Assembly: GCA_001304875.1 (NCBI GenBank)
Contig: BBZO01000005.1
Span: 1 to 64,000 of the forward strand
Source: Clostridia bacterium UC5.1-2E3
GTDB lineage: Bacteria; Bacillota; Clostridia; Lachnospirales; Lachnospiraceae
DNA length: 64,000 nt
Direction: 5' to 3'
Shown here: one piece after another, positions 1-64,000 of the stretch
Position numbering within the stretch: the stretch's first letter is position 1
Layout of the letters: the number at the start of each line of letters is the position of its first letter
Made by a program: the position numbers and the translations under genes
Notes under the pieces: generated by a model
The model's database searches: none
What the model was told of the DNA's origin: nothing
What the model saw: only the letters and a program-made list of their open reading frames with translations

Positions 1-215
1 TTATCCAATTAATCGGATAAGAACCCGGCCACCAGGGTGGCGTCCGGGCGCTGCATATAGATGAGCATGGTGTTGTTGACGGAGTAGCGGTGGAACTTGG
101 ACATGACGGACAGATAGCGCATATACTTCTCGCTCTCAAACAGTTCCTTGATACCCTGTTCAATGCCCGCTGTGATCTCTTGTAACCGTTCTCGATTGGT
201 GGTCTTATCAGCCAT
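1..215 (-). CDS. ArdC-like ssDNA-binding N-terminal domain protein, interrupted
   Basis: A start codon at 215 with an AGGAGA ribosome site opens MADKTTNRERLQEI, followed by the pattern LFESEKYMRYLSVMSKFHRYS and MQRPDATLVAG. This is the start of the ArdC-type N-terminal domain found on large antirestriction or helicase-like proteins of Tn1549-like elements. Only about 68 residues are seen before a stop at 9-11. The usual continuation after LVAG (an aromatic-rich stretch) is missing, and the reading runs instead into a short palindrome at 1-20. The gene is therefore frameshifted or cut by an insertion at the window edge. It lies in the same frame as the upstream primase-like gene. Confidence 0.5.
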
Positions 216-788
216 GAATTTCACTCTCCTTTCCAATTTGGCTATTTCTGATTGATGTTCGGCAATCCACAGCTTTTGCTCCTCCGGGCTGTTCTCCAGA
301 AAAAATCCAGCAGATAGCCACATAGTCCTTTTTCTGGATTGCTCCATGAATCGGGGATGTGGATTTTCCTCCGGTGTTTTGGGTGTGTAGTCCGTTTCCC
401 ACTTGCGGAGCAAATGAAAGTAGTCGGCCAGGACACGAAAGGCATGGTCTCGGTCCTCCTTGAATTTCTGCGCCTCGGATTTCTGGCGGACATGGCGTCG
501 CCGGGGAGGGGCCTGACTGTCATAAGCCAGGCCAAAATCCTGGGCCAGCTTCTCGGCGGCCTCTTTGGGGGACAGATTGTAGAGCCTCGCTGTGAAGTCG
601 ATCACATCGCCGGTGGCTCCGCAGCCAAAGCAGTAGAAATATTCCTCATTCAGCTTCATGCTGGGATTTTTGTCATCGTGGAACGGGCAACAGGCCATAC
701 CGCTCCGATTGACCTCGATCCCATACATCTGCGCCGCTTCCCGGACGGTGATGGACTGCTTGACGGTCTCAAAGACACTTTCAGCCAT
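9..788 (-). CDS. CHC2 zinc-finger DNA primase-like protein of conjugative element
   Basis: The first 80 residues form a primase CHC2 zinc finger: CPFHDD, then CFGCGATGDVIDF, giving the Cys-x2-His and Cys-x2-Cys ligands. This fold binds DNA in DnaG-type primases, but no TOPRIM catalytic domain follows, so the protein is probably an accessory replication or transfer factor. The start at 788 lies 2 bases after the stop of the preceding small gene, so the two are likely translationally coupled. The ORF runs on without a stop into the next gene's start (MADKTT, 215). I take this in-frame fusion as an artefact of a lost base; the true end is probably near 215. Confidence 0.7.
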   Translation of the reverse strand: MAESVFETVKQSITVREAAQMYGIEVNRSGMACCPFHDDKNPSMKLNEEYFYCFGCGATGDVIDFTARLYNLSPKEAAEKLAQDFGLAYDSQAPPRRRHVRQKSEAQKFKEDRDHAFRVLADYFHLLRKWETDYTPKTPEENPHPRFMEQSRKRTMWLSAGFFLENSPEEQKLWIAEHQSEIAKLERRVKFMADKTTNRERLQEITAGIEQGIKELFESEKYMRYLSVMSKFHRYSVNNTMLIYMQRPDATLVAGFLSD

Positions 789-790
789 GC

Positions 791-1072
791 TTACTCATTG
801 CCTTTCTTGGGGGTGGGCGGCCTGTACCCGGCAGCCTTGGCTCGTTCACTGGCAGCTTTGCGACGCTCGGCGCTGTACGGTTCCCGGACAGACACGCAGC
901 GTTTGGGAACGAGAAAGGTTTGGCGGTCCTTTTTCACGATCTGGTCCGGGTATTTCTCCGCCAGCCGTCGCAATTTCTCCAGCAGCCGGGAATCATGGGT
1001 ATAGACTTCGGCGGTAGCCTCGGCCTGGTTGTAGAGGATAATGGTTTCCTGTTCGTAGAGGGAGAGCTTCAT
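791..1072 (-). CDS. Small conserved protein of conjugative element
   Basis: A 93-residue protein whose ATG overlaps the topB stop codon (ATGA at 1069-1072), indicating translational coupling. It reads MKLSLYEQETIILYNQ, has an alpha-helical middle (LLEKLRRLAEKYPD) and a basic C-terminus rich in Arg, Lys and Ala. No catalytic motif is visible. Genes of this size and place sit between topoisomerase and primase-like genes in Tn1549-type elements. I do not recognise a named family, and the function is unknown; a DNA-associated role is only suggested by its charge and neighbours. Confidence 0.6.
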   Translation of the reverse strand: MKLSLYEQETIILYNQAEATAEVYTHDSRLLEKLRRLAEKYPDQIVKKDRQTFLVPKRCVSVREPYSAERRKAASERAKAAGYRPPTPKKGNE

Positions 1073-3167
1073 CGTTTGCCACCTTTCTGCTGGTCAAACT
1101 CCAGCTTGAAGTTGGCGTACTGCCCATCGTCCTCCAGAACCACTGTGGCATCGTAGGTCTTACCGGTCTTTTCGGAATAGCAGCCGGTGATCCTTGCGCG
1201 GCCATCTTTGAGCAGCGCCGTCACCACAGCCTTGGTGGGCTGTTTTTTCTTGGCGGCCCACCACTTGTTGTTTTTCCAGATGGCGAATTTACAGCCTCGT
1301 TCTGGCAGAAGAAGCCTTTTTGCAGCTCCGCCACATCGCCGCCGCAGCGGGGGCATTTGCCCACCACTTCGCGGGGCGGAGTGAACAGATACTCGGTGCC
1401 TTTAATCATCCGATAGGTTCCCACCAGCTCTTTGAGCATGGCACTAATCCCAGCCATGAAATCCTCCGGGGCCAGCTCGCCACGCTCGATTTCACCCAGC
1501 CGGTACTCCCACTCAGCAGTCAGAAGGGGCGATTGCAGCTGCTCCGGCAACACGGTGATAAGGGATACCGCATCATGGGAGGGCATGAGCTGAACGGTTT
1601 TCTTGCTCTTTTTGCGCTCCAGAAAGCCGGTGGAAACCAGCTTTTCCAGAATCCCGGCGCGGGTGGCCGGAGTTCCCAGACCCTTGCGTTCGGCATCGTC
1701 CGGCATATCGTCCTTCCCGGCAGTCTCCATTGCGGAAAGCAGCGTATCCTCGGTGAAGTGCTTGGGCGGGCTGGTTTTGCCCTCCTTAATGGCAGCACCA
1801 GAAAGGGGCAGCGTCTGACCTTCAGACAGCTCCGGCAGCGCCTTGTCCTCGGTTTCTTTGTCCGGCTCCGCATTTTTCAATCCGGCGCGATAGGCAGTGT
1901 CCAGCGCCCGCCAGCCGTAATTTTTCACTGTGCGGCCCTTGGCGGTAAATTCCGTTCCAGCGCACTCGACAACAACAGCGGTTTCCGCAAAGGTATAGGG
2001 CTGGGCCACGGCACACAGCAGCCGCAGGGCCACCAGCTCCAGCACCGCCTTTTCGCCCACCGGCAGGCCGGACAGGTCTGCGCCCTGGAGGTTGCGGGTA
2101 GGGATCACCGCATGGTGGTCGGTTACTTTCTTGTCGTTGATGACCGCACCGGCATCGCAGGAAATGGCAATTCCTTTCCGAAACGGCATGGCCTTGGCAA
2201 CCAGATTGACCAGCACAGGCAGGCTTTCAGCCATATCGCTCGTCAGATAGCGGCTGTCTGTTCGGGGGTAGGTGCAGAGCTTCTTTTCGTACAGATTTTG
2301 GAGGTAGTCCAGGGTTTGCTGGGCGGTAAATCCCAGCAGCCGGTTGGCATCTCTTTGGAGCGTGGTCAGGTCATAGAGGGCGGGCGCTTTCTCGGATTTT
2401 TCCTTACGCTCCACCTTTTTCACCGTCACAGCCGCACCTTGACAGGCAGTTTTCAGCTGCTCGGCAGCGGCCTTGTCCGCCATGCGCTCCCCGGAAACAG
2501 AAAAACCGGGCAGTTTTAGCGTGACCGTGTAGAAGGGCACCGGCTTGAAGGTGTCGATCTCGGCTTCCCGCTGGACGATAAGGGCCAGCGTCGGGGACAT
2601 GACGCGCCCGATGTTGAGGGTCCGGTGGTACAGCACCGAAAACAGCCGGGTGGCGTTGATACCCACCAGCCAATCCGCCTTGGCGCGGCAGAGGGCCGCA
2701 TCCCGCAGGCCGTCATAGTCTGCACCGGGGCGCAGGTTTGCAAAGCCCTCCCGGATGGCGGAATCTTCCATCGAGGAAATCCAGAGCCGTTTCATAGGCT
2801 TCTGGCAGCCCGCCAGCTCGTAGACGCTGCGGAAGATCAGCTCACCTTCGCGTCCAGCATCGCAGGCGTTCACCACCTCAGTCACATCCGGGGCATTCAT
2901 CAGCTGTTTCAGAATGTCAAACTGTTTCTTCTTGTCCTTGCTCACCACCATCTGCCAGGGTTCCGGCAGAATAGGCAGATCGTCATAGCGCCACTTGGCG
3001 TAGTCGGGGTTATAGGCGTCGGCATCGGCCAGCCCAGCCAGGTGGCCCACACACCAGCTGACCCGCCAGCCGTTGCCTTCTAAATAGCCGTCCTGGCGGA
3101 TGTTGGCCCCAATCACAGCGGCCAGACTTTGGGCAACGGACGGTTTTTCAGCGATTACCAGCTTCAT
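1069..3167 (-). CDS. topB: DNA topoisomerase III (TopB) of conjugative element, one frameshift
   Basis: A type IA topoisomerase that relaxes or decatenates DNA, here presumably for transfer or replication of the element. Seen are the TOPRIM start MKLVIAEKPSVAQ, the acidic motif CDAGREGELIF, the catalytic tyrosine in CTYPRTDSRYL and a C-terminal zinc-ribbon-like CPRCGGDVAELQKGFFCQ. I place the start at 3167 (RBS GGAGGTG), not at the longer upstream ORF start. The frame breaks near 1295, where the GGG expected in GAGGGCTGT is GG. Restoring one G continues into GCKFAIWKNNKWWAAKKK and ends at 1069, giving about 699 residues, normal for the family. Confidence 0.9.
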
Positions 3168-3295
3168 ATTTATAAACACCTCCGTTCTCGTATTTCCTTT
3201 AACCAACCCAATAGTTCTTTCGTACACAAATCAACACAAGGACGATTGTCACAGTAGTTACACAGCCATAACAAGGATGACTGGGGGACAAATGC

Positions 3296-3325
3296 GAGGG
3301 ACGGGAAATTACTTTCCCGTCCCTC
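3296..3325. terminator. Perfect 13-bp hairpin between DUF4366 gene and topB
   Basis: GAGGGACGGGAAA (3296-3308) pairs perfectly with TTTCCCGTCCCTC (3313-3325) across a 4-base loop. It sits in the gap of about 200 bases between two minus-strand genes. No long T-run follows on the minus strand, so it may be an mRNA-stabilising or pausing hairpin, not an efficient terminator. Confidence 0.5.
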
Positions 3326-3371
3326 ATTTTGCACGATATAGGAGAGTTGGATGAGGAGTCTGCGATACTGG

Positions 3372-4145
3372 TCATTCCAGTTTGTCCTCGCTTTCTTCGC
3401 CGCCGTCCCCATCATCGTCCGGCTCGTCAGATTCCTCGGTCTCCCAGGAGTCCTCGTCCTCCTGGTCGGTATCATCCTCGCCGTAGTCGTAATCATCCAA
3501 ATTGTCGTTACCCTTGGTCTTAGGTTTGTTTTTCACCAGCTTAAAGTAGGCCAAAGCGCCGCCGCCACCCAGTAGGGCCAGCACCACCAAAAGAATGGCC
3601 GGATTCAGTCCGGCAGGTTTCTGCGCCGGTTCCTCCGGCTCTGCGGTTTCCTCCGGGGTCTCCGGCTCCGGCTCCTTGCCCGTGCAGCCGCTCATATTGG
3701 TGGCGCACACCGGGCAGGCGGTATTGACCGTACCGGCTACACATTTCTCCGTACAGTTACAGACAGCGGGCTGCTCCTGGGTAGTCTGACCGTCCTCCAT
3801 CAGAGCCATCAGATCGGCCTCGTCCACCTGATTCAAGAAGTGGACGGCAGTTTCTTTGTCCTCGTTGGCTCGGTCAATGAGAATGTAGAAGTAGTTGCCC
3901 GCCTTGGTAGTGACGGTAATGAGCTGTTTGTTGCCGCCGAAATCATCCACCAGGGCGGCGTTGCCCTCCGGGGTCAGGGCCGGACTGTCCTCAGTTTCCT
4001 CCACCACCACATTGCTGTCGTTGGTGGCGTCCTCTGCCGGAGGCTGGTCTGTTCCCTGGGCAAAGGCGGTCACGGAAAGGCCCATCATCATCACCAGAGC
4101 GGCGCAGAGGGCCGAAAAGGTCTTGAAAATTCTCTTATTCTTCAT
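3372..4145 (-). CDS. DUF4366 (CD1107-type) membrane-anchored mobile element protein
   Basis: A 257-residue secreted or anchored protein. It has a signal peptide (MKNKRIFKTFSALCAALVMMM to AFA), a central domain (LVDDFGGNKQLITVTTKAGNYFYILID), a Cys-rich stretch (CNCTEKC, then CPVCATNMSGC), a Pro/Glu-rich linker, one membrane segment (AILLVVLALLGGGGALAYF) and a highly acidic Asp/Glu C-terminal tail. This is the DUF4366 layout, always found between the DUF4315 protein and topoisomerase in Tn1549-like elements. It is probably part of the cell-surface side of the conjugation machine; its exact role is not known. Its start overlaps the end of the DUF4315 gene. Confidence 0.85.
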   Translation of the reverse strand: MKNKRIFKTFSALCAALVMMMGLSVTAFAQGTDQPPAEDATNDSNVVVEETEDSPALTPEGNAALVDDFGGNKQLITVTTKAGNYFYILIDRANEDKETAVHFLNQVDEADLMALMEDGQTTQEQPAVCNCTEKCVAGTVNTACPVCATNMSGCTGKEPEPETPEETAEPEEPAQKPAGLNPAILLVVLALLGGGGALAYFKLVKNKPKTKGNDNLDDYDYGEDDTDQEDEDSWETEESDEPDDDGDGGEESEDKLE

Positions 4146-4392
4146 AGTCGATCTCCTCCTGTTCGGGGTAGTCAGTAGAGGCAGCGGCCATGCCGGGAAC
4201 CACTCCGCCGGAGAGCATGGCGTTCAGCTGCTCCGGGGTCAGCCGCAGGGCGCGCACCATCTGGACGATCTCCAGGTTCTCTGCCTCGGTTTTCTGCGCT
4301 TCCAGGGTTTTCAGCTTGTCCTGGTACTCCGCGATCTTCTCACGAACCCTGGCAATCTCCTGGTCAATGCGCTGGATTTTGTTCTTAGCCAT
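4135..4392 (-). CDS. DUF4315 coiled-coil protein of conjugative element
   Basis: About 85 residues beginning MAKNKIQRIDQEIARVREKI. The first 50 residues form a heptad-type coiled coil, followed by LTPEQLNAMLSGG and an acidic tail. This matches DUF4315, a small protein encoded next to the CHAP peptidase and DUF4366 genes in Tn1549/CTn elements. I place the start at 4392, where the MAKNKIQ start typical of the family lies, and not at the upstream in-frame start at 4413. It overlaps DUF4366 by 11 bases. It is probably a structural or regulatory subunit of the transfer apparatus; this is inferred from location only. Confidence 0.8.
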   Translation of the reverse strand: MAKNKIQRIDQEIARVREKIAEYQDKLKTLEAQKTEAENLEIVQMVRALRLTPEQLNAMLSGGVVPGMAAASTDYPEQEEIDYEE

Positions 4393-4422
4393 TTCAATCA
4401 CTCCTTTTCTCATAAATCGGCC

Positions 4423-6512
4423 TTACCAGTTCATCAGGCCATAGCCCTTGATGCACTCATAGGTCAGGGAATAACTTTTGATCTTACAGGCGTCGCCGGA
4501 ATTGCCTTCCACGGTGTAAACCCGGCTGCCATCTGTGCCGACCACAAGGCCCACATGGTCAGCTCTGCCGTCCAGGTCCCAGTCAAAGAAGATGGCATCG
4601 CCGGGGGCGATATTGGCGTAATCACGCCCTCCCCATTGCCCATGAGATTGAAACCAGGGAATGCCTTGGGACTGGCAGGAGGCAAAGCGTGCTCGGACAG
4701 CCCCATCTGGCCATAGCACCAGGACACGAAGCAGGCACACCATTCCACGCGGGAATTGAATCCATACCAGCTCCAAAACGGCTGACCGCCCACATTGCCC
4801 ACCTGACTTTTAGCAATATCCACCACAGCTTGATTACCGGGGCGGGTGCCGTTGACAAACACCACGCCGGTCAAGTCCTCGGAATTACTCATATCCGGGG
4901 AGCCGCCACCGAAAATGAGCGGCTTGTTGCCCAGCGTTTGCCGGTACACCTGATACATCTCCAGCTGTTCCGGGGTCAGCAGCTCCGAAGCCACAGAGGA
5001 TATGGGCTTGCTGGTGAGCTTTACATTCAGAATGTAGTAGTTGTAGGGAACCTGAACGGTGTAGCTATTGCCCTCGCTGTCAGTCCGGGTTTCTGTCCGA
5101 TAGCGTACTTCAACTTCCTCTGTGAGTGTCAGCTGATACTGAGCACCAAATACACGCTCCAGCTCTGCCTGGGCGCTTTGCTGGGTATAGCCCTGCAACA
5201 CAGCAGATAGGTAGGCCGCCAGCTCATGGGGGTCATGCCCAATCATAGCCAGGTCATACCGATACTCGTCATACCCTGGATGGCTGCTTTCGATGTTGTC
5301 GATCTCGGCTTGCAGCGCCGCTTCCTTGGCAGCGTAGTCGGCCTCTACCGCCACCAGTTCCGGGTCATCTGAAGGATAGGTGGTTCCGGAAATTGCCGAA
5401 CCAATTCCTTGACTCAACACAGAGCAAGAGGACATGATGTTGAGCAGCATACAGACCAGCAGGAAGATCGCACCCGCAACCAGGAAGCCCTTTTTGTGGT
5501 GCATGACAAATGCCCCTGCCTCCTGTGCTTTTTCCTTGACCGTCTTGGCGGCCTTGCCGGTCTTTTTTGCGGTGCTGGCGGTATTTCCGGCAGCTTGACC
5601 GGTGCGTTTGGCGGCAGCGTATTCTTTTTTGATAGCCTGTTTCTGCTGCCAGCGGGAAAGGGGGTTGCTGGCAAGCTGGGGATTTTCTCGCAGGGACTTC
5701 TGATACAGGGCGTTCACATTGGCCTTTTCCAGCTTCTGCTCGGACTGGGCTGCCTTGCGGTAGGGCTTCAACTTGTGGCTGCGGTAGCCCTCCCGAACCA
5801 ACCGTGCGCCGGTCTCGGCAGCCTCCTCGGACTTGTGGGCGCTCTCCACGCCCACATTGTCCTGTTCGGTCTCCCGGATTTCCTTGTGAACTTTTCCCAG
5901 GGCGGCATTGGCGGGGGTATCCCGCACCGCATGGGACAGCTTGGAGGGCGGCTTCTTCTTGTCCTCCATCACCAGCTTGGTGGTCACTTTGCCGGTCTCC
6001 GGGTCTACCGTCTTTTGCCGGACCTGCTTTTTGGGAATTTTAGCCTGCGCCTTATCCGCTTTGGCGGCGGCCTTGTCCGCCTTGCGGATGGGCTTCTCCA
6101 GCGCCGGGTCAGCCCGTTCCTCGTCTGTAAAGCGCAGGCGCGGTTCCTTATTCAAACCATTCACCCAGCATAAGGCGTCCGTCATGTAGCGCAGCTCCAC
6201 ACAGACGGCCAGCCCCACAGGGTCATGGAAGGGGTGCTGAAGCAGATGGGCGTAGATTTGCGCCACCACATTGGCCAGCAGCTCGGTCTGGCTGCCTTCA
6301 AAGATGATGACAGCAGGAATGCCGCTCATGGCACACCAGATTTCCGTCAGGCGCAGCAGGCCCGCCTCGCCATCCTCATTCAGCTCCATTTCCTGATCTG
6401 CCGCCGTGCGGTCTCGCTGACGGCATCCGCCAGCTCGGTGAGCAGACAGGTGTGCTCACCCTCCAGGCATCGTCAAAAACATCATAGTATCCAGTTCAGT
6501 GTTGGTTTTCAT
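4423..6512 (-). CDS. CHAP/NlpC-P60-type peptidoglycan hydrolase of conjugation system (CD1108-like), frameshifted
   Basis: A large transfer-associated cell-wall hydrolase. The N-terminal half is cytoplasmic and basic with Lys/Ala-rich helices. A single membrane segment (FLVAGAIFLLVCMLLNIMSS) follows, then an extracellular domain, and a C-terminal CHAP-type peptidase with catalytic Cys in VEWCACFVSWC and His in RADHVGLVVG. The start at 6512 follows the virB4 stop by 2 bases. The frame breaks near 4690 (one base lost before FASCQSQG) and at least twice between 6390 and 6460, where AADQEMELNEDG is recovered only by shifting. The intact protein would be about 695 residues. Confidence 0.8.
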
Positions 6513-6514
6513 GG

Positions 6515-8973
6515 TCATTCATCCTCCTTTTTCAGTTCCTGGGGTTTGGTAGTCATAATGCGATACAATTCTGTATCCTTGGGGAAGTGATCCACAAAAG
6601 GCAAGATGGTGGAGCCGTAAAACAGCAATCCCTCACCCTCACTGGAGTGGGTCACATAGCTGAGCTGGTGCGGGGAAATGCCCAGCTGCTTGGCGAGAAT
6701 CTGCCGGTCACCGCCCGCCTGATTGAGCATATATACGAAGTCGGAGTTTTCAAAGATGTTCTCCACCTCGCGGCTGCTCAAAAGATCTTTGACATTCTGC
6801 GTGATACCGGTGGGAATACCGCCCCATTTTCGGAACCGCTTCCAGATCTCGACGGTATAAGCGGCAGTCTGTTCCTCTTTCAGCAACAGGTGCATCTCGT
6901 CGATGTAGTAGCGGGTGGACTTGTGGGCGGCACGGTTGATGGTGACACGGTTCCACACCTGGTCCTGGACCACCAGCATACCGATTTTCTTCAGCTGCTT
7001 GCCCAGCTCCTTGATGTCGTAGCAGACAATGCGGTTGTTGATGTCCACATTGCTCTGATGGTTGAACACATTGAGGGAGCCGGTCACATAGATTTCCAGC
7101 GCCGTGGCGATGTACTGTGCTTCCTTTTCCTCTTGCGCCCGCAGCAGGTTGTAAAGGTCCTCCAGAATGGGCATATTCTCCGGGCGGGGGTCATTGAGAT
7201 AGGTCTGATAGACCAGCCGCACACAGCGGTCAATGATGGTTTTCTGGACCGGCTGCAAGCCCTCTTTGCCGCCCACGATCAACTCGCACAGGGACAGAAT
7301 GAAGTCGGACTTGAGGGACAGCGGGCTTTCATCGTCCGAGTAGTCCAGGTTCAGGTCCATGGGGTTGATATAGTTGGTGGAAGTGGGCGAAATCTTGATG
7401 ACCTGCCCGTGCAGGCGTTCCACCAGGGGTGCGTACTCTGCCTCCGGGTCACAAATGATGACATCATCGGTTGTGAGCAGAAAACAGTTGGCGATCTCAC
7501 GCTTGGCGCTGAAGGACTTGCCGGAACCCGGTGTACCGAGAATCAGGCCGTTGGGGTTTTTCAGCAGCTTGCGGTCTACCATGATGAGGTTGCTGGACAG
7601 GGCATTGATTCCATAGTACAGCGCCTCTTTGCCGTTCTGAAAAAGTTCCTGGGTGGTGAACGGTACGAAGATGGCTGTGGAGCTGGTGGTCAGCCCGCGC
7701 TGAATCTCGATCTGATTGAGGCCCAGGGGCAGGCAGCTCATCAGCCCTTCTTCCTGCTGGAAGTCAAGCCTTGTCAGCTGGCAGTTGTACTTCTGTGCGA
7801 TGGAACTGGCCTGGAATACATTGTTGTCCAGCTGGCGCGGGGTGTCAGCCGTGTTCAGCACCAGGAAGGTTACGAGGAACATTCGCTCGTTCCGGCTCTG
7901 CAAATCCTGCAAGAGCTTTTTGGCCTCGGCACCGTAGGTGGCAAGGTCGGAGGGAATGATGTCCATATCGTATCCGGCACGGACGGCTTTTTTCTGTTCC
8001 TCGATTTTGGATTTGTCCAGGTCAGTGATCTTGCGCTTGACCGTCTTGATGGCCTTGATCTGGTCCACGGACTGGATATGCAGGCTGACAATCAAGTTGG
8101 ATTCCATATCCAGAAAATCGGCCAGCATCCGGTCATTCAGCTCCGGCGCGAGAATCTGCAAAAAAGAAACAGCCCCGTATTTTTTACCCATACGGAACTG
8201 CTTGCCGGTGCGGAACTCAAACCCAGACGGCGCGATGAAGTCCTTGGTGGACAGGCCGCTGGACGGGAGCCAATCCCAATCGAAGCGGAACGGCAGCTGC
8301 TCATCCATGTGGAAGATTCCATGGAGCTGGGCAAGTCTTGCCTTACCGTCCAGAGTCTCGGCAGACACGCCCAGACGCTTGAAGTTATTGAGAATGTCGG
8401 TCTCAATACGCTCCAAACGGGGTTTGGCCGATTTGATGCTGTCCGCGTCAATGCCGAAGGTGAGATACTTGGTTTTGATAAGGCCGTTGTTGCCCTTTGC
8501 CAGCTGGTTTTGCAGCATGGTCATGTACTCAACCCGGATACTGTCAAAGTCATCCCCCTGGAGAGGAATGGAAATGGCACGGGCAAAAGTCTCTTTGGAT
8601 GCTGCAAGATTCAAAAAGACAGCTCAAATTTGATCGAGCTGTCGAAGTAGTTGAGGAAATCACACCAGCCCTCGAAGATCGCTGTTTTGTCCTCGTTCTG
8701 TGAGAGCTGATAGTTGATGTCCTGAAATTGAATTGTTTTTGTGTAGTGACCGTCTGATACCCGGCAGATACCATCCGGCCACATTCGTTCATAGGGAATA
8801 CTGTCCTGAGCCGATTTCTCCTTTTTGTCTGTGCGGTTGGCACGGGCAATGGCAGCCTCAATCTGCTTTCTGTCGGCGCGGGACAGCTTTTTCTTTGTCC
8901 TGACCGGCTGCACAGCTTTTTCCTCGGTTTTTCCGAACAGCCGGTGCAGCCAGCTTTTGATTGCCGTGAACAA
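6515..8973 (-). CDS. VirB4/TraE-type conjugation ATPase, one frameshift
   Basis: The ATPase that powers type IV secretion. Walker A GTPGSGKSF lies near 7520 and Walker B YYIDEMHLLL near 6890, with the usual DxE and AAA-type C-terminal motifs. The start is a TTG at 8973 (MFTAIKSWLHRLFGK), chosen because GAGGAGGT lies 7 bases upstream; it is inside the prgI gene. The frame breaks at 8613-8617, where a T-run on the coding strand is one base short. Restoring it joins SSIKFELSF to LNLAASKETF. The length is then about 820 residues, usual for Tn1549-type VirB4. Confidence 0.9.
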
Positions 8974-9325
8974 TGTCGTACACCTCCTCGTCAAGATTTG
9001 CCTGCCGCTGCAACACGGCATAGAAGTTATTGGTGCGGTACGGGCGCTGCTTGGGGCGGATCACCGTGACACGGATAATATTCCCCACGATCTTTTCCAG
9101 TGGCTGGCCGTGCTTCTCATACATGGCAAGCATGAAGAAGGGCAGCATGACAAGCATCATACACATGGCTGCCACGCTGTTTCCCGCAGGCCCCCGAAGC
9201 AGAAAGAAAAGCGGTACGCCGATGAGCGCCCCGCCGCTGAAGCAGACCAGCTGCCTCTTGGTTAAATTGAACGCGACCTTGGTTTTGACCTTCGTAAGAT
9301 CCTTGGGTACGGGTACATAAGCCAA
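8858..9325 (-). CDS. PrgI family inner-membrane component of the mating channel
   Basis: A small membrane protein starting MAYVPVPKDLTKVKTKVAFNLT, a hallmark of PrgI family proteins encoded just before VirB4 in Gram-positive conjugative elements. Two adjacent hydrophobic stretches (LVCFSGGALIGVPLFFLL and VAAMCMMLVMLPFFMLAMY) form a membrane hairpin, followed by a basic cytoplasmic part. The last 116 bases overlap the virB4 start, so the tail after about residue 117 may not be conserved. It is equivalent in place to TcpE/VirB3-like subunits. The two genes are likely translationally coupled. Confidence 0.85.
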   Translation of the reverse strand: MAYVPVPKDLTKVKTKVAFNLTKRQLVCFSGGALIGVPLFFLLRGPAGNSVAAMCMMLVMLPFFMLAMYEKHGQPLEKIVGNIIRVTVIRPKQRPYRTNNFYAVLQRQANLDEEVYDIVHGNQKLAAPAVRKNRGKSCAAGQDKEKAVPRRQKAD

Positions 9326-9345
9326 TGGGATTTCCTCCTTTCTGG

Positions 9346-10215
9346 TTAGTGTGCGTTAAACACAGCTTTTGCAAGGCTTCCGGTCTTAAAGAGCGTAAAG
9401 CACAACAGGACCGTATAGCCCACACAGCTCCAGATAGCCATGATGATGTCGGATTCAGTGGCGATATTCTGTACCAGCACGGCATAAATCGCCACGCAGA
9501 CGATGATGAGAAATGCCTGGAAGCCCAGGGCAAGCAGAGAACGCAGATAGTTCTGTCCCATGCCGCCCGATTCCTTGCTCATCATGGTAGCCATAGGGAT
9601 AGGGGCAACCGAAGTCACAAGGTAAATCTCAATCATACGGCCATAGATCACGATAAAGATACAGATATACAGCGCCCACATGGTAATGCCAATCACAAGA
9701 GACTGTGCCCACAGGCCAATCAGCGGCCCCAGGTCCATTTCCATTAGGCGGGTCTCCATATCGCCCATAACAGAGGAGATGTCGATAGATGCGTCAGAAC
9801 CGATGATACCTGCTGCCTGTGCTACCACACTTTGCGCCATGTCGAATACACCCATGACGATGTTCCAGGTATTGGTGACTATGAGGATAGCGGCAGCACT
9901 TTTGAACACCCACTTGAAAATCATCCAGGTGTCCACATCGTGCAGGTTGTTTCGGTCAGTAATCATTTGAATCAGCTCCAGCGTCATCACGATAGCCAGG
10001 ATCACGCCAGCAATCGGCACCATGATGGAGTTGGAGAGGTTCTGGATCATACTAAAAATGCTTCCGTTCCAGCCCTGGGGGGTCTGGCCTACCTGTGTAG
10101 CAATGTCTGCGACCTGCTGATTAACAGAATCGAACATCCCCGATAAGTTTCCCATGATGCCGCCCACCAGCATTTCTTTCAGCCATTGGGTCAGGGCATC
10201 CAACAAGAAATCCAT
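9346..10215 (-). CDS. VirB6/TrbL-like polytopic conjugation protein
   Basis: A 289-residue membrane protein with about six hydrophobic segments, including IMVPIAGVILAIVMTLELIQ, AAAILIVTNTWNIVMG, WALYICIFIVIYG and FLIIVCVAIYAVLVQ. The sequence SVAPIPMATM lies in the middle loop and matches the VirB6/TrbL-like channel protein of Tn1549-type elements (CD0411-like). It forms the membrane pore of the mating channel. It lies between Maff2 and prgI with no reading-frame break, and it starts MDFLLDALTQWLKEML. Confidence 0.85.
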   Translation of the reverse strand: MDFLLDALTQWLKEMLVGGIMGNLSGMFDSVNQQVADIATQVGQTPQGWNGSIFSMIQNLSNSIMVPIAGVILAIVMTLELIQMITDRNNLHDVDTWMIFKWVFKSAAAILIVTNTWNIVMGVFDMAQSVVAQAAGIIGSDASIDISSVMGDMETRLMEMDLGPLIGLWAQSLVIGITMWALYICIFIVIYGRMIEIYLVTSVAPIPMATMMSKESGGMGQNYLRSLLALGFQAFLIIVCVAIYAVLVQNIATESDIIMAIWSCVGYTVLLCFTLFKTGSLAKAVFNAH

Positions 10216-10298
10216 ACGGTGTCAACCTCCTTTCAGCCGCCCCCGCTTGGAGGCAGGGGCGGCAAGGATTTCTTATGACAGCTTAGCGGCGGGAGCGA

Positions 10299-10517
10299 TC
10301 AGACGGTGAACAGACCGGAGAGCAGGGGTACGAGGACCATGCCGACCACGGCGACGCCAGCGCCAGCCATGAGCTGCTTCATGCCCTGGGACTTCGCGCC
10401 GGGGTTGTCGTTGCCGTAACCTTCCAGCAGGTTGATGACACCCCAGATGCCGAGACCAGCGCCCAGAGCGATAACGAGGGTCTGAAGAACGGTGATAGCC
10501 TGATTGAAAAATGCCAT
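10299..10517 (-). CDS. Maff2 family small membrane protein
   Basis: A 72-residue, two-helix hydrophobic protein: MAFFNQAITVLQTLVIALGAGLGIWGVINLLEGYGND, then MKQLMAGAGVAVVGMVLVPLLSGLF. This is the Maff2 family. It is always encoded between the VirD4 coupling protein and the TrbL-like gene in Tn1549-like elements and resembles VirB2-type pilin-like subunits in size and topology. The pilin-like role is inferred. The gene is intact. Confidence 0.85.
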   Translation of the reverse strand: MAFFNQAITVLQTLVIALGAGLGIWGVINLLEGYGNDNPGAKSQGMKQLMAGAGVAVVGMVLVPLLSGLFTV

Positions 10518-10577
10518 AAATTATAGTTAGCCGGAATCATTTGAAAAGTTTGAATTAGTCATTCATAGGCATACAAA

Positions 10578-10622
10578 AGCCGGAACAATCTGCCGCCCGG
10601 TTTCCGGGGGCTGATTCCGGCT
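10578..10622 (-). terminator. Hairpin with U-rich tail between virD4-like gene and maff2
   Basis: On the minus strand AGCCGGAA...TTCCGGCT encloses a GC-rich loop (with an inner CCCGG/CCGGG) and is followed by TTTTGTATG. It lies in the non-coding gap of about 215 bases between the coupling-protein gene and maff2. It could partly terminate the long operon and set the ratio of downstream channel subunits. No gene is visible in the rest of this gap. Confidence 0.5.
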
Positions 10623-10732
10623 GTCCTCCTTCTTTTATTATTTTTGGTGATTGTCCGCTTTGTACGCCAATGGCCCCGTCCGGGGCAGTTGAGGCGGGTA
10701 GATACGATCACTCCTTTCACAGCGGAACAGAT

Positions 10733-12562
10733 TTACGCACCCTCCGCGTCTACTTCGTACACATCGTAGACTTCATTGGGCTTGAGTTTCAGCCGAGTAG
10801 ACAGAAACGCCTCAATGTCAAAGGCGTTTTTGGGGTCCGCATCGGCTGTGTATTTGAAATTGGGGTGCTTGGTGATGTCGTACTTATCCGAAAGGAAGGG
10901 TCTCACACCTCGAAGCTGTAAAATGCACCGGCCTCCATCCATGACGGCCAGCTCGTCCTGACTCATCAGCTCTTTCCCCAATTTTTGATAGTTGAGCGAG
11001 TGGGAGGTTTCCCGCCCACGGCTCTCGCCGGTGTTGTAGGTGTCGATGGTCTCCTTGCCCAGCACGGCGGCCAGCTCCTTGAGGGTAGTCGGTTCCTTGC
11101 CGCCCAGGAAGATGGAGGTATCCATGTTGCCGATGATGGTGTCGGCGTTGTCCTTGTAGATGGCTTTGAGCTGGGACTGCGCCTGCAATACCAGACAGGC
11201 GGAGATCTCACGGCTGCGGATGGTGGCGACCAGTTTTTCCAGCCGGGGTATCTGGCCGATGTTGGCACACTCGTCAATGAGGCAGCGCACATGGACCGGG
11301 AGCCGCCCGCCGTACACATCATCTGCCTTTTCGCAGAGCAGGTTAAACAGCTGGGTGTAGCACATGGAGATCAGGAAGTTAAAGCTATCGTCCGTGTCGC
11401 TCATAATGAGGAACAGGGCGGTTTTTTGGTCTCCCAGGGTGTCCAGCTCCAGCTCGTCGTAGGAAGTGACCTCCCGCAGTTCCGCAATGTCGAACACGGC
11501 AAGGCGCGCACCGCAGGAAATCAGGATGGATTTTGCGGTTTTGCCAGCTGCCAGCTTGTACTTCTTGTACTGGCGGACGGCGAAGTGGTTGGGCTTCTCC
11601 GCCTCCAGCGCGTCAAACATCAGGTCCACAGGGTTTTTGAACTCCTCGTCATCCTCCCGGACCTCCATGGCATTGATGAACTCGATAAGGGTGGAGAAAT
11701 TCTGTTCCTCCACCGGAGCCTCATAGTGGATGTACCCAATCAGGGCGCAATACAAAAGCGTTTCCGCCTTGACCCAAAAATCGTCCCCGGCCTTGCCCTC
11801 ACCCTTGGTGTTTGCAATTAGGGTCGTGACCAACTTCAAGATGTCCTTTTCCGAGTGGATGTAGGCAAAGGGGTTATAGTGCATGGACTTCTTGAAGTTG
11901 ATGGTATTGAGGACTTTGATCCGGTAAGGCTCATAGATGACCTTGCCGTGCTTATCCTTCATGGGCTTGCCGTCCTTGCCCAGCTTAGGTGTGCCGCGCT
12001 GGAGCATTTTTCCGCACTCCACCAGGATGGTGCCTTTGGGGTCTGTGACCACATAGGACGAGTGCATCTGCATCAGGTTGGGCTTCAACCAGAACCGGGT
12101 CTTACCGGAACCGGAGCCGCCGATTACCAGAACATTTTTATTTCTGGCAGTTTTAGGGTCTTTCGGGCGGCTGTTCATGGTTAGGCTCTCGGTTTTGGTC
12201 AGAATCACATTGTTCTGGAATACCGGGTCGATGTAGGGGGCAATATCCTCATGGGTTCCCCAGCGGGCGGAGCCGTACTCCATGCCATGCCGGTACTTCT
12301 TGGCGTTCTTGCTCTTGAGATAGACCGCCAGCCGCAGACCAGCACCACAACACAGGCCCACAATCAGGTCCAGCGGATGCAGGCTGGGCCACCAGCTGGC
12401 AAGCGCCTTCGGAAGTGTGGTGAAGAACGAGAGCATTTTTGCCGAAGCGTCCGCGCCCACGGCCATCCGCCATCCTTCACCGAAGTTGGTGGCAAACAAG
12501 CCCATCAGAATATACGGCAGGTTCAAAACAAGGAGCTTTTTGATGTCAAGCTGCTTTTTCAT
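10733..12562 (-). CDS. VirD4/TraG-type coupling protein (type IV secretion ATPase)
   Basis: A 609-residue coupling protein that brings the relaxosome to the mating channel. Two N-terminal membrane segments (residues about 8-25 and 60-80) precede the Walker A motif GGSGSGKTRFW near 12,110. Later come the TraG/VirD4 motifs AKSILISCGARL, RCLIDECANIGQIPRLEKLVATIRSR and QAQSQLKAIY. The ORF is intact and of usual length. Its start overlaps the end of the PcfB gene by 4 bases (ATGA), so the two are coupled. Confidence 0.92.
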   Translation of the reverse strand: MKKQLDIKKLLVLNLPYILMGLFATNFGEGWRMAVGADASAKMLSFFTTLPKALASWWPSLHPLDLIVGLCCGAGLRLAVYLKSKNAKKYRHGMEYGSARWGTHEDIAPYIDPVFQNNVILTKTESLTMNSRPKDPKTARNKNVLVIGGSGSGKTRFWLKPNLMQMHSSYVVTDPKGTILVECGKMLQRGTPKLGKDGKPMKDKHGKVIYEPYRIKVLNTINFKKSMHYNPFAYIHSEKDILKLVTTLIANTKGEGKAGDDFWVKAETLLYCALIGYIHYEAPVEEQNFSTLIEFINAMEVREDDEEFKNPVDLMFDALEAEKPNHFAVRQYKKYKLAAGKTAKSILISCGARLAVFDIAELREVTSYDELELDTLGDQKTALFLIMSDTDDSFNFLISMCYTQLFNLLCEKADDVYGGRLPVHVRCLIDECANIGQIPRLEKLVATIRSREISACLVLQAQSQLKAIYKDNADTIIGNMDTSIFLGGKEPTTLKELAAVLGKETIDTYNTGESRGRETSHSLNYQKLGKELMSQDELAVMDGGRCILQLRGVRPFLSDKYDITKHPNFKYTADADPKNAFDIEAFLSTRLKLKPNEVYDVYEVDAEGA

Positions 12563-13059
12563 CGTTCCAGCTCCTTTCGCTTGGTGCGGTCCACCACAGC
12601 ATTTTTGACCAGCTCCTTGAACTGGCTCAGCTTTGCCAACACGGACGGGCGCTCGGATTTCTCCACTTTTTTGACCTTCTTGTTGGTGTACTCAGTAAAG
12701 GCCGAGGTCAAGGCGTCCGCATCCCGCCCCTTGAAAAAGATCAGATACTTGGGCGGGGAACTGCTGCGGTCCTTCTTCACCGCATAGTCCACACCATATT
12801 TCCGAGCGATCTTTTCAAACTCCTTGATGGAGGGGTCGGTGATTTCGATGTTGGAAACACCCTGGTTCTGACCGATCAGCTGTTTCACCGTCTGCTTGCC
12901 CTGGGGCTTCACAGGCGCGTCACGGCTTCTCTGCTTTTGCAGCTTCTTTTCCTTGCGGTGGGCAAGATATTTGCAAATGGCAGCCTTAAACAGCCGCCCG
13001 GTGAGCTTTGTGCCGCTGACTACCAGCGTTAAAGTCCTGTTTTCTACTTCCTCCTGCAT
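12559..13059 (-). CDS. PcfB family (DUF3801) conjugation accessory protein
   Basis: A 166-residue protein starting MQEEVENRTLTLVVSGTKLTGRLFKAAICKYLAHRKEKK, with IEITDPSIKEFEKIARKYGVDYAVKKD in the centre. This matches the DUF3801/PcfB family encoded immediately upstream of the VirD4 coupling protein in enterococcal pCF10 and Tn1549-type elements. In pCF10, PcfB interacts with the coupling protein and relaxosome. Direct overlap with the virD4 start supports that role here. The C-terminus is basic. Intact. Confidence 0.85.
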   Translation of the reverse strand: MQEEVENRTLTLVVSGTKLTGRLFKAAICKYLAHRKEKKLQKQRSRDAPVKPQGKQTVKQLIGQNQGVSNIEITDPSIKEFEKIARKYGVDYAVKKDRSSSPPKYLIFFKGRDADALTSAFTEYTNKKVKKVEKSERPSVLAKLSQFKELVKNAVVDRTKRKELER

Positions 13060-13145
13060 AGGTCATCGCCTCCTTTCTGCGGTTTTGCAGGGGTGCATTT
13101 GATACTAAGGCGGGACCACCAACCGCCGTAAAAGGTAATGGGTCA

Positions 13146-13892
13146 TCATATCATCACCAAAATGCTGTCCCGCAGCTGGGCAAAATACAGCTTGCCCTGG
13201 GGCGTAACCAGCGTGTAGGAGCCGAAATGCCCGTGGTTGCAGTAGTCTTTGACACAGAACAGACCGTCATTGGAAGGCTTCGCGTAGGGAAGTACATTCC
13301 CTGATGCCGTGCGATAGACAAACCGCTGCTCCAGCAGGAACCGGACAAACCGGCGCTCCGGCACAACCAGCTCTTTGGCGGTGGTTCGGAGATTAGTGCT
13401 GTGGTTGAGGTCGATGAACAGGTCATAAAAGGCGGCCTTGCTTTCCAGCAGAGCGTTTTCCTCCCGCAGTGCCGCATTTTCTTCCCGCTCAGCCAGCAAA
13501 TCGGAACAGAGCTTCAAAAGTGCCTCCGGGGAAGTAGCCACCTTCCACAGCTTTTCCTTGGTCACATAGGCTCCGTGCTTGCGGATAGAAGGCAGCACCT
13601 CGTCGAACACCCATCTCTCAAACCGTTCCGCAGAGGGAAGTTTGCTGTAGACGATCAGGCGATAGAGATTCCCTTCACTGATAAACTTCACTTTCTGTTT
13701 GCGGCCCAAATTATCGGTGAGGTGGTAAAACGCCACCCCATCTTTGCTGCAATGTGCTTTGAGGGCATTTACTGTGTCTTTGTACCCCAGTGCTTTTGCG
13801 GCATCCAAGCCGCAGAACAAATACTTGCCATTCTCCTCAATGACGCGGATACTGCCAAACTCCTCGTTATTGAAAACTTCAATCTGACTCAT
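13146..13892 (-). CDS. BRO-N / antirepressor-type DNA-binding protein
   Basis: A 248-residue protein. The BRO N-terminal domain is visible as IEVFNNEEFGSIRVIEENGKYLFCGLDAAKALGY, then SEGNLYRLIVYSKLPSAERFERWVFDEVLPSIRKHGAY. A helical linker rich in Glu follows (LAEREENAALREENALLESK). The C-terminal KilAC-like part reads TTAKELVVPERRFVRFLLEQRFVYR. Such phage antirepressor proteins bind DNA or a repressor and are common regulators in Tn1549-like elements. The target is unknown. The ORF is intact, 11 bases from the upstream gene. Confidence 0.85.
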   Translation of the reverse strand: MSQIEVFNNEEFGSIRVIEENGKYLFCGLDAAKALGYKDTVNALKAHCSKDGVAFYHLTDNLGRKQKVKFISEGNLYRLIVYSKLPSAERFERWVFDEVLPSIRKHGAYVTKEKLWKVATSPEALLKLCSDLLAEREENAALREENALLESKAAFYDLFIDLNHSTNLRTTAKELVVPERRFVRFLLEQRFVYRTASGNVLPYAKPSNDGLFCVKDYCNHGHFGSYTLVTPQGKLYFAQLRDSILVMI

Positions 13893-13903
13893 ATCGTGCC
13901 TCC

Positions 13904-14782
13904 TTACCAGCCGCCTGCGTTCATATCGTGATTGACTTGTGAGGTGTAATAATTGTTGATAGTAGTGGGAGCATTGAACAAGGTGGTCAGTAGGTACTGT
14001 TTCATGTTGCGAACATCAGTGGTGTTTTTCTTCATGCAGTCCATAACAAACCGGATATGCTCACTGGTCAGCTTCAGAAATCTTGATCTAACCACCTCAT
14101 GAGGAAAGTCGCTGCCTGCAATTCTGGTAGCCTGTCGCTTGGCACAGACAGTCTCCACGATTAGCTCCACGATCTCATCCAGGTCCTCCCGATAGAGCGA
14201 AAACTCCCTGCACAAGTAGTCATACTCGATGTTCTCCAGAATCAAATTCCGATAATTCTCTATCTCTGAGACAGGCATCACATCCCTTCCTTTCCGTTCC
14301 GGCAGCACTGCTGCCGCTGTTTCCCGGAAGGGAATGGAATCGGTATTTGATCCGTGAGTATTTTGTTTTTGGGTACTTGATTTCTTAGTATTTAATTGTG
14401 TCGGAGTTCCCGGCAACGGTTTCTCCGCTATCGGCTTTTCCGTTGTCGGTTTTTCCGATGACGGACTCCCCAACGACGGACTATCTGTAATGGGGCGCTC
14501 ATAGATGCTGTATTCGTTGGACCCGAACTTCCCGGTGGCATCTGTAGTTTGTCTGCGTCGAATATACCCAGCGCGTTCCAGTTCATTGATTGCAGAACGA
14601 ATGGCATCTTTGCTTTCTCGGTTGATGAAGCAAAGGCCAGATAAGGTATAGTCCCAATCATCCGGCAAAGATAACATCTGAGAGAGCAGCCCTTTCGCTT
14701 TCAGTGATAACCGCTTGTCTTTCAAGTGGAAATTGCTCATAACGGTATAATCATGAGTGCGTTCCACACGAAATACGGGCAT
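13904..14782 (-). CDS. Replication-initiator-like winged-helix protein with DUF6017 C-terminus
   Basis: Begins MPVFRVERTHDYTVMSNFHLKDKRLSLKAKGLLSQMLSL, the RepA_N/helix-turn-helix start common in these elements, with NRESKDAIRSAINELERAGYIRRRQ as the winged helix. A Ser/Pro/Thr-rich linker follows, then a C-terminal domain (YLCREFSLYREDLDEIVELIVETVCAK) matching DUF6017. It probably acts in replication or maintenance of the excised circle. I chose the ATG at 14782 (AGGGAGGA 9 bases upstream) over the GTG at 14791. It contains repeated EKPxxEKP-like linker residues. Intact. Confidence 0.8.
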   Translation of the reverse strand: MPVFRVERTHDYTVMSNFHLKDKRLSLKAKGLLSQMLSLPDDWDYTLSGLCFINRESKDAIRSAINELERAGYIRRRQTTDATGKFGSNEYSIYERPITDSPSLGSPSSEKPTTEKPIAEKPLPGTPTQLNTKKSSTQKQNTHGSNTDSIPFRETAAAVLPERKGRDVMPVSEIENYRNLILENIEYDYLCREFSLYREDLDEIVELIVETVCAKRQATRIAGSDFPHEVVRSRFLKLTSEHIRFVMDCMKKNTTDVRNMKQYLLTTLFNAPTTINNYYTSQVNHDMNAGGW

Positions 14783-14797
14783 TGACTTCACTCCTCC

Positions 14798-15035
14798 CTA
14801 AAACTCCACATGAAAAACGCCGCAGTCTTTTTCACAAAAGATTGTGGCGCTCAACTGTTTCTTCGGTTTTTCGGGGCCGGTAAGGTCTCTTGTGCCTCGG
14901 CTGACTGAACGGCCCTTGCTCTGAAAACGGGAGAGTCTGCAAAACTTGGTCAATGTCGGTGGATTCCATGTCGTATTGGGACTGGCAGTTTTCTCGGATG
15001 GCATCTTTGATGCTCTGGATAGTACACATATTCAT
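14798..15035 (-). CDS. Small hypothetical protein, possibly frameshifted
   Basis: Starts MNMCTIQSIKDAIRENCQSQYDMESTDIDQVLQTLPF. In the starting frame it stops after 67 residues. In another frame the sequence continues to KPKKQLSATIFCEKDCGVFHVEF, a more protein-like end, so one base may be missing around 14,900-14,930. It lies between the DUF5720-like gene and the DUF6017 gene on the same strand. I do not recognise the family, and no function is assigned. Confidence 0.45.
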
Positions 15036-15059
15036 TCCTTTCCTTTCGTGATAATTAAA

Positions 15060-15335
15060 TTACGGGTGACGGCGGCGCTTGTCCGGTTTGAAGTCGAGAA
15101 TATGTCCCTCGATCACACGGGCATACCGCTTGATTTTAATTTCCCGGCGCTGCTGACTCAGGAGGGCAGCCTGATACCCGTCCTCTGAAAGAAACAGCCG
15201 CATTTCATCACCGGGGCTGCCGTAGAAACTGGGACGCTGAACGGAAAACTCAATCATCCAGCGGGTGTTATCCTGAAAACGCTCCACAGCAAGAATGTTG
15301 TGTCCTTTCAGCTCACGGGCCGAAATATCCCTCAT
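15060..15335 (-). CDS. Small conserved element protein, DUF5720-like
   Basis: A 91-residue protein: MRDISARELKGHNILAVERFQDNTRWMIEFSVQ, then GDEMRLFLSEDGYQAALLSQQRREIKIKRYARVIEGHIL. It looks like a compact beta-rich fold and resembles DUF5720 proteins, which are encoded directly after parB in Tn1549-type elements; the family name is from memory and not verified. Its start overlaps the parB stop by 4 bases, so it is translated with parB. Function unknown. Confidence 0.65.
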   Translation of the reverse strand: MRDISARELKGHNILAVERFQDNTRWMIEFSVQRPSFYGSPGDEMRLFLSEDGYQAALLSQQRREIKIKRYARVIEGHILDFKPDKRRRHP

Positions 15336-16282
15336 AGGCGGCTCCTTTCATCGTTCCTGGTCTCGCTGGCGCTTTTTTGCCACTGTTCCAGCAGTTTGAT
15401 AATGGTCTCCTGCATCCGCTGGGGTGTGTAGCTCTTGGGGAAATACTTTCGCAGGGTGTCGGAGGTAAAAGTGACCTTATCGAGATCACTTTTCTTTTCC
15501 TCGCCCATGATGACACGCATCATATCGAGGGTCAGATGTCCCTCCTGGCTGTATTTCTTGAGCCGCTGGGCCTGCGAAAGAGAGGGGGTAGCCTGTTCGC
15601 TCTCTATCGCGTCCAGTAAATCCCTCTGTTCCTCTTTTTTGAGGAAGGACAGTTCATAGGCCGGATTGAGAGCGATTTTTCGTTCATCCACCATATTCAG
15701 CAGTTCAGGAATCAACTCCGTCAAACGGATATATCTTTGGATATTCCGTGCGCTCTCTCCAGTTTGCTCTGCAAGCAAATCCCGGCTTTTTTGACCAACA
15801 GACTTGTGGCCAACTTGGCCACAAGTTAAATCAGCTCGTTTTCCCTGATGATTCATGGCCTCGAGTTTCATGCGATATGCAAAGGCCCTCTCACTGGGAA
15901 GGAGGCTTTCCCGCTGTAAGTTGCTGTCTACCATGATGATTGTGGCAGCATCATCGTCCAGATCACGGACAATAACCGGCATGGTCTCTTTCTCAGCCAG
16001 TTCACTGGCCCGGTGCCGTCTATGTCCAGCGACCAGCTCATAGCCACCTTCCGGGTCCGGGCGGGCAATCGCCGGAACCAACACCCCGTACTGCCGCACA
16101 CTGTCGGCGGTCTCCATCATGGCGTCGTCATCCTTGACCTTAAAAGGGTGGTTCTTGAAAGGATGCAGCTCAGACAAGGGGATTTCCATTACTCGTTCCC
16201 GCTGGGCATCGGCGCGACTTTCCTCGGTGGAGAACAGATCATCTACCGAGGCCAGCTCTACTTTTTTCGCGCTGCTTTTCAA
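15332..16282 (-). CDS. parB: ParB/Spo0J-type partition protein
   Basis: A 316-residue ParB. The nuclease-like N-domain is seen as IPLSELHPFKNHPFKV, then YGVLVPAIARPDPEGGYELVAGHRRHRASELA (the GHRRxxA box) and IIMVDSNLQRESLLPSERAFAYRMKLEA. The helix-turn-helix follows (LLAEQTGESARNIQRYIRLTELIP). It binds parS-like sites and works with ParA to keep the element in the cell. It overlaps parA by 44 bases. The C-terminal region is intact and Arg-rich. No parS site was recognised in the window. Confidence 0.9.
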   Translation of the reverse strand: MKSSAKKVELASVDDLFSTEESRADAQRERVMEIPLSELHPFKNHPFKVKDDDAMMETADSVRQYGVLVPAIARPDPEGGYELVAGHRRHRASELAEKETMPVIVRDLDDDAATIIMVDSNLQRESLLPSERAFAYRMKLEAMNHQGKRADLTCGQVGHKSVGQKSRDLLAEQTGESARNIQRYIRLTELIPELLNMVDERKIALNPAYELSFLKKEEQRDLLDAIESEQATPSLSQAQRLKKYSQEGHLTLDMMRVIMGEEKKSDLDKVTFTSDTLRKYFPKSYTPQRMQETIIKLLEQWQKSASETRNDERSRL

Positions 16283-17059
16283 GTTTCATCACCTCCTGGG
16301 TCAGATTTTTGTACCCCTCAGCCACCTTGCCGTTGGGGTCGTGGGCAAAAATACTCTTGCCCTCTGCACTGATTTCCTTTGCCCGGACGGAATGGGGAAT
16401 CTCAGTGCCGAACACTTTGATTTTGCTGCCGTAGGTTTCTCGCAGCAGAGCAGCAATCTCCTTGGCAAAGTTGGTGCGGTTGTCCACCATCGTCAGCAGG
16501 ATACCGTCGATCTGGAGCTTGGGATTGATTTGCCGCTTCACCTTATTGACCGTCTGGAGCAGCTGTTCCAGGCCCTTGGCGGGCAGATACTCCGCCTGGA
16601 CGGGGATTATGACCCTGTTGGCAGCCGCCAACGCATTGACTGTGAGCATACCCAGGGAAGGCTGGCAGTCAATCAGGATATGGGAATACTGTCCCTTGAG
16701 CGTGTCCAGATATTGCCGCAGGATAGTCTCTCGGCTCATAGCGTTCACCAGAGAAACCTCCATGCCGGAAAGCTGGATGTCAGCGGGCATCAGGTCAACG
16801 CCTTCCGGGTGATGCAGGATACCCTCGCCGGGGCGCAGCGGTTCGTCCATCAGGATACGGCCCATAGCATCAGAGAGAGTAAAGGGCAGCTTATCCGGCT
16901 GAGGGTGGCCCAGGCTGATGGTCAAGCTGCCTTGCGGATCTCCGTCAATCAGCAGCACTTTTCTTCCGGCCTGTGCAAGCCCAATGCCAGATTCGCACAG
17001 GTCGTTGTTTTGCCCACACCGCCTTTCTGATTGGCGATGGCGATGATTTGCGTATTCAT
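16239..17059 (-). CDS. parA: ParA/Soj-type partition ATPase, one frameshift
   Basis: A partition ATPase, first gene of the element operon. The start at 17059 gives [24 protein letters not shown], carrying the deviant Walker A KGGVGKTT. The frame then breaks at 16,987-16,988, where one G is missing, and continues [20 protein letters not shown] (Walker A' DxDPQ), then [21 protein letters not shown]. With the base restored the protein is about 274 residues, a normal ParA. An apparent longer ORF from 17231 lacks the Walker A and is not the real start. RBS GAGGTGA precedes the ATG. Confidence 0.88.
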
Positions 17060-17095
17060 CATTTTCACCTCGTTTCACTCTGAGTTTTAGATATG

Positions 17096-17142
17096 AAAAA
17101 AGCGCCTGCTTTACCTCTCGACTGAGAGATAAAACAGGCACT
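17096..17142 (-). terminator. Intrinsic terminator/attenuator in the parA leader
   Basis: On the minus strand a long imperfect hairpin (GTGCCTGTTTTATCTCTC with GAGAGGTAAAGCAGGCGC) is followed by six Ts. It lies 37 bases upstream of the parA start, so transcripts from further upstream would stop before the operon. It could attenuate the conjugation operon or end a short leader RNA. Nothing coding is seen in 17,143-17,280. Confidence 0.65.
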
Positions 17143-17282
17143 TTTCTTGCCCCACACATCTCTTGTAATGGGGCACTATGTATGATAGTATACTCAATAA
17201 GTGACAGACCAAGTAGATACTCACGCAGCATAATTTGAGTTTGCTCCGAGAGAAATCGAACTCAAAGCACACGCTATTAAGC

Positions 17283-17421
17283 CTTGATTTTGCTAACATC
17301 CTGCCAACAAGAGGGGGTAAAACCCCTTTATTTTGGCTTGATTTTGCTTGTACCAGATTTACACCTGACTTGGAGAAAAGCCTTGATTTCTCTTGGTTTT
17401 TTATACTCGCTTGATAGTGCT
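17283..17421 (+). repeat. Four direct repeats of CTTGATTTTGCT near the element end
   Basis: Copies start at 17283 (exact), 17337 (exact), 17382 (CTTGATTTCTCT) and 17410 (CTTGATAGTGCT), spaced 54, 45 and 28 bases. They lie just inside the tRNA-derived attachment site. Tyrosine integrases use repeated arm-type sites in this position, so these may be integrase or excisionase binding sites. The whole stretch 17,063-17,440 has no gene. Confidence 0.5.
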
Positions 17422-17439
17422 TATGTCGCTTGGGGCCAT

Positions 17440-17481
17440 CTCCTAAGCGGAAGGCCGGCGGTTCGAATCCGCCCAGGAACG
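17440..17481 (+). other. Attachment site: 3' part of tRNA-Arg(CCT) gene
   Basis: CTCCTAAGCGG is an anticodon loop and 3' stem with anticodon CCT. It is followed by a perfect T-arm (GGCGG, loop TTCGAAT, CCGCC) and the acceptor strand CAGGAAC plus discriminator G. The 5' half is absent: the bases left of 17440 (GGCCAT) do not pair with GCGGA. A tRNA 3' fragment beside a conjugative element is the standard attachment-site duplicate left by integration; the complete tRNA should lie at the other end. Confidence 0.75.
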
Positions 17482-17490
17482 TTTGTGTGC

Positions 17491-17518
17491 CCGGCAGCCG
17501 GATGGCTGCCGGTTTTTT
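17491..17518 (+). terminator. Rho-independent terminator after tRNA-Arg fragment
   Basis: CCGGCAGCC (17491-17499) pairs with GGCTGCCGG (17504-17512) and is followed by TTTTTT. This is the host tRNA gene's terminator, which supports 17481/17482 as the host side of the element junction. Confidence 0.85.
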
Positions 17519-17622
17519 GTCTAAGGATTAAAAAGAAGACAGTATAGCAGTTGATATAAGGGGAATAAATAATTTTTAAAATGGCTGGAGGCTGTCGGCT
17601 GAATCGATAGGAGGGATGGAAA

Positions 17623-18522
17623 ATGTGGCCTCTTCTTGCGGTGGGATCTTCGTTCTTTGCCGGGATCACGGCGATTCTGGCGAAATGCGGAATCCGCAGG
17701 ACGGATTCGGATGTGGCGACGGCGGTGAGAACCGTGGTTGTGCTTCTGTTTTCCTGGGGAATTGTGTTTCTGACGGGAGCGGCGGAAGGAATCGGTGAGA
17801 TCGGAGGGAGAACCTTCCTGTTTCTGATTCTGTCTGGGCTGGCGACCGGTGCGTCCTGGCTCTGTTATTTTCGCGCCCTGCAGAACGGCCCGGTGAACCG
17901 GGTGGCGCCCATCGACAAGTCCAGCACGGTGCTCACGATTTTTCTGGCGCTCATTTTTCTGAAAGAGGGGCTGACGTTGGAGAAGGCGGTCTGTGCGGTG
18001 CTCATTGGAGGCGGAACGCTTCTCATGGCGGCGCCGGGAGCGGGGACGAAGGGCGCGGCGGATGATATTGGAGAGGTGGTGAAATCCGCGGCGGCTGGCA
18101 CCGGCCCGTGGCTGGTGTATGCTGTTTTATCAGCGGTATTTGCCAGCCTGACAGCCATTCTCGGCAAAATCGGCATCGAAGGGATGGACTCAAATCTGGG
18201 AACGGCGATACGGACGACGGTGGTTTTAGTCATGGCCTGGATGATGGTCGGCGTGGCCGGGAAATTCCGGAAGGTTATGGAGATTGAGAGGAGAGAGCTT
18301 TTCTTCATCGTTCTGTCTGGCTTTGCAACCGGTGTGTCCTGGCTCTGTTACTACCGGGCGCTTAAGGAGGGACCGGCCAGCGTGGTCGTCCCCATTGACA
18401 GGATGAGCCTGCTGGTGACGGTGGCGTTTTCCTGGATCGTGTTCGGCGAGCGGCTGACAGGGCGGTCAGCTCTGGGGTTAGCTCTGATCATTGCAGGCAC
18501 GGTGATTCTGGCCTTTCTGTGA
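17623..18522 (+). CDS. EamA (DMT superfamily) transporter
   Basis: A 299-residue membrane protein made of two homologous EamA repeats with about ten transmembrane helices. The duplicated signature is clear: WLCYFRALQNGPVNRVAPIDKSS in the first half and WLCYYRALKEGPASVVVPIDRMS in the second. Members export or import small metabolites; the substrate cannot be read from sequence. It starts with ATG behind GGAGGG, is the first intact host gene after the element and is monocistronic. Intact. Confidence 0.85.
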   Translation: MWPLLAVGSSFFAGITAILAKCGIRRTDSDVATAVRTVVVLLFSWGIVFLTGAAEGIGEIGGRTFLFLILSGLATGASWLCYFRALQNGPVNRVAPIDKSSTVLTIFLALIFLKEGLTLEKAVCAVLIGGGTLLMAAPGAGTKGAADDIGEVVKSAAAGTGPWLVYAVLSAVFASLTAILGKIGIEGMDSNLGTAIRTTVVLVMAWMMVGVAGKFRKVMEIERRELFFIVLSGFATGVSWLCYYRALKEGPASVVVPIDRMSLLVTVAFSWIVFGERLTGRSALGLALIIAGTVILAFL

Positions 18523-18706
18523 GGTCGGAAGACATGGGAGAAGAAGCTTTGTGCGCGGCGGATTTCCTTCTGTCGGCGACTCTGGGAGTCGTGGAATGCA
18601 GCTGCCTGTGGAGCATCCCGGAGTTAAAATCCCAGGAAAAACGGGTGGAGCGCGGATGATTTCCGGAGAATCCAAAACAAAAGAAAAAATCTGACAAATA
18701 GGCCAT

Positions 18707-18746
18707 AATGTTACCATTGACTAACATTTGCCCGCTGCGTTACAAT
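18707..18746 (+). promoter_or_regulatory. Promoter with overlapping inverted repeat upstream of FeoA-like gene
   Basis: TTGACT (18717-18722), an 18-base spacer and TACAAT (18741-18746) form a good vegetative promoter. AATGTTA (18707-18713) and TAACATT (18722-18728) make a 7-bp inverted repeat with an 8-base gap across the -35. A repressor bound there would block the promoter; a metal regulator is a guess based on the FeoA-like product. The gap 18,523-18,700 has no convincing gene. Confidence 0.6.
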
Positions 18747-18796
18747 GAACAGACAGAAACGAACAGCTTTTTGTTTGATACAGTAGGAGGTATTTT

Positions 18797-19000
18797 ATGC
18801 AGTCATTGGCAGAGACAAAGGCAGGGGATGTGTGCACGATCAAATGGATGTTCGGCGTGGCGGAGGATATGGCGCGGTTTGATATTTTCGAGGGAAGCCT
18901 CATCCGTGTGCTGAGCCGGATCGGCGACGGGGTGATTATCGCGAAGGATAATATCCGCCTGGCGATCGGCGGGGAGGCGGCGGAGAGGATTAAGGTGTGA
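18797..19000 (+). CDS. Stand-alone FeoA-like SH3 domain protein
   Basis: A 67-residue protein: MQSLAETKAGDVCTIKWMFG, then ARFDIFEGSLIRVLSRIGDGVIIAKDNIRLAIGGEAAERIKV. The alternating beta strands and the IREGS/VLSR plus IAIGxxxAERI pattern are those of the FeoA domain, a small SH3-like fold that works with the ferrous iron transporter FeoB or as part of DtxR-type regulators. No feoB is in the window. RBS AGGAGG lies 7 bases before the start. An iron link is likely but not shown. Confidence 0.7.
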   Translation: MQSLAETKAGDVCTIKWMFGVAEDMARFDIFEGSLIRVLSRIGDGVIIAKDNIRLAIGGEAAERIKV

Positions 19001-19036
19001 GATCAGTGGAAATGTGAAACTATCTGATTTTTATGC

Positions 19037-19080
19037 GGAGAAACCGGGTGTATTTGAATGGTTGGAGGGACGGTTTCTCC
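19037..19080 (+). terminator. Hairpin terminator after FeoA-like gene
   Basis: GGAGAAACCG (19037-19046) pairs perfectly with CGGTTTCTCC (19071-19080). The loop is 24 bases and a moderately T-rich tail follows (GTCAGTGTTGATTTTTAT). Confidence 0.55.
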
Positions 19081-19204
19081 GTCAGTGTTGATTTTTATAT
19101 TCTGTTATTCTGTGATATTCTGTAAAGTCTTAAAAAGTTCTGACGGGGATTCTGTTTGTATTTTCCAATGATTTTAAAAATTTAATAGGGAGAGGAGCGA
19201 TGGC

Positions 19205-20156
19205 ATGGGTGAAAAAATGATGGCCGTTGAGAAAGAAAATCAAGTACCGGATGTTGAGGTGACGCGTTACGATATAACGAATATGGTGTATTTTATTCGC
19301 AATCAACAGGTCATGTTGGACAGCGATCTGGCGATGCTGTATCAAGTGGAGACAAAGAATCTGAATAAAGCGATGAAAAGAAATGGACAAAAGGTTTCCG
19401 AAAGATTTTTGTTTTTCAATTATCAAAAGAGGAGTATGACAACTTGAGGTTCCAAATTGGAACCTCAAGTTTAGAGGATAATAATTATGGCGGAAGACGA
19501 TATCTGCCTTACGTTTACACAGAGCAGGGAATTTCCATGCTTGCAAGTGTACTCCGTAGCGAAGTGGCTATAAATGTGAGTATCGGCATTATGCGGGCGT
19601 TTGTGGAGATGCGGCGTTTTATCGCAAATAATGCCCTGCTTTTTGATCGAATTAGTAATATAGAACTGAAACAGCTGGAATACCAGAAACAGACCGATGA
19701 AAGCTGGAGCAGGTATTTAATTACATATCCGGGCATGAGGAAACCAGTCAGAAGATATTTTTTGAAGGCCAGATATACGATGCCTTCAGTCTGCTTGTCA
19801 GCCTAATACAAAAGGCGGAAAAGGAGATCGTGCTGATCGATGGATATATAGATATAGGGACGTTAAATTTACTCTCAAAAAAAGGAAATGCCGTGGCTGT
19901 GACAGTCTACACGCAAAAGAGGACAAAGCTCACAAAAACTGATATCGAAAATTTCAACGCCCAGTATCCGGCTTTGGAAGTGCGATATACAAAAGCGTTC
20001 CACGACCGTTTTTTAATTCTTGACCGGAGAACGGCTTATCATGTGGGGGCATCTTTAAAGGACGCGGGAAAGAAATGTTTTGGTATTAATCTTATCCGGG
20101 ATGAGGGTATTATCAAAGATATCATCCAAAGGCTGGAATTGGAAACAGAAGCGTAA
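19205..20156 (+). CDS. ORF6N domain protein with C-terminal domain, two frameshifts
   Basis: The N-terminal ORF6N (KilA-N-like DNA-binding) domain reads YDITNMVYFIRNQQVMLDSDLAMLYQVETKNLNKAMKRN, then GGRRYLPYVYTEQGISMLASVLRSEVAI. The C-terminal half (KIFFEGQIYDAFSLL, VLIDGYIDIGTLNLLSKK, FHDRFLILDRRTAYHVGASLKDAGKK) resembles the phospholipase-D-like tail found on many ORF6N proteins. Two single-base losses split it: a T near 19,417 and an A near 19,694. Restoring both gives about 317 residues. Such genes are phage or mobile-element cargo. A 31-bp perfect palindrome lies inside the coding region at 19441-19471. Confidence 0.75.
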
Positions 20157-20230
20157 ACAAACCATATCAAATAATCCGGGAGAATACTCTTCCCCCGGAC
20201 CATCGCTCAAACATTTCTCATAAAATTTTT

Positions 20231-20919
20231 CTACCCATCTATCTTCCGCAGAATCTTCCCCAATTTCTCAATCTGATCCGTATCCTTCACTCCCGGCCGT
20301 ATCTCCATGCCGCTCATGACATCCAGGATATCGGGGTGCATCTCCTTCAAAATACTCCGGACGCTGTCGGGGGTGATTCCGCCGGCCAGGATGAGGGGGA
20401 GCGTGAGGTTTTCCTGTATCTGCCTGAAAAATTCCGGCTCCGCCAGCTTGTGGCCCTTGGGATCGGCCGAAGAAAAATGGCATCCGGTCAGAACCGCGGC
20501 CACCTGGGTTTCATTGAGCAGCCTGGCGCAGCGGGCCGGATCCATGGTGGCGAACTGGATCATGCGCTCGAAGGGATCCGCGGGAATGGCTTGATGACCT
20601 TAATTCCCTCGGGGAGCAGGGTCTTGGCGATGACGGAGGCGTCCACCAGTGTCTCATGCTCCTGCAGCTGGATATAGTCCGGGCGGAGTTTTTTTGCCAG
20701 GGTGAGAATCTTGTCCCGGGAGCCGCCGGTGACGACACAGGTCTTTGTGCCGCCGGTGACATTTGCCATCAGGCGCTCTGTCTGGTCTCTGGTCAGATCC
20801 CAGGCCACGGGCACGGGATATTCAGTGACAAAATCTATAATGTCCACGCCGTGCCGGCAGCAGAAGATGACATCCTGCGCGCGGGTGATGCCGCATATTT
20901 TTAACTGGGTCTTTGCCAC
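20231..20919 (-). CDS. Phosphoribosylanthranilate isomerase-like paralogue, one frameshift
   Basis: A TIM-barrel relative of TrpF: KICGITRAQDV with the catalytic-type Cys, TCVVTGGSRDKILTLAKKL, YIQLQEHE, LILAGGITPDSV and DVMSGMEIRPGVKD (phosphate-binding end). The segment where TrpF carries its general acid (LLD...GGTG...FDW) reads AVLTGCHFSSADPKGHKL, so the Asp appears absent. I prefer the GTG at 20919, which lies 11 bases after GAGAGGA, to the GTG at 20928. The frame breaks near 20,590. It is the last gene of the trp run. A second TrpF is encoded at 22,978, so this one probably has another or a lost activity. Confidence 0.65.
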
Positions 20920-20993
20920 TTGATTCACTTCCTCTCATTAAAAAGAACTTCTTTGAGAGTACCATAATTTGATCAAAAGCTCAACCTCAAAAA

Positions 20994-21762
20994 TTATCTC
21001 AAGGCGTCTTTCATGGACTTCACATATTCTCCCACATAGCGGGGCGCGTCCTTGCCATGGGCCTCCAGGAGCTTTATGATGGCGGAGCCCACGATGGCCC
21101 CGTCGGAGATTCCGGCCATTTTCCGGGCCTGCTCCGGCGTGGAGATGCCGAAGCCGATGGCGCAGGGAATGTCCGTGTTCTGGCGCACCACCTCCACGAT
21201 GGAGGTTAAGTCGGTCCTGATCTCGCTTCTCGTGCCCGTCACGCCCAGGCTGGAGACGAGATAGAGAAAGCCCTCGGCCTCTCTCGCGATCATGGCAATG
21301 CGGCCCGCGGAGGTGGGAGCACGAGGGAAATGAGATCCACGCCGTATTTTTGGCAGAAGGGAAGAAATTCCTCCTTCTCCTCGAAGGGCAGGTCGGGCAG
21401 AATCAGCCGTTGATGCCGATTTCCCGGCAGGTGGAAATGAAGGTTTCTGCGCCGTAGGAGAATACTACGTTTGCGTAGGTCATAAACACCATGGGAATAC
21501 TCACGTCCGTCCGAAGCTCCCTCACCAGATCAAAAATTTTGTCTGTGGTGACGCCTCCATTTAAGGCGCGCAGGTTGGCAGCCTGGATCACCGGGCCCTC
21601 GGCGGTGGGGTCGGAAAATGGGATTCCAAGCTCGATTAAGTCCGCGCCGTTTCTGGCGGCCTCGCGGACCGCGGCGGCGGTGGTCTCAAGATCCGGGTCG
21701 CCGCAGGTGATGAAGGCGATAAATGCCTTTCCATTCTCAAAGGCGTTCTTAATTCTACTCAT
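20994..21762 (-). CDS. trpA: Tryptophan synthase alpha chain (TrpA), two frameshifts
   Basis: Cleaves indole-3-glycerol phosphate to indole for TrpB. The catalytic Glu and Asp are in [26 protein letters not shown]. Breaks occur near 21,405 (then [22 protein letters not shown]) and near 21,320 (restoring [29 protein letters not shown]); each needs one base added. The C-terminal phosphate site ([25 protein letters not shown]) is present. About 256 residues when corrected. It overlaps trpB by 8 bases, the usual translational coupling of the synthase subunits. Confidence 0.9.
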
Positions 21763-22942
21763 GGATATCCTCCCCTCTGTAGCGGGCGATGGCGGCGCAG
21801 TCCTTGTCGCCGCGGCCGGAAATGGTGATGACGATGATTTTATCCCGATCCATCTGCGGGGCCAGCTTCATGGCGTGGGCTACGGCGTGGGCCGACTCGA
21901 TGGCGGGGATGATGCCCTCGGTCTTTGCCAGATACTCGAAGGCACAGACCGCCTCCTCGTCGGTGACGGGGACGTACTGGGCGCGGCCGATGTCGTGCAG
22001 GTGCGCGTGCTCCGGCCCGATGCCCGGGTAGTCCAGTCCGGCGGAGATGGAGTAAACCGGGGCGATCTGGCCGTAGTTGTCCTGGCAGAAATAGGACTTC
22101 ATGCCGTGGAAAATCCCCAGCCGGCCAGTGCCGATGGTGGCGGCTGTCTCGAAGGTATCGATGCCGCGGCCGGCGGCCTCGCAGCCGATGAGGCTACGTC
22201 TTTGTCATCAATGAAATGGTAGAAGGTTCCGATGGCGTTGGAGCCGCCGCCGACACAGGCGATGACCGCGTCGGGCAGGCGTCCCTCCTTCTCAAGGATC
22301 TGCTCCTTGATTTCTCTGGAAATGACGGCCTGGAAATCGCGGACGATGGTGGGGAAGGGATGGGGGCCCATGACGGAGCCCAGGCAGTAGTGGGTGTCGT
22401 CGATGCGGCTGGTCCACTCGCGCATGGCCTCGGAGACCGCGTCCTTTAAGGTGGCGGTGCCGGTTTTACGGGAATGACCTCGGCGCCCAGAAGGCGCATC
22501 CGGTAGACGTTTAACGCCTGGCGGATGGTGTCCTCCTCGCCCATGAAGACCACGCACTCCATGCCCATGAGAGCGGCGGCCGTGGCCGTGGCGACGCCGT
22601 GCTGGCCGGCTCCCGTCTCGGCGATCAGACGGGTCTTCCCCATCTTCTTGGCGAGAAGCGCCTGGCCAAGCACGTTGTTAATCTTGTGGCGCCGGTGTGG
22701 TTTAAATCCTCGCGCTTTAAGTATATTTTCGCGCCGCCTAAATCTCTGGTCATTTTTTTCGCGTAGTAGAGGCGGGAGGGGCGGCCGGCGTACTCGTTTA
22801 AAAGCTCAGAGAGCTCCCGGTTGAAGTCCGGGTCGTTTTTATAGTGGTCGTAGGCGGCTTCCAGCTCGATCACTGCGTTCATCAGCGTCTCGGGGATGTA
22901 CTGTCCGCCGTGGATGCCGAATCTTCCTTTGGGGTTTGTCAT
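21755..22942 (-). CDS. trpB: Tryptophan synthase beta chain (TrpB), three frameshifts
   Basis: The PLP enzyme that joins indole and serine. It reads [21 protein letters not shown], then [15 protein letters not shown] (PLP lysine), [34 protein letters not shown] (phosphate loop) and [14 protein letters not shown]. One base is missing near each of 22,694 (HTGAHKIN), 22,468 ([12 protein letters not shown]) and 22,195 ([10 protein letters not shown]). With these restored the protein is about 396 residues, normal for TrpB1. All catalytic parts are present, so the gene is read here as functional and mis-assembled. Confidence 0.92.
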
Positions 22943-22977
22943 GGGTTTATGCTTCCTTTCTGTCTATGTGATCTGTG

Positions 22978-23642
22978 TTATTTCATGGCCGTGGCGCTCC
23001 GCACCGCGCGCACAAACTGTTCCATTTTTATTTTGTCCTTCCATCCGTCCGTCTCGATGCCGGAGCTTACGTCCACGGCGTAGGGAGCTGTGGAGGCCAG
23101 AGCGCAGGGGGCCGCGGCGGTCAGAGCGTAAGGGAGCGCGGCGGACAGGGCGTCCCGCACATTCTCTGCGGTCAGCCCGCCAGCGAGAAAATAGGGCCGG
23201 GTAATGCGGGAAGGATGCTCCAGTCGAAGCTCACTCCGGAACCGCCGGCGGCGGAATCTAACAAGATGAGATCGGCGGGGCTCTTCTGGGCGCGCTCCAA
23301 ATCTGATTCATTGCGGATACATACGGCCTGGATGATGGGAGCGGATGTCAGTGTTCTTAAATAACTGATGTAGTCCCCGTCCTCGTGCCCGTGAAGCTGG
23401 ATCATATCGATGATGTGTTCGCGGACAAGTGCGACCACACACTCCGGCTCCTCGTCGGTGAACACGCCCACGGTCTGGATTGCTGGGTTAAGCTGTTTTC
23501 TCAGCGCGGCGGCAGTTTCGGGGGAAATGTACCGACGGCTTCTTCGTGCAAACACGAAGCCGACGTAGTCGGGCATCAGAGCGTTGGCGGTCTCGATGTC
23601 CTGGGGGCGGGAGAGGCCGCAGAGTTTGATTTTCATTTTCAT
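22978..23642 (-). CDS. trpF: Phosphoribosylanthranilate isomerase (TrpF), one frameshift, internal 24-bp repeats
   Basis: Converts phosphoribosylanthranilate to CdRP. It shows IKLCGLSRPQDIETAN (catalytic Cys), IIDMIQLHGHED, LILLDSAAGGSGVSFDW (catalytic Asp) and AVDVSSGIETDGWKD (phosphate binding). One C is missing near 23,205; restoring it gives RPYFLAGGLTAENVRDAL. Between NVRDAL and the DVSSG motif there is an extra alanine-rich stretch coded by three imperfect 24-bp tandem repeats (23078-23149). Starts 3 bases after trpC ends. Confidence 0.9.
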
Positions 23643-23645
23643 TCG

Positions 23646-24428
23646 TCAGCGCCTCCCCCGCAGTTCTTCCAGTTTCGCCTTTTTATCCCCGGCGCGCATC
23701 AGCGTCTCTCCCACCAGAACCGCGTCGGTCCCGATTTCCCGCAGCCGTTTCACGTCCCCGGCACTCTGGATGCCGCTCTCGGAGACGAAAAGCACGTGCT
23801 CCGGTATGATTTCCCGGAGACGGAGGCTGTTCTCGGTGTCCACGGAGAAATCTCTCAGATTCCGGTTGTTCACGCCGATGATCCGCGCGCCGGCGCGGAC
23901 GGCCATTTTTGTCTCGGCCTCGTCGTGGGCCTCCACCAGGGCGGAGAGGCCCAGCTCGTCGCAGAGGCCGATGTACTGTCGGATCTGCTCCTCAGTTAAA
24001 ATCGAGCAGATGAGAAGAACGGCGGAGGCGCCGAGAACCTTCGCCTCGTAAATCATGTACTCGTCCACGGTGAAATCCTTGCGCAGGCAGGGGATGTTCA
24101 CCTGGGAGGCGATTTCTTTCAAATATTCATCGCTCCCCAGAAACCATTTCGGCTCCGTCAGAACGGAGATGCAGTCGGCTCCCGCCGCCTCGTACTCCCG
24201 GGCGATCGCAAGGTACGGAAAGTCCGGGGCGATTAGGCCTTTGGACGGGGATGCCTTTTTACACTCGCAGATGAAGGAGAGATCCGGCGTGCGAAGGGCG
24301 CACTCGAAGGAGAAATCGCCGTTCGGGAGAGCGAAGGCCCGTGCCCGCATTTCCTCTGCGGGAATGATTTTTTTCGCTTCGGCCGTCCGCTCCATGGCGT
24401 GGGCGGCCAGCTGGTCTAAGATGTTCAT
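23646..24428 (-). CDS. trpC: Indole-3-glycerol phosphate synthase (TrpC)
   Basis: A 260-residue TIM-barrel enzyme that closes the indole ring. The phosphate and catalytic Lys motifs are clear: FICECKKASPSKGLIA, LTEPKWFLGSDEYL, IPCLRKDFTVDEYMIYEAKVLGASAVLLI, GVNNRNLRDFSVD and VSESGIQSAGDV. It starts MNILDQLAAHAMERTAEAKK at 24428. It is the only short trp gene here without any frame break. It lies between trpD and trpF in the operon. Confidence 0.95.
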   Translation of the reverse strand: MNILDQLAAHAMERTAEAKKIIPAEEMRARAFALPNGDFSFECALRTPDLSFICECKKASPSKGLIAPDFPYLAIAREYEAAGADCISVLTEPKWFLGSDEYLKEIASQVNIPCLRKDFTVDEYMIYEAKVLGASAVLLICSILTEEQIRQYIGLCDELGLSALVEAHDEAETKMAVRAGARIIGVNNRNLRDFSVDTENSLRLREIIPEHVLFVSESGIQSAGDVKRLREIGTDAVLVGETLMRAGDKKAKLEELRGRR

Positions 24429-24471
24429 AAACAGTCTCCTTGTGCTGGAAAATTCAAAATGATATCTGCGT

Positions 24472-25497
24472 TTACTGTGCGTACTCGTTGCTCAGTAGAA
24501 TTAATTGTTCCAGTGTCTCCATGGCCTTCCCGGAGTCGATAAGTCCGGCGGCCAGTTCTATGCCCTCCGCCATGGTTTGGGCCTTGCCGCCGATGTAGAG
24601 GGAGGCTCCGGCGTTCATTAACACCGCGTCGCGTTTCGGGCTCTTTTCGCCCCGCAGGATGGCGCGGGTGATCTCTGCGTTTTCCTGCGGCGTGCCGCCG
24701 GTCAGCTCCGCTTTCGTGCAGCGGGTGAAGCCGAAGTCCTCGGGGGTGATGACGTAGGATTTGAACCAGCCGTCCTTGAACTCGCAGACGGTGGTCGGCG
24801 CGCTCATGGAGATTTCATCCAGCTTTTCCTGCCCGTACACCACCATGCCGCGTTTCACGCCCAGGCTGATCAGCACCTGCGCCAGCGGCTCCACCAGGTA
24901 CTCGTCGTAGACGCCGAGGAGCTGCCGGGAGGGACTTCCGGGATTGGTCAGCGGCCCCAGGATATTGAAAACGGTTCTGAAGCCCAGCTCTTTCCGGATG
25001 GCCCCCACGTACTTCATGGAGGTGTGGTATTTCTGGGCGAAGAAGAAGCACAGACCGACTTTTTCGAGGAGTTTTACGCAGGTCTCCGGGCTCTGCTCAA
25101 TGTTGACGCCCAGGGCCTCCAGGCAGTCGGCGGTTCCGCATTGGGAGGAGGCGGCCCGGTTTCCGTGCTTTGCCACCTTCATGCCTCCGGCGGCGGCCAC
25201 CAGGGCGGAGGTGGTGGAAATGTTGAAGCTGTGGGCGTTGTCTCCGCCGGTGCCCACGATCTCAAAGAGATCCATGTCGGTTTTTACCTTCGTTGCGTGA
25301 TCCCGCATGGCCGCAGCGCAGCCGGCGATCTCCACGATGGTCTCCGCCTTCGTGCTCTTGGTGGAGAGGGCGGCTAAGAACGCCGCGTTCTGGGTGGGGC
25401 TGGTCTCGCCGCTCATGATCTCGTTCATCACGGCGTAGGCCTCGTCGTAGGTTAAGTCCTGTTTGCTCACAATTTTCACGATTGCTTCTTTAATCAT
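24472..25497 (-). CDS. trpD: Anthranilate phosphoribosyltransferase (TrpD)
   Basis: Transfers phosphoribose from PRPP to anthranilate. Family motifs are [28 protein letters not shown] (PRPP loop), [21 protein letters not shown] and [30 protein letters not shown]. The start at 25497 ([28 protein letters not shown]) overlaps the trpG stop; the longer upstream ORF start at 25551 is not used. 341 residues, intact and normal length. Confidence 0.95.
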
Positions 25498-26096
25498 TTC
25501 TGTCTGCCTCCTGTTCTGTCTGTTTACAAGTATATGCGATGAAATTTTCAAGCATTTTCCGCCCGTCCGGCGTCATGATGGATTCCGGATGGAACTGCAT
25601 CCCGAAAATGGGGAAGTCCCGGTGCTGGACCGCCATAATCTCACCGTCGGCGGTCTGGGCGGTGATTCTAAGCTCTGCGGGGAAATTTACCGGATCCGCC
25701 TCCAGGGAGTGGTACCTGGGCGACGGGGGCTGTTTCCGGGCAGTCTCTAAAGAGCGGGCACTGCCGGTCGAAGATGGCGATGGACTGTTTCCCGTGCATC
25801 AGCTGCCGAGAATAGGTAATGTCCGCGCCGTAGGCCAGGCAGATGGCCTGGTGTCCCAGGCAGACGTCCAGGATCGGAATCTCGCGCCCCAGCGTCCGCG
25901 CCGCCTCGACGATGATGCCGGCGTCCTCGGGGCGTCCGGGGCCGGGGGAGAGAATGATGCGGTCGGGGTTCATTTTGCGGATCTCCTCCACGGTCATGGC
26001 GTCGTTTCTTATGACCCGGATGTCCGGCTCGATCTCGCCGAGCATCTGGTAAAGGTTGTATGCAAAGCTGTCGTAGTTGTCAATGAGCAGAATCAT
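25490..26096 (-). CDS. trpG: Anthranilate synthase glutaminase subunit (TrpG), frameshifted
   Basis: A class I glutamine amidotransferase supplying ammonia to TrpE. It reads [31 protein letters not shown], the nucleophile in [16 protein letters not shown], and in a second frame [14 protein letters not shown] and [21 protein letters not shown] with the catalytic His-Glu. The break is near 25,720 at GCCCAGG. Unlike the other breaks in this window it is restored by removing one base (or adding two). Its ATG overlaps the trpE stop by 4 bases and its stop overlaps trpD. Confidence 0.9.
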
Positions 26097-27557
26097 AAGT
26101 CAGCCTCCTTTGCCAGTTCCAGCGCGTTCACGACGGCCCGCGCCTTGTTTAAGCACTCCTCAAATTCCTTCTCGGGGACCGAGTCGGCCACAATGCCTGC
26201 GCCGCTGCGGACAAATACGAGGCCGTTTTTCCTGTAGGCGATGCGGATGGCGATGCAGGTGTCCATGTTGCCGGTGAAATCGATGTATCCGATGGCGCCG
26301 CCGTAAATGCCCCGCTTGTTGTTTTCCAGCTGGCCGATGAGCTGGCAGGCCCGGATTTTCGGAGCACCGGAGAGCGTTCCCGCCGGGAGCACGGCCTCGA
26401 TGGCGTCCAGCGCGTCAAATCCGTCCCGTATCTCGCCCCGCACCGTGGAGCCGATATGCATGACGTGGGAGTAGCGCTCGATGGAGTGAAATTTCTCCAC
26501 CTTTACGGAGCCGAACCGGCTGATTTTTCCCAGGTCGTTCCGCCCTAAGTCCACCAGCATGTTGTGCTCGGCCAGTTCTTTCTCATCGGCCAGAAGCTCG
26601 GTCTCCAGCGCTTTGTCCTCGGCCTCCGTCTTTCCGCGGGGACGGGTGCCTGCCAGCGGGAAGGTGTGGAGCACGCCGTTTTCCAGCTTCACCAGGGTTT
26701 CCGGCGACGCCCCGGCCACCTCCACGTCGGTGCCGGAGAAGTAGAACATGTAGGGCGACGGGTTGGTGGTTCGGAGCACCCGGTAGGTGTTGAGAAGGCT
26801 TCCCTCAAAGGGGGCGGAGAGGCGGTTGGAGAGGACGATCTGGAAAATGTCTCCCTCGCGGATATACTGTTTTGCTTTTCCACCATCCCGCAGTAGGCGT
26901 CCCGGTCGAAAAGCGGAGTCACCTCGCCGGCCAGATGGCCGCCGGCTCCTGCTTCTTCTCCCCGTCCCGGAGGAGGGAGGCCATCTGCTTAAGCTCCATT
27001 ACCGCCCGGTTGTAGCCAGCCTCCGCTTCGTCCAGACGCATGTTGGCGATGAGGATGATTTTCTGGCGGAAGTTGTCGAAGGCGATGACCTTGTCGAACA
27101 GCATCAGGTCCACGTCCCTGAATGCCTCGGTGTCCTGCGCCCCGGTACGCACGGCGGGCTCGCTGTAGCCTAAGTAGTCGTAGGAAAAGTATCCCACCAG
27201 CCCGCCGGTGAAGGACGGAAGGTAGTCGAAGCGGGGGCTTTTGTAGTCGGCCAGGATCTGCCGCAGGCAGGCGGAGGGATTGTCGGTCTTAAAGGTCAAG
27301 TTTCCGGCTTTCATCTCCCCGTCGGTGCAGGTGATCTCCATTTTCGGGTCAAAGCCTAAAAATGTGTACCGGCCCCAGGTCTCCCTTGCAGCCACGGATT
27401 CCAGAAGATAGCAGTGGTCGGAGACGTTTTTAAGGATTTTGAGCGCCTCGATGGGGGTCGTGATGTCCGAGAGGATTTCACAGCTTACAGGGAGAACTTT
27501 ATAGGTTCCTTCTGCGGCGATGCGTCTGACGGTTTCGATGTCGGGTCTGAAGTTCAT
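26093..27557 (-). CDS. trpE: Anthranilate synthase component I (TrpE), two frameshifts
   Basis: The chorismate-using subunit and first trp enzyme. The N-terminal domain includes ESVAARETWGRYTFLGFDP, near the LLES-type Trp feedback site. The catalytic part has RDAYCGMVEKAKQYIREGDIFQIVLSNR, GASPETLVKLENG, GTRPRGKTEAED, GTLSGAPKIRACQLIG and GGAIGYIDFTGNMDTCIAIR. One base is missing near 26,935 and one near 26,880. I place the start at 27557 (AAGGAGG upstream), not the earlier in-frame codon. About 488 residues. It is the first gene after the T-box. Confidence 0.92.
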
Positions 27558-27618
27558 GTCGCGTGCCTCCTTGTTGGGTGGTGCAGGTCTTATTTCTGCC
27601 GGGCAACGCTTTCGCAAT

Positions 27619-27905
27619 AAAAAACGCCCTCGACAGAAATGTAGTTTCTGTCAAGGACGAATAATAAACGTTAAAAGATTATCCGCGGTGCCACCTTGAT
27701 TCACGGACGGAACGTCCTCGCGCTTAGCAGGATACCAACATATCCCCGGCAACTGACGTATGCCTACACGTCGCAGAATACTCGGAATACAATTCCTTTG
27801 ACTGCGCCCTCCGCGGTCCATTTGACGACTTGTTTTCTGCCCGATTCTCAGCACCGCGGGCTCTCTGTATGAGCATTATCGCCGTTATCTCCGCTTCAAC
27901 GGTTT
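27619..27905 (-). promoter_or_regulatory. Tryptophan T-box riboswitch with UGG specifier
   Basis: The leader of trpE carries the conserved T-box AAGGTGGCACCGCGG (complement at 27683-27697) and a Stem I region with the GCTGAGA segment. The specifier loop reads AAUGGACC, with UGG (Trp) at 27818-27820. A strong terminator hairpin (27625-27659, TTGACAGAAA against TTTCTGTCGA) precedes a U-run. Uncharged tRNA-Trp pairing with the specifier and T-box would form the antiterminator and switch on the operon. Confidence 0.9.
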
Positions 27906-27966
27906 AAGGTGATTAAGTTTGAATTTAAAATACCACCAAATTATTTCACTGTCAAGAAAAAAATTT

Positions 27967-29350
27967 CTACATGTGGATGATTCCCAGCACGTTGGCCACC
28001 GAGCTGATCAGGATGATAATGACGCAGATGGGAGCCACATAGCGGATCATGAAGTCAAACAGCCGCTCGCGCTTGAACGCGGAGCTGATGCGTACATGCT
28101 CCACGATCCGGTTTACACCGACCACCTTCACGATCAGGAAGCAGGTGCAGAAGGCGGCAATCGGCATCATCACCGAGTTGGTGAGGAAGTCGAAGAAGTC
28201 CAGGATGGACATGCCAAACGGCGCGACGAAGCTCCACACGCCGAAGCCCAGCGCGCTGGCGGAGCCCACCACCAGCATGATGACGAACATGAGGACGCTG
28301 CATCTTGTCCGGCCCAGCCGGTCTCGTCCACGAAGGTGGAAACGCCGGTCTCCATTAAGGAGATGGCGCTGGTGAGCGCGGCGAAAAGCACCATCAGAAA
28401 GAACACGAAGCCCACGATGTTGCTGAAGCCCATGCTGGCAAATACCTTCGGTATGGTGATGAACATGAGGGACGGGCCCGCCTGCAGGGTGGCCATGTCG
28501 CCGCCGGAAAAAGCGAACACCGCCGGGATGATCATGAGACCCGCCAGCATGGCGATGCCTGTGTCGAAGAGCTCCAGCCGGGAGGTGGACTGCTCGATGT
28601 CCACGTCTTTGTTTAAGTAGGAGCCGTAGGTGTAAAGGATGCCCATGGCGATGGACAGGGAGTAGAACATCTGCCCATGGCTGCCACGACGGTCATCAGC
28701 GAGAAGTTCTCGAAGTTGGGGATGAGGAAATATTTCACACCCTCAAAAGCACCCGGCCGCGTCACGGAGTAAGCCGCCACGAAGATGGCGAGAACCACTA
28801 AAAGCGGCATCATAATGGACGACACCTTTTCCACGCCGTGCTTTACGCCGGCGATGATGACCAGGAACACCATCAGTGCGAACAGGGCGAACCAGAACTC
28901 CGCGCTGGGGGAGTTGGCGATGAATGCAGAGAAATACTCATCCGTGGCCATGGCCGCGGCCTGTCCCCGCAGATACTCGAAGAGATATTTGGTCACCCAG
29001 CCGCCGATCACGCAGTAGTACGGGACGATGAGCATGGGTACGATGGCGTTGATCCAGCCGCCGAATTTGAACGGAAACGATCTCCCGAAGCGCTGGAACG
29101 CACCCACCGGGCTCTTCTCCGTCATGCGCCCCAGCGAGGTCTCCGCGATAATCAGTGTGTAGCCGAAGGTGACAACTAAAATAAGGTATACCAGTAAGAA
29201 CATACCGCCGCCGTATTTGGCAGCCAGGTATGGGAATCGCCAGATATTTCCCAGGCCGACGGCGGAACCCGCGACGGCGAGGACGTAGCCTAAGCTTCCG
29301 GAGAACTTGGCCCGCTTTCTTCCATGGTGATGATTGCCAGATCCACTCAT
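27967..29350 (-). CDS. Neurotransmitter:sodium symporter family transporter, two frameshifts
   Basis: A sodium-coupled amino-acid transporter of the NSS/LeuT family. The signature GSAVGLGNIWRFPYLAAKYGGG, with the Na-binding residues, lies at the N-terminus. About eleven to twelve hydrophobic helices follow, including FYSLSIAMGILYTYGSYL. One base is lost near each of 28,675 and 28,300. It lies directly upstream of the Trp T-box on the same strand. Bacterial NSS members such as TnaT carry tryptophan, so a Trp or other aromatic substrate is plausible but inferred. Confidence 0.85.
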
Positions 29351-29426
29351 ATTTTTCCTCCTAAATGTGTATGTTGTTCTATTTTACAATATTATGGGTT
29401 GACAATCAACAGGGGAATGGAAATAT

Positions 29427-30719
29427 TTACGCGGACCATGCACCGACGTCCGGGAGATTGCCGGAGGGATCAAAGGGCATGGGCTCGGGAGATCCCAGTA
29501 TTTCAATGTCGGGGTTTTTTCGGGCATCTTCCAGCATGCTTTCGGAGATATAAATTTCACCCACATGCAGTGTGTTGGGGATGCGAACCATACGGATTCT
29601 GCTGCGGTCCACCTCGTTGCAGGTCCGGATGCAGGCGGCAATGGCATAATAATCGTTTTTTAAGATCATGGGCAGCCGGACACAGTCGAATACCGTGGAG
29701 GTGATCGCATTAATGTAGCTGGCTTCCAGGTTTGCCTTGTCTACCAGGCGCTTTGTGCAGGTGTCGGCACAGCCTGCGCCGATCATAATGCCATGGCTTT
29801 TCTCGGAGATATCCAGGACGCAGACCTTCTGTATGGTGAAGTCTCCGGTGGCATAGGGGGTGGCAAAGCGGGAGCTGACATTGGGATCCTGGCCGTCGCC
29901 GCTGAAATTTTTTCCGATCTGGTCGATGATCAGGACGGCGATATCGTCAAACAGGATTTTGGGCATCAGGGAGCGGGCCAGGTTTAGAAGCCGGGGCTCT
30001 TCCTCCGGGATTTCCTGGGGCGTAAGACCTTTCAGCATATATGTTTTGCTGTAAGCGTTTTCCACGATGGCAAGTCCGAATAAAATTTTGCAATTCTTGA
30101 GAATCATGTTTGCAAACATGGGAACCAGACGACCCATGTTTTTAAAACCGGACTGGTGGCAGGTGCTGGCGCCCTGGCGTTTTCCCAGTCCGATCGTCAT
30201 CATTTTCATCAGACCGCTCTCATAAGGGCCGCGGAAGGCGGTGTGCGGTTTTATCTTGTTTACCACGATAATACCGTCTGCGGAGTGGGCATAACGGTCG
30301 ATGTAGATCTCATGGCCTTCCGGGCTTACGCCGATTTTTACGGTTTCCATGCTGGCCTTGATCGGGCATCCCAGATAATCTGGTGTAATGCCAAAGCCTT
30401 CCAGGATTTCAAGCTGGCCCTCGGCTGTGGCGCCGCCGTGACTTCCCATGGCCGGGATGACGAAAGGATTTCCGCCTCTTTCTTTTACAAAATCTACGAC
30501 AGCTTTGATAATACGCCGGTGATTTGTAATTCCCCGGCTGCCGGCAGTGATAGCCACGCTCATTCCCGGTCGGATGGTTCCGGCAAGTGCCGGGCGGCTG
30601 AGCTCCTCGCGAATTACCGGCTCGGGATCCTTTATTTCGTGATTGTCAAAGGACTGTCTGACGCGGACCATTTTCGGCATGGTCACATCGGACAGTACCT
30701 CGTAAAGTGCAGATTTCAA
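29427..30719 (-). CDS. LarA-like (DUF2088) lactate racemase domain protein
   Basis: A 430-residue protein with the LarA N-terminal domain: GMSVAITAGSRGITNHRRIIKAVVDFVKERGG, then IPAMGSHGGATAEGQLEILEGFG and IVVNKIKPHTAFRGPYESGLMKMMTIGLGK. Relatives use a nickel-pincer nucleotide cofactor to racemise or epimerise 2-hydroxy acids. No larB, larC or larE cofactor genes are in the window. It follows the LacI gene on the minus strand and faces a sugar-type TRAP operon, so an epimerisation of a sugar acid is a reasonable guess. Intact. Confidence 0.75.
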   Translation of the reverse strand: MKSALYEVLSDVTMPKMVRVRQSFDNHEIKDPEPVIREELSRPALAGTIRPGMSVAITAGSRGITNHRRIIKAVVDFVKERGGNPFVIPAMGSHGGATAEGQLEILEGFGITPDYLGCPIKASMETVKIGVSPEGHEIYIDRYAHSADGIIVVNKIKPHTAFRGPYESGLMKMMTIGLGKRQGASTCHQSGFKNMGRLVPMFANMILKNCKILFGLAIVENAYSKTYMLKGLTPQEIPEEEPRLLNLARSLMPKILFDDIAVLIIDQIGKNFSGDGQDPNVSSRFATPYATGDFTIQKVCVLDISEKSHGIMIGAGCADTCTKRLVDKANLEASYINAITSTVFDCVRLPMILKNDYYAIAACIRTCNEVDRSRIRMVRIPNTLHVGEIYISESMLEDARKNPDIEILGSPEPMPFDPSGNLPDVGAWSA

Positions 30720-30769
30720 ACTAATTCCTCCTCTTAATGTCTGCCGAAATGGAGAGGAGATATCCGATA

Positions 30770-31827
30770 TTAAAGAGCTCTGACGGATTTTCTTATCACC
30801 AGTTCGGCGCTCACGGAGAGGGTAATGCCGTTGTGATCCCGGTTGGAGCCCAGGGAATCTACAATCAGGTTGCAGGCTCTCTGGCCCAGCAGACGGGCAG
30901 GCATATCCATGGTGGTCAGAGGCGGATGAATGAGGGCGGAATAGGGGATGTTGTCGAAGGAAATAATAGAGACATCCTCCGGGATCCGTATGCCCTGTTC
31001 CAAAAGTCTCTGAATAATTCCGTAAGCAATCAGGTCGTTAATGGCAACAATGGCCGTATACGGCTTTTTCTTTCTGGCGTCCATGAATTTATCCGCAAGC
31101 TTTCTGCCTGCATTCAGCTCATACAGACTGTCGTCTGCCTCCGATTCATACATGACGGTCATCACGTCACTTTCTGAGAATGGAAGATTGTGAGAGGTGA
31201 GAGCCAGCCGGAAACCGTCCAGGGTTTTGACACGGGTTTCCCTGTTAAAGGGAGTGCTTAAAAAGGCAATGTGCTGGTGGCCCTGGCTGATGAGATACTC
31301 TGTGGCATCCCGGCTGGCGCCCAGATGGTCGGTCTTTGCGTTGATTACCTTATCCATCTCTGAATAATTTGATTCAAAAATACAGACCTTTCCTCCGGTG
31401 GCTACAAACTGCTCCACTGCCAGAGGGGAGTCGTCGATGGAGGAGATCATAAGACCCCGGACCCGGTTTTCATCAGGTTGTTGATCAGATTCCTCTCGAT
31501 CTCGGGACTTCTCTGGGAGCTGAATACCAGCGGCAGATAATTGTTTGCTATGGCTTCCTTCTCAATCCCGATAATAAGCTGTGTGTAGAACGGGTTCTGG
31601 AAGGAAGGAATGATAATTCCGATGGACGGATTCACATCGGTCTTGAGCATCCGGCCCAGCATGTTTGGCTCGTAGCCTAAAGCTGCTGCGGCCTGCAGTA
31701 CCCGTGACCGCTTGTCGGCGCTGACCGGGTAGCTGCTCCCGCTTAAGACACGGGAAACGGTGGAAATAGAAGTGTTAGCGGCCTTTGCAACGTCGCTGAT
31801 TGTAATATTATGGCTGTCTTTAGTCAT
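30770..31827 (-). CDS. LacI family transcriptional regulator, one frameshift
   Basis: The N-terminal helix-turn-helix is typical: ITISDVAKAANTSISTVSRVLSGSSYPVS, followed by LGYEPNMLGRML. The periplasmic-binding-protein-like domain starts IGIIIPSFQNPFYTQLIIGIEKEA. The frame breaks near 31,448 (LMKTRVRGLMISSIDDSP restored) and continues through AHLGASRDATEYLISQGHQHIAFLS and IPEDVSIISFDNIPYSALIHPPLTT. About 353 residues. It is divergent from the TRAP operon, and a perfect operator lies in that operon's promoter. Confidence 0.9.
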
Positions 31828-31971
31828 AATGGGTCTCCTTTAAAATCTCGTGAAAAGCAATTCTATATTGATATTATCATAATACGGAAAAAACAGAAAA
31901 TCAAATAGAAAAATAGAAAATCATAAAAGTTTGCATATCGTTGGAAATAAAAGAAAAATTAAATAGAAATA

Positions 31972-32000
31972 TTGACAGAAAACGTTTTCTAAAATATACT
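31972..32000 (+). promoter_or_regulatory. TRAP operon promoter with LacI-type operator in the spacer
   Basis: TTGACA (31972-31977), exactly 17 bases, then TATACT (31995-32000). The spacer contains AGAAAACGTTTTCT (31977-31990), a perfect 14-bp palindrome with the central CG of LacI/GalR family operators. Repressor binding would directly exclude RNA polymerase. The ligand is presumably the transported sugar or a breakdown product. Confidence 0.85.
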
Positions 32001-32065
32001 GAGATCACATTGAAGGAAACGAGAGTGAAAAGCAAAACTATTAATTTATTTAAGGAGGTACAATT

Positions 32066-33163
32066 ATGAGGAAAAGCGGTTTGAGGAAAATGAGTCTTGT
32101 GATGGCATCAGTCCTTGTGATGGGAAGTCTTGCAGCCTGCCAGAGCTCCGGGGGGAGTGAGACGCCGGCTGCGGAAGCCACCGCGGCAGAGAACAGTCAG
32201 AGCGAGGCAGCTCCGGCAGAGGGTTCCGGGGAGGCGAGAGAGCTTTCCTGGTATGTGGGCGAGCCGGAGAGCCATGTGTGGAGCCAGGTTTCCTATGATA
32301 TTGCGAAGGAAATTGAGGAAGGAACCGGAGGCAGCTTAAAGATCAATGTGTATCCGGGTGCAACTTTGGGAACGCAGGCAGAAGCGCTGGATATGTTAAG
32401 AACTGGATCCCTGGCGTTTGAAATCACCGGGCCCAGCATTCTTGCTTCTTTCTGTGATCAGGTTCAGGTGTATTCCCTGCCGTATGCGTTTGACAGCGCT
32501 GCGCAGGCTTATGACTACTTTGCATCCGAGGGATCGCAGAAATTGTATAATGAGACGATTTTGAATGCCAGCGGTGTGAGAACGCTGGACGTATGGTATT
32601 ACGGAGACAGAAACTTAACGATTTCGGGTGTGGAGCCCACAAAGCCGGAGGATCTGGCGGGACTTTCCATCCGCTGCATGGACACGCCGATTTCCAAGAC
32701 CGTGGTAGCTGCTCTGGGTGGAAATCCGGTTCCGATCAATATGAGCGAGCTGTATCTGGCACTTCAGACCGGCGTTGTGGTTGGAGAGGAGAACCCGGTT
32801 CCGACCGTTCTGGCACAGAAATTTTTTGAAGTTCAGGATGCTATGGTGCTCACGAAGCACTCCGTACATCTGGGAACTGTGGAAGTTTCCGAGCAGGTAT
32901 GGCAGAGCCTTACTGAGGAGGAGCGCCAGGTGGTAACAGATGTTCTGGCAAAATACCGCCCGATCATCGAGGATAAGATCAATCAGGAGACAGAGGAAGG
33001 ACTGGAGACCTTAAAAGCAAACGGTATGAAGATTATTGAGCCGGATATCGAGGCATTCAAGGCAAATGCGGAGAAGGTCGTGCAGGAGGCTCTGGGCGGA
33101 GATCCCGAGTGGGCCGCAGCAATCAAGGATCTGGAGGATTTTAAAGCAAACTGGAACAAATAA
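32066..33163 (+). CDS. TRAP transporter solute-binding lipoprotein (DctP family)
   Basis: A 365-residue extracytoplasmic receptor. The signal and lipobox read MASVLVMGSLAACQSSGG, followed by a low-complexity Ala/Glu/Ser linker. The mature DctP domain includes ELSWYVGEPESHVWSQVSYDIAKEI, NVYPGATLGTQAEALDMLRTGSLAFEIT and the carboxylate-binding Arg region AGLSIRCMDTPISKTVVAALGGNPVPINMSELYLALQTGVVVGEEN. Substrates of this family carry a carboxylate. It starts a six-gene run under the LacI operator. Intact. Confidence 0.9.
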   Translation: MRKSGLRKMSLVMASVLVMGSLAACQSSGGSETPAAEATAAENSQSEAAPAEGSGEARELSWYVGEPESHVWSQVSYDIAKEIEEGTGGSLKINVYPGATLGTQAEALDMLRTGSLAFEITGPSILASFCDQVQVYSLPYAFDSAAQAYDYFASEGSQKLYNETILNASGVRTLDVWYYGDRNLTISGVEPTKPEDLAGLSIRCMDTPISKTVVAALGGNPVPINMSELYLALQTGVVVGEENPVPTVLAQKFFEVQDAMVLTKHSVHLGTVEVSEQVWQSLTEEERQVVTDVLAKYRPIIEDKINQETEEGLETLKANGMKIIEPDIEAFKANAEKVVQEALGGDPEWAAAIKDLEDFKANWNK

Positions 33164-33173
33164 GGGGGCGCCT

Positions 33174-33665
33174 ATGAAAAAAATATTAAAGCTGTTTAAT
33201 TCAGTAGAAGAAATTATAGCGGCCAGTTTGTTCGGCGTTATGTGCCTCACGGTTTTAGCACAGATGTTTTCAAGAATATTTTTGGGAAAAGCACTGCTCT
33301 TTTCTGAGGAAATTTCCCGCTTCTGCTATATATGGGTTGTTTTCATGTGCATCTCCCTGGGAGAGAAGACCTTCGAGCATTTTAACGTGGAAGTATTTCT
33401 TAAGTTTTTAAAGGGTGTGCCGGAGCAGCTGGTTCGTGCGCTCACGAGCCTGATCTGCTGCTTTATACACATGTATCTGCTTTACTGGTCGGTACAGTTT
33501 TTTGAGTTTCAGTCAGTGGTGAAATCGGCCGCCATGGAGATTCCCATGTCCGTCGTGGCGGCCAGTATGGTGCTTGGATTTTTCCTCGGCTCCATCCGCT
33601 GCCTGGTAAATATGATTCACTATATCCGCCAGATTGGAAAATCAGAGAGAAAGGGGGAGGCGTAG
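33174..33665 (+). CDS. TRAP transporter small permease (DctQ)
   Basis: A 163-residue, four-helix protein: MKKILKLFNSVEEIIAASLFGVMCLTVLAQMFSRIFLG, then FSEEISRFCYIWVVFMCISLGEKTFEHFNVEVF and a C-terminal helix pair. The EEISRxxxIWxxF motif is diagnostic of DctQ. I place the start at 33174, which begins 8 bases after the dctP stop, not at the longer upstream ORF. It pairs with the large permease 1 base downstream. Intact. Confidence 0.9.
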   Translation: MKKILKLFNSVEEIIAASLFGVMCLTVLAQMFSRIFLGKALLFSEEISRFCYIWVVFMCISLGEKTFEHFNVEVFLKFLKGVPEQLVRALTSLICCFIHMYLLYWSVQFFEFQSVVKSAAMEIPMSVVAASMVLGFFLGSIRCLVNMIHYIRQIGKSERKGEA

Positions 33666-33666
33666 G

Positions 33667-34953
33667 ATGGAACCGATTACAATCTTTTTTCTGTCATTTC
33701 TCATATTGATGGTATTAAGGGCGCCGATGTACTTATGCCTTCTGGGCTCCTCGCTCCTGTATATCCATCTGACGCCGGAGCTTTCCATGCTGACGGCCAT
33801 GAACAAGATGATGAATGCGCCGAACTCCTTTACCCTTCTGGCCGTACCGTTCTTTATTCTGGCCGGACAGGTGATGAACAACGGCGGAGTGACGGACCGT
33901 ATCTTTGGATTTGCAAAGAAGCTCATCGGCCACTGGAGAGGCGGGCTTGCTTATGTAAACGTGCTTTCGAGCCTGATTTTCTCTGGCATCAGCGGCTCCG
34001 CGCTGGCGGATGTGGGTGGTCTGGGAATGATCGAGATCAAGGCCATGAGGGATGAAAATTATGACGACGACCTGACGCTAGGTGTCACCGGAGCGTCCAG
34101 TACGGTCGGACCTATCATACCGCCGAGCATTCCCTTCGTCATTTACGGCGCTATGGCTAACGTTTCCATCGGAGCGCTGTTTATGGCAGGTATGGGGCCA
34201 GGGCTTGTACTGTGTCTGGTACTGTGCGTATATATTTATTTTGTCGCGAAAAAGAGAAATTATCCGAAACACCGGAGAGCAACGGGTTCGGAAGTATGGA
34301 AAGCATTTATCGAAGCGCTTCCGGCGCTCCTTTTCCCGGCAATCATGCTTGGCGGTATCTGGACCGGATGGTTTACACCCACAGAGTCGGCTATGTTCAG
34401 TGTGGTTTACGGACTTCTGGTTTCCTGCGTGATCTATCGTGAACTGGATATTAAGACGCTTCCTTCGCTGGCAGTTGCCACGGTGAAGCAGGTGGGACCG
34501 TCCATTGCGGTGGTTGTGGGTGCATCCCTGTTCGCCTGGGTGATGACCTATGAGCAGATCGATAAGGTTGTGGTGGATGCAATTCTCTCATTTACCACGA
34601 GCCGTGTGCTGATCCTGCTGTTAATCAATCTGATACTTCTGGTTCTTGGAATGTTTATCGAGGTGGTAGCGGCAATTATGATTATGCTGCCGATTCTCAC
34701 CCCTCTGATGGCGGTGGCGGATATAAGCCCCATTCATATGGGCGTCATTCTTGTGCTTAACATGATGATCGGTCTTCTGACGCCTCCGGTGGGAATGTCC
34801 CTCTACATGCTGTCGTCCGCTTCTGGACATTCGTTTGGAACTGTAACAAAGATGGTGGCACCGTGGTTGATTCCGCTGTTTGTTGCCTTGATGCTGGTAA
34901 CCTACATCGAACCGATCACCATGTTTTTACCGGGGATTTTTGGATATCTGTAA
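33667..34953 (+). CDS. TRAP transporter large permease (DctM)
   Basis: A 428-residue permease with about 12 helices starting MEPITIFFLSFLILMVLRAPMYLC. Family motifs are LLAVPFFILAGQVMNNGGVTDRIF, ISGSALADVGGLGMIEIKAM, GASSTVGPIIPPSIPFVIYG, FTPTESAMFSVVYGLLV and MMIGLLTPPVGMSLYM. It forms the sodium-driven pathway with DctQ. The start is one base after the dctQ stop. Intact. Confidence 0.92.
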   Translation: MEPITIFFLSFLILMVLRAPMYLCLLGSSLLYIHLTPELSMLTAMNKMMNAPNSFTLLAVPFFILAGQVMNNGGVTDRIFGFAKKLIGHWRGGLAYVNVLSSLIFSGISGSALADVGGLGMIEIKAMRDENYDDDLTLGVTGASSTVGPIIPPSIPFVIYGAMANVSIGALFMAGMGPGLVLCLVLCVYIYFVAKKRNYPKHRRATGSEVWKAFIEALPALLFPAIMLGGIWTGWFTPTESAMFSVVYGLLVSCVIYRELDIKTLPSLAVATVKQVGPSIAVVVGASLFAWVMTYEQIDKVVVDAILSFTTSRVLILLLINLILLVLGMFIEVVAAIMIMLPILTPLMAVADISPIHMGVILVLNMMIGLLTPPVGMSLYMLSSASGHSFGTVTKMVAPWLIPLFVALMLVTYIEPITMFLPGIFGYL

Positions 34954-34993
34954 ATGTACTTTTCGATCAAATTTTTTATGGAGGTAAAGCGAT

Positions 34994-36070
34994 ATGAAAG
35001 CGAGAGTTGGAGTTGTGGGCGGCGGAACCTATGGCAGCGTACTGATCAATGCGTACTATGGGGCGCATAAACGCGGTGAAGTGGATTTCGTGGCGGTAGC
35101 CGACTTAAATCCTGAAATTTTAAAGAAAATGGAGACTGCCTACGGTCTGAAGGGTTACACGGATTACCGTGAGATGTTTGACAAGGAACACCTGGACGCC
35201 GTGGCTGTTATGACGCCGGATTTCCTGCACGAGGAGGTTGTGCTGGAGGCGGCAAAGAGAAAAATACACATTCTGGTACAGAAGCCGCTTTCCACCGACC
35301 GGGGAGAGGGAGAGCGCATGATTCAGGCCGCGAAGGACAACCATGTGATGCTCTACGTAGATCTGCATAAGAGACTGGATCCGGCTCATATCCAGCTTAA
35401 AAATGCGATTAAGTCCGGAAAACTGGGCGAGATTGAATACGGATATGTGTGCATGGAGGATAAAATTTTAGTTCCCACAGAGTGGTTTAAAACCTGGGCG
35501 AAAAACAGCTCACCGGCCTGGTTCATCGGAATCCATTTCTATGATCTGATTTACTGGCTTCTGGAGGAGAAACCGGTGCGGGTCTATGCGTCGGGGCTTA
35601 AGAAAAAGCTGGTTTCCATGGGAATCGATTCTTACGACTCCCTGCAGTCCAAGTTTGAATTTGCAAATGGAGCCAGCATTACGGTGGATGCGTCATGGAT
35701 TCTTCCCAACAGCTTTTCTTCCATCGTGAACCAGCAGATCCGTCTGGTAGGAACGGAAGGCTTCCAGGAGGTGGACAGCCAGGACAGAGGTGTGGTGGCT
35801 GCGTACAACAGTGACACATACAGCCATGTGGTGAATCCTTATGGAAATATCATGGTGGACGATCCTGTGGCCGGACCTGTGCCGACGGGCTACTGCATTG
35901 ACTCCATGCTGGTGTTCTTAAAGCTGGTAAACCGTATGCTGGAGGGAACGAAGCTGGAGGAGCTCTCCGGACTCTACCCCACTGGTGAGGACGCGCTCGT
36001 CTCCACGATTATGTGTCAGAGCGCTCACGAGAGCGCCAGAACAGGCAAGGTTGTGGAAATTCAGTATTAA
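34994..36070 (+). CDS. Gfo/Idh/MocA family oxidoreductase
   Basis: A 358-residue NAD(P)-dependent sugar oxidoreductase. The Rossmann start is MKARVGVVGGGTYGSVLINAYYGA. The catalytic-type Lys lies in ILVQKPLSTDRGEGERMI and is followed by the substrate-domain motif WFIGIHFYDLIYWLLEEKPVRVYASG with the conserved His/Asp pair. It probably oxidises or reduces a hydroxyl of the imported sugar or sugar acid before the NagB/NagA steps. RBS GGAGGTAAAG precedes the ATG. Intact. Confidence 0.88.
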   Translation: MKARVGVVGGGTYGSVLINAYYGAHKRGEVDFVAVADLNPEILKKMETAYGLKGYTDYREMFDKEHLDAVAVMTPDFLHEEVVLEAAKRKIHILVQKPLSTDRGEGERMIQAAKDNHVMLYVDLHKRLDPAHIQLKNAIKSGKLGEIEYGYVCMEDKILVPTEWFKTWAKNSSPAWFIGIHFYDLIYWLLEEKPVRVYASGLKKKLVSMGIDSYDSLQSKFEFANGASITVDASWILPNSFSSIVNQQIRLVGTEGFQEVDSQDRGVVAAYNSDTYSHVVNPYGNIMVDDPVAGPVPTGYCIDSMLVFLKLVNRMLEGTKLEELSGLYPTGEDALVSTIMCQSAHESARTGKVVEIQY

Positions 36071-36092
36071 ATGGAGTGAGGAGAGATAAGCT

Positions 36093-36833
36093 ATGAACAT
36101 AAGTGTATCGAAGACAACTGCACAGATGGCGGTACAGGCGGCGAAATTTGCGGCGAGGGAAATTAACCGGGCAATCGGTGAGAAGGGGGAGGCGAGAATC
36201 CTTCTGGCTACCGGGGAGTCCCAGATAGAGGCGATCCGCTGTCTGACAGAGGAGGCTGTGGACTGGAGCAAGGTGGTCATGTTCCATCTGGACGAGTATA
36301 TGGATTTGCCGGAGACACATATTGCCAGTTTCAGAAAATACTTAAAGGAGCGTTTTGTAAATATTGTGAATCCGAAGGAGGCATATCTGGTAGACGGTGA
36401 GGGGGATGTAAAAGCGAACATCGAGACAATTACAGAAAAGCTTAAGGAAGCCCCCATTGACGTGGCATTTATTGGAATCGGCGAGAACGGACATGTGGCC
36501 TTCAATGATCCGCCCGCAGATTTTACAACAGACGAGGCGTACATCATTGTGGATCTGGATGAAAAATGTAAGCAGCAGCAGGTCAATGAAGGCTGGTTTA
36601 AGGATCTTTCCGAGGTTCCGAAGCAGGCCGTTTCCATGACTGTGCCGCAGATTATGAAGAGCAGGGTGATTGTCAGCATTGTGCCTGGGATCCGCAAGAG
36701 CGACGCCGTGTCAAAGACATTGTCAGCGGAAGAGGTGACCAACATGGTTCCGGCGACGATCTTAAAGACGCATGAGAACTGGAATTTATTCCTGGATGCA
36801 GATTCAGCGTCCAAAATAATTCCTCAGATCTGA
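36093..36833 (+). CDS. nagB: Glucosamine-6-phosphate deaminase/isomerase (NagB-like)
   Basis: A 246-residue protein of the NagB/6-phosphogluconolactonase fold. It shows ILLATGESQIEAIRCL (phosphate loop), MFHLDEYMDLPETHIASFRKYL (catalytic Asp and His), GIGENGHVAFNDPPADF and TVPQIMKSRVIVSIVPGIRK. NagB turns glucosamine 6-phosphate into fructose 6-phosphate and ammonia. Sequence differences from textbook NagB and the unusual operon leave room for a related amino-sugar substrate. Intact; nagA follows 13 bases later. Confidence 0.85.
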   Translation: MNISVSKTTAQMAVQAAKFAAREINRAIGEKGEARILLATGESQIEAIRCLTEEAVDWSKVVMFHLDEYMDLPETHIASFRKYLKERFVNIVNPKEAYLVDGEGDVKANIETITEKLKEAPIDVAFIGIGENGHVAFNDPPADFTTDEAYIIVDLDEKCKQQQVNEGWFKDLSEVPKQAVSMTVPQIMKSRVIVSIVPGIRKSDAVSKTLSAEEVTNMVPATILKTHENWNLFLDADSASKIIPQI

Positions 36834-36846
36834 TGGGAGAACGAGA

Positions 36847-38022
36847 ATGAAGACGGCGATTGTGGGAGGCAGGCTTATAACGCCCGAGAGAATCATTGAT
36901 GATGGGATTCTCTGCCTGGAGGACGGAAAGATATCGGGCATTGTGAGAGGCGAGGTGCCAGAAGGTGCGAAGGTGATCCATGCGGGAGGAAATTACGTGA
37001 GTCCTGGATTCATTGATCTTCACACCCATGGCGGAGGAGGGCATGACTTCATGGACGGAACGGCTGAAGCCGTCGAAGGAGCCTGCAGAGCCCATCTGGT
37101 TCACGGAACCACCTCTCTCTGCCCCACGACTCTGACCAGTACGGATGAGGAGCTTTTCACGTTTTTCGACTGTTATCGGAAAGCAAAAAAGCATATGAAA
37201 AATGGCCCGGATCTTTTGGGTATACACATGGAAGGCCCATATTTTTCCATGGAGCAGAGGGGAGCGCAGGATCCAAACTATCTGAAGATACCGGCGGAGC
37301 ATGACTATCGTGCCATGCTGGACCGGTCCGAAGATGTGGTGCGGGTCTCAGCTGCCCCGGAGCTTCCGGGGGCACTGGAGCTGGCGGATGAGCTGAAACG
37401 CCGTGGTATTCTGGCGGCTATCGGACATTCCGACGCGGTCTATGAGACGGTAGCGGAGGCGTGGGAGCGGGGATATACCCATGTTACTCACCTTTATTCC
37501 GGTATGTCTACTATCCGGCGGATCCAGCATTTCGCCATCTGGGAGTGGTGGAGAGCGCGTATCTGATTGACGGCATGACGGTGGAAATCATCGCGGACGG
37601 GAAGCATCTGCCGCCGGAGCTTCTGCGGCTGATCGTGAAGCTGAAGCCCATGGAAGACATCTGTCTGATTACGGATTCCATGAGAGGCGCGGGGATGGCA
37701 GACGGGGAGCGGGTGCTTTTAGGAAGTCTGGCGCACGGCCAGGAGTGTATCATCGATCAGGGGGTGGCGATGCTCCCGGACAGAAGTGCGTTTGCAGGAA
37801 GCGTCTGCACAGCTGACCGGTGTGTGCGTACCATGTATAAGGATGCGGGTGTCCGGCTGCAGGATGCTGTGCGGATGATGACGCTTAATCGCGAGAGTGC
37901 TGGGGATCGAGAAGCAAAAGGGCAGCCTGTCGGCGGGCAAGGATGCAGATGTAGTGATATTTGATGATTGTGTAAATATTAAGCAGGTGATCGTGGGCGG
38001 CGTGTCGGTATATACGGCGTAG
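36847..38022 (+). CDS. nagA: N-acetylglucosamine-6-phosphate deacetylase (NagA), frameshifted
   Basis: An amidohydrolase that removes the acetyl group before NagB acts. Seen are YVSPGFIDLHTHGGGGHDFMDGT (metal site), HLVHGTTSLCPTTLTS, LLGIHMEGPYFSMEQRGAQ (metal Glu), AAIGHSDAVYE and, in later frames, ICLITDSMRGAGMADGE (catalytic Asp) and NPARVLGIEKQKGSLSAGKDADVVIFDD. The frame breaks near 37,500 (one base) and near 37,888 (two bases). The true end is the TAG at 38020-38022. About 392 residues. Confidence 0.88.
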
Positions 38023-38095
38023 CGTCTGCGGCAAGGGAAACGTTCGGGGAGCAGGAGTTGTGATTCCCGGACGTTTTTCAAGGAGGAATCTCCCT

Positions 38096-38217
38096 ATGAA
38101 TTTTCAGACCATGGAATATTTCACCGCCATAGTAGAAAAGCGGGGCTTCACCAGAGCCGCCGCATCCCGCTGGAGCAGGTCTATCAGTGGAAAATGATTT
38201 CCTGGTTTGCCAGATAG
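38096..38217 (+). pseudogene. LysR-type regulator remnant (both ends kept, middle deleted)
   Basis: AAGGAGGAA and an ATG open MNFQTMEYFTAIVEKRGFTRAA, the classic LysR helix-turn-helix start. Within a few bases the sequence passes to RIPLEQVYQWKMISWFAR and a stop, which looks like a LysR C-terminus. About 250 codons between are missing. The gene is a deletion remnant and cannot encode a working regulator. Confidence 0.6.
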
Positions 38218-38257
38218 AGCGGAGCGGACAAAAATGAAAAATGGAACGACGAACATA

Positions 38258-38295
38258 CAGGCCGGTACGCGCCATAATCGACGCGTACCGGCCTG
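38258..38295 (+). terminator. 14-bp perfect terminator hairpin
   Basis: CAGGCCGGTACGCG (38258-38271) pairs perfectly with CGCGTACCGGCCTG (38282-38295), followed by TTATATCTTCATATTTT. It separates the LysR remnant from the two-component system. A TATAAT (38347-38352) upstream of the response regulator may be its -10 box; no good -35 was found. Confidence 0.75.
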
Positions 38296-38399
38296 TTATA
38301 TCTTCATATTTTACATTTTGGCAAAGATTCACACCCCCCATCGTGCTATAATTATGATATCTTTTAACAAACACAATCAACGAAACGAGGCAGATAAAA

Positions 38400-39080
38400 A
38401 TGAGTGCCAGAAACCGAATACTGGTCGTTGAGGACGACGCATCCATCCTGGATCTGATCTGTATGAATCTGGAGGCCGCCGGCTACGAGACCATCGCCGT
38501 GGGCGACGGCCTGGAGGCGGAGCGGCTTCTGCGGGAAAATGGCCCGGACACCGCCGACGGGGCGCTGGTGGACATCATGCTTCCCGGAAAGGACGGCTTC
38601 GAGCTGATGGAAGATTTCAAAAAACAGGGCATCCCCGTCCTCTATCTGACCGCAAAGGGCGACGTGGCCTCCAAAGTCAAAGGGCTGCGCCTGGGCGCGG
38701 AGGACTACATGGTCAAGCCCTTCGACGTGCTGGAGTTGTTTGTCCGCATGGAAAAAATGCTGGAGCGCACCGGGAAAATGAAGACCAGTCTCACTTGCGG
38801 GGATCTGGTGCTGGATTTAAAGAGTCACCGGGCGTTTGAGGCGGGGGTGGAGCTGGAACTGAAGCCCATGGAATTTGACCTGTTGGCAGTATTTTTGAAA
38901 AACCGGAATGTCCTTCTGGGGAGGAACCGCCTCCTGGATATGGTCTGGGGCGAGGAATTTTACGGGGAAACCAGGACCGTGGATGTCCATGTGGCGCGGC
39001 TGCGCAAGAAGGTGCGGGCCTGCAGCGCCATCCAGACGATCCCCAGACGGGGCTACCGGTTCGAGGATGATGAGACATGA
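38400..39080 (+). CDS. OmpR/PhoB-type response regulator
   Basis: A 226-residue regulator. The receiver domain has the acidic pair VVEDDAS, the phospho-acceptor Asp in VDIMLPGKDGFELM and the Lys in LYLTAKGDVASKVKGLRLGAEDYMVKPFD. The winged-helix DNA-binding domain follows (LKPMEFDLLAVFLKNRNVLLGRNRLLDMVWG, TRTVDVHVARLRKKV, IPRRGYRF). It overlaps the kinase gene by 4 bases. Targets are unknown; the lipoprotein gene downstream is a candidate. Intact. Confidence 0.92.
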   Translation: MSARNRILVVEDDASILDLICMNLEAAGYETIAVGDGLEAERLLRENGPDTADGALVDIMLPGKDGFELMEDFKKQGIPVLYLTAKGDVASKVKGLRLGAEDYMVKPFDVLELFVRMEKMLERTGKMKTSLTCGDLVLDLKSHRAFEAGVELELKPMEFDLLAVFLKNRNVLLGRNRLLDMVWGEEFYGETRTVDVHVARLRKKVRACSAIQTIPRRGYRFEDDET

Positions 39081-40432
39081 AACTGAGGGCAAAATTAAGC
39101 GGCCTGATCACCGCGGTTCTTCTGGTCAGCCTTGGCGGCTGCGGCAGTATGGCTGTCACAGGCTGCTGCGCACCAACGTGCGTCTGATGGCCGAAAATGA
39201 GCGGGAAAAGCTGGAGATCGCCGGGCGGGCGCTGGAGCAGGTGGGCACCCGGGAGGACTTTGAGGCCATGGGGGAGCTGGCGCGGGACGCCTATCTGAAA
39301 TATCAGTTTGACCGGTGCTACCCCGAGGCTACGTCCTGTTAAAATCCGATACGCCGATTGTCAACAAGACCGGCTATGAGATTCTGGATCCCGGCGGAAT
39401 CGGGGCCGATTACGGGATCCAGCGGCTGGGAGAGGAATACCTGCTTCTCATGCGGGAGCCCCTTTCCTACCCCGACGGCTTCTCCGTCCTGGCGGTCAAA
39501 AATGTAACCGGGCAGTGGAACGGTGTGCGGCGGCAGGCCATAATTTTCGGCGCATGCTTCCTGGCGGCGATTCTCGGCGCGGCGGCAGTTACCTTTTCTC
39601 TCACGGGCCGGATGCTCGGCGCGCTGGGAAAGCTGGAGCGGGCCGCGGGTGAAATCAGCCGCGGAAACCTGAGCACCCGCGTGGCAGTGGAGTCGGACGA
39701 GAGATGGGGCAGGTGGCGAAGGTATTTAACCAGATGTCCGGACAGGTGGAGAAGCAGGTGGAGGATCTGGAGCTTCTTCTGGGGGCGCTGGCCCATGAGA
39801 TGAAGACGCCGGTGACCTCGATCATGGGATACGCCGACAGCCTTCTGCGGGTGAAACTGAGCCCCGGGCAGCAGGAGAAGGCGGCCGCCAGCATTTACGC
39901 CGCCGGGAAGCGGATGGAGAAAATGTCCTCCAAGCTGCTGAGCCTGGTGGGCCTCTACGAAAATGAGTCCGTAGAGATGAAGGAACTCTTCGTCTCTCAT
40001 CTGCTTAGCCAGGCAGAGGAGCAGACCCGGGAGTTTTTCTCCGCAAGGAACGTCCGTTTTTTGTGGAAATGCAGCCCGGAAATAAAAATTTCTGGGGATG
40101 AGACTCTCCTTGTGAGTCTGATTGCCAATCTGGCCGAAAATGGCTGTAAGGCGTCCCCGGCGGGCGGCACCGTCTGGGGCGAGGCGGTGTTTACCGATCA
40201 TGTGGAGCTTGTGATCCGCGACCGCGGGTGCGGCATTCCGGAGAAGGACCTGGCCCGCGTGAAGGAGCCGTTTTATATGGCTGACAAATCCAGGAGCAGG
40301 AGCCAGGGCGGCTCCGGTCTGGGGCTGGCCCTCGGCGAGCGGATTGCGAAGCTTCACGGGGCGGAGCTTACGATTGCCAGCGAGGAGGGCGCGGGCACGG
40401 AGGTGACCGTGAGTTTCCCGCCGCGCCGGTGA
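39077..40432 (+). CDS. Sensor histidine kinase, at least three frameshifts
   Basis: Partner of the preceding regulator. It starts MKLRAKLSGLITAVLLVSLGG as the first membrane segment. An extracellular part (LMAENEREKLEIAGRALEQVG) and a second membrane segment (AIIFGACFLAAILGAAAVTFSL) follow, then a HAMP-like region (LERAAGEISRGNLSTRV). The H-box is LAHEMKTPVTSIMGYADSLL, the N-box LIANLAENGCKAS, and the ATP-lid motifs DRGCGIPEKDL and GGSGLGLAL. Breaks lie near 39,150, 39,335 and 39,705. All catalytic motifs remain in the restored frame. About 452 residues. Confidence 0.85.
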
Positions 40433-40588
40433 AAAAGTTACAACCTGTTTACAAGCCGGTGATTTCTTTGCCGTCCGCCTGGCGTATGATGAGGAGGAGG
40501 GCGGGAAAGAGAGCGCCGGCGTTGTCCAGTGTGTTTCGGCGTGCTGGGCGCCGGTACGGAAAAATGCCGCCGCGAAAGGAGAGCGGAA

Positions 40589-41880
40589 ATGAGATTTGAA
40601 GAAACAGCAAAGAAGATCGGTATACTTGCCCTGCTGGCAGCGGTGTCGGCTTCTGCCGCGGCCTGCGGCAGCGAGAATATGGTGAAAGCCCCGGTGGTGG
40701 GAACGCTGGATCCGGCGCAGGGAGGGACAGGCCGGCGCCGGGGGAGCCGAAGGGAAACGGGATAACCGGCGCCGTAGGTGCTGCGGAGAGCGGGACGCTG
40801 GCGCTGAGGGAGCCGAAGGGAACGGGGCATCCGATGCCGGGGAGCAGATGCAGCCCCCGGACCGCTACACCGCCGGCATCCGGTCCGAGGGACTTACCGT
40901 CATAGCCGATGCCCGGTGATCGCCGAGCATCTGGACTCCATCGGCGTGCGCGCTGTGGAGCTGGCTCCCTATGGGCTGGGAGATCTGACACATTTTAAGA
41001 AAATCACAGAGGCGCAGGGGATCACCTGGGGGGAGCAGGATGAGTCCGGCTGGGAGGAGTACGGACTCATCGCCGGGCATTCCGCGGATGGGGCCTGTGA
41101 ATTTTCATTTGTCAGCGGTGAGAAGGAACAGAGCACGCCTCTGTTCTGGATGAGCTCGCTGGTGAGACCTACGGCTCCAGTGCGGATTTCGACGGCGGGG
41201 ACATCTCCGGCATGAGCTTTACGGAGGAGGAGCGGACAGCGCTGGAGGAGCAGTTTAAGGAGAGGTCTGAGGAGATTCTCCAGCAGCTGGGCGGCGGGGA
41301 ATTTGTCCTCCGGGACATGCGCTGGCGCGCGCTCCGGCATCTGGCGGGAACCGGCGGCTGGGAGTTCTCCGGCGACTATGCACTGCTTCTGGAGTATGTG
41401 AAGACGGTGGACGGAGTCATGCTGCCCCACGGCGGGAGCGGCTATATTAATTCGGACAGAGGGCAGTATGTGACCTTTGTCTATGGCGGCGACGGCACGC
41501 TTCTGGAGCTTAAGGATATTTCCCGCGAGACGGTAGGAGAGCTTGAGACGGGGGCGTTCTACCTGCCGTTCGAGTCCATTTCACAGATCTTCGAGCAGTA
41601 TTGCAGAACCTACTACAGCGAGATTACGTCATCGGCGCAGGAAAATGACTTCGCCCCGGTCGCCGGGCTGGATATTCTGGTGGACGAGGTGCGGCTGGAA
41701 TACTGGATGGAGCTTGACGGCGAGACGGGAAAGGGCGAGATTTTCCCGGTGTGGAGCTTTGCCGGGCACACAAAAACCCGCTACGAGACGGGGATGGAGG
41801 AGCGGATTTCCGGGCAGTGGGTGATGCTCACGGCGGACGCGGGACGGGAACATTTGCAGACCTGGGTGCAAATCAACTAA
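40589..41880 (+). CDS. Putative lipoprotein of unknown family, frameshifted
   Basis: Begins MRFEETAKKIGILALLAAVSASAAACGSEN, a lipoprotein signal with a Cys. The frame is lost around 40,720-40,900, where the DNA has two imperfect copies of a segment containing GGGAGCCGAAGGGAA (near 40,741 and 40,809). It is recovered as VIAEHLDSIGVRAVELAPYGLGDL, breaks again near 41,160, and continues MSFTEEERTALEEQFKERSEEILQQLGGG to the end. No known catalytic motif. It sits behind a two-component pair, a common place for a signal-linked lipoprotein in Lachnospiraceae. I do not assign a function. Confidence 0.6.
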
Positions 41881-41947
41881 AATACTATACTATTGCTCAT
41901 TTTTGTGTTAAAGTATACACAGTTAATAAATCGTAAGGATAAGAAAA

Positions 41948-42930
41948 ATGAGCCAGTATATAGTGTTGGATTTAGAGTGGAACCAGAGCTCGCGCGGCAA
42001 GGAGGGCTCCGTGAACTGCCTGCCGTTCGAGATCATTGAGATCGGCGCGGTGAAGCTGGACGAGAATTTCAGAACCGTCTCCGAGTTCCACAGACTTATA
42101 AGGCCCAGAGTGTACCGCCAGATGCATTTTAAAATATCGGAGGTCACCCACATGTCCATGGAGGAGCTGGAGCACGAGGGGCTTAAGTTCGAGGACGCCG
42201 TGGAGGAGTTCATCGGCTGGTGCGGCGACGACTACGTGCTGTGCACCTGGGGAAACATGGACCTGACGGAGCTCCAGAGGAACATGGTCTATCACGGGCT
42301 GGAGATTCCGTTCCCGTTTCCGCTTTTTTACTACGACGTGCAGAAGATCTACAGCCTCCTGCACAGCGACGGGAAGCAGAAGGATTCCCTGGACCGGGTT
42401 GTGGAGGAGCTGGGACTTCTGGAGGGCCGCCCCTTTCACCGCGCGCTGGACGACGCCTACTACACTGGCAGAGTGATGGCGTCTGTGGATTTGGGCAGAT
42501 GAAGGACTACATTTCCGTGGACTATTACCGTCTTCCCGAGTACCCGGACGAGGAGATTTATCTTAAGTTTCCCAGCTATTCCAAGTTCGTCTCCCGTACC
42601 TTTGAGACGAAGGAGGAGGCCGTCTCGGAAAAATATATCACCGATGTGGTCTGCTATAAATGCGGCCGCACCCTGCGAAAGAAAATCCGCTGGTTCCTGG
42701 CAAACCAGAAGGTATATCTGTGCCTGGCCGTCTGCCCGGAGCACGGCCCCGTGAAGGCGAAGATCCGCATCAAAAAGGCGGAGGACGGAAGCCTGTACGT
42801 GGTGAAAACGGCAAAGATCACTGACGAGGAAGGCGTGGACAAGCTGCTGGCCAGGCGCGAGGAGGCCAGGCGGAAGCGCGTGGAGAAGAATAAATTAAAG
42901 AGGGCGGCGAAGAAGGCGCTGCGGTCGTGA
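41948..42930 (+). CDS. DEDD-type 3'-5' exonuclease domain protein, one frameshift
   Basis: The N-terminal 185 residues are an exonuclease of the DnaQ/KapD type: YIVLDLEWNQ (first Asp/Glu pair), EIIEIGAVKLDENF, VLCTWGNMDLTEL and FHRALDDAYYTGRVM (His and last Asp). The frame breaks near 42,495. The C-terminal part (ISVDYYRLPEYPDEEIYLKFPSYSKFVSRTF, then CYKCGRTLRKKIRWF and CLAVCPEHG) holds two Cys pairs like a zinc ribbon and ends in a very basic helix. About 327 residues when corrected. Substrate unknown. Confidence 0.8.
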
Positions 42931-42948
42931 GAAAATGGGAGTGGAGGC

Positions 42949-43197
42949 GTGCGGTTGATACAGGGAGATGCGAAAATAAAGAATATAGACGAACTGGAAT
43001 TTGCGGTGTTCTGCATTGAGAATATAGCGATTAGGCTTGGGAAACATGCAGAGCAGGTCTACAGTGCACTGACTGAAAAAAGCAGTATTCTTGACGACTA
43101 TATCATACCTGAATATGAAATACTGCATACACAAAGCAAAGAATATATTGTGGATGATATCATCAGTCTGATGAAGGAAAAAGGGATTGAGATATGA
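42949..43197 (+). CDS. DUF3791-like small protein
   Basis: An 82-residue protein: KIKNIDELEFAVFCIENIAIRLGKHAEQVYSALTEKSSILDDYIIPEYEILHTQSKEYIVDDIISLMKEKG. The pattern FxIFCIENxA and LHTQxxEYIVDDI matches DUF3791 as I know it. Members are encoded in small operons next to DUF3990 proteins in gut Firmicutes. Its stop overlaps the ATG of the next gene, so it is coupled to the DUF3990 remnant. It may act as a partner or antitoxin; this is inference. Confidence 0.65.
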   Translation: MRLIQGDAKIKNIDELEFAVFCIENIAIRLGKHAEQVYSALTEKSSILDDYIIPEYEILHTQSKEYIVDDIISLMKEKGIEI

Positions 43198-43407
43198 TTT
43201 TGTATCATGGTTCTTATTGACTTGGTGATTGGCGGAGTAGCCAACGACAAGGTTTTCAACACCGTGGAATTATATTTTGATCATCTGATCAACAGGGAAG
43301 AAGCGATTCGGCGTCTTCGCTATGAAAAACCGAACCTGCAGGTTTGTTTTCGTACCCAGCGCGCGATTGAAGCGTGCCTGCGTTATAAAGGAAGTGAATC
43401 GATATGA
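43194..43407 (+). pseudogene. DUF3990 gene with internal deletion
   Basis: ATG at 43194 gives MILYHGS, the conserved start of DUF3990 proteins, then jumps to YDLVIGGVANDKVFNTVELYFDH, a C-terminal-half motif of the same family, and ends RTQRAIEACLRYKGSESI. About 100 central residues are missing and the junction is out of frame (stop after 8 codons). The shift is of the opposite sign to the single-base losses elsewhere, consistent with a real deletion. DUF3990 is thought to relate to ADP-ribosyltransferase-type folds; the active centre would be gone. Confidence 0.65.
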
Positions 43408-43616
43408 CTGCAAATCCAATCCTGCTCCAAAAGAAATACGCCCGGGTTGTCGAACAGTTTGCCAGGAAGAACGGGCTCTCTCTGGACGAAGCACTCGATT
43501 TCTTCTATCATTCAGAAACATACCGTCTGATCAGCGAAGGCGTGTCAGACATGCATTGTATGAGCGACGGATATCTGGCCGGTGAGCTTACCATGGAGTA
43601 CCATAATGAGATATGA
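43404..43616 (+). CDS. Small conserved protein of the DUF3791/DUF3990 cassette
   Basis: A 70-residue protein: MTANPILLQKKYARVVEQFARKNGLSLDEALDFFYHSETYRLISEGVSDMHCMSDGYLAGELTMEYHNEI. The LLQKKYAR...ISEGVSDMHCMSDxYLxxEL pattern is widely conserved next to DUF3990 genes and is often also labelled DUF3791. It overlaps the DUF3990 remnant by 4 bases and ends at a strong terminator. It is intact while the gene before it is not, which fits a protective or regulatory role (inference). Confidence 0.65.
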   Translation: MTANPILLQKKYARVVEQFARKNGLSLDEALDFFYHSETYRLISEGVSDMHCMSDGYLAGELTMEYHNEI

Positions 43617-43663
43617 AAACGCTGCCGTTTCAGAGAGAGATACTCGTGAAACGGCAGCGTTTT
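43616..43663. terminator. 17-bp perfect bidirectional terminator
   Basis: AAAACGCTGCCGTTTCA (43616-43632) pairs perfectly with TGAAACGGCAGCGTTTT (43647-43663), with A- and T-tracts at both ends. It serves the plus-strand DUF cassette and the converging minus-strand surface protein gene. Confidence 0.9.
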
Positions 43664-43666
43664 ATG

Positions 43667-46600
43667 TTATTGGGCGATCCGTGCGCCGTCTGCTCCTACC
43701 AGATAGCCATCTGGCGTCTGGCGGTTGACGTAAAGCGCTCCGCGGGTTCCGTCAGAAACGGTGTTGAAATAGTACATCTTTCCGTCAATAGTCTGCCACC
43801 CGGTCAGCATTCTGCGCGTGTGCCGTCGGGAACTGGATACAGGTAGTAGATATTTCCGTCCACATCTGTAAACCAGCCTGTCTGCATATATCCATTTTCA
43901 TCAAAGTGATACCATTCGCTCTGCCCGTTCCAGGTCAGATATTTCCAACAGTTTGTCGCATAGGGGCCTTCATAGGTTTTGAACCTCCATCCGATCATGT
44001 CTTCCTGCCAGCTGCCTTCCGGATGCCGGCTGATGGTGCTTGTGCTGCCAGAACCGCCGGAGCTGCCGGAGGAGGTGGAAGAACCGGAGGTTTTCTTTGT
44101 GTTCGTAAAGGTCAGTATGAACTCAGAAAAATGATCTGTCGTTATTTCAATGTAACTTCCGCCGTCGGAACCTTTCTGGATGGTTTTCTGGAAACTATCG
44201 GTTCCCTCAGAGTGGACGTGTTCTACATCCGCGTAACGGGTTTCCACAGAAGCGGGTATCGGAATACGGAAGGTGATGGAAAACGCGCCGTCCAGATCAA
44301 AGGGAGAAGCTTTCTGGATCGGATGTCCGTCAAGATCTTCCAAAGCATAAGTTGCGTGGATATCGTATGTCATTTTTTCAATGTATGGGGTGATGCTCTC
44401 TACAACTTTGCTTCCATTTTCGTCCAGAATAATCTCTCCGTTTTCATCCTTTTTATAAACGACAGAGACATTCATGGAAACGTCTTTCAACTCCTGCTGC
44501 GTGCTGATGATGGCTTTTTGGCCTTCTGCCAGGTGCCCCTTATCCATCATGGAAGCAACTATGTTTCCGGAGATTTTTACGGTGTAATCCTGTACGGCTT
44601 TATTTCCTGTCAAGTCCTCTTCCAGCGTGTTTATCAGAGAATCTTTGTCAGCTTCCAGTTTTGATTCCTGTTCCTCGGTTAAACTTCCGTCCACTGCCGG
44701 AATGTCGGGCTGACTAATGGAAATCACAATTTCGGAGGGCTGGCTGCCGCTCTCGGCATTCAGTGAGCTGTCGATGATGACGAGAGATACTTTCACGGTC
44801 ATACCGGTTGTGCTGGACGTTACTGTGATAGTTGCGGTGCCGGCGCTTCTGGCGGTCACCGTAACAGAACCGTCATTATTATCCGTAAGCTCTGCTGTTG
44901 TCTGATTGTCCAGCGACCAGGCGTAGGGGCCGTACAGCATCGAAGAGACGGAAAGCTCTACTGTATTGCGTGCAGATTCGCTGGATTCATTGGCATCCAG
45001 CTGAAGCGTGGCTCCGTTTGGAACTTCTTTTCCATCTGCCATCAGATAGAAGGATGCTTCGTCTGTCTCAAATACCTCGTACATGCCGTCGGCGTTCAAG
45101 CCTGTCTGATATCCTTCGGCCAGATACGCGGGGGACGGATCATGGGAGAAATACCCACCCGTGATAAAACCGGTTTTGTCTGTACTGAGAACCGCGCAGC
45201 TGCCACCATTGATAGAATGAAACTCACCGCCCGAGATAGCGAGTGAAATCAGGTCAATGGCAGATGAGTCATTTCCCTGTGGGTTGTTCTGAATCAACGC
45301 AGTATAGCCCGAGATGGTTCCTCCCGAGATATTCACATGTATGGGGAGCTTCGTTGTATGCTGTGCGACAGCGATACCGGTGCCTATGGTTGTGCTTCCG
45401 TTTCCGTTGGGATCGGATTCTGTGGGAGCGGCAGTTCCGGTAATGCTGGGAGAGTCCTCGACGGTGAGGTTTCCGGCGCGGATTTCAAGACCGCCTTCTG
45501 CTCCTGTGATGTCAGCATTTCCTCCGATGGTTGTATCTGCATAGCCGGCCAGGTAGAGGCCGAGGCCCTCGGATTCAATTTTTGCGTCTTTACCTATGTA
45601 GATGGATGGAACCGGACCAGAGGTATTCTTGATTGTACCATTTACGTAGACTCCGCTTCCTGTGGTTCCTTCATTGTCTGTTTTGCTGATAAGCGTTCCG
45701 TATATCTCAGCGCTGGTTCCATAATCGCTGCCAGAATTTCCGGTGAAGAATACAGGCGACCATCCGATCAGGGTTACATCCTCCCCGATAATGACAGTGC
45801 TGTAGTCTTCCTTCTGTTCGGAAGTACCCCAGAGCATTACAGGAGCATAATACGGCTCCGCCTCTTTGACCGTTCCCTGTCCTGTCACCTCAAGTGCTCC
45901 GCCCTGGATGTTAAAATGCTGATTCTTCGCGAAGCTGATGCTGTGTCCGTTCAGATCCAGAGTCAGAGAACGGCTGTTGTTTACAGGAATGGAGGTCACG
46001 GATTCTATGTCGGCCAGAAGTACAATCGTGTCACCGTCTTCTGCTTTTGCAAATGCGTTTTCCAGAGAGGAGTAGGAGGTTCCGTCAATGGAAGCGATGC
46101 CCTCGCCGAAAATGACATTGGGGATCAGAGTTTCATTTTCATATACGTAGAAGACCTGATCGGCTGTTCCCGGATGATTCTGATTTGCCGTTTTTCCGTT
46201 TATTTCCAAATCGATGATATTGACAGTCAGATTTGCGCAGCTGCCTTTGTTGTTTTGGAAAATAAGAAGGCCGGCCCAGGCGGTATTCGTTTCTGAACCA
46301 TGTGCGCTGTAAACATTTCGCTCCAGATTGATGGCTGCGGTATTGCTTCCATAGTTAGATACGCGGATGGCGTTGGTTGTATCCCAGTTCAGATCGATAA
46401 AGCGGTTGTCCGAGATATCAATAACTGCGTTTTCCTCCAGCTGATAGAAGCTGATGCAGTTGTGGCGGAAGGAATCGCCATAGAATGTATTGTTGCAGAT
46501 TTCACTTCCGTCGGCCATGGAATAGCCGTCGGTCTGGCTGAATTCCAGCCCGTTATACATTACAGCATCATCGCCTTCTTTTCCAAAGACGCAGTCGGTG

Positions 46601-47857
46601 ATGGAAACGGTTCCGCCAACTTTTAAATTAATAGCCGGGTTGAATTCAACGTTTGCGATGGAGTGATGATGCAGTCATGCATAGTAAACGCTTCATCTGT
46701 ATCTACATAGATGAACGACTGCCTGGACGTTGCGCTTCCGCTGATGGAATGACCATTTCCCTCCAACGTGATGTTGTCAGCATTGATGTGCAGTGACTCT
46801 GTTAAAATCACATCTGTTAAAAGCTCGATGGTATCCCCGTCTTGCGCCGCAGTAACTGCCGCCGGCAGAGTGGAATATTCTGTTCCATCGATGGAGGCCG
46901 CCATATCGCCGTCTGCCAGCACCACGGCGTATACGCTGAAATGCTCAGCCGTGCAGGTGAGAGCGCCGTTGTCTATATATGTGTCGACCTCCTCCGCCGG
47001 GCTTTCCGTGTCGTCCTCAAAGTGATAGATCATAAGATCCTGCTGATCGGCGGTTTCTTCCAGTCTGAGGTTACTGAAGGCGACACGAAGTTCCCCTTTG
47101 GAAGTGTCTGGCTGTATCTGCTGACCTTCGCTGTCCCAGAGCGTAAGGTCAAATAATTCCATATCCTGGACAGCGGCAGCCTGTTCCTCCTGCCGCAGCT
47201 GGTTTACTGTGGCTGAGGCTGTTTCTGTGTCATGCTCTGCAGTAAGCCTTTTTACTTTCAATGAGACGCCTTCGGGAAGCACGCCGGGGTCTGCGGTTAC
47301 AGTAACCGTGGTTCCGTCGGCCTCTGCGGTCAGAACCATTTCCTCAAGTTCTTCATTGTCCCGAATCGTAACAAGAATTTCCGGTAGCTCCTCGGTGGCC
47401 AGTTCGTACCCTTCCAGATCGGGAATTGGAGCGAAAACATATTCTGCGTACTCTGTCTCCTCGTAGTCGTCGAAGCATTCCCACTCTACATCGATGCGGG
47501 CGGTGCTTTTTTACTGTTCTCTCTGGATTCATCCCGGACAACCGCGGTAAGTCGGGAAGGAAATTGCTCTAAGAGATCGGAAAGTTCCGGCTTTTCCGTA
47601 AATTCATAAGTCTCTTTTTTGAGCGGTTTAAAGGAGAGAATAGTCAAGTCTCCCCCGTCAGAATCGGATGATGTCGCGATTTCAACGAAATCAGAAGAAG
47701 TTGCGATTCTGGCGGAATTCCTTAGATGTCTGCCTAAAGGCTTGTCCACACGTTCCGTGCGGGAATTCTGACCGCTGTTCACAGCGGCCATGGCAGGCAG
47801 AGTTGTACTGGCTGCCAGCGCAATACTCAACAGTACTGCTAAATGTTTCCTTTTCAT
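43667..47857 (-). CDS. Large secreted surface protein with cell-wall-binding repeats, frameshifted
   Basis: Starts at 47857 with a signal peptide (MKRKHLAVLLSIALAASTTL to AMAA). Next come a repeated ATSSD motif, a region of Asp/Glu-rich beta domains, then a parallel-beta-helix-like stretch with repeated units (SSLENAFAKAEDGDTIVLLAD and LPAAVTAAQDGDTIELLTD). A Big_2-type Ig domain follows (WSLDNQTTAELTDNNDGSVTV), then a Ser/Gly linker and C-terminal choline-binding-type repeats (WYHFDENGYMQTGWF, DGKMYYFNTVSDG). It is held on the wall by the repeats. Breaks lie near 47,510, 46,650 and 43,810. About 1,395 residues corrected. Confidence 0.8.
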
Positions 47858-47892
47858 ACATAGTCCTCCTGGTTGCAGTGAAATGGATATGC

Positions 47893-47937
47893 TACCAAAT
47901 GGTAGCATTTGTGAGTTTATTATGCCACCATTTGGTA
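47893..47937. promoter_or_regulatory. Paired inverted operator between surface protein gene and XRE regulator
   Basis: TACCAAATGGTAGCAT (47893-47908) and, on the other strand, TACCAAATGGTGGCAT (47922-47937) are near-identical 16-bp sites in inverted orientation. The first is itself a 7-bp palindrome (GCTACCA/TGGTAGC). They fill the 100-base gap between the divergent genes and are likely bound by the XRE protein, controlling both. Confidence 0.7.
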
Positions 47938-47958
47938 ATATTTTCAAGGGTGATTGTT

Positions 47959-48206
47959 ATGTTTTTTCAACGGTTGGAGGATCTTCGGATCGATCACGAT
48001 AAGACGCAGCAGGATATAGCCGATATTCTCCATTGTAAGAGGGAGGTGTACCGGCGATATGAAAAGGAGTCCGGGAAATCCCTGTGTGGGCGGTAATCAC
48101 ACTGGCGCAGTATTATAACTGCACGACGGACTATATTTTAGGTCTTAGCCCGGTCAAATCCCCGGCTGTGCCAGGCAAAACCTCGTCAGATAAAAAAGAA
48201 AGGTGA
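47959..48206 (+). CDS. Small XRE-family helix-turn-helix regulator, one frameshift
   Basis: MFFQRLEDLRIDHDKTQQDIADILHCKREVYRRYEKG, then VREIPVWAVITLAQYYNCTTDYILGLSPVKSP. This is a classic XRE DNA-binding domain with its five helices. One G is missing near 48,076 and is restored to join the two parts; the end is at 48206. About 83 residues. It is divergent from the surface protein gene with a paired operator between. The likely target is that gene and itself. Confidence 0.8.
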
Positions 48207-48239
48207 CGATACCAGCGAATTGCGGTACCGTCACCTTTT
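48199..48239. terminator. Bidirectional terminator between XRE and carboxypeptidase genes
   Basis: AAAGGTGACG (48199-48208) pairs with CGTCACCTTT (48229-48238), extended by TACC/GGTA, with T-rich flanks on both strands. The XRE stop codon lies inside the stem. Confidence 0.8.
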
Positions 48240-48244
48240 GAATT

Positions 48245-49781
48245 TTAACGTTTTTTCTGCCGGGATGCAGATTTTTTCTTTCTCTGCTCCTGCACCAGGA
48301 AATTAAACTCCGCCTCCGAGAATCCAGTCTCCTTCAGCCGCTCAAGCCGCCGCTCCCTGCGCCGTTTCCGTTCCTCCGCCTCGCAGCGCTGGCGGTAGGA
48401 GAACCAGGAGACGAGCCCCAGGCCCAGACCGATGATCAGCACGACGCCAGGATGATTTTGATAAACCAGCCGGGGATATTTAAAAATCCGCTCTTCGGCG
48501 CATCCGCTCCGGCGCTGTCCGGAGCTGCTGTCTCATCGGACGCCAGATCCTCGGCGGTCATCAGAGGCGCGGTCTCTGCGGCAGGCTCCGCAGCCGGGGC
48601 GACGGCTGCCGTCGTCTCGGGAATCTCCGTCAGCGAGGCGGGAAGCTCATGCCCGTCAGCCGCCGCGGACGTGTACAGAGAGAGATAGCCGCTTCCCACG
48701 ATCTGGTCGCCGTAGGTGTAAATCACCTGCACGAGGGCTCCCTCCGGCGCATTCTCCGGGAGGTCATAATTCAGCGTGGACTCCGTATCCTCGAAAGAAG
48801 CGCCCACCGGAAGCGTCAGGCTGGAATCCTTGTCCAGGGTAAGAAGCCCGTGCTCGGAAACCGAGAGCCCGGAAATCTGCAGATCGTCCTGGAGCGAGTT
48901 GTACTTCGTGTCATAGTCCGCAGCCTTCAGCGAGGTGAAATTGGAAAAGCCGAAGGTCAGAAGCTTGTCCGTGTCGGAGTAGTGGGTATTGTGCCCGTTC
49001 AGAATGACCGTGACCAGCTCAAAATCGCCCTGCGCCGCGTAGGTCACCAGCGTGTTCCCGGCCAGGGAAGTATACCCGGTTTTTCCCGAAATGACATCGG
49101 GGCGGTACACGGCTTCCCTCTCCTTGAGCATCCGGTGTCCCGGGGAAACGCCCAGTCCCTCCGGATTTTTCCCGTTGGGCGGGAGCTCGTAGTAGCGGGT
49201 GGTGGCGATGGTTAAAAGCTCCGGATTGTCAAATGCCGCCCGGGCGATGAGCGCCATGTCATGGGCGGAGGTGTAGTGCTCCGGATTGTTAAGGCCGCTG
49301 GGATTGGCAAAATGCGAGTCCGTGCAGCCAAGTTCCGCCGCCTTCTGGTTCATCATATCCGCAAACGCGTCGATGGACCGGCCGCGTGCTCCGCCAGCGC
49401 GTTGGCCGCCTCGTTGGCCGATTTGAGCACCATGGCGTAGAGGCAGTTCCGGACGGTGGCCTGGTCACCGGTGTCATAGCCGGCGCTGGTGCTTCCCTCC
49501 TCCACGTTGTAGACCGCATTCTCGGAGAAGGTGACCATATCGTTTAAGTCGCAGTTCTCGATGATGATAAGCGCCGTCAGAAGCTTGGTGATGCTGGCGG
49601 GAAAATATTGTGTGTGAATGTTTTTGCCGTACAGAATGGCGCCCGAGTTGGCGTCCATGACGATGCCGCCGTCCGCCTCGATCTCCACGCCGGCAGGCCA
49701 GGAAGGCGCCGCCAGCGCCGTGGCCGCCGACACGTGAAGGAAAATCCCCAGGCAGAGCAATATATTTAAAATACGTTTCAT
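48245..49781 (-). CDS. Serine-type D-Ala-D-Ala carboxypeptidase (PBP5 family), two frameshifts
   Basis: Trims peptidoglycan pentapeptides. Signal peptide MKRILNILLCLGIFLHVSAA. Active-site motifs: SxxK in YFPASITKLLTALII, SxN in MVLKSANEAANALAEHA and KTG in VISGKTGYTSLAGN. A beta-rich C-terminal domain, a Thr/Pro/Ala-rich linker, one membrane helix (FIKIILA, VVLIIGLGLGLVSWFSY) and a basic tail of about 45 residues follow. Breaks lie near 49,375 and 48,440, each a single lost base. The start at 49781 follows GGAGATTGAAT. About 511 residues corrected. Confidence 0.88.
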
Positions 49782-49872
49782 ATTCAATCTCCAATAAATG
49801 TTTCGCAAATATTACATTTATATCACATTATAGAGGAAAACGCCCTGCTTGCCTAGTCCCTTTTCCGGGCAA

Positions 49873-50562
49873 TTATTTCTGTTTATGCTCTCTCTTTATC
49901 AGAATGGCGCAGACGGCGAACAGAAGCGCCGTCATCCCGGCAAAGGTAATTCCGATCCGCGCCGCCGTGTCCATGAAAAACGGCTCCGGCACAATATTGA
50001 TCAGAAGGTCGGTCCTGGCATCCAGTATCCACAGGTCGTTGTCAAAGAAAATATGGTGGAAAATCACGAAATATTTCGTGAAGTCTGTGGATATGAGCGC
50101 GGCCAGCCCGGCGGTGATGAGGAAAAACAGGCCGGTCCCCGCCATGAGCGCGCGGGGCAGCAGGCGCCGCACGTCGGCCTTCAGAAGAAACAGCAGGGCC
50201 ACGGAAATGGCAGCGGCGGCGAGGCAGATGCGCCTCAGCCAGAGCGCGCCGATGAAAAGCCCCCGCACGTCCTCCATGTGGGCGATCTCCCTGGCGTTAA
50301 AAAACTCTCTGGGCTCGCCGTTCACGATGGTGTCCACGTGCAGGTCCTCCCGGTTCCCGCGCAGATAGGCCATCATCTCGTCGGTCACCTCCAGGAGATC
50401 GTCCATCTCCATGCGGACCGCCTCGGTCACGTTGTATTTGGAATATTCATGCTCATAGTAGCCCGGCGTCCAGTAGGCCACCGCCTCCACCGAGGTGATG
50501 AGGAAAATGATCATCAGGCAGAAGGCGCACAGAACGCCCAGGAAATGTTCAAGCAGTTTCAT
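49873..50562 (-). CDS. DUF1461/TIGR01906 family integral membrane protein
   Basis: A 229-residue protein with four membrane segments. Helix 1 is FLGVLCAFCLMIIFLITSVEAV. An extracellular loop follows containing YNVTEAVRMEMDDLLEVTDEMMAYLRG and FFNAREIAHMEDVRGLF, then three more helices. The loop motif (ExxHMxDV) and topology match DUF1461, a family widespread in Firmicutes with no known activity. It is intact and single, with its own terminator-containing gap upstream. Confidence 0.8.
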   Translation of the reverse strand: MKLLEHFLGVLCAFCLMIIFLITSVEAVAYWTPGYYEHEYSKYNVTEAVRMEMDDLLEVTDEMMAYLRGNREDLHVDTIVNGEPREFFNAREIAHMEDVRGLFIGALWLRRICLAAAAISVALLFLLKADVRRLLPRALMAGTGLFFLITAGLAALISTDFTKYFVIFHHIFFDNDLWILDARTDLLINIVPEPFFMDTAARIGITFAGMTALLFAVCAILIKREHKQK

Positions 50563-50582
50563 AGATGGCTCCTTTCAATAAA

Positions 50583-50617
50583 GCGGGGACATTGCTGAGT
50601 TCCGGCAACGTCCCCGT
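50583..50617 (-). terminator. Terminator hairpin after DUF4145/SH3 gene
   Basis: On the minus strand GGGGACGTTGC pairs with GCAATGTCCCC around a 9-base loop and is followed by GCTTTATT. It lies between the stop of the DUF4145/SH3 gene and the DUF1461 gene start. Confidence 0.65.
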
Positions 50618-50632
50618 CTGTATATCGTCTGT

Positions 50633-51540
50633 CTATTGGGAAACAGGATCGATGTACTGTTTCGATACGTAGGCTTCCCCGCCGTCGTAGCTGATGACGG
50701 CCCATGTGTCGTCGTAGTCTCTTAAAACTCCACAGTGCTGTCCGGCCCGAGAACCACCAGCTTTCTGGAATCCGTGTTCGGCTCCTCGCGAACGTTGACG
50801 GTGGTGTTGGTCTTGTAGGTCACGGTGGACGGCTCGGTGGGAGCTTCGGTGGGCGGCTCCGTGGGCGCCTCCGTCGTCGGCTCCATGGTGGAAAGCGATG
50901 CCTCCGTGGTGATGGGAGCCGTGGTCTGGGCAGCATCATCTTTACCCGGCATGAAAATACGGATGATAAATATAAGTATAATCACCAGTGCCAGCGGAAT
51001 CAGGATGCGAAGCAGTGATCCAGCGCCGAGGGGCGAACTGGACTGGCGTCTCCTGCGCTGCTGGCTGGAGGAGGTGCGCCTCTGCTGCGGACGTCCGGAG
51101 CTGCTTCTCGTCTGAGAGCTTCTGGCGGACGAGGACGTCCGGGACGGCTGCTTGGCGGCCGGCTTCCGGCGCTTCTCGTTGTAATCGTTGGCAAATGTGT
51201 AGACTTCCTGGGAGAGGAGGTGATGGGCCTGGTTGGCGTTGTAGGCGTTATTGTCCTCCTCGTGGATGGCCTTATTTCCGATGGTTCTTATCTTATGATA
51301 GTGCTCGCAGGTGGTCTTGCTGATGATCTGCTCCTCGTAGAGCGCGTCGATCATGTCGATGAGACCGCCCTCCATGATGCCCGCGCGGTCGCACATGGAT
51401 TTCACCATAAATTCAAGGGTCTGACGGGCCCTGATCATGGCCAGGTTGTATTTCTTCTGTCCCAGCAGGCGCTCCGTGTCGCGGACGCCGGTCTGTATCT
51501 TTTCCCAGGTGGACTGGCTGTTGTTCTCTGAAGTTCCCAT
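50633..51540 (-). CDS. DUF4145-like N-domain, membrane helix and extracellular SH3 domain, one frameshift
   Basis: The N-terminal 115 residues (LLGQKKYNLAMIRARQTLEFMVKSMCDRAGI to KIRTIGNKAIHEEDNNAYNANQAHHLLS) match the DUF4145/HEPN-like helical domain. A Ser/Arg/Gln-rich basic linker, one membrane helix (ILIPLALVIILIFIIRIFM) and a Thr/Glu/Pro repeat linker (TEAPTEPPTEAPTEP) follow. The C-terminal bacterial SH3 domain (TVNVREEPNTDSRKLVVLG) continues after a break near 50,724 as WAVISYDGGEAYVSKQYIDPVSQ. It may sense the cell wall outside and carry a cytoplasmic helical domain inside; no role is established. Confidence 0.7.
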
Positions 51541-51727
51541 AGCTTTCTCCTTCGCAAAGTTATCGTATTTCGCTATGAACCTATTATAATATATCTGACA
51601 ATTCTTTGCATCAAGTTTTTGAAGAAATTATAAATTGACAAGATTTTGTAAGAAATTGCAAAACTTGCAAATACATTTGGCGGATGATAAAATAGGAAAG
51701 TAAAGTGAAGCACCAGGAGGAAACAGC

Positions 51728-52363
51728 ATGAGATTACGCCATATACCAGGCTCCGAGGAGGAGATTTTAAAGAGCCCCCACGTGGTTCAGGACGCGAAGG
51801 AGAAGCGGGGCCGCTGGTCGGAGGTGTTTGGAAATGACCATCCCATCCACATTGAGGTGGGCATGGGCAAGGGAAGATTTATCATGGAGCTGGCCCAGAG
51901 AAATCCGCAGATCAATTACGTGGGCATCGAGCGCTATTCCAGCGTGTTGCTGCGCGGTCTGCAGAAGCGGTCGGAGCTTGTGCTTTCCAATATCTATTTT
52001 CTCTGCGAGGACGCCAGGGAGCTGGCGGAGATATTTGCGCCGGGCGAGGTGGAGAAGATTTATCTCAATTTCTCCGATCCGTGGCCCAAGGACAGGCACG
52101 CCAAGCGCCGTCTGACGTCGGAGGCATTCATGGCCGTCTACGATCAGATTCTCAGTCCCGACGGCACGGTAGAGTTTAAGACGGACAACCGGGGACTTTT
52201 CGATTACTCGCTGGAGTCCATTCCCGCGGCGGGGTGGAAGATCGTGGAGCACACCTTTGACCTCCACAACAGCCCCATGGCCGAAGGAAATGTGATGACC
52301 GAGTACGAGATGAAATTTTCCTCGGAGGGAAAACCCATCTGCAAGCTGGTTGCCCGCCGATAA
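51728..52363 (+). CDS. trmB: tRNA (guanine-N7)-methyltransferase TrmB
   Basis: A 211-residue SAM-dependent enzyme that makes m7G46 in tRNA. SAM-binding motif IHIEVGMGKGRFIMELAQRNP, then NYVGIERYSSVLLRGLQK, the catalytic-region motif IYLNFSDPWPKDRHAKRRLTSEAFM, and VEFKTDNRGLFDYSLESI. TrmB is normally single-copy and monofunctional. The gene has a good RBS (AGGAGG) and is intact. A small unknown ORF and trxA follow. Confidence 0.95.
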   Translation: MRLRHIPGSEEEILKSPHVVQDAKEKRGRWSEVFGNDHPIHIEVGMGKGRFIMELAQRNPQINYVGIERYSSVLLRGLQKRSELVLSNIYFLCEDARELAEIFAPGEVEKIYLNFSDPWPKDRHAKRRLTSEAFMAVYDQILSPDGTVEFKTDNRGLFDYSLESIPAAGWKIVEHTFDLHNSPMAEGNVMTEYEMKFSSEGKPICKLVARR

Positions 52364-52414
52364 TAAAATCCATTTTCCTGCATAGACTATGGAAAAAGGC
52401 GAGGCGAGAGCCGG

Positions 52415-52561
52415 ATGGATTTTAAGACAAAGATCGTCCGCTCCTTAGAGAGGGCGACCGCCGACAAGAGAGAGCTGCACGATGTTGTTTTAAAGTACAA
52501 GAAACGTTTCGATGAGGCGGGAAGCGTACTTAAAACGGATTCCAACAGGAAGAAAGAATAA
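52415..52561 (+). CDS. Small 48-residue basic protein upstream of trxA
   Basis: MDFKTKIVRSLERATADKRELHDVVLKYKKRFDEAGSVLKTDSNRKKE, a charged, mostly helical peptide. The stop is 14 bases before the trxA start and the trxA RBS (AAGGAGG) directly follows, so the pair may be cotranscribed. The own ribosome site is weak (GGCGAG). No family is recognised; it could be a real small protein or chance. Confidence 0.4.
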   Translation: MDFKTKIVRSLERATADKRELHDVVLKYKKRFDEAGSVLKTDSNRKKE

Positions 52562-52575
52562 AGGAGGATACACTC

Positions 52576-52899
52576 ATGGCAATGAAATTTACAAATGCGA
52601 ATTTCCAGAGCGAGGTTCTGGAGTCCGGAGTACCGGTGCTGGTGGACTTTTACGCTGAGTGGTGCGGTCCCTGCAAGCAGCTGGGCCCGTTCATCGAGAA
52701 GCTGGCTGCCGACTACGAGGGCCGTGCGAAGGTGGGCAAGGTGAACATCGACGAGGACATGGATCTGGCGCTTAAGTACGGCGTCCAGGCGGTTCCCACC
52801 GTGGTCATCATAAAGAACGGCGAGATTTACAGCCGCATGGTCGGCGTCGCCGACAAAAAGTCGCTGACCGACGCGCTGGACGGCGCGATCCAGGGCTGA
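52576..52899 (+). CDS. trxA: Thioredoxin
   Basis: A 107-residue thioredoxin with the redox site VDFYAEWCGPCKQLGPFIEKLA (WCGPC), the cis-Pro loop YGVQAVPTVVIIKNGE and the C-terminal helix. It reduces protein disulfides in the cytoplasm. Intact, normal length, strong AAGGAGG site. The 5' neighbour is a small basic ORF; tRNA-Lys follows after a gap of 220 bases. Confidence 0.95.
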   Translation: MAMKFTNANFQSEVLESGVPVLVDFYAEWCGPCKQLGPFIEKLAADYEGRAKVGKVNIDEDMDLALKYGVQAVPTVVIIKNGEIYSRMVGVADKKSLTDALDGAIQG

Positions 52900-53057
52900 C
52901 CGGGCGCGGATCCGGCGGTTCCTGCGCAGGGACGATACAGGTGAACAGGGGAGGGCGGCGCGGCCGTCTCCCCTCGTTTCTGGGGAGCTGAAAATCAGAA
53001 GAAAAACCAGAACCGAACGTCCGGCTGAAATTTTGATAAAAATTTTGTAAAAAAAGG

Positions 53058-53087
53058 TTGACATTTTTTCGGCAGGTGAGATACAAT
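53058..53087 (+). promoter_or_regulatory. Promoter of tRNA-Lys
   Basis: TTGACA (53058-53063), an 18-base spacer, TACAAT (53082-53087), 34 bases before the tRNA. Upstream lies an AT-rich near-palindrome, AAATTTTGATAAAAATTTTG (53028-53047), which resembles a segment in the repeat at 57,236. Confidence 0.8.
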
Positions 53088-53121
53088 GTATCACGTGCCA
53101 CGAAGAACGGCAATTAAATAC

Positions 53122-53194
53122 GCGCCTTTAGCTCAGTTGGTAGAGCAGTAGACTCTTAATCTATTTGTCCAGGGTTCGAGTCCCTGAAGGCGCA
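53122..53194 (+). tRNA. tRNA-Lys(CTT)
   Basis: A 73-base tRNA: acceptor GCGCCTT/AAGGCGC with discriminator A, D-arm AGCTCAGTTGGTAGAGCA, anticodon loop CTCTTAA (anticodon CTT), T-arm CAGGGTTCGAGTCCCTG. CCA is not encoded. A short GCAG/CTGC hairpin and a run of eight Ts (to about 53,247) form the terminator. The remaining gap to 53,361 shows nothing else. Confidence 0.97.
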
Positions 53195-53361
53195 CTGAAA
53201 GTTCCGATTTTGCAGACTGAGAGCTGCGGGGTTGGGGCTTTTTTTTGTGCACTGCGGGGGGAGGGAGAAGGATTGTGGGAGAAAGACGTTTTCTCAAATG
53301 AGAGCTTTTTCCTCATAACATCGGCGGCCCGGGGACGCGCCCCGGGCATGGGTGAAGTCAG

Positions 53362-54252
53362 TTATGAAATCCGCCGTCTGCGGATGGTTCGCACAGTGCA
53401 GAAAAGAAGCGCGAGTACGGCTGAACCGGCCAGGAAAGGAAACGGCCCCGGTTTATACGGTTCAATTCCAAGTGTTGTAAAAAGCGGCAGATGCCGGGAC
53501 GCCGCAGAGACATCGTTAAAATGGTAGACCGGAAACACGTCGCCGGCTGGAATCGATTCTTCCCCGGAAATTTCGTTTTCTGCGGATACGGTTTCCCAGT
53601 CTCCGTTAAATGTGCGGGCGGAGGCATCTTCTGCCGGGATGACATAGAGAGCCTTTTCTTCGTCAAACACGATGGCGACGGGGTAGCGGATTCCTGGGAT
53701 GCCGCTGACATATTCATAGGTGTAGTTTTCCGGGGTTAAGCCGGCATTTTTCAAAGAATTATCAACATTTGCGTTTAAATCTACTATTTGATTTTTATAA
53801 GTAATAGATCCGGCAGGGGACCAAACGCCAAGTTTTTCTTTGAGGCTTTCTTTTGCATCTTCGGGAATGTCTTCGTCAATATGCGTAACCTTTGAAAGGT
53901 TGAATAAAACAGTATTTCCCTCTATAAATAAAGGAATCTGCCATGTGCAGTAACTTTCATTTAACATCTCTATAATATCAGAGTTCTTATCGGTTTTCTT
54001 TTTGAAAAGATCGGAGCAGCTGTAAATTCGATAGGCCTTTTCAAAGTCTATATCCGCTTCGGTAATTTTGCGCGGTATATCGCCGCGCGCTCCTCCATAA
54101 TTTACGGTGAAGATGATATCTTCCGCCGCCTCCCCAATCTCCTCTCTTTCCCCAGCGGAATCGATCAGATCTCTTTTTCCCGCAAACGCAGCCGGGCAGC
54201 AGAATGCCAGCGAGCATATCATTATAATAAGCGCGCAGATATATTTCTTCAT
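53362..54252 (-). CDS. Secreted, membrane-anchored protein of unknown family
   Basis: About 296 residues. Signal peptide MKKYICALIIMICSLAFCCPAAFA, then an extracellular region with IIFTVNYGGARGDIPRKITEADIDFEKAYRIY, YCTWQIPLFIEGNTVLFNLSKV and GIPGIRYPVAIVFDEEKALYVIPAED. A C-terminal membrane helix (FLAGSAVLALLFCTVRTI) and RRRR follow. I chose the ATG at 54252, where the signal peptide begins, over 54273. No catalytic motif is seen and the family is not recognised. Intact. It follows a regulator gene but is separated from it by a terminator. Confidence 0.65.
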   Translation of the reverse strand: MKKYICALIIMICSLAFCCPAAFAGKRDLIDSAGEREEIGEAAEDIIFTVNYGGARGDIPRKITEADIDFEKAYRIYSCSDLFKKKTDKNSDIIEMLNESYCTWQIPLFIEGNTVLFNLSKVTHIDEDIPEDAKESLKEKLGVWSPAGSITYKNQIVDLNANVDNSLKNAGLTPENYTYEYVSGIPGIRYPVAIVFDEEKALYVIPAEDASARTFNGDWETVSAENEISGEESIPAGDVFPVYHFNDVSAASRHLPLFTTLGIEPYKPGPFPFLAGSAVLALLFCTVRTIRRRRIS

Positions 54253-54275
54253 CAAAACACCTCCCTCTTCCAAAA

Positions 54276-54313
54276 AAGACTTAAACTGACAGTGTCTGCC
54301 GGTTTAAGTCTTT
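54276..54313 (-). terminator. Terminator after XRE-cupin regulator
   Basis: GACTTAAAC pairs perfectly with GTTTAAGTC around a 15-base loop, with A/T tracts on both sides (AAAAAAG and CTTTTTAA). It ends minus-strand transcription from the XRE-cupin gene. Confidence 0.8.
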
Positions 54314-54340
54314 TTAATTCGTATCAAATGTACCCGTCCA

Positions 54341-54944
54341 TCAAAACAGAGTATTTAACGCATGGACATCCGTGCGCCCCTTGAAGGGATTCGGCGCGTT
54401 GATGGAGAGAAGCTTCGCGGTCTTGTTGGTGAAATTCAGCCAGTTGTGGGACTCGTTGGAGTGGATCTGGATGCTGTCGCCGGGGTAAAGCGTGTACTCG
54501 CGGTCGTTGATATATACGTTGACAATTCCTTCTAATATATAGATAAATTCCTCGCCGCTGTGGTTCATCATCACCATATCTTCCTTGCTGGGGTTGGGAA
54601 CCGGCAGAAGCTGGATCAGACGCGGCAGGATATCGTAGGAGCCACGTCGTTGCTCAGGAGATACTGCATGATCTGTGAGCTGATCTGGGTGCAGGGCAGG
54701 TCAAAGCTGCGCATGACCGGATCGGGGGCGGATGGGGCGGAGTCCTCGAAAAAGCTGGACAGGGAAACGCCCAGAATGTCCGCGATTTGGAGAGGGAGTC
54801 GATGGCGATGGAGGACATGCCTCTCTCGATCTGTGACAGGAATCCGATGGACAGCCCGGACTCTTCGCTCAGCTGCTTTAATGTATATTTTTTGCTGGTT
54901 CTCAGCGCTTTTAATTTCGATCCAATGGTGAGATTGTGGTTCAT
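54341..54944 (-). CDS. XRE-cupin transcriptional regulator, two frameshifts
   Basis: The N-terminal helix-turn-helix reads MNHNLTIGSKLKALRTSKKYTLKQLSEESGLSIGFLSQIERGMSSIAIDSL. The C-terminal cupin reads MVMMNHSGEEFIYILEGIVNVYINDREYTLYPGDSIQIHSNESHNWLNFTNKTAKLLSI with His/Glu metal-type ligands. Breaks lie near 54,790 and 54,640. About 202 residues corrected. Such MerR-size XRE-cupin proteins sense small metabolites. It is divergent from the P5C dehydrogenase gene and is its likely regulator. Confidence 0.85.
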
Positions 54945-55292
54945 GGAACTGCCTCCTGTGAAATTATAGTTTTATAATACTAAAATTTTAATCATAAGTC
55001 AAATGAGGAACGGGAAAATAGCACGAAATAAATTTGTATATATGAAAATTGAAAAAGGGAACAAAAGCGGAAAATGGGACAAAAATGCGCAGATATACGC
55101 AATAAACATGAAAACACAAACAATATATTTCACTTAATATAAAATAAAATGATAAAAAATTTCATAAATACTAAAAATATTTTTAAAAAACTATTGCAAT
55201 GAAAATGAAAAAGTATTATACTGTGAGTGAAATTGAGAAAAGCCATATTCACCATAGTGAAATACACCCAGAAAATTGAAGGAGGACAAAAA

Positions 55293-56920
55293 ATGAACAA
55301 TGGACATTTTACCGTACCGGAGCCAATCAATGAGCCGGCGAAGGGCTATCTGCCGGGCAGTCCCGAGAGAGCTTCCCTGAAAGCGGAGCTGGAGAGACAG
55401 TCCCAGACCGTTGTGGAGATCCCCATTATCATTGGGGGAAAAGAGTATAAGACGGGCAATATGGGAACCGTCGTGATGCCTCATGATCATGGTCACGTGC
55501 TTGCAAAATATCACATTGCAGGCGAGAAGGAGCTTCGCATGGCCATGGACGCGGCGATGGAGGCCAAGGAGATGTGGGAGGCGCTTCCCTGGGAGCACCG
55601 CGCTTCTATTTTCTTAAGAGCGGCGGAGCTGCTGGCCGGCCCGCGCAGAGATAAACTGAATGCGGCCACCATGCTGGGACAGAGCAAGACCGCTTATCAG
55701 GCCGAGATCGACTCCGCCTGCGAGCTGACCGATTTCCTTCGCTACAATGTTTACTACGCAGAGCAGCTTTACAAACAGCAGCCGTCCAACTCCTGGGCCG
55801 TCTGGGATCACATGGAGTACCGTCCGTTAGAGGGCTTTGTGATGGCGCTCTCACCGTTTAACTTTACATCCATCGGCGGCAACCTGCCGACGGCTCCGGC
55901 CATCATGGGCAACACCGTCGTTTGGAAACCGTCCCAGACCGCGACGCTCTCTAACTACTACTTCATGAGACTTCTTGAGGAGGCAGGACTTCCGGCCGGC
56001 GTTATCAACTTCGTTCCCTGCAGGGGCTCCGATGTAAGCCGCTATGTACTGTCTGATCCGAGAATGGCAGGCTTCCATTTCACCGGATCCACCGAGGTGT
56101 TCAGCAGCGTGTGGACGCTGGTTGGCGAGAACATCAAGAGCTACCGCTCCTATCCGAGACTGGTCGGCGAGACCGGAGGAAAGGATTTCATCTTTGCCCA
56201 CAGCTCCTCCGACGTGCCGGCGCTGGTTTCTGCCATGGTTCGCGGTGCGTTCGAGTACCAGGGCCAGAAGTGCTCCGCCGTGTCCAGAGTGTATGTTCCG
56301 AAGAGCATCTGGCCGGAGGTGAAAGAGGGCGTTCTCGCCGAGACCGCGAAGCTCAAGGTGGGAGATCCCAGAGATTTCACCAGCTTCATGTGCGCAGTCA
56401 TCGACAAGAAAGCATTTGACAGCATTGCCGGATACATCGATTACGCCAAGGAGTCCCCGGATGCAGAGGTTCTCTGCGGCGGCTACGACGGAAGCAAGGG
56501 CTATTTCGTGCAGCCCACCGTAATCCAGGCATTAAAGCCCGATTTCAAGACCATGAAAGAGGAGATCTTCGGGCCGGTGATGACCGTTTACGTATACGAG
56601 GATGAAGATCTGGATGCCATGCTCAAAGAGTGCGACGAGGCTCACCCTACGCCCTGTCCGGCGCCATCTTCGCCCAGGACCGCCTTGCCATCGCCAAGAT
56701 GGAGGCAGCTCTCAGAAATGCAGCCGGCAACTTCTACATCAACGACAAGCCCACCGGCGCAGTGGTAGGCCGTCAGCCCTTCGGCGGAGCCAGAGCATCA
56801 GGCACCAACGATAAGGCCGGCAGCATGCTGAACCTCATCCGCTGGGCCAGCCCCAGAACCGTCAAAGAGTGCTTCCTCCCCACCGGAGAAATCACCTACG
56901 GCTACATGGCAGAAGAGTAA
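55293..56920 (+). CDS. 1-pyrroline-5-carboxylate dehydrogenase (glutamate-semialdehyde dehydrogenase), one frameshift
   Basis: An aldehyde dehydrogenase of the P5CDH type, oxidising glutamate semialdehyde to glutamate with NAD in proline or arginine breakdown. It shows ALSPFNFTSIGGNLPTAPAIMGNTVVWKPSQ, MAGFHFTGSTEVF, RLVGETGGKDFIFAH (catalytic Glu), FEYQGQKCSAVSRVYVP (catalytic Cys) and EEIFGPVMTVYVYED. One base is lost near 56,640; the end SGAIFAQDRLAIAKMEAALRNAAGNFYINDKPTGAVVG is in the restored frame. The start at 55293 follows GGAGGAC. No proline dehydrogenase is nearby. Confidence 0.9.
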
Positions 56921-56972
56921 AAAACAGATAAAAAACTAAATCACCTTCCTACAAAACTCAACATAACCCGGA

Positions 56973-57013
56973 GATGCCGCAAAATCACAACTTGGAGATG
57001 ATCTTGCGGCATC
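56973..57013 (+). terminator. Terminator after P5C dehydrogenase gene
   Basis: GATGCCGCAA (56973-56982) pairs perfectly with TTGCGGCATC (57004-57013), followed by TTGTCTTGATT. Confidence 0.7.
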
Positions 57014-57104
57014 TTGTCTTGATTAGGGGAAATGACTCTGTCCTGGTGATATAAATATCCCAACAGAGGAAAATATTTTAGGTGCGATGTTCCCGGCCTG
57101 CGAA

Positions 57105-57353
57105 GCAGGAGAATCCACCGGGGAGATGACGGCGACATGAGAAACGATTCGGTATGACTTAGACAGGCAGTGCCGGGAGTGCCGGGGTTGCAGCCGGCGC
57201 ACAACGCCGGCTGACAAAGAGAGCGTGGAGAGCAAAATTTTATCAAAAATTTTGTTCGACTGCTCTCGGTCCCCGGCAGCGGACGGCGATGCCTGTCTTA
57301 GACATACCCATCGTTTCTCCCGGAGCCGTCATCTCCCCGGTGGATTCTCCTGC
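57105..57353. repeat. Long imperfect inverted repeat with nested hairpins, upstream of moeB
   Basis: An arm at 57105-57168 (begins GCAGGAGAATCCACCGGGGA) and its reverse complement at 57291-57353 match over about 63 bases with few mismatches. Between them are a perfect GCAGCCGGCG/CGCCGGCTG-type hairpin and GAGAGCA/TGCTCTC enclosing a palindromic CAAAATTTT...AAAATTTTG. No ORF fits. It could be a MITE-like insertion, a structured RNA or a long terminator. It fills the gap between the dehydrogenase terminator and moeB. Confidence 0.8.
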
Positions 57354-57460
57354 CCCCCGCCTCCCGCGACTCCCAAATTTCACCTCCCCCCTCATATTGT
57401 AAAAAAATTTCACCTATGTTAAAATCACCATAGACAATTTTCAGCAGGAGGTACCAGCCC

Positions 57461-58234
57461 ATGGAAGAAATGCATGTTTCTCTGACGCCCGGCGAGCGCC
57501 AGCGTTTCAAACGCCACCTTCTCCTCCCCCAGGTGGGCGAGGAGGGCCAGATCAGACTCAAAAACAGCCGCGTTCTGATTGCCGGGGCCGGCGGGCTGGG
57601 TTCGCCGCTGGCGCTCTATCTGGCGGCGGCGGGCGTGGGGACCATCGGTCTGGTGGATTTCGACCGGGTGGACGTGACCAACCTGCAGCGGCAGATTCTG
57701 TATGGGGAGCAGGACGTGGGCGAGCTCAAGGTTCACGCGGCGGCGAAACGGCTGAAGGCCATGAATCACGCGGTTCATGTGGAGGAGATTCCCCGGCGTC
57801 TGGATGGTGACAACGCACAGGAGATTGTGTCCGGCTACGATCTTGTGGCCGACGCGCTGGATGACCTGGCGGCCCGGTACGTGCTGAACGACGCGTGTGT
57901 GAAGCTCCATAAGCCAGAGGTTTACGGGGCGATCTATGAATTTTCCGGCCAGGTGGCGGTGTTTGACGAGGGCACGGCGTGCCTTAGATGCTTAAATCCG
58001 GATCCGCCGGAGCCGGGGGAGATGATAGCCAGCGCCGACGTGGGCGTGCTGGGCGTGCTGCCCGGTCTGGTGGGCTGCATACAGGCCGCGGAGGTGCTGA
58101 AAATGCTTCTGGGAACCGGCGGGATGCTGAAGGGAAGGATGCTGTTCATCGACGCGCTGCAGATGCGTTTCGAGGAGATGGAGCTTCCGGCCAATCCCAG
58201 GTGCCCGCTCTGCGGCGGGGGCCTGAGACGATGA
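57461..58234 (+). CDS. moeB: MoeB/ThiF family adenylyltransferase
   Basis: A 257-residue E1-like enzyme that adenylates the C-terminal glycine of MoaD or ThiS-type sulfur carriers. It starts with [46 protein letters not shown] (ATP loop) and has [26 protein letters not shown]. The zinc-binding Cys pairs are CLRC (LNPDPPEP) and CPLC at the C-terminus. The position before moaC and moaA points to molybdopterin synthesis. RBS AGGAGGT. Intact. Confidence 0.88.
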
Positions 58235-58250
58235 GAGAGGACGATATGAC

Positions 58251-58721
58251 ATGGAACAGAAACTGACACATTTTGACGGCCAGGGAAATGCGGTGATGGT
58301 GGACGTGTCTGCCAAGGACGACACCAGCCGCACCGCCGTGGCATCGGGAAAGATAAAAGTGAACCGTGCGGTGATGGACGCGGTGCTGGCCGGCTCCGTC
58401 AAAAAGGGGGACGTGCTGGGCGTGGCCCGCGTGGCCGGGATTATGGCGGTGAAGCAGACCTCCAGCCTGATTCCCATGTGCCACATGCTGCTGATTACCA
58501 AGTGCTCCGTGGACTTCGAGATCGACGAGGAGCATCTGGAGATCAAGGCAGTCTGCACCGCAAAGGTGGAGGGAAAGACCGGCGTGGAGATGGAGGCGCT
58601 GACCGGCGTCAGCGTGGCGCTCCTCACGATCTACGACATGTGCAAGGCCATCGACAAGCGCATGGAGCTGGGGAGATCCGCCTGGAATCCAAATCGGGAG
58701 GAAAGAGCGGGGATTTTGTGA
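58251..58721 (+). CDS. moaC: Cyclic pyranopterin monophosphate synthase (MoaC)
   Basis: A 156-residue enzyme for the second step of molybdopterin precursor formation. Motifs are [53 protein letters not shown] (active-site region with the conserved His), [31 protein letters not shown]. Intact. Its stop is one base before the moaA ATG, so the two are coupled. Confidence 0.95.
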
Positions 58722-58722
58722 G

Positions 58723-59702
58723 ATGATTGACGAGTATGGCAGAGAGATAGACTACATCCGTATATCGGTGACCGACCGCTGCAACCTGCGCTGTGTGTAC
58801 TGTATGCCGGAGGAGGGAGTGCCGAGTATTTCCCATGACGAGATCCTGCGCTTTGACGAGATCACCAGAATCTGCCGGGTGCTGGCGGGAAAGGGCTTTA
58901 AGAAGGTGAAGCTGACCGGCGGGGAGCCTCTGATACGGAAGGGCATTCTCTCTCTTATTAAGGAGATAAAGGCTATCGACGGCATTGAAAATGTGACCGT
59001 CACCACCAACGGGGTACTGCTGGAGGAGATGTACGGGGCCCTGGCGGATGCGGGCGTGGATGCGGTCACCGTGAGCCTGGACACGCTGGACCCGGAAATG
59101 TACCGCAGACTCACGCGGCGCGGGGAGCTGGAGACGGTGCTCAGGGGCCTTACGCTGGCCATGAGGGAGAACCGCATCCCTCTCAAAATAAACTGCGTCA
59201 GCGTTTACGGCGTCAGGGAGCAGGAGCTTCTAAAGGTGGCGGCGCTGGCGAGAGACAACGCGGTGCATGTGCGCTTCATCGAGATGATGCCCATCGGCAT
59301 GGGACGGGAGTTTACCTTTGTGGGCGAGGAGGAGATCCGGCGGATGCTGGAGGAGGCCTTCGGCCCGGCGAAGACCTACGGCGGCGTGCTGGGAAACGGC
59401 CCGGCCAGATACTGGGAATTTGAAGGCTTTAAGGGAAAGATCGGGTTTATCAGCGCTGTGAGCCACAAATTCTGCTCGTCCTGCAACCGCATCCGGCTCA
59501 CGTCGGACGGATTTTTAAAGACCTGCCTCCAGTTTGACGAGGGCGCTGATTTAAGGAGGATTCTCAGAGAGGGCGGCAGCGACGAAGCGCTTGCGGCGGC
59601 CATCGACGAGGCGGTGGGGCGAAAGCCCCTGGGGCACAATTTCGGCGAGAAGAACACATTTCCGGAAGGGAAAACAGAGGAATGTCACAGATAGGCGGAT
59701 GA
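58723..59702 (+). CDS. moaA: GTP 3',8-cyclase (MoaA), frameshift near the C-terminus
   Basis: A radical SAM enzyme that starts molybdopterin synthesis from GTP. The SAM cluster is CNLRCVYCMPEEGV, followed by KVKLTGGEPLIRKG and VTTNGVLLEEM. The C-terminal cluster is FCSSCNRIRLTSDGFLKTC. In the starting frame the protein ends ECHR, but with one base restored near 59,672 it ends MSQIGG at 59702. The C-terminal double glycine is required in MoaA, so the frame break is an artefact or a real damaging mutation. About 326 residues. Confidence 0.93.
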
Positions 59703-59717
59703 CGAAAGGAGAAAATC

Positions 59718-60158
59718 ATGGGAAAGGTAATTGCAACCTGCATCAGTGAGATAAAGGGAATACAGAAGAAAAATGTCCATCAGGTGAAGCTGATCGAGGA
59801 TTTTGGTATCGAGGGGGATGCCCACGCGGGCAAATGGCACCGCCAGGTGAGCCTTCTGTCCTACGACCGCATCGAGGAGTTCAGAGCCCGCGGCGCGAAG
59901 GTGGAGGACGGCGCTTTCGGCGAAAATCTGGTGGTGGAGGGCATCGATTTTAAGACGCTGCCCATCGGAACGAAGTTCGTCTGTAATGATGTGGTTCTGG
60001 AGCTGACGCAGATCGGGAAGGAGTGCCATCAGGGATGCGCGATTTTCCAGCAGATGGGAGACTGCATCATGCCCAGGGAGGGCGTTTTCACGAAGGTGCT
60101 TCACGGCGGAATCATAAAAGAGGGCGACATGCTTGAGATCATGGAGGAGGAGAAATGA
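59718..60158 (+). CDS. MOSC domain protein
   Basis: A 146-residue stand-alone MOSC domain: GKVIATCISEIKGIQKKNVHQVKLIEDFGIEGDAHAGKWHRQVSLLSYDRIEEF, then GAFGENLVVEGIDFKTLPIG and TQIGKECHQGCAIFQQMGDCIMPREGVFTKVLHGG with the conserved Cys. MOSC proteins deliver sulfur or handle the molybdenum cofactor. Located between moaA and mogA, which supports a cofactor role. Overlaps mogA by 4 bases. Intact. Confidence 0.9.
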   Translation: MGKVIATCISEIKGIQKKNVHQVKLIEDFGIEGDAHAGKWHRQVSLLSYDRIEEFRARGAKVEDGAFGENLVVEGIDFKTLPIGTKFVCNDVVLELTQIGKECHQGCAIFQQMGDCIMPREGVFTKVLHGGIIKEGDMLEIMEEEK

Positions 60159-60642
60159 GAGTTGCAGTGATAACCTCCAGCGATTCTGGCTACGAGGGAA
60201 AGCGGGAGGATTTAAGCGGCCCGGTGATCGAGAAAATGGTCACGGAGGCCGGGTATCAGGTGGTCTCAAAGGTGATTCTTCCGGATGACCGGAAGATGCT
60301 GGAGGCGGAGCTTGCGCGGATTGCGGATGCCGGGGAGGCGGATCTTATACTGACCACCGGCGGCACGGGATTTTCGCCCCGGGACGTGATGCCGGAGGCG
60401 ACGCTGGCGGTCTGTGAGCGGGCGGTTCCGGGGATTCCGGAGGCCATGCGGGCCTACAGCATGCAGTTTACGAAGCGGGCCATGCTGACGCGCTCCGCGG
60501 CGGGAATCAGAAAGCAGACGCTCATCGTCAACATGCCGGGAAGTCCGAAGGCGGTGACCGAGTGCCTGGAGTACATTCTGCCGGAGCTTCACCACGGCTG
60601 GAGATTCTTCTGGGGAAGACCGGGGACTGTGCGAGGAAATAA
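60155..60642 (+). CDS. mogA: Molybdopterin adenylyltransferase (MogA/MoaB), frameshift near the end
   Basis: Adenylates molybdopterin before metal insertion. Motifs are VAVITSSDSGYEGKREDLSGPVIEKMV, LILTTGGTGFSPRDVMPEATLAVCERAVPGIPEAMR and LTRSAAGIRKQTLIVNMPGSPKAVTECLEYILPELHHG. One G is missing near 60,594; restoring it gives HGLEILLGKTGDCARK and a stop at 60642, the normal family end. The uncorrected frame runs to 60661. About 163 residues. Confidence 0.9.
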
Positions 60643-60657
60643 CGGAGCTTTTAGGCG

Positions 60658-60686
60658 TTGACACTTCCGGCGGGATTTGCTACTAT
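60658..60686 (+). promoter_or_regulatory. Promoter of structured RNA A
   Basis: TTGACA (60658-60663), a 17-base spacer and TACTAT (60681-60686). This near-consensus promoter begins just after the corrected mogA stop and would start transcription at about 60,693, at the first base of the RNA motif. Confidence 0.85.
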
Positions 60687-60691
60687 AGAAG

Positions 60692-60787
60692 CAGCTCCGA
60701 TTCTCATTACCTAAGGAATCCGTCTATGGTGTGAGAACAGGGTATGAGGGGAAACGCTCATACCTCCCGTGTTTGGAAAGGACGCTG
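60692..60787 (+). ncRNA. Structured RNA A: two hairpins with tetraloop and 11-nt receptor
   Basis: Closing stem CAGCTCC (60692-60698) with GGAcGCTG (60780-60787). Hairpin a: TTCTCA...TGAGAA (60701-60737) containing the 11-nt GAAA receptor CCUAAG (60710-60715) and UAUGG (60725-60729). Hairpin b: GGTATGAG/CTCATACC (60741-60764) capped by GGGAAACG, then CCGTGTTTG (60767-60775). The same four blocks recur at 60,933. After it come a CATCGTG/CACGATG hairpin and a terminator, with no ORF. I cannot name a known class; a metal-oxyanion or cofactor sensor is inferred. Confidence 0.7.
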
Positions 60788-60844
60788 TGAGTTTCCGCAT
60801 CGTGCGGCAACACGATGAACTTGAATGCGTATAAGGAGCCATTT

Positions 60845-60874
60845 GGCGCTGCCGGTTCTGGCAGCGCCTTTTTA
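60845..60874 (+). terminator. Perfect terminator ending RNA A
   Basis: GGCGCTGCC (60845-60853) pairs perfectly with GGCAGCGCC (60860-60868), followed by TTTTTATG. It gives RNA A a length of about 180 bases. Confidence 0.92.
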
Positions 60875-60888
60875 TGCGCACTTTTAAT

Positions 60889-60917
60889 TTGACAGTGAAA
60901 CTTTTATGTGATATACT
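60889..60917 (+). promoter_or_regulatory. Promoter of tupA leader and RNA B
   Basis: TTGACA (60889-60894), 17 bases, TATACT (60912-60917). Near-consensus. Transcription would begin about 60,924, leaving a leader of about 140 bases before tupA. Confidence 0.88.
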
Positions 60918-60932
60918 GCGCCTCGTAATAAT

Positions 60933-61031
60933 ACCTCTTTCGAGCTGTTTTTCCTAAGGCGTACGCTATGGAGAACAGCCAATGGGCATGCCGGGAAACT
61001 GGCATACCTTCCGTGTTTGAGAAGAAAAGGT
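60933..61031 (+). ncRNA. Structured RNA B in the tupA 5' leader (candidate riboswitch)
   Basis: Same architecture as RNA A. Closing stem ACCTcTTTC (60933-60941) with GAAAAGGT (61024-61031). Hairpin a: GCTGTT (60944-60949) with AACAGC (60974-60979), holding CCUAAG (60953-60958) and UAUGG (60967-60971). Hairpin b: GGGCATGCC/GGCATACC with GGGAAAC (60993-60999), then CCGTGTTTG (61011-61019). Stem bases differ from RNA A but pair (TTCTCA/TGAGAA versus GCTGTT/AACAGC), which is covariation. The tupA start is 35 bases downstream, with GAAAGGAAGGG as ribosome site. Confidence 0.72.
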
Positions 61032-61065
61032 CTATTTTTATTTGCTGAAAGGAAGGGAAGTTATT

Positions 61066-62013
61066 ATGAGAAACAAAAAACTGATGGTATCCGCACTGGC
61101 ACTTGCCATGGCAATGGGACTGAGCGCATGCTCCAGTACCGCAGAGACGACCACCGAGGCTGCGACGGAGGCGGCAACTGAGGCTGCGACGGAAGCGGCC
61201 ACCGAGACTGCCGCAGAGGCGGAGAGCGAGGAGTCCGCAGAGGCAGAGGCATCTGATTCTGACAACGTGCTTCTGATGGCTACCACCACCAGCACCGACA
61301 ACACAGGTCTTCTGGATTACTTACAGCCGTTATTCTTAGAGGATACGGGCATCGATCTGCAGTGGACGGCCGTTGGAACCGGCGACGCGATCCAGATGGG
61401 CAAAGACGGCGAGGTGGACATCGTTCTGGTTCACTCCAGGAAGCAGGAGGATGCGTTTGTCGAGGAAGGCTACGGCGTGGAGCGCGTGCAGGTTATGTAT
61501 AACGATTTCATCATCGTTGGACCGAAGGACGGCCCGGTGGCTGTGACTGAGGACATCGAGTCTGTATTCAAGCAGGTGATGGACGAGAGCCTTACCTTTG
61601 TTTCCCGCGGCGACAATTCCGGAACCCACAACAAAGAGACCGGTATCTGGGAGAAGCTGGGAATCACCGATTATGAGAGCAACGAGAACTACATTTCCGC
61701 AGGCGCCGGCATGAGCGACACCATCAACATGGCCGACGAGATGGAGGGCTACTGCTTATCCGACCGCGGAACCTGGCTTTCCATGGCTGCGGATCTCCCC
61801 AACATGCAGATTGTGTGCGAGGGCGATGACAACCTGTTAAACCAGTACGGCGTGATCGCTGTGAACCCGGAGAAATATCCGGATGTAAACAACGAGGCTG
61901 CCAACACCTTCATCGAGTGGATCTGCTCTCCGGAGGTACAGACCCTGATCGGCGAGTTCGGCGTCGAGGAGTACGGCGAGCCGCTGTTCTTCCCCAATGC
62001 TGAGCAGCAGTAA
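61066..62013 (+). CDS. tupA: Tungstate-binding lipoprotein TupA
   Basis: The extracellular receptor of the tungstate ABC importer. Signal and lipobox MALAMAMGLSACSST, then a linker of repeated TEAA units (12-bp tandem repeats, about 61,140-61,210). The mature protein begins with the TupA ligand motif LLMATTTSTDNTGLLDYL and includes FVSRGDNSGTHNKETGIWEKLG. 315 residues, intact. It is preceded by RNA B and followed by a partial terminator and the permease and ATPase genes. The TTTST...SG motifs favour tungstate over molybdate. Confidence 0.92.
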   Translation: MRNKKLMVSALALAMAMGLSACSSTAETTTEAATEAATEAATEAATETAAEAESEESAEAEASDSDNVLLMATTTSTDNTGLLDYLQPLFLEDTGIDLQWTAVGTGDAIQMGKDGEVDIVLVHSRKQEDAFVEEGYGVERVQVMYNDFIIVGPKDGPVAVTEDIESVFKQVMDESLTFVSRGDNSGTHNKETGIWEKLGITDYESNENYISAGAGMSDTINMADEMEGYCLSDRGTWLSMAADLPNMQIVCEGDDNLLNQYGVIAVNPEKYPDVNNEAANTFIEWICSPEVQTLIGEFGVEEYGEPLFFPNAEQQ

Positions 62014-62026
62014 GGATGTTTTTTGC

Positions 62027-62063
62027 GCCGCAAGGCAGAGAAATCTGTCTTGCGGCATTTTTT
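62027..62063 (+). terminator. Terminator/attenuator between tupA and tupB
   Basis: GCCGCAAG...CTTGCGGC (62027-62056) with inner CAGA/TCTG is followed by six Ts (62058-62063). It would give more tupA than tupBC mRNA. A TATAAT at 62074-62079 with TTGCGG 17 bases earlier could provide extra tupBC transcription. Confidence 0.8.
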
Positions 62064-62114
62064 ATGGTAATGGTATAATGATAGAATCAAAATAAAAACG
62101 GACAGGTCTTAGGT

Positions 62115-62807
62115 ATGGAAGGAATAAGAGATTTATTTTCGGAATTTTTTGGAACCATAGGCGCGCTGGATTCCATCCGGGTGACGGTCATCATGTCGTT
62201 CTGGTCCACGCTCATCGCGTCGGTGCTGGGAGTATTTCTGGGCCTTCTCCTGGAGCGGAAGGACTTTCCGGGGAAACGGGCGGTGATACGGTTAAACCGG
62301 ACGCTCATGGGCGCGCCGCCGGTGGTGATCGGCCTTCTGGCCTACATGATTCTGAGAAAGAAGGGCCCGCTGGGGGATCTTCGGTGGGTGTTTACCATCA
62401 AGGGCATGGTGTTCGCCCAGGTGCTCATTATCACGCCCATCATCTGCGGGATGGTTTACTCCTACGCGGTGCGGACGGCTCCGGCGATCCGCACGTTTGC
62501 AAAGACCATGGGCGCCACGGGGCGGCAGACCGGATGGCTCCTGGTGAAGGAGATGAAGAATGAGATCTATTTCGCTGTCATATCCGGCTACGGGCGCTCC
62601 ATCAGCGAGGTGGGAGCCGTGTTCCTGGTGGGCGGAAATATCAAGAACAATACCAGAACCATGACCACGGCCATCTCCACGTTAAAGGGTGCGGGGGAGT
62701 ATTACGAGGGCGTATTCCTGGGCGTGGTGCTGATGCTCATGGCATTTGTGGTGCAGACGCTGGCGGATCATTTCCAGAGGGAGGAGACTGGCGATGAAAA
62801 TTACTGA
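62115..62807 (+). CDS. tupB: Tungstate ABC transporter permease TupB
   Basis: A 230-residue permease with five to six helices: DSIRVTVIMSFWSTLIASVLGVFLGLLLE, then LMGAPPVVIGLLAYMIL and MVFAQVLIITPIICGMVYSYAV. The EAA-type loop facing the ATPase is FAKTMGATGRQTGWLLVKEM, and the tail EVGAVFLVGGNIKNNTRTMTTAISTL is typical of TupB. Intact. It overlaps tupC by 14 bases. Confidence 0.9.
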   Translation: MEGIRDLFSEFFGTIGALDSIRVTVIMSFWSTLIASVLGVFLGLLLERKDFPGKRAVIRLNRTLMGAPPVVIGLLAYMILRKKGPLGDLRWVFTIKGMVFAQVLIITPIICGMVYSYAVRTAPAIRTFAKTMGATGRQTGWLLVKEMKNEIYFAVISGYGRSISEVGAVFLVGGNIKNNTRTMTTAISTLKGAGEYYEGVFLGVVLMLMAFVVQTLADHFQREETGDENY

Positions 62808-63516
62808 TCTTAAAAAGAGGCTGGGAGAGTTCCAGCTGGATATCGGGAGCATGGAGATCGAGCCGGGGCTGGTTCACGGGTTGATCGGCTCCAACGGATG
62901 CGGTAAGACGACCCTGTCCAAGCTGATCATGGGTATACTGACGCCCGACGGGGGGACCATAGACTACGAGGGGTTGACTGCCAGAGATATTACCATGACC
63001 AGCCAGAAGCCGTATCTGCTGCACGACACGGTCTACAACAATCTGGTGTATCCTTTGAAAATACGGAACATGCCGTTTGAGGAGGCGGAAGTCGATGCCT
63101 GGCTGGAGCGGTGCGGGCTGGCGGACAAGAAGCGCCAGTATGCCCGCAGCTTAAGCAGCGGCGAGCAGCAGAAGCTCTCCTTTGTCCGGGCGCTGATCTT
63201 TAAGCCGAAGCTGGTGATCGTGGACGAGACGCTCTCCAATCTGGATCCGGACAGCGCGGACCTCTTCGAGAGGCTGATTGTGGAGCAGCAGAAGGAGAGG
63301 CCGGTGACATGGATCACCATCAGCCATCAGCTGGTGCACATCCAGAAAATCTGCGACCGGGTGCATTTTATGGAAAAAGGAAAACGGGTGGCGTCGGGGA
63401 CGGCGGAGGAGATTCTGCTGCGGCCCACGCATCCGGCCATCCGTGCGTATCTGGCGAGCACGGAGGTTTCGTTCCGGGCGAAGGAAGACAATGAGCGGGG
63501 AGGAGACAGGACATGA
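62794..63516 (+). CDS. tupC: Tungstate ABC transporter ATP-binding protein TupC
   Basis: A 240-residue ATPase. Walker A is LIGSNGCGKTTLSKL, the Q-loop lies at TMTSQKPYLLHDTVYNNLVYPL, the signature is RSLSSGEQQKLSFVRAL and Walker B is KLVIVDETLSNLDPDSADLF, followed by the H-loop WITISHQ. I place the start at 62794 (GAGGAGA upstream). It overlaps the moeA start by 4 bases, so import and metal insertion are co-expressed. Intact. Confidence 0.92.
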   Translation: MKITDLKKRLGEFQLDIGSMEIEPGLVHGLIGSNGCGKTTLSKLIMGILTPDGGTIDYEGLTARDITMTSQKPYLLHDTVYNNLVYPLKIRNMPFEEAEVDAWLERCGLADKKRQYARSLSSGEQQKLSFVRALIFKPKLVIVDETLSNLDPDSADLFERLIVEQQKERPVTWITISHQLVHIQKICDRVHFMEKGKRVASGTAEEILLRPTHPAIRAYLASTEVSFRAKEDNERGGDRT

Positions 63517-64000
63517 AGCTGCTTCAGGTGGACAGCATAGAGGAGGCCAGGGCAAAGCTCCTGGAACATGTGAGGGACAAGCAGGTGGAGACGGAGACCG
63601 TCTCCCTTGAGGAAGCCGCCGGGCGGATCCTGGCGCGCGATATCGTTTCGCGGGAAAATATTCCCGCGTTTTACCGCTCCACGGTGGACGGCTATGCGGT
63701 GCGGTCGAAGGATACGGCGGGAGCCACGGAGAGCCTGCCCGTGTTTCTTGAGGTGATCGAGGAGGTGGCCATCGGGACGAAGGCGGAGAAAGCCGTGAGG
63801 CCGGGAACCTGCGCCTATGTGCCCACCGGCGGGATGATTCCGGAGGGCGCGGACGCCATGGTGATGGTGGAGTACAGCGAGCTGTTCGACGAGAGCCATG
63901 TGGCGCTCTATGCCTCGGCTGCCTACGGGGCCTCGGTGGTGGTGCCCGGTGAGGACGTGAAGGAAGGCGGATTGCTCCTTGCGCGGGGGACGGTTCTGGG
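63513..64000 (+). CDS. moeA: Molybdopterin molybdenumtransferase (MoeA), cut by window end
   Basis: The first 162 residues of MoeA, which inserts Mo or W into adenylated molybdopterin. Visible are MKLLQVDSIEEARAKLLEHV, VSLEEAAGRILARDIVSRENIPAFYRSTVDGYAVRSKDT, CAYVPTGGMIPEGADAMVMVEYSE and PGEDVKEGGLLLARGTVLG. These are domains III and I of MoeA. The reading frame is open to the window edge. Direct coupling to tupC supports tungsten as the metal used. Confidence 0.93.
   Translation, partial: MKLLQVDSIEEARAKLLEHVRDKQVETETVSLEEAAGRILARDIVSRENIPAFYRSTVDGYAVRSKDTAGATESLPVFLEVIEEVAIGTKAEKAVRPGTCAYVPTGGMIPEGADAMVMVEYSELFDESHVALYASAAYGASVVVPGEDVKEGGLLLARGTVL

Follow-up and report, generated by a model that had tools for sequence, protein, structure and literature searches.

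Two structured RNAs situated between mogA and tupA, RNA A and RNA B, are members of the known Moco RNA motif family described in 2008 (PMC2408646). We put the probability at roughly 85% that both are aptamers of the P3-less type of this family, the proposed Tuco/Wco sensors, and that they form separate units which would both reduce tungstate import when the cofactor is plentiful. Two independent OFF units that respond to Tuco and act on tungstate uptake are the most likely arrangement. The features of the window, i.e. the whole stretch of 64,000 nt of DNA that was analysed, are compiled in Table 1.

Table 1. Annotated features around the two aptamers (positions refer to the window)
Feature	Position	Strand	Remarks
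Upstream cofactor operon	57461..60661	+	moeB/thiF-like, moaC, moaA, MOSC, mogA
Promoter A	60658..60686	+	TTGACA-17-TACTAT, TG before the -10 element; overlaps the mogA stop codon
RNA A aptamer	60683..60800	+	Moco motif without P3, RF01055 match; P1 60692-60698/60780-60787
Intrinsic terminator	60845..60868	+	GGCGCTGCCGG-TTCT-GGCAGCGCC region and T-run, predicted by folding
Promoter B	60889..60917	+	TTGACA-17-TATACT, TG before the -10 element; 11/12 match
RNA B aptamer, tupA leader	60927..61043	+	Moco motif without P3, RF01055 match; P1 60933-60941/61019-61031
tupA Shine-Dalgarno sequence	61050..61057	+	AGGAAGGG; can pair with the 5' strand of RNA B P1
tupA	61066..62013	+	tungstate-binding lipoprotein; NF041772 TupA, 275 bits, E 5e-82 (strong match, below the curated cutoff of 400 bits)
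tupB	62115..62807	+	permease
tupC	62794..63516	+	ATPase
moeA	63513..63998	+	start only, runs off the window

RNA A and RNA B belong to the Moco RNA motif family

The 58-64 kb region of the window was compared with all 4227 Rfam families. RNA A (61.4 bits, E = 2.4e-13) and RNA B (65.3 bits, E = 1.8e-14) both gave full-length matches to RF01055, the Molybdenum/Tungsten (Moco RNA motif) aptamer, and apart from these two no significant match and no rival family was found in this region. The scores lie 25-29 bits above the gathering threshold of 36 bits, and the E-values exclude a chance resemblance. The initial annotation had held that no known riboswitch class fits and had itself proposed the comparison with Rfam, naming a match to a known family as grounds for giving up that view; such a match is what the comparison yielded. 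Its argument that Moco does not fit a receptor placed before the loop and a 3' segment CCGUGUUUG is likewise incorrect, because the Moco motif shows exactly that order and CCGUGUUUG represents the P5 region. That tungstate, molybdate or the cofactor is sensed here by a hitherto undescribed riboswitch class, to which the gene context alone would point, is ruled out to near certainty by the Rfam matches, which cover the full length of the family model and agree with it in the helices, the order of tetraloop and receptor, and the P5 segment. The suggestion of a sensor for tungstate, molybdate or the cofactor was right in part: a cofactor sensor is likely, but the class is proposed to bind the pterin cofactor, as Moco or Tuco, and not free tungstate or molybdate.

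The further description of two homologous structured RNAs was borne out. Both are present and fold as described, and the four blocks CCUAAGG, CUAUGG, GGGAAAC and CCGUGUUUG are common to them in the same order, at offsets of 238-244 nt. In both RNAs, GGAAAC and CCUAAG/UAUGG constitute the tetraloop and the receptor of the Moco motif, with the GAAA tetraloop of RNA A located in P4 and its 11-nt receptor in P2. This pair, already pointed out in the initial annotation, is a published hallmark of the motif, in which the GNRA tetraloop that ends P4 docks on the receptor in a bulge of P2, the loop being GAAA in all but five examples (PMC2408646). Besides P1, P2 with the receptor, P4 with GAAA and the P5 segment, RNA A and RNA B share with the published riboswitch the core nucleotides and the Mo/W gene context (PMC2408646).

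The exchange of TTCTCA/TGAGAA for GCTGTT/AACAGC between the two RNAs, previously read as covariation, is real, and compensatory change is strong across homologous copies. The structure tested was taken from the Rfam consensus and applied first to 24 and later to 68 P3-less copies, almost all of them from genomes other than the present one; the 68-row alignment was fitted to the model and hence leans towards the structure. Changes on both sides were found in 20 of the 28 pairs, and 91.7-93.1% of the cells were paired. Compensatory cells numbered 521, compared to a mean of 174 after shuffling and at most 168 in slid versions, and the covariation score reached 0.64 (shuffles 0.20-0.22, slid versions <=0.17). 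Covariation extends to helices P1, P2, P4 and P5, as in the Moco motif. With our own P3-less model, RNA A scored 77.5 bits and RNA B 93.3 bits, both being among its 24 training sequences.

In a regular-expression scan of related sequences, tetraloop and receptor were mostly retained or lost jointly (both in 98, neither in 6, discordant in 7; Fisher p = 2.7e-6). All six Moco-family copies linked to genes for aldehyde ferredoxin oxidoreductase (AFOR) in the family sample have neither the GAAA tetraloop nor the receptor (L057, L052, L049, L060, L063 and L064, in genomes G383, G148, G322, G164, G084 and G299), and three of the six are compact 105-nt forms. As judged from the sequences, the two elements appear to have been lost together in these copies.

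Absence of P3 and gene context point to the tungsten cofactor

RNA A and RNA B are without P3, which the RF01055 consensus includes; their P2/P4 junctions read CAGGG in RNA A and CAAUGGG in RNA B. P3 is also absent in 58 of the 176 published representatives, and the authors propose, by correlation only and not by direct demonstration, that such RNAs sense the tungsten cofactor (Tuco) (PMC2408646). Like other members of this Tuco/Wco subtype, which occur with tup, moa and AFOR genes, the pair lies among genes for cofactor synthesis and tungsten use. The setting given in the initial annotation, mogA upstream and tupA downstream, is correct, and the pair is followed by tupABC-moeA, a gene context of the Moco motif.

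An AFOR gene, matched in two separate pieces owing to either an assembly frameshift or a broken gene, is located on the same contig downstream of the window (C5:68575-69902). AFORs are a tungsten enzyme family. The organism thus carries on one contig two kinds of tungsten-use genes, tupABC and AFOR, as expected for the Tuco subtype. A modA homolog is present elsewhere in the genome, so that a role of molybdenum is conceivable as well.

The relation between P3 and metal was assessed in those hits of the family sample that are followed by an unambiguous marker gene, with P3 status read directly from the sequences. P3 was absent in all 12 copies preceding tupA (6) or AFOR (6) and present in all six preceding modA, mobA or mobB (exact p = 5e-5, 1/18564, calculated by hand and ignoring shared ancestry). 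At the level of sequence, this split agrees with the Tuco proposal of 2008 (PMC2408646). The outer pair of P5 (U-A or C-G) was also considered as a Mo/W discriminator and rejected, as its types mix among P3-containing copies and track the taxon.

The split has exceptions. One P3-less copy precedes moeA, and a third P3-less copy in the genome studied here (L003, C32:24462-24590) precedes a gene for an XDH-type molybdopterin aldehyde oxidoreductase. A P3-less copy in another genome (G221, C2:729283) likewise precedes an XDH-type aldehyde oxidoreductase gene. Such enzymes normally use Mo, and P3 absence is for this reason an imperfect tungsten marker; the copy on C32 is an exception to the rule unless its XDH-type enzyme uses tungsten. 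That all three copies in the genome are without P3, one of them in such a position, speaks for a different reading, in which RNA A and RNA B belong to the same family but bind Moco or both cofactors, and loss of P3 reflects lineage rather than metal specificity. The modA homolog would fit this, as would the published record, in which Tuco sensing is not shown directly and the E. coli RNA with P3 deleted no longer exerted control, rather than changing its specificity (PMC2408646). However, the division of P3-containing (6/6) and P3-less (12/12) copies by Mo and W markers holds within one bacterial family, and we regard Moco, alone or along with Tuco, as an unlikely, though by no means negligible, candidate for the ligand. 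The Tuco assignment remains the preferred one.

RNA B and its promoter are conserved ahead of tupA

RNA A and RNA B would each belong to a promoter-aptamer-platform unit of its own. Promoter B was equalled in 9 of 5000 shuffles of the local sequence, and a TTGACA / TATACT promoter also precedes the tupA aptamer in six close relatives (L161-L164, L166 and L178), which indicates that RNA B is conserved together with its promoter. The aptamer closest to RNA B is the tupA leader of one of these relatives (L162, 68%), its ortholog. Among 52 other TupA loci, single copies of the P3-less type precede tupA in Lachnospiraceae, Synergistota, Eubacteriales and one Actinomycetota MAG. In the relatives L161-L166 and L178, a second copy of this type is found ~2.8-3.1 kb 3' of the tupA aptamer, in C. 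fessum before moeA. The window contains no such second downstream copy, and tupC and moeA overlap there.

Between RNA B and tupA no intrinsic terminator was found, and the ribosome-binding site of tupA follows RNA B closely. As the 5' strand can moreover pair with the ribosome-binding site and start codon, RNA B, which has a conserved promoter of its own, most likely controls translation of tupA, and it could do so on all tupA messages. In the unconstrained fold, Shine-Dalgarno sequence and start codon are buried against the 5' strand; when the aptamer is enforced, much of the Shine-Dalgarno sequence is freed and the start codon stays paired. Because of this persistent pairing the computed folds are compatible with either an OFF or an ON switch. 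We infer the OFF direction from the example of E. coli moaA (PMC2408646) and from the reasoning that an importer would be subject to feedback.

RNA A probably acts as a terminator-based switch

Dinucleotide shuffling of the 53 nt that precede RNA A gave a site as good as promoter A in 5 of 5000 trials, and promoters A and B are among only nine sites matching at least 10/12 positions on the + strand of the window. The intrinsic terminator follows ~45 nt past the end of the Rfam match of RNA A and separates it from promoter B. Since the unit ends in this terminator, RNA A is most likely a transcriptional OFF switch: Tuco binding would lead to formation of P1 and then of the terminator, and read-through into tupABC would stop. 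RNA A would be transcribed from promoter A and by read-through from moa-mog, and these transcripts would be the only ones it gates, because promoter B is located downstream of its terminator. The 5' terminator arm can be bound by the 5' strand of RNA A P1, a pairing equalled by 102 of 2000 shuffles (5%). Before the 3' arm of the terminator is made (position 60852), P1-formed and P1-open states were computed at -53.8 and -53.1 kcal/mol, respectively. The predicted antiterminator pairing is thus weak, and the two states differ by less than 1 kcal/mol, as required for an OFF switch, which is suggestive only.

RNA A differs from most P3-less members in the base of P2, where U-A/U-A replaces the usual G-C and the C-G or U-A next to it, and in its shortened CAGGG junction, features found in a minority of the subtype. 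The U at the P2 base is also seen in G355, L071 and L122, and L084, L090 and L126 have the same short junction (C-A-GGG). No counterpart of RNA A was detected in the 52 other TupA loci, and it is most similar to scattered copies. A recent tandem duplication is not favoured, neither RNA being among the ten nearest aptamers of the other, nor is a degenerate copy, as the unusual core features recur elsewhere.

These peculiarities, together with the position of promoter B beyond the reach of RNA A, raise the question whether RNA A controls tupA at all. It may instead be a transcription unit of its own (promoter, aptamer and terminator), represent a copy in decay, or serve mainly as the 3' terminator region of the moa-mog operon. 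We consider this improbable, at about the level of a Moco ligand, because RNA A scores 25 bits above the Rfam cutoff, has retained tetraloop, receptor, promoter and terminator, and shares its odd features with other copies, and because serial aptamer-terminator modules occur in other Firmicutes. Still less probable is a reading in which the two are no simple duplicated sensor: RNA A, with its different P2 base and junction and no ortholog in the other tupA loci, would sense a cofactor form different from that sensed by RNA B (e.g. Mo versus W) or act as a stand-alone terminated RNA, and tungstate uptake would then be under the control of two inputs, with output at both transcription and translation. 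In the preferred reading, both units would lower tungstate import under plentiful cofactor.

Relation to known tandem arrangements

RF01055 matches occur in 28 of the 397 genomes sampled for the family, in 44 of 392 for the order, 54 of 391 for the class and 220 of 398 for the phylum; the samples share genomes, and weak matches are lost under stricter filters. Among the matches listed, which set a lower bound, closely spaced tandem copies occur in other Firmicutes, some of them as serial aptamer-terminator modules. Tandems as close as RNA A and RNA B were present in no other genome of the family, order and class samples among these matches.

The nearest published arrangement is the array of Syntrophomonas wolfei, where serial P3-less copies lie on an operon for MPT synthesis and molybdate/tungstate transport, with terminators after the first two of three copies (PMC2408646). 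Here there are two copies instead of three, and the second has its own strong promoter. The pair also resembles the tandem Moco and Wco riboswitches of PMC9481103 in having two aptamers of the same class, apparently with separate expression platforms. Unlike those tandems, of which the Wco representatives precede genes unrelated to cofactor synthesis (PMC9481103), it shows an apparent mix of platforms, RNA A with a terminator and RNA B probably with a platform at the ribosome-binding site. Because promoter B lies between the two aptamers, they share a leader only on read-through transcripts.

Class, subclass and tandem arrangement are thus already described; what the pair adds is a further instance, a second promoter placed between the copies and an apparent combination of platforms. 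The A/B pair is real and well conserved, and taken alone it leaves the picture of the Moco family as before. It provides a clear example, which probably comes from a member of the Lachnospiraceae, of the poorly tested Tuco branch, in which a P3-less copy before tupA is kept across relatives, and the B/tupA unit represents a reasonable test case for Tuco sensing, so far proposed by correlation only.
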